DNA of 34,721 nt from Prevotella sp. (GTDB lineage Bacteria; Bacteroidota; Bacteroidia; Bacteroidales; Bacteroidaceae): contig JAILMS010000154.1 in NCBI GenBank assembly GCA_024692385.1, positions 1 to 34,721 on the forward strand, given 5' to 3'. The notes under the pieces are model-generated. The model was not told the DNA's origin, did not search any database, and saw only the letters and a list, made by a program, of their open reading frames with translations. How positions within the stretch are numbered: the stretch's first letter is position 1; every line of letters begins with the position of its first letter. The translations under genes and the position numbers were made by a program. Positions 1-34,721 of the stretch are shown one piece after another.

Positions 1-28
1 TTTTTAGTAGTAAAATTTAAAAGAAGAA

Positions 29-496
29 ATGAACACTTTAAGTTACAAGACTGTTTCCGTATCTAAGGAAGCTGCTCGCGAGCAGAAGGAATGGGTCGTT
101 ATCGACGCTACCGATCAGGTAGTAGGCCGTCTCGCATCTAAAGTAGCTAAGATTATCCGCGGAAAGTACAAGCCCACTTTCACTCCTAATCAGGACTGTG
201 GTGACAACGTTATCATCATCAATGCCCAGAAGGTGGTATTTACTGGTAAGAAAGAGACCGACAAGGTCTACACTCGCTACACAGGCTATCCTGGTGGCCA
301 GCGTTTCAACACTCCCGCCGAGCTCCGCAAGAAGCCCTTCGGTGTTGAGCGCATCATCAAGCACGCCGTGAAAGGTATGCTGCCCAAAGGCCCCCTCGGT
401 CGCGCCCTGCTGAACAACCTCTATATCTATGAGGGTACAGAGCACAAGCACGAGGCTCAGAAGCCCAAGGCTATCGACATCAACCAGTACAAGTAA
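29..496 (+). CDS. rplM: 50S ribosomal protein L13
   Basis: ORF track; VVIDATDQVVGRLAS...GMLPKGPLGR is the L13 signature. Confidence 0.97.
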   Translation: MNTLSYKTVSVSKEAAREQKEWVVIDATDQVVGRLASKVAKIIRGKYKPTFTPNQDCGDNVIIINAQKVVFTGKKETDKVYTRYTGYPGGQRFNTPAELRKKPFGVERIIKHAVKGMLPKGPLGRALLNNLYIYEGTEHKHEAQKPKAIDINQYK

Positions 497-526
497 ATTA
501 AAGATTAAAGATTAAAAATTAAAAAG

Positions 527-913
527 ATGGAATACATCAACGCAATAGGTCGTCGCAAGAGCTCAGTAGCTCGCGTTTATCTGTCAGAGGGTACTGGCAA
601 GATCACGATCAACAAGAAAGACTTGGAAGTTTACTTCCCCTCTGCCATCCTGCAGTATGTTGTTAAGCAGCCGCTGAACCTGCTGGAGGTAGCTGAGAAA
701 TATGACATCAAAGCCAACCTCGACGGTGGCGGTTTCACTGGCCAGAGTCAGGCTCTGCGCCTCGCCATTGCCCGTGCATTGGTAAAGGTGAACGCTGAGG
801 ACAAGAAGAACTTGAAAGACCATGGTTTCCTGACCCGCGATGCTCGTGAGGTTGAGCGTAAGAAGCCCGGTCAGCCCAAGGCACGTCGTCGCTTCCAGTT
901 CAGTAAGCGTTAA
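527..913 (+). CDS. rpsI: 30S ribosomal protein S9
   Basis: ORF with GRRKSSVARVYL and C-terminal KKPGQPKARRRFQFSKR. Confidence 0.97.
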   Translation: MEYINAIGRRKSSVARVYLSEGTGKITINKKDLEVYFPSAILQYVVKQPLNLLEVAEKYDIKANLDGGGFTGQSQALRLAIARALVKVNAEDKKNLKDHGFLTRDAREVERKKPGQPKARRRFQFSKR

Positions 914-1030
914 TCCAACTGGACTGCGTTTAGTATCTAAACCGTTGGGATTCCTTTGGACTACCCTTCGGCTGATTCTAACAATCAATAGAATTAAAAA
1001 GAAAGTAAACAATTTAAGAAGAAAATCAAA

Positions 1031-1882
1031 ATGGCAAGAACAAATTTTGACCAATTGCTGCAGGCTGGCTGCCACTTCGGCCACCTGAAGCGTAAGTGGA
1101 ACCCCGCAATGGCTCCTTACATCTATACTGAGCGTAATGGTATTCATATCATCGACCTGCACAAGACAGCAGAGATGATTGACACCGCTGCCGATGCACT
1201 GAAGCAGATTGCCAAGAGTGGCAAGAAGGTGCTGTTCGTCGCTACTAAAAAACAGACCAAGGAAATCATCGCCGAGAAGGCTCAGAGCGTTGGTATGCCT
1301 TACGTTATCGAGCGCTGGCCGGGTGGTATGTTGACCAACTTCCCGACTATCCGCAAGGCCGTGAAGAAAATGGCGAACATCGACAAGCTCATGCAGGATG
1401 GTACTTACGCTAACCTGTCAAAGCGCGAGCTGCTGCAGGTAACTCGTCAGCGTGCCAAGTTGGAGAAGAACCTCGGTTCTATCGCCGACCTGACCCGTCT
1501 GCCCAGCGCCCTGTTCGTAGTTGACGTGCTGAAGGAGCAGATTGCAGTTCGTGAGGCTAATCGTCTGGGTATTCCCGTGTTCGGTATCGTTGATACCAAC
1601 AGCGACCCCAAGAACATCGACTTCGTTATTCCCGCTAACGACGACGCCAAGGACTCTGTAGAGGTTATCCTCTCTGCCTGCTGCGCTGCCATCAACGAGG
1701 GTATTGAGGAGCGTAAGGTTGAGAAGGCTGACGAGAAGGCTGCCGATGCTCAGGCTGAGGCCGAGGCTGAAGAGGCAAAGCCCAAGCGTCAGGCTCGTCG
1801 TCCCCGCAAGAATGCCGAGGAGGCTGCTGAGGCTCCCGCCGCTGAGGAGGCTGCTCCCGCTGCAGAAGAGACCGCAGAGTAA
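1031..1882 (+). CDS. rpsB: 30S ribosomal protein S2 with Ala/Glu/Lys-rich C-terminal tail
   Basis: ARTNFDQLLQAGCHFGHLKRKWNPAMAPYIYTERNGIHIIDL; low-complexity tail after about residue 225. Confidence 0.97.
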   Translation: MARTNFDQLLQAGCHFGHLKRKWNPAMAPYIYTERNGIHIIDLHKTAEMIDTAADALKQIAKSGKKVLFVATKKQTKEIIAEKAQSVGMPYVIERWPGGMLTNFPTIRKAVKKMANIDKLMQDGTYANLSKRELLQVTRQRAKLEKNLGSIADLTRLPSALFVVDVLKEQIAVREANRLGIPVFGIVDTNSDPKNIDFVIPANDDAKDSVEVILSACCAAINEGIEERKVEKADEKAADAQAEAEAEEAKPKRQARRPRKNAEEAAEAPAAEEAAPAAEETAE

Positions 1883-1917
1883 GATTAAGAATTAACGATT
1901 AAACATTAAAGATTATT

Positions 1918-2913
1918 ATGGCTATTTCAATTGACGATATCAAGAAGCTTCGCGCTATGACCGGCGCAGGCCTGGCTGACGTAAAGAAGGCACTGACCGA
2001 GGCAGAGGGCGACTTCGACAAGGCTAAGGAGCTGCTCCGTGAGCGCGGCCTGGCTATCGCTGCTAAGCGTAGCGACCGTGAGACCTCTAATGGTTGTGTA
2101 CTCGTAAAGAGCGTTGACGGCTTTGCTGCCATGCTCGCCCTGAAGTGCGAGACCGACTTCGTTGCCAACGGTGCTGACTTCATCGCTTTGACTCAGAGCA
2201 TCCTCGACGCTGCCATCGCTGCTAAGGCTACCGATTTGGAGGCTGTTAAGCACCTGACTGTTAACGGTCAGACCGCTCAGGAGGCTGTAACACAGCGCTC
2301 TGGTATCACTGGTGAGAAGATGGAGCTGGACGGCTACCTGACTCTCGAGGGTGATAACATCGAGGTCTACAACCACATGGGTAAGAACACACTGTGCACC
2401 ATGGTACAGACCAACAAGCCCGCTGCCGAGCAGGGTCACCTCGTAGCTATGCAGGTTGCTGCTATGAAGCCCGTTGCTCTGGACGCTGCCAGCGTTGACC
2501 AGAAGATTCTCGACGAGGAGTACAAGACTGCTGTTGAGAAGACCAAGCTGGAGCAGGTAGAGAAGTTCGTTGAGATGAAGCTTAAGAAGGCTGGCCTGAA
2601 CCCCAACCTCGTTGACTCTGAGGATCACATCGAGAGCAACATGGCTAAGGGTTGGCTGACTCAGGAGCAGGCAGACGAGGCTCGCAAGATCATTGCTGAC
2701 GCAAAGGTTGAGGGCGAGGCTAACCTGAAGTTGCCTATGATTGAGAACATCGCCAAGGGTCGTGTTCAGAAGTTCCTGAAGGAGAACTGTCTGGTTGACC
2801 AGGAGTTCCAGTTCGGTGACGGCGACAAGGCTACTGTTGCTCAGTGGCTCGCTAAGCAGGACAAGGATCTGAAGATCACCGCTTTCAAGCGCTTCACACT
2901 CGTTGCTGACTAA
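1918..2913 (+). CDS. tsf: Elongation factor Ts
   Basis: MAISIDDIKKLRAMTGAGLADVKKALTEAEGDFDKAKELLRERG; follows rpsB. Confidence 0.97.
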   Translation: MAISIDDIKKLRAMTGAGLADVKKALTEAEGDFDKAKELLRERGLAIAAKRSDRETSNGCVLVKSVDGFAAMLALKCETDFVANGADFIALTQSILDAAIAAKATDLEAVKHLTVNGQTAQEAVTQRSGITGEKMELDGYLTLEGDNIEVYNHMGKNTLCTMVQTNKPAAEQGHLVAMQVAAMKPVALDAASVDQKILDEEYKTAVEKTKLEQVEKFVEMKLKKAGLNPNLVDSEDHIESNMAKGWLTQEQADEARKIIADAKVEGEANLKLPMIENIAKGRVQKFLKENCLVDQEFQFGDGDKATVAQWLAKQDKDLKITAFKRFTLVAD

Positions 2914-2934
2914 TCAATAGTTAACGCAATAATA

Positions 2935-2968
2935 AAAAAGGGAACAACCAATCGGTTGTTCCCTTTTT
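2935..2968 (+). terminator. Intrinsic terminator after tsf
   Basis: AAAAAGGGAACAACC-AATC-GGTTGTTCCCTTTTT perfect hairpin with T tract. Confidence 0.9.
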
Positions 2969-3020
2969 CTATTTCTCCATTTCTCATTGCAACGCCACAC
3001 TTTGACCTGAAGGTCAAAGA

Positions 3021-3090
3021 ATTTCTCATTTTCTCATTTTCTCATTTTCTCATTTTCTCAATTCCTCCATTTCTCAATTTCTCAATCTTT
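3021..3090. repeat. Short tandem repeat, unit CTCATTTT (8 bp) x5 plus degenerate CTCAATTT copies
   Basis: Direct reading; CTCA at 3025, 3033, 3041, 3049 and 3057, then 3073 and 3081. Confidence 0.95.
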
Positions 3091-4028
3091 CTATACTGCC
3101 ATAGTTCCAAGGAATTGATGATGTTCTGCCACAGCACATAGCAGCCAGCACCGACAGAAGCCACGGGGTGAAGATACATGTAAGCAACCCAGATACTCAA
3201 TGCCGTATTCTTCTGGAATAGTGCCTGACCAGCGTTGATTTCCTCACCAAGACGATTTCCGATAGCACGACCGATACCAAACTGTACCCAACAGAGCATA
3301 AAGGTGGTGACGGCTATCATCAACAACAGTGTCAGGGAGGCTTCGCTATGCACGATATTCTTTACCGTGATGCCAGTAGTAATAGACAGCGAGATGGCCC
3401 AGAAATAAAAGCTGAGGTTGGGCATTGCAGCGATTCTTGCACAGATACCCTTCACATAATGTTGCATTATCCATCCTAACACTAACGGCAACAGGAGGAC
3501 AATGCTTACCTTCTCCAAGATAATCAGAAAAGCCTCAAAGAAAGAGACCTTGATAGCCTGCTCCAACATCGGGAACACTAAGGGTATCAACAAAGCCGAT
3601 GCCAATGACGATATCAACACATAGGTAGTCATTGTCGAGATGTTACCTCCCAACTTACCCGTCACCACAGGTGATGCCGATGCTGCTGGTCCGATGATAC
3701 ACGTCAACAACGCCTCGGCCAACAGCTTGTTCTCCACGTCATCCTGCACCAGAAATACGACACCGATATTAGCAGCAATCAACAGCAGCTGAGCCACTAA
3801 TACCCATACATGCCAGCGATGTGGGCGCATCTGATGGAAATCCACCTTACAGAACGTGACAAACAACGTCAGGAAGACGAACAGCGGGAAGATGACATCG
3901 AACACGGGAGACAGCGTAGTGCCTAACTCATCGAGTTGCGGCACATAATAGAACGTCAGATAACAGATGGTACCCACGGTGATGGATACTGGCAACGTCC
4001 AATTCTTTAGAAAGCTGATGATATTCAT
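3042..4028 (-). CDS. Bile acid:sodium symporter (BASS)-like membrane transporter; C-terminus encoded in the tandem repeat
   Basis: About 9 hydrophobic segments; GPAASASPVVTGKLGGN motif region; ORF track. Confidence 0.7.
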   Translation of the reverse strand: MNIISFLKNWTLPVSITVGTICYLTFYYVPQLDELGTTLSPVFDVIFPLFVFLTLFVTFCKVDFHQMRPHRWHVWVLVAQLLLIAANIGVVFLVQDDVENKLLAEALLTCIIGPAASASPVVTGKLGGNISTMTTYVLISSLASALLIPLVFPMLEQAIKVSFFEAFLIILEKVSIVLLLPLVLGWIMQHYVKGICARIAAMPNLSFYFWAISLSITTGITVKNIVHSEASLTLLLMIAVTTFMLCWVQFGIGRAIGNRLGEEINAGQALFQKNTALSIWVAYMYLHPVASVGAGCYVLWQNIINSLELWQYRKIEKLRNGGIEKMRK

Positions 4029-4038
4029 AATTAGTGTA

Positions 4039-4046
4039 CAAAGTTA
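4039..4046 (-). promoter_or_regulatory. Bacteroidetes -7 box (TAACTTTG on minus strand) upstream of transporter
   Basis: Plus-strand CAAAGTTA just upstream of the minus-strand start at 4028. Confidence 0.55.
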
Positions 4047-4089
4047 CAAATAAAATAAAGAATAAAGATGGAAGATAAAAAAAAAATTG

Positions 4090-4097
4090 TACCTTTG
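4090..4097 (+). promoter_or_regulatory. Bacteroidetes -7 promoter box TACCTTTG upstream of comM
   Basis: TACCTTTG 22 bp before ATG 4119; implies the ORF-track start at 4068 is too far upstream. Confidence 0.65.
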
Positions 4098-4118
4098 TGT
4101 CATAAAAACAATCTTATT

Positions 4119-5666
4119 ATGCTCGTAAAAACCTATTGCTCAGCCGTCAACGGACTGGATGTCAACACCGTAACCTGCGAGGTCAGCATGTCACGTGGCG
4201 TACAGTTTCACCTGACAGGACTGGCCGATACCGCCGTTAAGGAGAGCTACGACCGCATCAAAGCAGCCTTAGTCAACAACGGTTTCAAGATGCCCTCCAT
4301 GGACATCACCATCAACCTATCACCTGCAGACATTAAAAAAGAAGGCTCTGGCTATGACTTGCCATTAGCCATCGGCATCCTTGCTGCCAATGGCAAGGTA
4401 GAAGACGGAAGCCTCGACAAATATATGTTGGTTGGCGAGTTAGGACTCGACGGTCATCTGCAACCCATTCGTGGAGCACTACCCATCGCCATCCGTGCCC
4501 GTAAAGAGAACTTCAAAGGTCTCATCGTACCACAACAGAATATCCGTGAAGCTGCCGTCGTGAACAATCTGGAGGTTTACGGTATGGAGACACTCATGGA
4601 CGTTATCCACTTCTTGAATGGTACAACGACCTATCAGCCTACCATCATCGACACGCGCCGCGAGTTCTACGAACAGCAGAACCAATACGACCTCGATTTC
4701 TCAGACGTCAAAGGACAAGAGAGCGTCAAACGTGCGTTGGAGGTAGCAGCAGCCGGTGGTCATAACCTCATCATGATTGGTCCGCCAGGAAGCGGCAAAT
4801 CCATGCTGGCTAAGCGCCTGCCGTCGATTCTTCCTCCACTGTCACTGGCAGAGAGTCTGGAGACCACGCAGATACATAGCGTTGCAGGAAAGATCAGTCG
4901 CGAGACCAGCCTCATCAGCCAGCGTCCTTTCCGTGCTCCTCACCATACCATCTCACAAGTAGCCCTCGTAGGTGGTGGTAACAATCCACAGCCAGGCGAG
5001 ATATCGTTAGCCCATAATGGTGTGCTCTTCCTTGACGAGATGCCAGAACTAAGTCGCAGCGTTCTCGAAGTGCTGCGCCAACCACTGGAAGACCGTAAAA
5101 TCAGTATTAGTAGAGCTAAATACAGTGTAGAATATCCCTGTTCATTTATGTTAGTGGCAAGCATGAACCCTTGCCCATGCGGATATTATGGTGACCCTAC
5201 GCACAACTGCGTCTGTACGCCGGGACAGATACAACGCTACATGAACAAGATTAGCGGTCCCCTACTCGATCGTATCGATATTCATTGCGAGATACAGGCC
5301 GTGCCGTTCTCTGAACTCAGCCAGATGCAGCCTGGCGAACCAAGTGCAAACATCCGTGAGCGCGTCATTGCCGCTCGTAAGATACAAGAGGAGCGTTTCA
5401 AACCTTTCAAAGGCATTCACTGCAATGCGATGATGACGGAGAAGATGCTCCACGAATTTGCTGAGCCCGACGAGCAATCCCTCGAAATGCTGCGCATGGC
5501 CATGGAGCGACTCAAGCTCTCTGCCCGTGCTTACAGTCGCATACTCAAGGTGGCACGTACCATCGCCGACTTAGAGGGTTCAGAAAAGGTCCAAAGCCAG
5601 CATATCGCCGAGGCCATCGGTTATAGGAACTTGGATAGAGGCGATTGGGCAGAGAGGGGAATGTAA
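4119..5666 (+). CDS. comM: YifB family Mg chelatase-like AAA ATPase (ComM)
   Basis: MLVKTYCSAVNGLDVNTVTCEVSMSRG; Walker A GPPGSGKSMLAKRLPSILPP; Mg-chelatase C-terminal region with SMNPCPCGYYGDP. Confidence 0.93.
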   Translation: MLVKTYCSAVNGLDVNTVTCEVSMSRGVQFHLTGLADTAVKESYDRIKAALVNNGFKMPSMDITINLSPADIKKEGSGYDLPLAIGILAANGKVEDGSLDKYMLVGELGLDGHLQPIRGALPIAIRARKENFKGLIVPQQNIREAAVVNNLEVYGMETLMDVIHFLNGTTTYQPTIIDTRREFYEQQNQYDLDFSDVKGQESVKRALEVAAAGGHNLIMIGPPGSGKSMLAKRLPSILPPLSLAESLETTQIHSVAGKISRETSLISQRPFRAPHHTISQVALVGGGNNPQPGEISLAHNGVLFLDEMPELSRSVLEVLRQPLEDRKISISRAKYSVEYPCSFMLVASMNPCPCGYYGDPTHNCVCTPGQIQRYMNKISGPLLDRIDIHCEIQAVPFSELSQMQPGEPSANIRERVIAARKIQEERFKPFKGIHCNAMMTEKMLHEFAEPDEQSLEMLRMAMERLKLSARAYSRILKVARTIADLEGSEKVQSQHIAEAIGYRNLDRGDWAERGM

Positions 5667-5701
5667 GTAATGCAATGTTACATCATAAACAACGAATAAA
5701 A

Positions 5702-7594
5702 ATGGAAGCAAAAAGAGGATTGATGATATTGGCTGCTGTGCTGACAATCAGCGTCACAAGTGTATTAACGTCGTGTTCGGACGACAACAGTGAACCCACA
5801 TCGGCCACCGACCCACTGCCGTATCCGCAGGAGTATATCGACAACAAAGACCTGTCGGTGAAGCCGGGCGACAGTTTTTTCGACTACTGTAATGGCTCGT
5901 GGCTAGCCGCGAACCCCATTCCATCAGACGCGACAAAGAACCTTGGCGGACTATATGCTGCCGATGACAAGATGAACGAAAGGATAGAGCAGTTGAAGAC
6001 CAGGGTGGCGGACATAGGCAAGTTCTTCACGCTGATGGACCAGATTCATAGCCATGCCGAGGCATCACGTACCTATATTGCCGCTCAGAAGGCAAAGATT
6101 CAGAAGCCCGCGAGCAAGGAAGAGGCCTACCGCACTATCGGCAAGATGTATCGGGATGGTGTCAATGTATTGCGCATGTCGTTTGAGGCCATATGGGACA
6201 AGACACAGCTGAAGGGCGTGTTGCTGCCAAAAGAGGATATCCTGCCGAATGAGGACGTGATAGCCAGGCTGCAGGAACAGGAACGCATGCCGCTGACAAA
6301 CACTCGTGCTGTCGGCAAGAAGAGCATACCCGCTTTGCTGGCCGAGGGTTTGGGATTCGACCCCTCGCTGATTTTGATTACGGACGACGAAGATAAAGAG
6401 TGGGAAAAAATATGGAACACCTATACGGTGGACCAGTTGTACCAAATGATGCAGGACGCATGGCTGGAATACGAAGCCTACGCCGACGAAGCAGGACTGG
6501 CGGCCTATAATGCTACGCTGCCCCTCAATAAACAGATGACAAAAGAGAAGCTGCTCAGCAGTGCCCGCACGGCACTGGCCTACACCATTTCCTACCACCT
6601 GCAGCAGCAGTTCATACCGCAGAGTCTGAAGGATAAGTATCTGAGTGTCACCAAGGAGATTCAGGCTGCTCTGCGCAAACGTATCGAGAAGGTGGACTGG
6701 ATGAGCAAGACCACCAAGCAGAACGCCATTGACAAGATAGACCATTACACGCTAAACATTGGTTTCCCCGACCAGTGGCATACGGACTGCATCCCCGCCC
6801 TGACCGACTGTACCACGATGGTGGAAGCCCTACACCGACTGAATGCAGGCAACGCCCAGCTGCTGGCCAAGCTGATAGGTACTAACGAGATATTCTCGTA
6901 CTATCTGACGATGACGGGCATCGACAGTAATGGTAATTTGATGCCGCTGGACCTGACGCTGGTAAATGCCACTTATTCACCAACCTTTAATTCTGTGACC
7001 ATTTACCCTGCTATGTTCCTGCCTCCCATGATACCTGACGGTGAGGTCAGCGAGGCCTGCTACTATGCCGTGTTCAGCATCATCGGCCACGAATTCACTC
7101 ACGGCTTCGACAACAACGGTGCCAAGACAGACAAATACGGTCAAAGAAAGAACTGGTGGGCAGTGACTGACATCATGAACTTCCAGGACCGCATCGAGAA
7201 CCTGATTCGTACTTACAGCAACATGGAACTCGACCCGCAGCGCGAAGCACTCTTCTTCTGTGACGGCGAACGCACGCAAGGTGAGAATATTGCCGACTTG
7301 GGGGGATTCCTGACAGCACTCGACGCCTATATGGCGCGTCTCGACGGCCAGGGATTCACCGGCGAGACGCGTAACGAGCAGCTACGTAAGTTCTACGAGT
7401 CGTATGCACACGTCTGGTGCATACAGTATGGTCAGAAGAAGTTCGACATCCTCAAGAAGAGTGATGTACACGCCCATGCCCGACTGCGCGTCAATGGTGT
7501 GGTGATGAATACCGACCTCTGGTACGACCTCTACGGCGTGAACCGCAACAATCTGTTGTATCTGCCCGTCGAGCGTCGCGCATACATTTGGTAA
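5702..7594 (+). CDS. M13 (neprilysin/PepO-like) zinc metallopeptidase lipoprotein
   Basis: Lipobox LTSC; zinc motif HEFTH; GENIADLGG; start chosen at MEAKRGLMILAAV rather than the ORF-track 5645, which overlaps comM. Confidence 0.93.
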   Translation: MEAKRGLMILAAVLTISVTSVLTSCSDDNSEPTSATDPLPYPQEYIDNKDLSVKPGDSFFDYCNGSWLAANPIPSDATKNLGGLYAADDKMNERIEQLKTRVADIGKFFTLMDQIHSHAEASRTYIAAQKAKIQKPASKEEAYRTIGKMYRDGVNVLRMSFEAIWDKTQLKGVLLPKEDILPNEDVIARLQEQERMPLTNTRAVGKKSIPALLAEGLGFDPSLILITDDEDKEWEKIWNTYTVDQLYQMMQDAWLEYEAYADEAGLAAYNATLPLNKQMTKEKLLSSARTALAYTISYHLQQQFIPQSLKDKYLSVTKEIQAALRKRIEKVDWMSKTTKQNAIDKIDHYTLNIGFPDQWHTDCIPALTDCTTMVEALHRLNAGNAQLLAKLIGTNEIFSYYLTMTGIDSNGNLMPLDLTLVNATYSPTFNSVTIYPAMFLPPMIPDGEVSEACYYAVFSIIGHEFTHGFDNNGAKTDKYGQRKNWWAVTDIMNFQDRIENLIRTYSNMELDPQREALFFCDGERTQGENIADLGGFLTALDAYMARLDGQGFTGETRNEQLRKFYESYAHVWCIQYGQKKFDILKKSDVHAHARLRVNGVVMNTDLWYDLYGVNRNNLLYLPVERRAYIW

Positions 7595-7601
7595 TTAAGA
7601 T

Positions 7602-8492
7602 ATGAAATATATAGGACATTTAGTAGCATTTATCACAGTGGCGATATGGGGTAGCACCTTTGTTTTTACAAAGATGTTGCTTATCAACGGTTTATCACCT
7701 GCCCAGATATTTACCCTACGTTTTCTGATAGCCTATATTCTGTTGCTGGCCTTCGAACTAATCATTAAGAGGCAATCGTTCCGACTTTTCAGCCAGTCGT
7801 GGCGAGATGAATTCATCATGTTCTTGTTAGGTATATTAGGAGGATCCTTATATTTCCTTACCGAGAATGCCGCCATGCTCTTCACCACAGCCACGAACAC
7901 ATCACTCATCGTATGCTCCTGTCCACTATTCGCCATGCTACTTATAGCATTGGTATATCGCAAGACGGAGCATTTCACGGGTATACAAATCATGGGATCC
8001 GTGCTGGCCTGCTTGGGAATGGCCGTAGTAGTCATCAATGGACGGTTTGTGCTACATCTCTCCCCCGTAGGTGACTTATTGGCTTTTGGTGCCTGCCTTT
8101 GTTGGGCTTTTTATTCCTTGATTATAAAGCCGATATCAGAACGCTACTCTTCCCTATTTATCACTCGTAAGGTGTTCTTCTACGGACTACTGACGATACT
8201 CCCCTATTATCTCTTATATCCAGGCTTTCCTTCCTTTGAGGTTATCTTCAGAAGTGACGTACTCTGGAATTTGTTATTCCTCAGTGTCGTTGCCTCTATG
8301 ATTTGTTTCATTGCCTGGAACTGGGTTCTTTACAAACTTGGCACCGTCACGGCTACTAATTGGGTTTACTTCAACCCCATTACCACCATCCTCTTTGCCT
8401 GGTGGTTGCTAAACGAGCAAATCACCATCTGGTTTCTATTAGGTAGTGTTATGATTCTCATCGGCATGTACCTGTCAGAGAAGCATGATTAA
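7602..8492 (+). CDS. DMT/EamA family transporter
   Basis: AIWGSTFVFTKMLL and 10-TM pattern with two EamA-like halves. Confidence 0.9.
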   Translation: MKYIGHLVAFITVAIWGSTFVFTKMLLINGLSPAQIFTLRFLIAYILLLAFELIIKRQSFRLFSQSWRDEFIMFLLGILGGSLYFLTENAAMLFTTATNTSLIVCSCPLFAMLLIALVYRKTEHFTGIQIMGSVLACLGMAVVVINGRFVLHLSPVGDLLAFGACLCWAFYSLIIKPISERYSSLFITRKVFFYGLLTILPYYLLYPGFPSFEVIFRSDVLWNLLFLSVVASMICFIAWNWVLYKLGTVTATNWVYFNPITTILFAWWLLNEQITIWFLLGSVMILIGMYLSEKHD

Positions 8493-8520
8493 GAGCACTG
8501 ATAGCATTAAAAAATGAAGA

Positions 8521-10692
8521 CTACTCTTCTGCTGCCTCAGCGGCTTTAGCAGCAGCTTTGGCAGCTTTACGAGCCGCTTTTGCCTCTGCCTTTGCAGCCT
8601 TACGGGCGGCTTTCTCTTCAGCTTTGAGAGCCTTTTCTTCAGCTTTAAGGGCTTTCTTCTCAGCACGGGCAGCCTCACGCTCTGCTTTCTGCTCAGCCCG
8701 TAGCGCTTTACGTTCTGCCTTTTGTTCGGCACGGGCAGCGCGGCGTTCCTCCCTGGCCTGCTGCTTAGCCTCCTTTTTGGCAGCACGACGCTCGTCACGA
8801 GCAGCCTTATCCTCGTCAGACATCTTATGGAACTTAATGCCTGGCTTGATCTTCGTCTTCTTCATCTCGTTGGTGTTAGTAAACGAGAAGCCGCAGAGCA
8901 CATCCATGCGCTTGCCCTTGACGGTGATGTTACCCGTAGCCACCGCAGCGTCGCTCTCCAGCTCGGCGAATAGGTTACGGACTTTTACCTTCTTGTATTT
9001 ACCTTCAGTCACCTCGGCATTCACACTACCGATAGGCAGCTTGCCACCTTTCAGTGCACGCATCTTCGCCGTGCGTGGTTTCGAGATATCAAATTTAAAG
9101 TCTGCCTTACAAGCTATCTTGCCCAGATCGGGCATATCCATCGCCTTACCCAACTCAAAAGAGTCGGTACGGACAGTACCAAATACATACTTATTCAACT
9201 CGTCAAGGGCGAACTGGAAATTCAACTGTCCCAGTGCCGTATGCAACAGACCAGCAAACTGCTCCTTCTTCCACAGTACATCAAAATGACCATGATAGGT
9301 AATATTACCCAAGGCATGCAGCTGCTTCATCATGAACTTCTTGACAGGGAACTGGTTGATGACATGCTCGGCATAGGCACCATCCGTTGTCATCTTCTGG
9401 ACATCGAAGTGGACACGCAAGGCGTATTTGTTTTTCAGATTACTGATACGTCCGGAAGCAGCAATGTTTAGCTTGCGATCTGATGTATTGACCACTACAT
9501 TACGGAAACGCATCTCATTATCATTACCACTCATCTGCGTCTGCAGATTCAGAGGGATAGAGAACTTGCTGAGCACAGGAGCAAAAGGACGGGCGATGTC
9601 TTTCAACAATACGCGGCCACGAATCTGCGGAGCGCTATAAGACAAGGGGCGTCGCTCTTTTTTGCTTGGCAACTGGATATCTGCACTGGCAATATTCAGC
9701 GTAGTATGGGCCAACTTAATAACAACATCACCGAGATGAGCCGTGCGCTTGTTGGCATTTACTTTCAGCTGCAAATCGTTAATGTTCAATCCCGAATTGC
9801 GATCAAGAATCTTTCCGTCGCTGATGGTAGCTACCAACGTATCCTTACCAATAGAGTCGAGACTAACAAGCATGTGTGCTATCACATCAAAATGGCCAAC
9901 GTCGAAAGCGCCACGCTTGGGCTTGTTCGCATTCTTACGAAGCTTATGATTGTCAGTATGGTAGCAGAGGTCATCAATGGTCAGCATCCGCCTGCCCGCA
10001 TCGTCAACAGCATCCAGCAATCCGAGTCGAATACGTACATCAACATCACCTTTTTTCGTATGTTGTACAAAGGCAGTAGTGAGCTCACGCAACTCAACGG
10101 TCTGGAGGTTTTTCTTGCTCTTCTTATAACGTAAGCTGCTTAACTCGGCATGCGTAGTATCATTGTAACTAACCTTGATATCCTCTAAAGCCAGTTTCTT
10201 GACATCGATGACCATCGGTTTCTTAGCCTGCGTCGTGTCGACAGCCACAGAATCTACCTGTGGTTGCTTCTTGCTCTTGAAAGCATCGATGACAAACTGG
10301 TAATTTGCTACTGAGTCGCTGTCGCTGGCAGGCTTATACAGGCGAGCCTCCAAGCCACGAATCTTGGCTTGTGAGATATTGACCTCTTTATGTAATAGCG
10401 GAAGTAGTTTCAGGTCAACGCCCAACTCGCGCATCTGAAACATCTTGCGCTGTTGACGGTCATCAATCTCAACGCCATAAAGACGCACGCCCTGGTCGAT
10501 GATACTGACGCTTGCCTTCTCGATATGTACCGTAGTCTGCAAATAGTCACTCAACAGCTCTGTTGCCTTCTGCACCAGACGGTCTTGAACGGCACTCGTA
10601 TGGAAAGCTGCAAAGGATATGCCCAGCAGTAATACGATGGCAGCCAAAAGGCCCACCACTACTTTCAATGTCAAGACTACGGATTTTTTCAT
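8521..10692 (-). CDS. AsmA-like family protein with long K/R/E/A-rich C-terminal tail
   Basis: N-terminal TM then AsmA-type architecture; about 95-residue charged repeat tail. Confidence 0.75.
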   Translation of the reverse strand: MKKSVVLTLKVVVGLLAAIVLLLGISFAAFHTSAVQDRLVQKATELLSDYLQTTVHIEKASVSIIDQGVRLYGVEIDDRQQRKMFQMRELGVDLKLLPLLHKEVNISQAKIRGLEARLYKPASDSDSVANYQFVIDAFKSKKQPQVDSVAVDTTQAKKPMVIDVKKLALEDIKVSYNDTTHAELSSLRYKKSKKNLQTVELRELTTAFVQHTKKGDVDVRIRLGLLDAVDDAGRRMLTIDDLCYHTDNHKLRKNANKPKRGAFDVGHFDVIAHMLVSLDSIGKDTLVATISDGKILDRNSGLNINDLQLKVNANKRTAHLGDVVIKLAHTTLNIASADIQLPSKKERRPLSYSAPQIRGRVLLKDIARPFAPVLSKFSIPLNLQTQMSGNDNEMRFRNVVVNTSDRKLNIAASGRISNLKNKYALRVHFDVQKMTTDGAYAEHVINQFPVKKFMMKQLHALGNITYHGHFDVLWKKEQFAGLLHTALGQLNFQFALDELNKYVFGTVRTDSFELGKAMDMPDLGKIACKADFKFDISKPRTAKMRALKGGKLPIGSVNAEVTEGKYKKVKVRNLFAELESDAAVATGNITVKGKRMDVLCGFSFTNTNEMKKTKIKPGIKFHKMSDEDKAARDERRAAKKEAKQQAREERRAARAEQKAERKALRAEQKAEREAARAEKKALKAEEKALKAEEKAARKAAKAEAKAARKAAKAAAKAAEAAEE

Positions 10693-10723
10693 AAGCTTTT
10701 GTAATTATTGGCAGAGGATCAGA

Positions 10724-11734
10724 TCATTGAGGTATCAGCTTCTTTACTCTCTCTTCCAATTCCTGTATCGTCAGGTCACGGTCGACCACCCGGCCACTTG
10801 AACCTATCAGAATATTAGAAGGTACATCACCTATACCGAATTTCTGGAGAAGAGGAGTATCCCACATACGTCCATCACACACTGTAGACCATTTGAGCGA
10901 GTCGCGTGCTATGAAGCGTCGACAAATATCTGTCTGGGCATCCAGACAGATGCTGAGCACTGCCAGCTTGTCGCCATAGGTTTTCTTCATCTGCTTCAGA
11001 CGCTGCTGGAAAGTTGTGCTCGGATAGCTCCATGTAGCCCATGAGGTCACCACACTTACCTTGCCTCTCAAATCAGCATCTGTTACCTTCTTACCATCAA
11101 TATCTACTGCGGAGAATTTGGGAACCATGGCATTCAAACCGCAACTCTCCAACTGTTTCAGCTGGCGTCTCAGTTGCAAGAGGCCGACATTGTCAGGCTG
11201 CTCCTCCAAGAGCATCTCCGTCAATACACGAGCCTGTCGGTAATCTGCGTTCTTGGTCTGCGCAAAGTAGCGGTGCAATAAATAGATACTAACACGGGTA
11301 TCTCGATTATCCTTGATATACTCGCTAATAGCATCTGGGATGTCAGGAGGTGTGAGGTCGTTAAGTTTCAGACGCAACATCGTCATATCCTCATTCTCCG
11401 TTGTACCCTCGATGATTAGTTCTTTCATATGTGTGGCATCACCCTTCACAGTCACCTTGGCACCAGGCTCAGCAAAGATGGGCTGTTCTGAATAGTTCGG
11501 GAATACCACAATCATCATGGTGGGTTCGTCTAATTCCTTCTCATAGGAGAAACGGCTGTCGCGCACTCGGATAGTGTCGAAGCCCATCATGTCTCCGTCA
11601 GGACTATATATCCAGAACTCACCCTGATTGAAGTTACGCAAGCGGCCCTCGAGACGGAAATTTCCGCTCTTAGAGCCGCATGCGACCATCATCAGCGCAC
11701 ATAGTATAATACTAAATACGTTCTTCAATTGCAA
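10724..11734 (-). CDS. DUF4369-type N-terminus plus thioredoxin-fold (TlpA-like) lipoprotein lacking CXXC
   Basis: Lipobox MVAC; NFRLEGRLRNF; VVTSWATWSYPSTTFQQRL at the expected WCxxC position. Confidence 0.75.
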   Translation of the reverse strand: MQLKNVFSIILCALMMVACGSKSGNFRLEGRLRNFNQGEFWIYSPDGDMMGFDTIRVRDSRFSYEKELDEPTMMIVVFPNYSEQPIFAEPGAKVTVKGDATHMKELIIEGTTENEDMTMLRLKLNDLTPPDIPDAISEYIKDNRDTRVSIYLLHRYFAQTKNADYRQARVLTEMLLEEQPDNVGLLQLRRQLKQLESCGLNAMVPKFSAVDIDGKKVTDADLRGKVSVVTSWATWSYPSTTFQQRLKQMKKTYGDKLAVLSICLDAQTDICRRFIARDSLKWSTVCDGRMWDTPLLQKFGIGDVPSNILIGSSGRVVDRDLTIQELEERVKKLIPQ

Positions 11735-11740
11735 TGATAA

Positions 11741-13420
11741 TTACTTCTTAAACTCCAGATCGCTGGCAGCATAATCTTTCAGTGAGGGGTCTTTCTGAAT
11801 AGCAGAACGCAGGAATGACTGAGCAGCATCGTCGTTACCCTGACGAGCATTAACGATAGCCTGCAGATAGTCGGTCATACCATCGGCCTTCTCTACGTTC
11901 TTCAGTGTCTGAGCTGCCTTAGCATAGTTCTTATTTAAAATCTGTGCCAGAGCTGCACTATTTGAGTTGACACCATTGAAATCCTGCTCAGCCAATGCAT
12001 AGTTACCCTGTGCCAGATGCAGGTTACCCAGCGTCTCTGCCAGTCCTGCAGCATTACCTGCCTGACCGATATAGTTCTCAGCAGCCTTAACATCGCCACG
12101 CTGCAATGCCAACAGTCCGAGATTAGCCTTCGTCTCAACACAAGCAGCACCCGTAGCAGCAGCCTGTGTCAGATAGCGCTGTGCTTCGTCATAGTTGCCC
12201 TTGCTATAAGCCAATGCTGCAAGGTTATTATATGAACGGGCATCCTTAGGATAGAGACGTGCCGTTGTCTTCAAGATATCCTCCTGCTCAGCGGGAGTCT
12301 CTGCAATAGAGGCTGCATAAATCAACTCCTCAACACTCAGCTTAGAAGGATTGTTCTTGTACTCGTTGAAGATAGTCTCGTCATCACGGCCCAGTGTCTC
12401 GTAGTTAATCGTCAGACGAGCACGACGCAACTCAGGAAGAATACCATCAGCCAGTTCCTTGAAACCATGGCTCATGTTCTTAATCTGCTGTTCACGCTCC
12501 TGAGGATCCTTATACATAGACAACACGCGAAGGATGACATCCTTATCCTGAATGTCGCTGGCCTGTACCAACTGCTGGAAGCCCTCCCAGTCTTGAGCAG
12601 TATAGTTAGCCTCAACATCGGTATCAACATTTGTCTTCTTCATCTGCTGCTTTACAAAGCCCTCAGTATTTTCCTGACGCTTATTAGCCAGCTTCTCATT
12701 CAAAGCGAAACCACCATCAGGAGAAGCATAAGCAGACACCTCAATGGTACCCAGCATCATGTTCTCACGATCACCACTGATACGCTTCAACAGGTTGACA
12801 AACTCCTGAACAGAATTATTCTGCAGTTCACTCTTACGCAACTCAGCCTGCTGGATGAGGAACTTAATGTTAGCTTCCTGCTTCTGCTCAACCACACGCT
12901 GGAAAGCATCGGGAGCGACGCTTGGCTGTGCTGAAGTGAGCGTACGATGATACAGCTCGCTGGTAGCGATGACACCGTCGGCAACCTTGATAGCAGGAAC
13001 TTCTACCTGCTTCTTACCCAGCTTGGCATCAAATGTCAGGAACAATTCACTCTTCTGCATGGCAGCCTCATAGGGGAAGCTGGTCTTCATGGTATAGTGG
13101 CCACCCAACTGATAGCTGATAGTCTGGTCGTTGCCAAGTACCTTCTCACCCTGGAAAGTTGCAGGACGACCCTTCATTGTTTCCTGAACGCCATTCTTCG
13201 TATAGCGCAGCTCGGGAGTGACTGTTACAACAGCTTTCTTATTCATGTATTTCTCTGGGAACACACCATTGATAGTGGCATCCACCTGTCCTCCATCAGC
13301 AACCAGCGGATTGGGGTTCACCTTGAAATAGTCCCCTGAAAGTTGGCCCAGCTTTCCTGAGCACGATGTCAGCACGGCAACAGCAACTGCTGACAGCATA
13401 AGAATGTTCTTTGTTTTCAT
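11741..13420 (-). CDS. TPR-containing lipoprotein (conserved in Bacteroidales)
   Basis: Start at MKTKNILMLSAVAVAVLTSC (cat at 13418-13420); C-terminal TPR-like repeats; -7 box just upstream. Confidence 0.8.
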   Translation of the reverse strand: MKTKNILMLSAVAVAVLTSCSGKLGQLSGDYFKVNPNPLVADGGQVDATINGVFPEKYMNKKAVVTVTPELRYTKNGVQETMKGRPATFQGEKVLGNDQTISYQLGGHYTMKTSFPYEAAMQKSELFLTFDAKLGKKQVEVPAIKVADGVIATSELYHRTLTSAQPSVAPDAFQRVVEQKQEANIKFLIQQAELRKSELQNNSVQEFVNLLKRISGDRENMMLGTIEVSAYASPDGGFALNEKLANKRQENTEGFVKQQMKKTNVDTDVEANYTAQDWEGFQQLVQASDIQDKDVILRVLSMYKDPQEREQQIKNMSHGFKELADGILPELRRARLTINYETLGRDDETIFNEYKNNPSKLSVEELIYAASIAETPAEQEDILKTTARLYPKDARSYNNLAALAYSKGNYDEAQRYLTQAAATGAACVETKANLGLLALQRGDVKAAENYIGQAGNAAGLAETLGNLHLAQGNYALAEQDFNGVNSNSAALAQILNKNYAKAAQTLKNVEKADGMTDYLQAIVNARQGNDDAAQSFLRSAIQKDPSLKDYAASDLEFKK

Positions 13421-13457
13421 ATTCGTATATATTACTTTTACTTGTTGTTCTAAAATG

Positions 13458-13465
13458 CAAAGATA
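13458..13465 (-). promoter_or_regulatory. -7 box TATCTTTG (minus) for the TPR lipoprotein
   Basis: Plus CAAAGATA upstream of start 13420. Confidence 0.55.
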
Positions 13466-13569
13466 AGTAATATATTCGGTATTATGACGAAAAGCATCCA
13501 TTTTTTAATATTATTGGTTGTTATTTTTATTTTTTTATTTTTTTCTTCTTTAAATTCCGAATTTATGCG

Positions 13570-13577
13570 TACCTTTG
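13570..13577 (+). promoter_or_regulatory. -7 box TACCTTTG for tRNA-Val
   Basis: 20 bp upstream of tRNA 5' end. Confidence 0.65.
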
Positions 13578-13597
13578 CAGCCGCTTTCAAGGATTCT

Positions 13598-13671
13598 GTC
13601 GGCATAGCTCAGCTGGTTAGAGTATCACCTTGACATGGTGGGGGTCCTTGGTTCGAGTCCAAGTGTCGACA
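13598..13671 (+). tRNA. tRNA-Val (anticodon GAC)
   Basis: Acceptor GTCGGCA/TGTCGAC, D-stem GCTC/GAGT, anticodon loop TTGACAT, TPSI arm GGTTCGAGTCC; 3' CCA not encoded. Confidence 0.96.
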
Positions 13672-13674
13672 CAT

Positions 13675-13716
13675 AAAAAGAGCGCTAATACCAATATGGA
13701 TATTAGCGCTCTTTTT
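13675..13716 (+). terminator. Intrinsic terminator of tRNA-Val
   Basis: 16-bp perfect arms AAAAAGAGCGCTAATA/TATTAGCGCTCTTTTT. Confidence 0.9.
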
Positions 13717-13746
13717 TGATATTCAACAAAGCTTGTTACTCTGTTG

Positions 13747-13830
13747 TGCCGCGAGCGGGACTCGAACCCGCACAGCCGTTATGGCCAAGGGATTTTAAGT
13801 CCCTCGTGTCTACCATTCCACCATCGCGGC
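13747..13830 (-). tRNA. tRNA-Leu (anticodon TAA)
   Basis: Reverse complement GCCGCGATGGTGGAATGG...GGGACTTAAAATCCC...GGGTTCGAGTCCCGCTCGCGGCA; loop CTTAAAA; long variable arm. Confidence 0.96.
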
Positions 13831-13845
13831 AGCCGTAAGTGGTTG

Positions 13846-13853
13846 CAAAGGTA
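13846..13853 (-). promoter_or_regulatory. -7 box TACCTTTG (minus) for tRNA-Leu, with TTTG -33 at 13874-13877
   Basis: TTTG-N20-TACCTTTG on minus strand. Confidence 0.7.
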
Positions 13854-13885
13854 TGAAAAATTTGGTACACAGCCAAATTTTTCAT
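13853..13885 (-). terminator. Hairpin downstream of the Rieske-like lipoprotein, overlapping the tRNA-Leu promoter
   Basis: ATGAAAAATTTGG-TACACAG-CCAAATTTTTCAT, 13-bp perfect arms. Confidence 0.7.
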
Positions 13886-13891
13886 CAAGAA

Positions 13892-14482
13892 TTATCGTCT
13901 GAACACGCTAACTACGCCAAAAGGTCCTGTAGTATTAGCTACATATTTTTCCAAACCCGTGTCGCCATCCTCACCATTCAATAAGAGGCCCCCATTATTC
14001 ATGTCATATCTACGTTCACATTTCGAACAAGTAGCTATTCCTGTACTGGCCATTACCAAACGGTAGTTGGGGTTGGAGGTATTATTCTCGCGTCGCACGC
14101 AATTGGGGCACTGCTCATCGTAAGCTACGAAGCCACCATTGGGGCCATCAGTGTTCAGCGTTTGATAACCTACAATAATACCGTTGTTAAGTCCTATAAT
14201 AAAGCGGGCTTGAACCTCTTCTGCAGTCTCCGGCTGTTGAGAGGAAAGGCCCTCACTATTCTGGAAATTCAGGTATTTAGCACCCGACCGTGTCGTCTCG
14301 GTAATGAGACAGAACACACCACGTGAGGAACTATTGAGCGCGGTAGCCAACGTAGCATCGTTGTGTATCTGGTTGTTGTATGAAAAGCGACATGCCCATG
14401 AACTATACTCTTGCTCAGCCTCGCATGATAACAATAGAAGACAAACAAGAAGAAAGAGATAAGAGATGGGAGACCGCCTCAT
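13892..14482 (-). CDS. Rieske-like lipoprotein with C-x2-C / C-x2-C metal site
   Basis: Lipobox LLSC; YDEQCPNCVRR...ATCSKCERRYDMNNGG. Confidence 0.6.
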   Translation of the reverse strand: MRRSPISYLFLLVCLLLLSCEAEQEYSSWACRFSYNNQIHNDATLATALNSSSRGVFCLITETTRSGAKYLNFQNSEGLSSQQPETAEEVQARFIIGLNNGIIVGYQTLNTDGPNGGFVAYDEQCPNCVRRENNTSNPNYRLVMASTGIATCSKCERRYDMNNGGLLLNGEDGDTGLEKYVANTTGPFGVVSVFRR

Positions 14483-15816
14483 TGTAACAAGTTCTTTTCT
14501 GCTATCAGCATCCGTTCAAAGCCAAAGCCAGAGAATATCTGCTGCATCAACTCGATTATGCGGTCGTTGCAGAGATTACCGATAGAACCCTCATGAGTAT
14601 GATGGATATCCTTATTCGGCTGGAAGGTTCCTGCCTCGATATCAAGTCCGACCTTCTTATAAGCATCACGGAAGGGCATTCCTTCAGATGCGAGGCGATT
14701 TACTTCTTCCACAGAGAACATCGGGTCATACATAGGATTGTTGAGAATATCCTCGCGTACCTCAATCTTATTAATAATGTAGGCCGCCATCTGCAGACAA
14801 TCTTTCAACTCATCGAAAGCAGGCAGGAACACTTCCTTGATGATTTGCAGATCGCGGAAGTAGCCTACAGGCAGGTTATTCATAATGAGTGTCACCTGCT
14901 GGGGCAATGCCTGCAACTTGTTGCACTTGGCACGTATCAGTTCAAAGACATCCGGGTTCTTCTTATGTGGCATGATGCTGGAACCTGTAGTACACTCCTT
15001 CGGCAGCTTGACAAAGGAGAAGTTCTGGGAATTAAACATACAGGCATCAAATGCCATCTTCGCCAGCGTTCCGGCAATGGTAGCAATGGCGAAACCGACA
15101 TTACGCTCCGTCTTACCACGCCCCATCTGCGCATAGACCACATTATAATTCATCGAGTCAAAGCCCAACAGGTCGGTAGTCATCTGGCGATTCAGCGGGA
15201 ACGAAGAACCATAGCCGGCAGCAGACCCCAAAGGATTGCGATTGGTCATCTTGTAGGCAGCCTGCAAGAATAGCAAGTCATCCGTCAGCGACTCGGCATA
15301 GGCGCCAAACCATAGGCCGAACGACGAAGGCATAGCCACCTGAAGATGGGTATAGCCAGGCATTAGTACATTCTTATACTGTTCGCTCTTGCTGATTAAC
15401 TCATCAAAGAGCACTTTGACAGCATCAGCTATCTCCATGAGCTCATGACGGGTAAAGAGTTTCAGGTCTACCAGCACCTGATCGTTGCGTGAGCGTCCAG
15501 AATGTATTTTCTTACCCATGTCGCCTAATTTACGGGTCAACATGAGCTCCACCTGTGAGTGAACATCCTCGACACCTTCTTCAATGACGAATTCACCACG
15601 CTCACATATCTGATAGATATTCTTAAGTTCGGCCAATAGCAGAGGGAGTTCATCCTTGCCTATCAAGCCGATGCTTTCGAGCATCGTGATATGGGCCATA
15701 GAGCCCAACACATCGTACTTAGCGAGATAAAGGTCCATCTCACGGTCACGACCTACGGTGAAGCGTTCAATCTCAGCATTCACCTCAAAATTCTTTTCCC
15801 AGAGCTTATTTGCCAT
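14479..15816 (-). CDS. argH: Argininosuccinate lyase
   Basis: GSSIMPHKKNPD signature; HSGRSRNDQV; 4-bp overlap with downstream ORF. Confidence 0.97.
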   Translation of the reverse strand: MANKLWEKNFEVNAEIERFTVGRDREMDLYLAKYDVLGSMAHITMLESIGLIGKDELPLLLAELKNIYQICERGEFVIEEGVEDVHSQVELMLTRKLGDMGKKIHSGRSRNDQVLVDLKLFTRHELMEIADAVKVLFDELISKSEQYKNVLMPGYTHLQVAMPSSFGLWFGAYAESLTDDLLFLQAAYKMTNRNPLGSAAGYGSSFPLNRQMTTDLLGFDSMNYNVVYAQMGRGKTERNVGFAIATIAGTLAKMAFDACMFNSQNFSFVKLPKECTTGSSIMPHKKNPDVFELIRAKCNKLQALPQQVTLIMNNLPVGYFRDLQIIKEVFLPAFDELKDCLQMAAYIINKIEVREDILNNPMYDPMFSVEEVNRLASEGMPFRDAYKKVGLDIEAGTFQPNKDIHHTHEGSIGNLCNDRIIELMQQIFSGFGFERMLIAEKNLLQ

Positions 15817-15857
15817 ATTCTTCTTTATTTACTAGTAAGGCCAGGAGCCTAGCGCAA

Positions 15858-16271
15858 CTAGACAAACGGTATTTGTGACAGGGCGTCGGCTATCTTCTCA
15901 ACGCCATCCTGCAGAGGGCCGCTGACCATCCCTTTCAGCATAAAGGGAATATCGGCCTGAACAGTAACCTTCATCTTGCTGGCGGTATCACTGACAGGCA
16001 ACACCTGAATCCACAGATTGAAGGCTAGTGGTGACTGTTCGGTTTCAAACTTCACACACTTATTCTCCTCGCGGTCGCAGATACGCAATTTGATAGTACC
16101 TACAGGCGACACACTGACCTGTACGGAGTCGCTATCAAACTGAAAGTCCTGCAGCTTATCCTGTGGAATGCGGTCACGCACACGCTCCAGATTGCTCAGG
16201 TCACTGATATTACGATATACATCCTCTACAGGATATGGTATCTGCTTGATGCTACTTTCAAATTTAGTCAT
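15858..16271 (-). CDS. SRPBCC family (polyketide cyclase-like) protein
   Basis: MTKFESSIKQIPYPVEDVYRNISDLSNLERV; start adjusted from ORF-track 16307. Confidence 0.75.
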   Translation of the reverse strand: MTKFESSIKQIPYPVEDVYRNISDLSNLERVRDRIPQDKLQDFQFDSDSVQVSVSPVGTIKLRICDREENKCVKFETEQSPLAFNLWIQVLPVSDTASKMKVTVQADIPFMLKGMVSGPLQDGVEKIADALSQIPFV

Positions 16272-16902
16272 TCTGTTTCCAAGTACTTGGTGACTTACGC
16301 CACTCATTCAACACTTCAATTTCCTCTTTCTTGATGTAGCCAGTCTCAGCAGCCTGTTCCAATACGGCAGCATAGTCACTTAACGTGATGAGCTTGACAC
16401 CAGCCTCACGGAAAGCCTCTTCAGCAACAGGGAAACCATAGGTAAATGAAGCAACCATACCAATCACCTCGACACCATACTGACGCAGTGCCTCAACAGC
16501 CTTCAGGCTACTACCACCAGTAGAGATGAGATCCTCTACAACGATGACCTTGATACCTTTCTTCAGTTCACCTTCTACCTGGTTACCCATTCCATGATCT
16601 TTTGGCTTCGGACGTACATAAGCATAAGGAAGTCCCAGCTCATCAGCCACCAGCGCGCCCTGAGCAATAGCTCCTGTAGCAACACCTGCTACAGCCTCAG
16701 CCTCAGGAAAGTTTTTCTGGATGAGGTGACACAACTCCAGTTTTACAAACGAGCGAACATCGGCAAAGCCTAATGTCTTTCGGTTGTCGGTATAGATGGG
16801 TGACTTCCAGCCTGAAGCCCATGTAAATGGCTCACTTGGCTGCAACTTGATGGCTTTAATATCCATCAGTTTCTGTGCAAAGAGTTTCTTAATAGTATCC
16901 AT
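16264..16902 (-). CDS. pyrE: Orotate phosphoribosyltransferase
   Basis: VIVVEDLISTGGSSLKAVEALR PRPP motif; GVATGAIAQGALVADELGLPYAYVRPKPKDHG. Confidence 0.96.
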   Translation of the reverse strand: MDTIKKLFAQKLMDIKAIKLQPSEPFTWASGWKSPIYTDNRKTLGFADVRSFVKLELCHLIQKNFPEAEAVAGVATGAIAQGALVADELGLPYAYVRPKPKDHGMGNQVEGELKKGIKVIVVEDLISTGGSSLKAVEALRQYGVEVIGMVASFTYGFPVAEEAFREAGVKLITLSDYAAVLEQAAETGYIKKEEIEVLNEWRKSPSTWKQND

Positions 16903-16920
16903 TTCTCACAAATTTTGGTG

Positions 16921-16928
16921 CAAAAGTA
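16921..16928 (-). promoter_or_regulatory. -7 box TACTTTTG (minus) for pyrE
   Basis: Plus CAAAAGTA upstream of pyrE start. Confidence 0.5.
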
Positions 16929-17008
16929 CAAAAATAATATGAATTATGTACGAAGATATAAGATTTATTTTAAACCTTTCTTATATTGATACGTCTTATT
17001 CATGTATT

Positions 17009-19567
17009 ATGAACAGACTACTATTCTCATTGATGGCGATAGCATGTACTATCGCAGCATTCGCACAAGGAAGCGTAAAAGGAAAAGTGATAGACAAGCA
17101 GACCGACGAGGTGCTGCAGTTTGTAAACGTGGCTGTACACAATGCCTCCGGTAAACTCATCAAGGGTGGCATTACAGATGCCAACGGACAGTTCCATATC
17201 AGTGGACTGGCCGATGGACAGTATAAGTTGCAGGTATCGTTTGTGGGTTATAAGTCGCTGACAAGACAGTTCACCTTGTCAGCCAACCGCCGTCACGAGC
17301 ACTTCAACGCACTTTATCTGGCTGAAGACACCAAGACACTTCGCGAGGTACAAGTAACAGGTCAACGTTCACAGATGAAACTGGAGGTTGACCGTAAGGT
17401 ATTCAGCGTAGACCAAGTATTAGCTGCTGCAGGAGGTAACGTAACAGACCTACTGGAGAATATTCCCAGCATCGAGGTAACTACCGACGGTGAGATCTCG
17501 CTGCGTGGCAACTCCAGCGTAGAAGTTTGGATTAATGGAAAGGCCAGCGGACTCACCACTGACAACCGTTATGAAATCCTGCAACAGATTCCTGCCGAAA
17601 GCATCGAGAAGATAGAGGTTATCGACAACCCATCAGCTAAATTCTCACCAGAGGGCTCGGCAGGTATCATCAACATCGTACTGAAACGCGACCGAAAGGC
17701 AGGCTATTACGGTTCACTGCAGGTTGGTGCCAACAACCACAAGGGCTATAACACCAGTGGTAACATCAATTACTCAAGCGGTGTACTCGATGCTTATGCC
17801 AACGTAGGATTCCGTCAGCGTGGTGGCAGTGGTGGCAGTGAGAGCGAACAGCACTACAAGCAGACCAATGAATACCAGAACTACGTCACCGATAGTGAAA
17901 ACAAAGGACGTAACATCTTTGCACGAGCAGGTCTGACGTGGCATCTTACTAAGAAAGACGACCTCTCACTGGGTGGCATGATGCTGTATGGCAAGCCAAC
18001 CAGCACGACCACCACTCCTTATCACTATGGCACCATCGGCGCATCACAGGACACCTATCAGATGTTCCGTCTCAATGAAGGAAGTGGTACGCATCAAATG
18101 TATCATGGAGAACTTGGCTATGAACACCGATTCAGCGATACCCACAAGCTGACAGCCAACATCTCTTATCAGCGTTGGATGGGTGATAATGACAACAACT
18201 ATCGCGACTCCATCTGGTACATGCCAAACTCAACGCAGGCAACTGTTCCCTCTACCACCTATAGTTATCAGCAACGCCCTATTAACATGCGCAACCGTTC
18301 ATGGGAGGTTAAGCTTGACTACGAGAACCAGCTGACAAAAGACCTTAAGTTAGAGGCTGGCTACAATGGTCGTTACTCTCACGAGAACTCACCCCAAGAG
18401 TCGTATGAGGCCAACAGCTGGGACGGAAGCGGTATGACGGAAGACCAGAAATACTACAACCGCTTCATCTACTCAATGGACACCCATGCTCTCTATGCTA
18501 CTGTAAATGCCAGATTAGGAAAGTGGGGCCTCATGGCAGGACTGCGTGGCGAATACTGGAAGGTAAATACGGAGAGCTACAACTATGCCCAAGAACATGG
18601 CACTCAGGCGAAGGATGCACCTTACAAGAAGGATTTCTTCCAGCTCTTCCCGTCTTTATTCCTAAACTACAACCTCACAGAGACCGCTCAACTGCAGTTG
18701 AACTACACACGTCGTCTTCGTCGTCCATGGGGTGGACAGCTCAACTCATTCAAGAACACACGCGATGCCTCTATGGTAGAGTTTGGTAATCCAGAGCTGA
18801 CACCAGAATATACCCATTCACTGTCTCTGAATTTCTTAAAGACATGGGCTGAGCACACGCTGAGTATTTCTACCTATTATCGTCCCACTACCGATGTTAT
18901 GCAGCGCATCCGCTATCAGAATAGCACTGATGGTATGATGTATATGACACAGAAGAACCTGACCAAGCGTCAGAGCCTTGGTGTAGAGATTATCGGCAAG
19001 AATAAGCTGTGGCGCATCCTCGACCTGACAACCACCATCAATGGCTACTACAACAAGCTTGATGGCTATGACTATATCATCGAGGGCCAGCACGTCGTTG
19101 GTGAAGGCGATGAGAGCTTCTCATGGGATGCCCGTATGCTGGCATCAGTCATTCTGCCCTACGATCTCTCTATCCAAGCAACAGGTAACTACCGCTCACG
19201 CGGTGTCATCACACAGGGTTATCGCAAGCCCAACGGCTCACTGGATTTAGGACTGCGCAAGAGTTTCTTCAATAAGAAGATTGCCCTGGCACTGAACTGG
19301 CGCGATGTCTTTAACACCCGTCACTGGGAGAACTATACAGAGAGCGACACCTTCTGGCGTCATCAGAAGAACTGGCGCGACCCACGCGTAAACATTCAGC
19401 TGACCTGGAACTTCGGTAATATGAATAATGACAAGAAGCGTGAAGGTCGCGAAGGAAGCGATGACTTACAACCATCACCTCTGGATCAACAACAGCCACA
19501 AAATACTTTCTCGAATGGCAATAATGCCTTCCCGAATAACAACAATGGTGGCGGAGGAGAAGACTAA
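17009..19567 (+). CDS. TonB-dependent receptor-like outer membrane beta-barrel protein with carboxypeptidase-regulatory-like N-domain
   Basis: Signal MNRLLFSLMAIACTIAAFAQ; KGKVIDKQTDEVLQFVNVAV; plug-like region and C-terminal barrel; start adjusted from 16946. Confidence 0.85.
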   Translation: MNRLLFSLMAIACTIAAFAQGSVKGKVIDKQTDEVLQFVNVAVHNASGKLIKGGITDANGQFHISGLADGQYKLQVSFVGYKSLTRQFTLSANRRHEHFNALYLAEDTKTLREVQVTGQRSQMKLEVDRKVFSVDQVLAAAGGNVTDLLENIPSIEVTTDGEISLRGNSSVEVWINGKASGLTTDNRYEILQQIPAESIEKIEVIDNPSAKFSPEGSAGIINIVLKRDRKAGYYGSLQVGANNHKGYNTSGNINYSSGVLDAYANVGFRQRGGSGGSESEQHYKQTNEYQNYVTDSENKGRNIFARAGLTWHLTKKDDLSLGGMMLYGKPTSTTTTPYHYGTIGASQDTYQMFRLNEGSGTHQMYHGELGYEHRFSDTHKLTANISYQRWMGDNDNNYRDSIWYMPNSTQATVPSTTYSYQQRPINMRNRSWEVKLDYENQLTKDLKLEAGYNGRYSHENSPQESYEANSWDGSGMTEDQKYYNRFIYSMDTHALYATVNARLGKWGLMAGLRGEYWKVNTESYNYAQEHGTQAKDAPYKKDFFQLFPSLFLNYNLTETAQLQLNYTRRLRRPWGGQLNSFKNTRDASMVEFGNPELTPEYTHSLSLNFLKTWAEHTLSISTYYRPTTDVMQRIRYQNSTDGMMYMTQKNLTKRQSLGVEIIGKNKLWRILDLTTTINGYYNKLDGYDYIIEGQHVVGEGDESFSWDARMLASVILPYDLSIQATGNYRSRGVITQGYRKPNGSLDLGLRKSFFNKKIALALNWRDVFNTRHWENYTESDTFWRHQKNWRDPRVNIQLTWNFGNMNNDKKREGREGSDDLQPSPLDQQQPQNTFSNGNNAFPNNNNGGGGED

Positions 19568-19574
19568 TACGATT

Positions 19575-19610
19575 AAAAACCCAAAGAAAAGCGTTTTTCT
19601 TTGGGTTTTT
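19575..19610 (+). terminator. Intrinsic terminator
   Basis: AAAAACCCAAAGAAAA-gcgt-TTTTCTTTGGGTTTTT, 16-bp perfect arms. Confidence 0.9.
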
Positions 19611-19611
19611 A

Positions 19612-19643
19612 TTTGGTGAGTTCCTGTTTTTTGTTTACCTTTG
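19612..19643 (+). promoter_or_regulatory. Bacteroidetes promoter TTTG-N20-TACCTTTG for the thiamine operon
   Basis: TTTG 19612-19615 and TACCTTTG 19636-19643. Confidence 0.75.
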
Positions 19644-19664
19644 CACCCGATTTAGCAAAGTGCT

Positions 19665-19745
19665 TATCAAGGGGTGCCCACGGTTGTGGGCTGAGATGAT
19701 ACCCTCCAACCTGACACGGATAATGCTGGCGTAGGGATGATAGAG
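19665..19745 (+). promoter_or_regulatory. TPP riboswitch (THI element)
   Basis: AGGGGTGCCC...GGGCTGAGATGATACCCT...ACCTGACACGGATAATGCTGGCGTAGGGA consensus; P1 TATCA/TGATA. Confidence 0.97.
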
Positions 19746-19794
19746 TAACTGAACAACCCCTTATTTTGTAGTATTAATAAATAAGGTAAAAGAA

Positions 19795-22068
19795 ATGAGA
19801 TTGTTTTTCATGACGGCTCTATTGGGCGTAGTGACTGCCCAAGCAGCCGAGGTGGACACACAACTGGACACGCTGAAAAGCGTGGAGTTGCAGAACGTAC
19901 AGGTAGTAGCAACACGAGCTACCAAGAAAACACCTGTAGCATTTACGAATGTCAACAAGGAACAGCTGAAGGCTGTCAATTTCGGACAGGACATTCCCTA
20001 TCTCCTGTCACTGACACCAAGCATTACGATGACCTCAGATGCTGGTAACGGTATTGGCTACACTTCACTGCGTGTTCGCGGTACCGACCCCAGCCGTATC
20101 AACATCACGGCCAATGGCATCCCCATGAACGATGCCGAGAGTGCCCAGCTCTACTGGGTCAACATGGGCGACTTCGCCAGCAGCGTACAGTCTATGCAGA
20201 TTCAGCGTGGTGTAGGAACGTCAACCAACGGTTCTGGCGCTTTTGGTGCTACACTGAACATGCAGACAGAGAACATTGGCGTAGAGCCATTCATCGGACT
20301 GGACCTGAGCGGTGGCAGCTACTACTCACACAAGCAGACGCTGCGTTTTGGCACTGGTCTGTTGGGGGAGCACTGGGGTATTCAGGGCCGTCTGTCGAAC
20401 ATCGGCTCAAAGGGTTATCTGGAGCGTGCCTCTACCAAACTGAACTCCTACTTCTTGCAGGCAGGCTACTTTGGTGAGAATACCATGGTGAAGTTCATCA
20501 CCTTCAACGGTATTGAAGAAACCTACCACGCATGGAACTACACGTCGAAGTACGAGCAGAGCCTCTATGGACGTCGCTACAACTCATGTGGCGAGTACTA
20601 CGATGCTGACGGCAACACCCGCTACTACGACAACCAGACGGACAACTACCATCAGCAGAACTACCAGCTGATCTGGAACCAGCGTCTCAGCAACGTGCTG
20701 AGCCTCAACGCCGCACTGCACTATACCAAGGGACAGGGTTACTATGAGGAGTACAAGCGCAAGCGTACCTTGTTTGAATACGGTCTGGACAACCAAATGA
20801 CCTGGGCTACGAGCGACCTGGTACGTCAGAAAAAGATGGACAACGACTTCTATGGTGTCGTAGCCTCCATTCAGTATGACAACAAGAGCAACCTGCAGGC
20901 TACCTTCGGTGGTGGTTGGAACAAGTACGATGGCAACCACTTTGGATTGGTGAAGTGGGTAAAGAGCCCCGTCGACGCGCTGCTGCCTGACCACAAATAC
21001 TATGACAACAACACCAAGAAGACTGACTTCAACGTCTATGGCAAGGTGACCTACGGACTCTTCGCTGGCCTTAACGCCTACGTCGACCTGCAATACCGCC
21101 ATGTGGGTGTCAAGATGGAAGGTCCTACGGACGAAATCAATTGGGACAACAACCAGCGCATCGTCTACAACATGGACGAGTCGTTCAACTTCTTCAATCC
21201 TAAGTTCGGACTGAACTACGACATCACCCCCAACCACAAGGTGTATGCTTCGTACGCCATTGCCCACAAGGAGCCTACCCGCAACAACTTCGAGAACAAC
21301 ATCAATGCCGAACTGGAGATGCCCAAGGCTGAGCGTCTGAACGACCTAGAGCTTGGCTACAAGTACCAGAGCAAGGTATTCACTGCTGGTGCCAACTTCT
21401 ACTGGATGAACTACAAAGACCAGTTTGTGTTGACAGGTGAGATCGACAAGATTGGCGAGGCTATCACCCGCAATGTCGACAAGAGCTACCGCCTCGGCGT
21501 AGAGATTGAGGCTGCCCTGAAGCCCGTCGACTGGTTCCGTTGGGATGTTAATGCCACCTGGTCTAAGAACCAAGTGAAGGGCATCACCGTGAAACTGACA
21601 GACAAAAGTGTTGCTGACCTGGGTAACCAGCCGCTTGCTTTCTCACCCGAATGGATTGCCAACAACATCTTCACCTTTAACTACAAGGGTCTGAAGGCCA
21701 GCATCCAGAGCCAGTATGTAGGCGAGCAGTATATGACCAACACGGGCTTTAAGAGCTATCAGACGCTTGACGACAATGGTCAGCCTACTAATGTCAGCAT
21801 GATGCTCGACAGTCACTTCACCACCAACATCGACCTGTCATACAACTTCAAGTTGCCTAAGTTCGGTGTGAAGGATATCACCATTGGTGTATCGCTCTAC
21901 AACATCTTCTCAGCAGAGTACGACAACAACGGATGGGCTGCGCCTGCTTACGAGAAGGAAAACGGCAAAGTCGTTGCTAAGGGTAAGAGCGCCTCTGACC
22001 AGTATGAAGCCGGCTTTGCCCCCTCTGCCCCATTCAACATGATGGCACACCTGTCGATTAATTTTTAG
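19795..22068 (+). CDS. TonB-dependent receptor, predicted thiamine transporter
   Basis: TonB receptor plug and barrel; directly downstream of the TPP riboswitch. Confidence 0.9.
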   Translation: MRLFFMTALLGVVTAQAAEVDTQLDTLKSVELQNVQVVATRATKKTPVAFTNVNKEQLKAVNFGQDIPYLLSLTPSITMTSDAGNGIGYTSLRVRGTDPSRINITANGIPMNDAESAQLYWVNMGDFASSVQSMQIQRGVGTSTNGSGAFGATLNMQTENIGVEPFIGLDLSGGSYYSHKQTLRFGTGLLGEHWGIQGRLSNIGSKGYLERASTKLNSYFLQAGYFGENTMVKFITFNGIEETYHAWNYTSKYEQSLYGRRYNSCGEYYDADGNTRYYDNQTDNYHQQNYQLIWNQRLSNVLSLNAALHYTKGQGYYEEYKRKRTLFEYGLDNQMTWATSDLVRQKKMDNDFYGVVASIQYDNKSNLQATFGGGWNKYDGNHFGLVKWVKSPVDALLPDHKYYDNNTKKTDFNVYGKVTYGLFAGLNAYVDLQYRHVGVKMEGPTDEINWDNNQRIVYNMDESFNFFNPKFGLNYDITPNHKVYASYAIAHKEPTRNNFENNINAELEMPKAERLNDLELGYKYQSKVFTAGANFYWMNYKDQFVLTGEIDKIGEAITRNVDKSYRLGVEIEAALKPVDWFRWDVNATWSKNQVKGITVKLTDKSVADLGNQPLAFSPEWIANNIFTFNYKGLKASIQSQYVGEQYMTNTGFKSYQTLDDNGQPTNVSMMLDSHFTTNIDLSYNFKLPKFGVKDITIGVSLYNIFSAEYDNNGWAAPAYEKENGKVVAKGKSASDQYEAGFAPSAPFNMMAHLSINF

Positions 22069-22087
22069 TTGACAGTTGACAGTTAAA
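22067..22087. repeat. Period-7 tandem repeat AGTTGAC x2 plus AGTTAAA
   Basis: Direct reading; starts in the receptor stop codon and runs to the pnuC start. Confidence 0.85.
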
Positions 22088-22668
22088 TGATGACACTAGA
22101 CTGGCTTGACATATTGACCACGATACTCGGCCTGATATACATCTGGCTGGAGTATCGTGCTCATATTGCCCTCTGGGTGATAGGTATCATCATGCCAGTA
22201 CTCGATGCCATTCTCTATTGGCAACATGGACTTTATGGCGATGCGGGTATGGCATGCTACTATACGCTGGCAGCCTTCTACGGCCTCTTCGTTTGGAAGT
22301 TTGTAAAGACACGTAAGAAGAAAGAGCCGTTGCCCATCGTCTATATGCCACGCAGCAAGTATCTCCCCGCCATTATCTTTTTCTTCGTGTCGTGGGGTGC
22401 CGTCTATTATGTCTTGATTACGTGGACAGACTCTACTGTTCCCGTGCTCGACTCGTTCACCAATGCCCTGTCGTTTGTAGGCATGTGGGCATTGGCTCGT
22501 AAATACGTGGAACAGTGGCTCTTCTGGATGGTGGTCGACATCGTCTGCACTATCCTCTATATACAAAAAGGAATTCCTTTCAAGGCAGGGCTTTACGGAC
22601 TCTATGTGGTCATCGCCATTGCCGGCTATTATAAATGGAGAAGCGTGGCGAAAAACATTAAAGAATGA
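22087..22668 (+). CDS. PnuC/PnuT-family transporter, probably thiamine
   Basis: Multi-TM protein between thiamine receptor and ThiN in a TPP-riboswitch operon; PnuC-like WLEYRAHIALWVIGI. Confidence 0.88.
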   Translation: MMTLDWLDILTTILGLIYIWLEYRAHIALWVIGIIMPVLDAILYWQHGLYGDAGMACYYTLAAFYGLFVWKFVKTRKKKEPLPIVYMPRSKYLPAIIFFFVSWGAVYYVLITWTDSTVPVLDSFTNALSFVGMWALARKYVEQWLFWMVVDIVCTILYIQKGIPFKAGLYGLYVVIAIAGYYKWRSVAKNIKE

Positions 22669-23282
22669 TGAAAGTAATATATGATGCTGTTATTGTGGCT
22701 AATGGGCAGTATCCAAGCCACAAAGTACCCTTAAACATACTCCATCGGGCAAAACATCTTATTGCATGCGACGGAGCCATTGTTCCCCTCCTTTGGGAGG
22801 GGTTAAGAGAGGCTTGCATCATCGGTGACGGCGACTCGGTACCAGAGGAGTATCGTGACCGCCTTATTCAGATAGAAGAGCAGGACGACAACGACCTGAC
22901 CAAAGCCACGCGCTACTGTGTGGAACATGGTTGGAAGCGCATCGCCTACATTGGCTGCACAGGTAAGCGTGAGGACCACACCTTAGGAAACATCTCGCTC
23001 CTGATGCGCTACTATCGTGACATGGGGGTCGATGGCACCATGTTTACCGATTACGGCTTCTTCACCCCTGCCTACGGCGATCGTAGCTTCCCATCCATGA
23101 AAGGCCAGCAGGTAAGCCTCTTCAACTTCGGCAGCCACCAAATCACCTCCGAGGGGCTCCGCTGGGATGCCTACGAATTCTCGGAATGGTGGCAAGGCAC
23201 CCTCAACGAAGCCCTCAGCAAGACCTTCTCCATCCAAGCTGATGGTTACTATCTGGTCTATCAGACCTACGACGTGAAATAG
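22665..23282 (+). CDS. thiN: Thiamine pyrophosphokinase
   Basis: CDGA...IIGDGDS...DDNDLTKA...GCTGKREDHTLGN; overlaps pnuC. Confidence 0.93.
   Translation: MMKVIYDAVIVANGQYPSHKVPLNILHRAKHLIACDGAIVPLLWEGLREACIIGDGDSVPEEYRDRLIQIEEQDDNDLTKATRYCVEHGWKRIAYIGCTGKREDHTLGNISLLMRYYRDMGVDGTMFTDYGFFTPAYGDRSFPSMKGQQVSLFNFGSHQITSEGLRWDAYEFSEWWQGTLNEALSKTFSIQADGYYLVYQTYDVK
22785..22815. repeat. GC-rich palindromic element embedded in thiN
   Basis: CCCCTCC-TTTG-GGAGGGG-TTAAGAGAGGCTT; 3' 20-mer matches the prmC copy at 17/20. Confidence 0.7.
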
Positions 23283-23433
23283 ACCTAACAACCTAACATA
23301 ATCCACTAAAACACCTTTATACAAAGGGCTTAGATAATGTTAGGTCTGATTACCAGACCTAACATTAGACCCAACATATTTAACAGGTTGATAATTAAAC
23401 GATTACATTCGTTATGTTAGGGGTGTTAGGTCT
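23281..23433. repeat. Nested palindromic block of GACCTAACA/TGTTAGGTC units
   Basis: Outer arms 23281-23301/23412-23433 (20 bp paired); inner 14-bp perfect hairpin 23335-23367; followed by TTTT. Confidence 0.9.
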
Positions 23434-23471
23434 TTTTAAAAAAGGCACAAAACAAGGCACAAAACAAGAAT

Positions 23472-23562
23472 ACAGCTTATACAGCTGCGAGCCAACTGTA
23501 GCCGTGCGTGGCTACAGCTAATACAGAAATGGGAACAGCTAATACGCAACTGTATTAGCTGT
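23472..23562. repeat. ACAGCTAATAC repeat/hairpin block
   Basis: ACAGCT[T/A]ATAC at 23472, 23514 and 23535, inverted at 23552-23562; hairpin CTGTAGCC/GGCTACAG at 23496-23517. Confidence 0.85.
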
Positions 23563-23567
23563 ATATC

Positions 23568-23710
23568 GCTCGGAAATATCCAAATTTATTTGGTATTTCG
23601 CTCGATTTGCACTACCTTTGACTTCGTCGAAGGTACTTAGCACTCGGAAATAAAAAGAAAAGCAAGCTTTCCTTTTGTATTTCTCTCGTTTTTTCGTACC
23701 TTTGCACTCG
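23568..23710 (+). promoter_or_regulatory. Tandem hairpin-promoter units (about 84 bp period) upstream of argS
   Basis: Two copies of CTCGGAAATA-hairpin-TATTTCxCTCG-TTT-TACCTTTG; -7 boxes at 23613-23620 and 23697-23704, TTTG -33 at 23589-23592 and 23674-23677. Confidence 0.8.
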
Positions 23711-23725
23711 CTTAACGTTAAGAGT

Positions 23726-25516
23726 ATGAAGATAGAACAGCAGATACAGCAGGCCGCGATGGCCGCAGTGAAGGCACTCTACGGACAAGAGGTGCCTGAG
23801 AAGATGGTGCAGCTGCAGAAGACACGCAGCGAGTTTGAGGGTAGTCTGACACTGGTGGTATTCCCCTTTGTCAAGATGGCTCGCAAGAGTCCTGAGCAGA
23901 CTGGTCAGGAGATTGGCCAGTATCTGATGGACAACTGTGAGGCTGTCAGCAAGTTCAACGTAGTGAAGGGTTTCCTGAACCTGAGCATCGCCGACGCTGC
24001 ATGGCTCAACCTGCTGGCTGATATCGACAAGGACGACCACTACGGTGAGAAGAAAGCGGACGAGAATTCTCCCCTCGTCATGATTGAGTACTCATCGCCC
24101 AATACCAACAAGCCTCTGCACCTCGGTCACGTGCGTAACAACCTGCTGGGTTGGTCGCTGGCTCAGATTATGGAGGCTAACGGCAACAAGGTGGTAAAGA
24201 CTAACATCGTGAACGACCGCGGTATCCATATCTGTAAGTCTATGCTCGCCTGGCTGAAATACGGCAATGGCGAGACTCCTGAGACTTCTGGCAAGAAGGG
24301 CGATCACCTGATTGGCGACTACTATGTAGCTTTCGACAAGCACTACCGCGAGGAAATCAAAGAACTCGTGGCACAGGGCATGAACGAGGAGAAGGCCAAG
24401 CAGGAGGCTCCACTCATCAAGGAGGCTCACGAGATGCTCGTAAAATGGGAGCAGAACGACCCCGAGGTACGCGCCTTGTGGGAGAAGATGAACAATTGGG
24501 TATATGCCGGTTTCGACGAGACCTACAAGAAGATGGGTGTCGGCTTCGACAAGATATATTATGAATCACAGACTTACCTGAAGGGTAAGGCCAAGGTAGA
24601 GGAAGGACTCGCCAAGGGTCTCTTCGAGCGCCACGAGGACAACAGCGTATGGGCAGATCTGACTAACGAGGGACTGGACCAGAAACTGCTGCTGCGTAGC
24701 GACGGCACCTCAGTATATATGACGCAGGACATCGGTACTGCCGAGATGCGTTTCAAGGACTACCCCATCGACAAGATGATCTACGTCGTAGGTAACGAGC
24801 AGAACTACCACTTCCAGGTGCTCTCTATCCTGCTGGACCGTCTGGGCTTCAAGTGGGGTAAGGAACTGGTACACTTCTCTTACGGTATGGTGGAGCTGCC
24901 TAACGGTAAGATGAAGAGCCGTGAGGGTACCGTTGTTGATGCTGACGACCTGATGGAGCTGATGGTAGAGGACGCCTACAAGACCTCTATGGAGCTGGGC
25001 AAATTCGACGACATGACTGAGGAGGAGCGCCGTGAGATTGCCCGCATCGTAGGTATGGGTGCCTTGAAGTACTTCATCCTGAAGGTAGACGCTCGCAAGA
25101 ACATGCTGTTCAACCCTGAGGAGTCTATCGACTTCAACGGTAATACGGGTCCATTCATCCAGTACACTTATGCTCGTATCCGCAGTATTCTGAGAAAAGC
25201 AGAAGGTGCGGAAGCAAACTCTACACTCTGCACTCTAAACTCTGAACTTTCTGACAAGGAGGTCGAACTGATTCAGAAGATGAGCGAGTATGGTGCTGCT
25301 GTTGAGCAGGCTGGCAAGGACTATAGTCCTTCTGGCATCGCCAACTACTGTTACGAGCTGACCAAGGTGTTCAACCAGTTCTATCACGACTTCTCTATCC
25401 TCAACGAGCCTGACGAGCAGAAGAAGGCTATCCGCTTGGCGCTGGCCAAGAACGTAGCGAAGATTATCAAGAACGCTATGGCACTGCTGGGTATCGAAGT
25501 TCCTGAGAGAATGTAA
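23726..25516 (+). CDS. argS: Arginyl-tRNA synthetase
   Basis: EYSSPNTNKPLHLGHVRNNLLG; start at MKIEQQIQQA rather than 23675, which lies upstream of the promoter box. Confidence 0.96.
   Translation: MKIEQQIQQAAMAAVKALYGQEVPEKMVQLQKTRSEFEGSLTLVVFPFVKMARKSPEQTGQEIGQYLMDNCEAVSKFNVVKGFLNLSIADAAWLNLLADIDKDDHYGEKKADENSPLVMIEYSSPNTNKPLHLGHVRNNLLGWSLAQIMEANGNKVVKTNIVNDRGIHICKSMLAWLKYGNGETPETSGKKGDHLIGDYYVAFDKHYREEIKELVAQGMNEEKAKQEAPLIKEAHEMLVKWEQNDPEVRALWEKMNNWVYAGFDETYKKMGVGFDKIYYESQTYLKGKAKVEEGLAKGLFERHEDNSVWADLTNEGLDQKLLLRSDGTSVYMTQDIGTAEMRFKDYPIDKMIYVVGNEQNYHFQVLSILLDRLGFKWGKELVHFSYGMVELPNGKMKSREGTVVDADDLMELMVEDAYKTSMELGKFDDMTEEERREIARIVGMGALKYFILKVDARKNMLFNPEESIDFNGNTGPFIQYTYARIRSILRKAEGAEANSTLCTLNSELSDKEVELIQKMSEYGAAVEQAGKDYSPSGIANYCYELTKVFNQFYHDFSILNEPDEQKKAIRLALAKNVAKIIKNAMALLGIEVPERM
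25218..25252. repeat. Period-7 tandem repeat ACTCTNN inside argS
   Basis: ACTCTAC ACTCTGC ACTCTAA ACTCTGA ACTTTCT. Confidence 0.9.
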
Positions 25517-25518
25517 AA

Positions 25519-25546
25519 TATATGTCGCGACTTGTCGCGACATATA
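25519..25546. repeat. Perfect 13-bp-arm palindrome TATATGTCGCGAC-TT-GTCGCGACATATA
   Basis: Direct reading; followed by AAAA tract. Confidence 0.95.
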
Positions 25547-25557
25547 AAAAAGAAGTT

Positions 25558-26019
25558 ATGGTTCAGAATCCTCCCGACTATAGACACGACACCGTACTGC
25601 CCTTGCCCCTTGAGGTAAGGGCAGACGCGTGGGCTGTAGATGCTGCATGCAGCGGCAATCCTGGGCCTATGGAGTATCAGGCCATAGACCTGCAGACAGG
25701 TGCCCGCGTGTTCCATTTCGGTCCGATGAAGGGTACCAACAATATCGGAGAGTTTCTGGCTATTGTCCATGCGCTGGCGCTGATGCAGCAGCAAGGGCTA
25801 CACGACAAGGCTATCTATAGCGACTCTTATAACGCAATTCTGTGGGTACAGAAACGTAAATGCAAGACAAAATTAGAGCGTACTCCTGAGACGGAGCCGC
25901 TCTACCAAATTATTCTGCGCGCCGAGCGTTGGTTGAACACACATACATGGCGCAATCCTATCATCAAATGGGAGACCCAGAAATGGGGCGAAGTACCTGC
26001 CGACTTCGGTAGAAAGTAA
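25558..26019 (+). CDS. RNase H-like domain protein
   Basis: AVDAACSGNPGPMEYQ...GTNNIGEFLAIVHAL...IYSDSYNAILWV; start at MVQNPPDYRHD preferred over 25522. Confidence 0.85.
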   Translation: MVQNPPDYRHDTVLPLPLEVRADAWAVDAACSGNPGPMEYQAIDLQTGARVFHFGPMKGTNNIGEFLAIVHALALMQQQGLHDKAIYSDSYNAILWVQKRKCKTKLERTPETEPLYQIILRAERWLNTHTWRNPIIKWETQKWGEVPADFGRK

Positions 26020-26024
26020 GCCTA

Positions 26025-26048
26025 CCCTCCTTCGAGGAGGGGCTTTTT
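26025..26048. terminator. Convergent-gene terminator, CCCTCCT-TCG-AGGAGGG-GCTTTTT
   Basis: Hairpin plus T tract between RNase H and ribD stops; core resembles the palindromic element. Confidence 0.8.
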
Positions 26049-26973
26049 ATTGAAGGGCCTTGATATACCTCCTTATTTGATTATCACCATAGACTTCAGA
26101 CGATAGAAGACTAACGTCTGAAGGTATCTGTGGAGCGCGCGTACCGTCACTGACAGTGATGGCGCCTGTTTCTACGCGTATTTCATCCCACAGATCAGCC
26201 TCGATAAATGACTCATGCGTCTTGCGACCACCTTCTACTATCAGCGATTGGATACCTTGTTGATAGAGGTCGTCAATCTGCTGCTGTAGAGGTCGCTGAT
26301 GCGTCAGCACCACACGCTTCGGATTAGGGCCATACCAATGACGAACCGTCAGCTGCGGATGCTCCCTGGACTCAGTGGTATGTCCCACCAGTATGGCATC
26401 CTCTTCAGCACGCAACTGGTGACTGACCATCTGCGTCTGTTCGTTGGATATCTGTAGCGCCATGCCGTGATCATCAATGAATCCGTTAGCGGTCTGTGCC
26501 CACTTCAGGATGATATACGGACGGTGCTTAGAATGATAGGTAAAGAAGCGGCGGTTCAACCACTGGCATTCCTTTTCCAGCACACCCACCATGACCTCAA
26601 TGCCTGCCTTGCGCAGCTTCTCAATACCCCTACCCTGCACCTCAGCAAACGGGTCTATGGTACCTACCACCACACGACGTACACCTTTCTTGATAATAAG
26701 GTCGGCACAAGGCGGTGTCTTGCCATAGTGTGAGCAGGGCTCTAAGCTGACATAGATGATAGCATCTTTCAGCAGTGCCTCATCCTCTGGCTTCACAGCA
26801 GCAAAAGCATTGACCTCAGCATGGCCTTGTCCACAGCGCACATGGTAGCCCTCACCGATAATACGATTATTTGCAACAATTACCGCTCCTACCATTGGAT
26901 TGGGGCGTACGCCCTGTATACCATTCGCTGCCAACTGCAGGCAGCGCTGCATATATTTTTCATCAATGCCCAT
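26047..26973 (-). CDS. ribD: Bifunctional diaminohydroxyphosphoribosylaminopyrimidine deaminase / 5-amino-6-(5-phosphoribosylamino)uracil reductase
   Basis: GHAEVNAF, SLEPCSHYGKTPPC; start MGIDEKYMQRC. Confidence 0.95.
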   Translation of the reverse strand: MGIDEKYMQRCLQLAANGIQGVRPNPMVGAVIVANNRIIGEGYHVRCGQGHAEVNAFAAVKPEDEALLKDAIIYVSLEPCSHYGKTPPCADLIIKKGVRRVVVGTIDPFAEVQGRGIEKLRKAGIEVMVGVLEKECQWLNRRFFTYHSKHRPYIILKWAQTANGFIDDHGMALQISNEQTQMVSHQLRAEEDAILVGHTTESREHPQLTVRHWYGPNPKRVVLTHQRPLQQQIDDLYQQGIQSLIVEGGRKTHESFIEADLWDEIRVETGAITVSDGTRAPQIPSDVSLLSSEVYGDNQIRRYIKALQ

Positions 26974-26982
26974 ATTATTTTC

Positions 26983-27010
26983 AACTTTCAACTATCAACT
27001 ATCAACTATT
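26983..27010. repeat. Period-7 tandem repeat AACTATC x4 (one variant each end)
   Basis: AACTTTC AACTATC AACTATC AACTATT. Confidence 0.95.
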
Positions 27011-27015
27011 TTCAC

Positions 27016-27023
27016 TACCTTTG
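27016..27023 (+). promoter_or_regulatory. -7 box TACCTTTG 4 nt before the prmC ATG
   Basis: TACCTTTG-CAGT-ATG. Confidence 0.65.
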
Positions 27024-27027
27024 CAGT

Positions 27028-27879
27028 ATGAATTACAATGAATTGTGGCACCAGTTGGCACCGCTCTATGGCGATGGCGAGGCAAAAGCTATCGCACAGA
27101 TGGTTTATGAAGTGCGCTTTGGCCTATCGCTGTCAGACCTTTACCTCGGCAAAGATACACAATTATCTGCAGACTGCCAAGCTGAAATGCAGGAAATTGC
27201 CGAAAGACTACTGCAAAACGAGCCCGTACAGTATGTATTGGGCGAAGCAACATTCTGCAGTCGCACATTCCATGTAGAGCCAGGCATTCTGATACCACGC
27301 CCAGAAACGGAGCACCTCTGCCGTCTCATCACAAAACATACTACGGATGGTTCCCCCATTCGTACCATTCTTGACATCGGTACAGGTAGCGGTTGTATCG
27401 CCATTACGCTGGCACTCGACATCCCGGGAGCGCAAGTCACTGCTTGGGATATCTCGCCTACTGCCCTGCGAGTGGCCAAAGACAACGCACAACGCCTGGG
27501 AGTAGACATCACCTTTAAAGAAGTTGATATGCTCAGCGTACCATACTCACCTCCCTATGGAGGGGTTGGGGGAGGCTTTGACCTCATCGTCAGCAATCCG
27601 CCTTACATCTGTGACAGCGAGGCCGAGCAGATGGATGCCAACGTGCTGGACTACGAACCAGAGACAGCCCTCTTCGTGCCTGATGATAATCCGCTACAGT
27701 TCTATGTACCCATTATGAACTATGCCCAGTCTGCCCTTCATCCTGGTGGACAACTGTGGTTAGAGACCAACCCACTATACGAAGAAATGATTGAGGAACG
27801 ATTGCTCGAACTGGGCTTCAACGTCATAGCCCACGATGACCAGTTTGGCAAGACTCGTTTTATTCAAGCCATACAATGA
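27028..27879 (+). CDS. prmC: Peptide chain release factor N5-glutamine methyltransferase
   Basis: IPRPETEHL; DIGTGSGCIAI; FDLIVSNPPYI; start MNYNELWHQ. Confidence 0.95.
   Translation: MNYNELWHQLAPLYGDGEAKAIAQMVYEVRFGLSLSDLYLGKDTQLSADCQAEMQEIAERLLQNEPVQYVLGEATFCSRTFHVEPGILIPRPETEHLCRLITKHTTDGSPIRTILDIGTGSGCIAITLALDIPGAQVTAWDISPTALRVAKDNAQRLGVDITFKEVDMLSVPYSPPYGGVGGGFDLIVSNPPYICDSEAEQMDANVLDYEPETALFVPDDNPLQFYVPIMNYAQSALHPGGQLWLETNPLYEEMIEERLLELGFNVIAHDDQFGKTRFIQAIQ
27546..27579. repeat. GC-rich palindromic element embedded in prmC
   Basis: CTCACCTCCCTATGGAGGGGTTGGGGGAGGCTTT encoding SPPYGGVGGGF just before the NPPY motif. Confidence 0.8.
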
Positions 27880-28352
27880 AACAGAAAACTGAAAATGATG
27901 CATACCTGACGCTGGCTGCACTATGTGCACAAGCCGAGCATTGTCAATATGAGATGCTGGAGAAAATGCGTCGCTGGGAACTGCCTGAAGAAGAGCAGGC
28001 CCGCGTGATGCACCGTCTGGTCAGCGAGCGCTATGTCGATGACGAGCGCTATGCCCGTGCCTTCGTCAAGGATAAGGTACGCTACAACAAGTGGGGCCGT
28101 CGCAAGGTAGAACAGGCTCTTTGGCAGAAGCGTATCGACGAAGACATCCGCCAGCGGGTACTCGACGAGGTGGATGATGACGAGTACCTCAGTGTTCTCA
28201 AGCCCCTGCTACAGCAGAAGCGTCGCACCACAAAGGCCAGCAGCGACTACGAGCTCAACCAGAAGTTGGTACGTTTTGCCATCAGTCGCGGTTTTACTTA
28301 CGACATCATCCGGAAATGTTTAGACATTGACGATGTTCCAGATGAAGATTAA
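27876..28352 (+). CDS. recX: RecX family regulatory protein
   Basis: SERYVDDERYARAFVKDKVRYNKWGRRKVEQAL; ATGA overlap with prmC. Confidence 0.9.
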   Translation: MKQKTENDAYLTLAALCAQAEHCQYEMLEKMRRWELPEEEQARVMHRLVSERYVDDERYARAFVKDKVRYNKWGRRKVEQALWQKRIDEDIRQRVLDEVDDDEYLSVLKPLLQQKRRTTKASSDYELNQKLVRFAISRGFTYDIIRKCLDIDDVPDED

Positions 28353-28366
28353 ATTCTCAATTTCCC

Positions 28367-29059
28367 ATGAACTGGTGGACACGCTTTCTTGACTTCATCT
28401 CACCACGAGTGTGCGTAGTGTGTGATCATCGGTTAGCACCCACCGAGCGTTCCCTCTGCGGTGTATGCCTGTTCCACCTGCCCCGCACCGATTTCTATCT
28501 GAAGCCATTAGACAATCCCATGGCTCAGCTCTTCTGGAAACTGACAAATATCCAGAAAGCAGCGGCACTCTTCTACCATCAGCCACACTCCGAGACAGCC
28601 CAACTAATCTACCGACTGAAATACAACAATCGTCCCGACATTGGCGAGGATATGGGGCGCGTCATGGCACAGGAGCTGCTGCGCTCCGACTTCTTCAGCG
28701 ACATCGACGTACTACTACCCGTACCATTGTCTCGCAAACGTTTCCGTCAGCGTGGCTATAACCAAAGTGAGATGTTGGCCATCGGCATCAGCGACATCAC
28801 GCACAAACCCATTATTACGAATGCTCTACAACGTAAAGACTTCCACCAGAGTCAGACAACGCTGAACCGCTGGCAGCGTCAGGAGAATGTAGCCGATACC
28901 TTTCAGCTCACAGACGATAGCCAGCTACAAGGCAAGCACGTCCTGCTCATCGACGACATCTGTACCACTGGTGCCACGCTTATAGCCTGCTCCAATGCAC
29001 TCAGAGCTATTGAGGGCATTCGTATCAGCGTGCTTACCCTCGGCTTTACAAAAGAATAA
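28367..29059 (+). CDS. ComF family phosphoribosyltransferase
   Basis: CVVCDHRL...CGVC; RGYNQSEMLA; VLLIDDICTTGATL. Confidence 0.93.
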   Translation: MNWWTRFLDFISPRVCVVCDHRLAPTERSLCGVCLFHLPRTDFYLKPLDNPMAQLFWKLTNIQKAAALFYHQPHSETAQLIYRLKYNNRPDIGEDMGRVMAQELLRSDFFSDIDVLLPVPLSRKRFRQRGYNQSEMLAIGISDITHKPIITNALQRKDFHQSQTTLNRWQRQENVADTFQLTDDSQLQGKHVLLIDDICTTGATLIACSNALRAIEGIRISVLTLGFTKE

Positions 29060-29097
29060 AACAAAAGTGAGAAGCCATTACTGGTTTCTCACTCAGG

Positions 29098-29169
29098 TAC
29101 CCCGACCGAGAATCGAACTCGGAACTAAGCTTTAGGAGAGCCTTGTTATATCCATTTAACTATCAGGGC
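29098..29169 (-). tRNA. tRNA-Arg (anticodon CCT)
   Basis: Reverse complement GCCCTGATAGTTAAATGGATATAACAAGGCTCTCCTAAAGCTTAGTTCCGAGTTCGATTCTCGGTCGGGGTA; loop CTCCTAA. Confidence 0.95.
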
Positions 29170-29181
29170 AATAAAAAGTGC

Positions 29182-29223
29182 TGCAAAGGTAGTCATTTTT
29201 TATGGAAAATGACTACCTTTGCA
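29182..29223. promoter_or_regulatory. Perfect palindrome with divergent -7 boxes (tRNA-Arg minus, MaoC-like gene plus)
   Basis: TGCAAAGGTAGTCATTTT-ttatgg-AAAATGACTACCTTTGCA, 18-bp arms. Confidence 0.85.
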
Positions 29224-29251
29224 CTAGAATTTTACAAAATCATCAAATTCT

Positions 29252-29716
29252 ATGGGAAAATTAGTCATTAACTCGTATGACGAGTTTGCCGCCCATCTGG
29301 GCGAAGAGCTGGGAGCCTCTGACTGGCTGCTGGTAGATCAGGATCGTATCAACCTGTTTGCTGATGCTACGCTGGACCACCAGTGGATACATGTTGATGT
29401 AGCACGCGCCAAGGAGGAAAGCCCCTACAAGTCTACCATCGCCCACGGCTATCTCACGCTGAGTCTGCTGCCCTACATGTGGGATCAGATTATCGAGGTC
29501 AACAACATTAAGATGCTGGTCAACTATGGTATGACCGATATGCGCTTTGGTCAGCCCGTTATCACTGGCAGCCGTGTACGTCTGGTTACTACGCTGCACA
29601 GCATCCAGAATCTGCGTGGCATCTGCAAGGCAGAGATTAAGTTCAAGATTGAGATTGAAGGACAGCGCAAGCCCGCTCTCGAGGGTATCGCAGCCTTCCT
29701 GTACTATTTCAACTAA
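29252..29716 (+). CDS. MaoC-like (R)-hydratase family protein
   Basis: DQDRINLFADATLDHQWIHVD...STIAHGYLTLSLLP. Confidence 0.9.
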   Translation: MGKLVINSYDEFAAHLGEELGASDWLLVDQDRINLFADATLDHQWIHVDVARAKEESPYKSTIAHGYLTLSLLPYMWDQIIEVNNIKMLVNYGMTDMRFGQPVITGSRVRLVTTLHSIQNLRGICKAEIKFKIEIEGQRKPALEGIAAFLYYFN

Positions 29717-29722
29717 TATCTC

Positions 29723-29758
29723 TAGTCAGACTAGTTGAACTAGTTATACTAGAATTTA
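29723..29758. repeat. Period-9 tandem repeat CTAGTNNNA x4
   Basis: CTAGTCAGA CTAGTTGAA CTAGTTATA CTAGAATTT. Confidence 0.85.
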
Positions 29759-29760
29759 AG

Positions 29761-29795
29761 AAACAGCCCGCTTCCAATTGGAGGTGGGCTGTTTT
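29761..29795. terminator. Intrinsic terminator between convergent genes
   Basis: AAACAGCCC...GGGCTGTTTT. Confidence 0.85.
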
Positions 29796-29796
29796 C

Positions 29797-30264
29797 TTAT
29801 TGCGTCATCTTCATCACATCCTCGAGTGTAAACTTACCCGAGAATACCATGATAGTCACATCATCTTTCTCATCTACCTGCATAGCAACGACAGACTGCT
29901 GCTTACCTATATGATGATAGATGTTCACCTTGCTGTTGTCCTCATTCATCTGCATCAGCAACTCGTATTTATCCTTTGTTATCAGTGCCTTGACGTCGTT
30001 CTTCAGCTTCGTCTGAGCCGATTTGCTTTCAGCATGGATAATCTGAATGCCCGACAACTTACTGGCCAGGCTCTTTACATCCACGCCAGGAACCTGCGGT
30101 GTAGCCTGTTTACCCACCATGCCCAGCATGAATTTAGAGATATACACATAACTGACATCTTTCATGTCGGAATATTTCTCGAATGCCTTGACCTGGGCAT
30201 TGGCAGTGAGGCTGCTCAGAGCCACTACCACACAAAGGAGTGCCTTAATGATTGTCTGTTTCAT
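29797..30264 (-). CDS. DUF4252-like secreted protein
   Basis: Signal peptide; VKAFEKYSDMKDVSYVYISKFML. Confidence 0.75.
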   Translation of the reverse strand: MKQTIIKALLCVVVALSSLTANAQVKAFEKYSDMKDVSYVYISKFMLGMVGKQATPQVPGVDVKSLASKLSGIQIIHAESKSAQTKLKNDVKALITKDKYELLMQMNEDNSKVNIYHHIGKQQSVVAMQVDEKDDVTIMVFSGKFTLEDVMKMTQ

Positions 30265-30658
30265 ATGAGTTCAATACATTTAATTGTTCATACATATTCT
30301 TTTCCGCCTTGTCGCTCAGGACTTTTGCCTTTTCCAGATGGCCCATGCCCTTGTTCAGGTTGACAGCCAACAGGATGAGCGCACGCTCAGCCTCCTGCTG
30401 TGCCTTCACAGGGTCTTGGTAGGTATCCTGCTCAGCCATCATCTCGTTGTTCTCAATACCCAGCAGATGGAATCCCACACCAATAACGAGGGCTACGCAG
30501 GCTGCGGCGGCGATATAGCGCAGAGTCCTGGGCAACGAGCGACGCCGCTGTGCCTTCAGCTCTTCCTGTTCCCATTCGTCTATCTTGGCAGAGAGTCGCT
30601 CTTCCAGTCCTTCAGGAATGGGAATCTGTTCCAATGCTTTGTAGTCTAACTCGTCCAT
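30245..30658 (-). CDS. Single-TM protein, putative anti-sigma factor
   Basis: Overlaps the sigma gene; charged cytoplasmic N-half, one TM (IAAAACVALVIGVGFHL). Confidence 0.5.
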   Translation of the reverse strand: MDELDYKALEQIPIPEGLEERLSAKIDEWEQEELKAQRRRSLPRTLRYIAAAACVALVIGVGFHLLGIENNEMMAEQDTYQDPVKAQQEAERALILLAVNLNKGMGHLEKAKVLSDKAEKNMYEQLNVLNSYETDNH

Positions 30659-31158
30659 GTCTTAGTGATATTTTGGAATTGTTGTTTCAGTTTCTTTTTC
30701 GTTCGCATCACGATGATGCGGATATTGCCTTGAGAGAGTCCTGTGTCTTGCTCTATCTCTTCGTAGGAGCGTTCTTCCATCAGGTGCATCTGGATAATCT
30801 TCGCATCTCTGTCAGGCAGCTCACTGATGAGTCCTTCCATCTGTTTTAACTCGTCTTTAGAGTCAATCTGACAGTCGAGACTCCTTTCATCGGGTGGCGA
30901 GCTCTCCTCCTTCAGTTCTGCTGAGGTATCCAGGCGTTTGAGTCTTCGCTGGTCAAGAAACAGGTTGCGCATCATGGCGACGAGGTAGCTCTCCTTCATC
31001 GCTTCATCTGTCAGACTGTCGCGCTTCTGCCACAGCTTCAGATACAGATCCTGAAGCAGGTCTTCTGCATCCTGCGCGTTCGCCGTCAGATGATAAGCCA
31101 CCCTATAGAGCAGCCTATAATGAGGCATATACCGTTGCTTGAACTCCTGAGCATTCAT
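30646..31158 (-). CDS. ECF-type RNA polymerase sigma-70 factor
   Basis: AYHLTANAQDAEDLLQDLYLKLWQ (region 2) and MEERSYEEIEQDTGLSQGNIRIIVMRTKKKL (region 4). Confidence 0.95.
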   Translation of the reverse strand: MNAQEFKQRYMPHYRLLYRVAYHLTANAQDAEDLLQDLYLKLWQKRDSLTDEAMKESYLVAMMRNLFLDQRRLKRLDTSAELKEESSPPDERSLDCQIDSKDELKQMEGLISELPDRDAKIIQMHLMEERSYEEIEQDTGLSQGNIRIIVMRTKKKLKQQFQNITKTWTS

Positions 31159-31161
31159 CCT

Positions 31162-31980
31162 CTATTTCTGCTCTTTATCGTTTCGAGAGAACTCAATCAC
31201 CACCTTTTTGTCTGTGTTAGGATACTTCTCCTTCACGGCATCACCTACGAGCCAGTTTTCGTTGTTGAACCAGAAGTTATGTTTCCTCATATAATCGGCA
31301 GCTTCCTTTGTCGAGTGAAGCTCTGGGTGCTCTTCGCCATTGATAACAATGAGAGCCTCGCCATTTCCATCATCTATGATGACATCCTTCATATCTACAA
31401 CGATATTGTTGTTATCATCGTTATCGTTGGTGGCCATGCGACTCCTCTCAAGAGCCTTCACCCAGATGTCCTTGTCGATCTTGGTGTCTATATACGATAG
31501 CACCACCGTATTCCATATGTCAATACGTATCAGCAGGTCGCTGACCATTTTGTCGTCCACCTTGCCGTAGAATTTCATCTTGACGCTTGGATTCAGGAAA
31601 TCTGCAAGCCTTTGCTTTATAAGATGAGCAGAATCGCCTAAACTCTCAGAACCGGCATTGCGAATGGTCTCGAACAGCAGCTCGTGATCCTTCAGGGCCT
31701 TGATGTCCTTGTTGATTTGAGCCAACTGTTCCTCGCTGACATTCTTAATCTGTACCTGTTCGCTCTTCTTAAAGTAACTCTTCAACTTAGCGACGTCGGC
31801 AGCAGAGATAATAGTGTCCCCCTTGTCAAGAATCCCAAAACTCTCAAAATTCTCTTTTGTGGTATTCTCGTACACCGCACCAGGCAGCGCCTTATACTTC
31901 TTCATCAGTTCTTCTGCCGTCTGTCCAAATGCACTGCCCACGCAGAACAGCAATGCCAATGATAATAATAATTGTTTCAT
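31162..31980 (-). CDS. DUF4252-like secreted protein with C-terminal extension
   Basis: Signal peptide; DUF4252-like N-half; GEALIVINGEEHPEL... C-terminal extension. Confidence 0.55.
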   Translation of the reverse strand: MKQLLLSLALLFCVGSAFGQTAEELMKKYKALPGAVYENTTKENFESFGILDKGDTIISAADVAKLKSYFKKSEQVQIKNVSEEQLAQINKDIKALKDHELLFETIRNAGSESLGDSAHLIKQRLADFLNPSVKMKFYGKVDDKMVSDLLIRIDIWNTVVLSYIDTKIDKDIWVKALERSRMATNDNDDNNNIVVDMKDVIIDDGNGEALIVINGEEHPELHSTKEAADYMRKHNFWFNNENWLVGDAVKEKYPNTDKKVVIEFSRNDKEQK

Positions 31981-31997
31981 CTCTCTATGCTTTTTGA

Positions 31998-32504
31998 TCA
32001 GTATTTTACGTCGGCATTAAACTTCATGCCACCCTGTAGCTGTTTAGCCATGTCGAATGATCCGTTAATAACTACCAGATTGGCCTCTTCGTCCTCAACT
32101 GCCAGAATGACGTTGGTAGAATGCTCACCATTCTTGGAGAGATAAATCTTTAAGATTTCGCCATCATCACCTTTGGTATCAATCAGCGGTTCCCATTCTT
32201 TACCTTCCAGCAGTTTCTGTGCCGTTTTAAGAAATTTCTTGATACTGCCTTTATCCTCACATTTGAAAACTTTTACGTCATCAAACTGATTAAGGAATTC
32301 CTCTCCATCAGCATCGGAGGCAATATTGACCATCTCGCCCAACTGCAAGCCCTTTCCCTGCTTGGCTGAGAGCTTAATCGTTTCTTTGTCGACATGTGTA
32401 TAATCCACGCCCTTAATCTTAGCCATCTTCTCAAAGTCCGTACTTTGGGCATTGGCACTTACTACTGATAGTAGCACAACGAGTGATAAGATAATTCTTT
32501 TCAT
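31998..32504 (-). CDS. DUF4252-like secreted protein
   Basis: Signal peptide; FEKMAKIKGVDYTHVDKETI. Confidence 0.7.
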   Translation of the reverse strand: MKRIILSLVVLLSVVSANAQSTDFEKMAKIKGVDYTHVDKETIKLSAKQGKGLQLGEMVNIASDADGEEFLNQFDDVKVFKCEDKGSIKKFLKTAQKLLEGKEWEPLIDTKGDDGEILKIYLSKNGEHSTNVILAVEDEEANLVVINGSFDMAKQLQGGMKFNADVKY

Positions 32505-32618
32505 TATTGTTAGTCGTTTAATTTAAAATCTCTGTTATAAGGTCTTATCGATGTCCCTTCTATCAGTACTAACGAGATTTTCTCTGGTTTTGTTACAACG
32601 AAAAACACTTTTTCGCTA

Positions 32619-32626
32619 CAAAGATA
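32619..32626 (-). promoter_or_regulatory. -7 box TATCTTTG (minus) for the DUF4252/sigma operon
   Basis: Plus CAAAGATA, about 115 nt upstream of 32504. Confidence 0.55.
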
Positions 32627-32645
32627 GTGATTTTTCTATAAAAAC

Positions 32646-32678
32646 AATAAGGTGTGCCCCAAAAGGACACACCTTATT
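32646..32678 (-). terminator. Terminator of secDF
   Basis: AATAAGGTGTG...CACACCTTATT, 11-bp arms, T tract on the minus strand. Confidence 0.85.
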
Positions 32679-32701
32679 TATATATGTAATTGAAAAGCTA
32701 C

Positions 32702-34721
32702 TTACTCGGCTGCGGCTGCCTCGTCCTCACGGATGGTACGACCCATGATGAGGAATGCTGTAGGAGCAGCGATGAACAGAGATGACAAGGTACCGAATAC
32801 AACACCCAGAATCATTGCGAATGAGAAGCTGCGGATAGAGTCACCACCGAGGATGAAGATACACAGCAATACGATCAATGTTGTTACAGAGGTGTTGATG
32901 GTACGAGCCAGTGTCTGGTTCAGTGAGTCGTTGAAGAGCTGCTGACGGTCACGCTTGCCATAGAGCTGGAAGTTCTCGCGGATACGGTCGAATACTACCA
33001 CCTTATCGTTGATAGAGTAACCGATCACCGTCAGGATAGCACCGATGAATACCTGGTCAATCTCCAGTGACATGGGAACCCAACCCCACAGTACAGAGTA
33101 CATACCGATTACTACCAGAGCATCCAGAGCCAGCGCGATAGTAGCACCTGTAGAGTAAGCTACATTGCGGAAGCGCAGCAGGATGTAGAGGAAGATAGCG
33201 ATGAGCGCGATGATTACGCTGTAGATAGCGCCCATGGTGATGTCCTTAGCAACAGCAGGACCTACCTTTGCAGAGCTGATGATTGAACCACCCTGACGAA
33301 CATCAGGATTCTTGAAGTCCTCAACATTAGCCTGGCTTACGTAGCCACCCTTCTTCAGAGCGTTGTAGAGAATGGTCTCTGCCTCGTCGTCAACAGTCGG
33401 ACTGTTAGACTCGATATCCCAGTTGGTAGATACACGGATGGTCTTGCCATCGGTACCCAGAGCGATAACACTTGTGTTAGCGGGCTTGCCAGCGTTCTCG
33501 CCAAGGGTGTTGACGAAAGCACCTGCCAAAGCAGAACGAACCTCCTCTACGTGAGTCTCCTTATCCAGTGTTACAACATAGTTACGACCACCAGTGAAGT
33601 CGATGCTCTGGCTCAAGCCACGAACGAAGAACAGTGATACGATGAAGATGATAGCCAGAGCGCCCCAGAGCGTGAAGCTCTTCTTGTACATACCCATGAA
33701 GTTGTACTTAGCGTTCTGCATCAGGTTCTTAGAGTAACCAGTAACGAAGGTCAGGTTCAGCCACTTGTCTTTCTTCAGGCGGTTCTCATAAACCAGACGG
33801 GTCAGGAACACAGCGGTGAAGAATGAGCAGAAGATACCGATGATCCAAGTGGTAGCGAAGCCCTTTACAGGACCTGTACCGAAGAACAACAGGATGAAAC
33901 CAGTAATCAGAGAGGTGACGTTAGAGTCGAAGATAGCTGAGAAGGCGTTAGAGTAACCCTTCTGCAGAGCCTCCTTCAGGCTCATGCCATGCTTCAGCTC
34001 TTCCTTGATACGCTCGTAGATCAGCACGTTAGCATCCACAGCAGTACCCAAAGTCAGTACGATACCGGCGATACCAGGCATCGTCAGTGCAGCCTGGAAC
34101 GAGGTAAGGATACCCAGTGTGAAGAACAGGTTGAACAGCAGAGCGATATCAGCGAGGATACCGGGGATGAAGCCATACAGCATAATCATGTAAATCATCA
34201 GCAGCACGAAAGCAACGATGAATGACATGATACCCTGCTGGATAGACTGTGCACCCAGTGAGGGACCAACGACCTCTTCCTGTACGATGCGGGTAGGAGC
34301 CGGCATCTTACCAGAGTTCAGTGTGTTAGCAAGGTCCTTAGTATCTTCGATGGTGAAGTTACCAGTAATCTGTGAGTTACCACCATCAATCTGTGTCAGG
34401 ATACGGGGAGCAGAGTAAACAGCGTCGTCGAGCACGATAGCTACACCACGACCGATGTTCTGCTTGGTAATCTGGCTCCAGCGGCGAGCACCGTCAGAGT
34501 TCATCTGCATAGATACTGAGGGATGACCCATCTGGTCGAAGTCGTCCTTAGAAGAGGTGATAACGTCACCCTCCAGTGGAGCACGACCGTTAGGCTCGGT
34601 AACCTTCAGAGCATACAGAGCGAAGATGTCACCCTTGGTGTTCTGACCACCGAAATCCTCAGGCTTAGCACCCCAGCGCAGCTTACACTCAGCAGGCAGC
34701 ACCTGGGCGGCAATCTCAGAA
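32702..34721 (-). CDS. secDF: Protein translocase SecDF fusion, 5' part outside window
   Basis: SecD region (SITGNF-like ITGNFTIEDTKDLANTLNSGKMPAP) fused to SecF (SIDFTGGRNYVV); open to window edge. Confidence 0.95.
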   Translation of the reverse strand, partial: SEIAAQVLPAECKLRWGAKPEDFGGQNTKGDIFALYALKVTEPNGRAPLEGDVITSSKDDFDQMGHPSVSMQMNSDGARRWSQITKQNIGRGVAIVLDDAVYSAPRILTQIDGGNSQITGNFTIEDTKDLANTLNSGKMPAPTRIVQEEVVGPSLGAQSIQQGIMSFIVAFVLLMIYMIMLYGFIPGILADIALLFNLFFTLGILTSFQAALTMPGIAGIVLTLGTAVDANVLIYERIKEELKHGMSLKEALQKGYSNAFSAIFDSNVTSLITGFILLFFGTGPVKGFATTWIIGIFCSFFTAVFLTRLVYENRLKKDKWLNLTFVTGYSKNLMQNAKYNFMGMYKKSFTLWGALAIIFIVSLFFVRGLSQSIDFTGGRNYVVTLDKETHVEEVRSALAGAFVNTLGENAGKPANTSVIALGTDGKTIRVSTNWDIESNSPTVDDEAETILYNALKKGGYVSQANVEDFKNPDVRQGGSIISSAKVGPAVAKDITMGAIYSVIIALIAIFLYILLRFRNVAYSTGATIALALDALVVIGMYSVLWGWVPMSLEIDQVFIGAILTVIGYSINDKVVVFDRIRENFQLYGKRDRQQLFNDSLNQTLARTINTSVTTLIVLLCIFILGGDSIRSFSFAMILGVVFGTLSSLFIAAPTAFLIMGRTIREDEAAAAE

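Follow-up and report, generated by a model that had tools for sequence, protein, structure and literature searches.

An in-frame palindrome in the PrmC gene of a Prevotella species as a probable copy of a dispersed repeat element

Introduction

Why does a conserved housekeeping enzyme carry a DNA palindrome inside its reading frame, a few residues before its catalytic motif? The question is raised by prmC of a Prevotella species, which encodes the release factor glutamine N5-methyltransferase. The window analysed here, the whole stretch of 34,721 nucleotides, belongs, as contig 171, to a draft genome of 2.23 Mb (79% complete) from a large genus. In the explanation we favour, to which we assign a probability of roughly 85%, the palindrome is one copy of a dispersed element of about 32–38 nt found in this genus and kept in tolerant gene loops, with no resident transposase found.

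The palindrome in PrmC

The open reading frame scores 220 bits against the PrmC model of NCBIfam (TIGR03534, cut-off 199), and its AF2 model has Escherichia coli PrmC with RF1 as its best PDB match (2b3t, TM 0.86). A sequence-only reading had placed a palindrome in frame ahead of NPPY, and the DNA there is exactly as it was quoted (Table 1). Beginning at the third base of the Tyr173 codon, the palindrome encodes residues 174–184 (SPPYGGVGGGF). They are bracketed by D167, in the VDML strand, and N190, in NPPY, and stand directly before the strand FDLIVSNPPY; the NPPY motif is invariant in the PrmC alignment.

Table 1. Features of the window that bear on the element, all on the forward strand
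Feature	Position	Strand	Basis
Thiamine pyrophosphokinase gene with second, decayed element copy	22665..23282	+	TIGR01378
Element copy 2, in frame, PLLWEGLREA	22784..22815	+	repeat family D15; relatives
prmC, release factor glutamine N5-methyltransferase, 283 aa	27028..27879	+	TIGR03534 above cut-off; AlphaFold model similar to 2b3t
Palindromic element copy 1, CTCACCTCCCTATGGAGGGGTTGGGGGAGGCTTT, in frame in PrmC	27546..27579	+	sequence; homologous copies in L125 and L127
Proximal hairpin CCTCC-CTAT-GGAGG	27550..27563	+	sequence; 62-copy consensus
Distal arm GGGGGAGG, alternative hairpin, can pair with the same left arm	27568..27575	+	DNA fold
NPPY catalytic motif, N190–Y193	27595..27606	+	sequence; alignment

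From D167 to N190 there are 24 residues in this protein, 19 in the element-free close relative L126 and 20 in the median of 100 orthologues, so the net gain is approximately 4–6 residues (about five), though the element encodes 11. The first estimate of 8–11 added residues was therefore too high, and part of the old loop must have been lost, either at once or later. Its expectation that the stretch from the acidic residue to FDLIVSNPPY is usually shorter in PrmC was borne out, as the loop is shorter in 78 of the 100 orthologues. Loop length varies in all of them, and several that lack the element reach 23–31 residues or more by means of other repeats. Orthologues free of the palindrome have other residues here and mostly a shorter loop, so the refuting outcome named in the sequence-only reading did not occur.

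In the AlphaFold model (mean pLDDT 87.6), residues 174–181 fall below a pLDDT of 50 and are flanked by strands 161–165 and 184–189. The model thus fits an element peptide sitting in a flexible, disordered loop between two core strands, which agrees with the initial proposal of a palindromic element tolerated in a surface loop, here a predicted one, of a conserved enzyme. Because the insert precedes strand 184–189, which ends in NPPY, Rossmann topology should place it away from the active site. It is probably located at the far strand end, though few residues separate it from NPPY.

A dispersed palindromic family

A search of the window for CCTCCNNNNGGAGGGGNNNGGGGAGGC with up to three mismatches returned two matches, an exact one at 27550 and one with two mismatches at 22787, where chance expectation from 100 dinucleotide shuffles of the window is 0.00. 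Beyond the window, the census of copies was made by pattern only. The pattern CCTCCN{3,9}GGAGGGGN{1,4}GGGG is present in 109 of 150 congeners and reaches 452 in one, a figure that counts overlapping matches and sums both strands. A reversed control pattern had almost no matches in the same 150 genomes, and a looser version of the element pattern is nearly absent from the sampled other genera of the order. In some genomes the element forms inverted pairs and arrays with a period of about 44 or 66 nt. Matches in L098 (a glycosyltransferase-like ORF), L099, L103 and L104 were judged to be native and set aside.

The consensus is approximately YYCCCCTCC-N3..8-GGAGGGG-YTGGGG(A/T)GG(C/G)TTT. In a profile of 62 non-redundant copies, conservation starts about 4 nt ahead of CCTCC and ends about 13 nt past GGAGGGG, which sets the unit at about 32–38 nt. 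This is an imperfect palindrome of many copies within the 20–40 nt range of repetitive extragenic palindromes (REPs). The 62-copy consensus contains neither a GTAG nor a CGTC tetranucleotide, the flanks of the profile reveal no terminal inverted repeat or target-site duplication (among few clean pairs of empty and filled sites), and Rfam gives no match at the element. The DNA fold z-score is only −1.3 for the PrmC copy of the window, compared with about −2 for the copies of relatives. The element is a dispersed palindromic family of a Prevotella-type genus, and no description of it was found for Prevotella or Bacteroidales among open-access papers.

The second match in the window, spanning 22787–22813, lies in frame within the gene for thiamine pyrophosphokinase (TPK). 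At these codons a near-perfect element is present in three close relatives, CDGAITPLLLEGLGEAVIIGDGDS in one of them, while outgroup enzymes have a shorter, unrelated segment at the site (e.g., CDGAVTSFPAAEVVIGDGDS). Comparison of the two groups suggests that about 18 nt were replaced by 30 nt. A chance match had been suspected here from the gap-free alignment to TPKs of canonical length, and was rejected on account of the near-perfect element in the relatives. Elsewhere in the window, a TPP riboswitch (19660–19754) lies upstream of a TonB-dependent receptor-like ORF.

In the same genome, further in-frame copies occur in LpxB, dihydroorotase, the linker of a LytTR-type response regulator and four proteins that we take, from sequence recognised by eye and with no search behind the names, to be DUF2520-like, DsbD-like, RluA-like and GH43-like. 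The former three were named by NCBIfam, the regulator below cut-off. Nine of the 13 recognised copies with resolved context in this genome, a small sample, are in frame inside conserved genes with the reading frame kept. So are about half of approximately 20 congener copies selected solely for their DNA match, also a small sample, with hosts that include Era, IspG and a PyrK-like protein. In one congener, the GTPase Era (L109:913–1923) still scores as Era although two elements, inverted relative to each other, lie within its frame.

Gain, loss and replacement at shared sites

Compared at the species level, the PrmC loop differs even among close relatives of the window genome, all of which are metagenome assemblies. 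L126 (84% identical in PrmC) has a short loop lacking the element, DMLQQTYQVAPQWDLIV, a single copy is present in L127 (79%), and L125 (87%) has two in tandem. Across the genus, each of the three reading frames is represented among the elements in this loop (L001; L008, L023 and L055; L015). The sequences include PLLYREGLGVGL in L023 and L055, with a close variant in L008, APSLWRGLGEAF in L015 and NPSLREGHRVGL in L049, while L036 has a partial element. On a tree built leaving out the loop columns, the state of the element requires seven changes, or six if the partial copy of L036 is left out, and well-supported branches force at least five. The copies in the window, L125 and L127 may share a single ancestral insertion, in which case not all of the frame differences are independent events.

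Other loops and other repeats show similar turnover. A second variable loop of PrmC, before motif I (about residue 107), holds the element in L036 and L042. In L002, L013, L016, L031, L034 and L043, tandem heptamers (CTCAATT, CTCTCAC and similar) fill the loop before NPPY. At about 26978–27010 of the window, immediately ahead of prmC, there are similar heptamers of sequence CAACTAT, and no description of heptanucleotide repeats in Bacteroides was found among open-access papers. In the PrmC orthologue L003, a deletion in the loop appears to have taken away the FDLIV strand ahead of NPPY, representing either a real deletion or an assembly error.

Among the five or six relatives compared for each protein, LpxB has none, one or two copies and the DUF2520-like protein one or none. 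The LytTR regulator linker of relatives contains either the element or another palindrome, approximately 90 nt long; in L180 and L181 this is an in-frame inverted repeat (CCCCTAAGTTAGGGG ... CCCCCTAACTTAGGGGG) at the site occupied by the element in the window genome. Likewise, the dihydroorotase loop is either of the element type or contains a third palindrome, TGTCGCGAT-NNN-ATCGCGACA, which is in frame in L165, L166 and L167 where the window genome has CCTCTCCTTTGGGAGAGG.

Alternative explanations

These observations bear unequally on the alternatives. A native PrmC loop whose codons are palindromic by accident would suit a protein in which loop length varies in every orthologue and element-free loops also grow long through other repeats. 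With a chance expectation of 0.00, it is ruled out for practical purposes by the dispersed copies of the same DNA at unrelated loci and by the empty orthologous site of L126. It is also improbable that the insert has been kept because it is useful to PrmC or regulates its mRNA as an RNA hairpin or G-rich structure. The sense strand is indeed G-rich and the insert persists in three related species, but its residues and frames differ by lineage, a close relative has an empty site, unrelated heptamers fill the same loop elsewhere, and pLDDT is low. Somewhat more can be said for palindromes made and turned over in place by local replication error, such as slippage or template switching, with no mobility at all, since the tandem doubling in L125, the tandem heptamers in the PrmC loop of other species and the partly replaced old loop look like products of such errors. 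As a full account this is nevertheless doubtful: it explains only duplication and decay, and the same long consensus at unrelated loci and in unrelated genomes needs copying from elsewhere.

The alternative with the best claim among these, though still unlikely, is a classical REP moved in trans as single-stranded DNA by a Y1 (RAYT) transposase. The size, hairpin, inverted pairs and arrays of the element resemble those of REPs and BIMEs, and Y1_Tnp genes are present in 87 of 150 congeners. However, none was found in the window's own genome (a 79% complete assembly), and the pattern matches 81 times in G003 and 68 times in G026, two near-complete genomes that lack Y1_Tnp. Copy number bears no relation to the presence of Y1 (p = 0.71), and the element is not enriched beside 18 Y1 genes (three seen versus 2.2 expected). 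The absence from the own genome, the lack of correlation and the lack of neighbourhood enrichment together led us not to file the element as a RAYT-linked REP. Moreover, Y1 genes are flanked by other palindromes, and the element consensus carries no GTAG or CGTC tag. The palindromes beside Y1 genes in L193, L195, L198 and L201, such as GCCCTGAAAGGGC and CCCAGGGCATCGCCCTGGG, look like the true REP partners of these transposases.

A possible route of spread and its consequences

Under the preferred reading of a dispersed element held in tolerant loops, copies would disperse across the genome as short stretches of DNA able to form hairpins. Our best guess is that some factor drives single-stranded or replication-linked, hairpin-based copying; no mover gene was found. 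Within genes, only those insertions would survive that preserve the frame and fall in a loop able to accommodate change. Stop codons are largely lacking from several frames of the element, and its short peptides are rich in Pro, Gly and Ser, properties by which surface loops and linkers would come to collect it. In this way the surface loops and linkers of housekeeping proteins (PrmC, TPK, LpxB, dihydroorotase, Era) could gain, lose, duplicate and replace the element.

For PrmC the data fit a tolerated, near-neutral insertion, and we infer that the element is similarly near-neutral in the protein. The sequence-only reading had gone further, proposing a continuing source of loop innovation. Loop change is the part of this proposal that fits, given the dispersal of the element, the differences among relatives and the many protein loops concerned. 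More tentatively, a Y1-independent element that replaces short coding stretches might act as an ongoing, genus-wide generator of loop variants, in loops that also host heptamer repeats and two or more further palindrome families. Empty, single and double states exist at one codon position among close relatives, so whether the element supplies new segments or is merely tolerated is directly testable with PrmC, TPK and LpxB variants. Variable Pro/Gly-rich loops in such genomes can be repeat DNA and not function.

Relation to known palindromic elements

By comparison with described systems, the element is of the same kind as the Rickettsia palindromic elements (RPEs) and intragenic REPs, and the family itself was not found described in the open-access literature. 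RPEs are palindromic selfish DNA located in frame in genes for conserved proteins, and different RPE families occur at the same loci (PMC3767692, PMC2229807). The Prevotella-type element shares the in-frame position of a palindrome within conserved genes. It is set apart by description: the first-described RPEs are 100–150 bp, whereas this element is about 34 nt, GC-rich, read in three frames and found in a genus of Bacteroidota. Other small non-autonomous repeats translated within genes include the enterobacterial ERIC/RU-1 elements and the 107-bp Correia element of Neisseria (PMC2229807). Unlike the Prevotella-type element, in which neither feature was seen, these MITEs exceed 100 bp and have terminal inverted repeats and target-site duplications.

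Intragenic REPs are palindromes of 20–40 bp that form dimers or arrays, some within ORFs, and in Xanthomonas recB different REPs occupy about the same place (PMC3733652). Short palindromes, arrays and copies inside ORFs are common to both, but most REPs are intergenic, whereas the Prevotella-type element has roughly half or more of its sampled copies in genes. The element also lacks the GTAG/CGTC tag, and no RAYT link was found for it. Discussion of in-frame selfish palindromes has centred mainly on Rickettsia, whose genomes are reduced, and on scattered REP cases; the short palindrome family described here behaves likewise throughout a large genus from gut and rumen.
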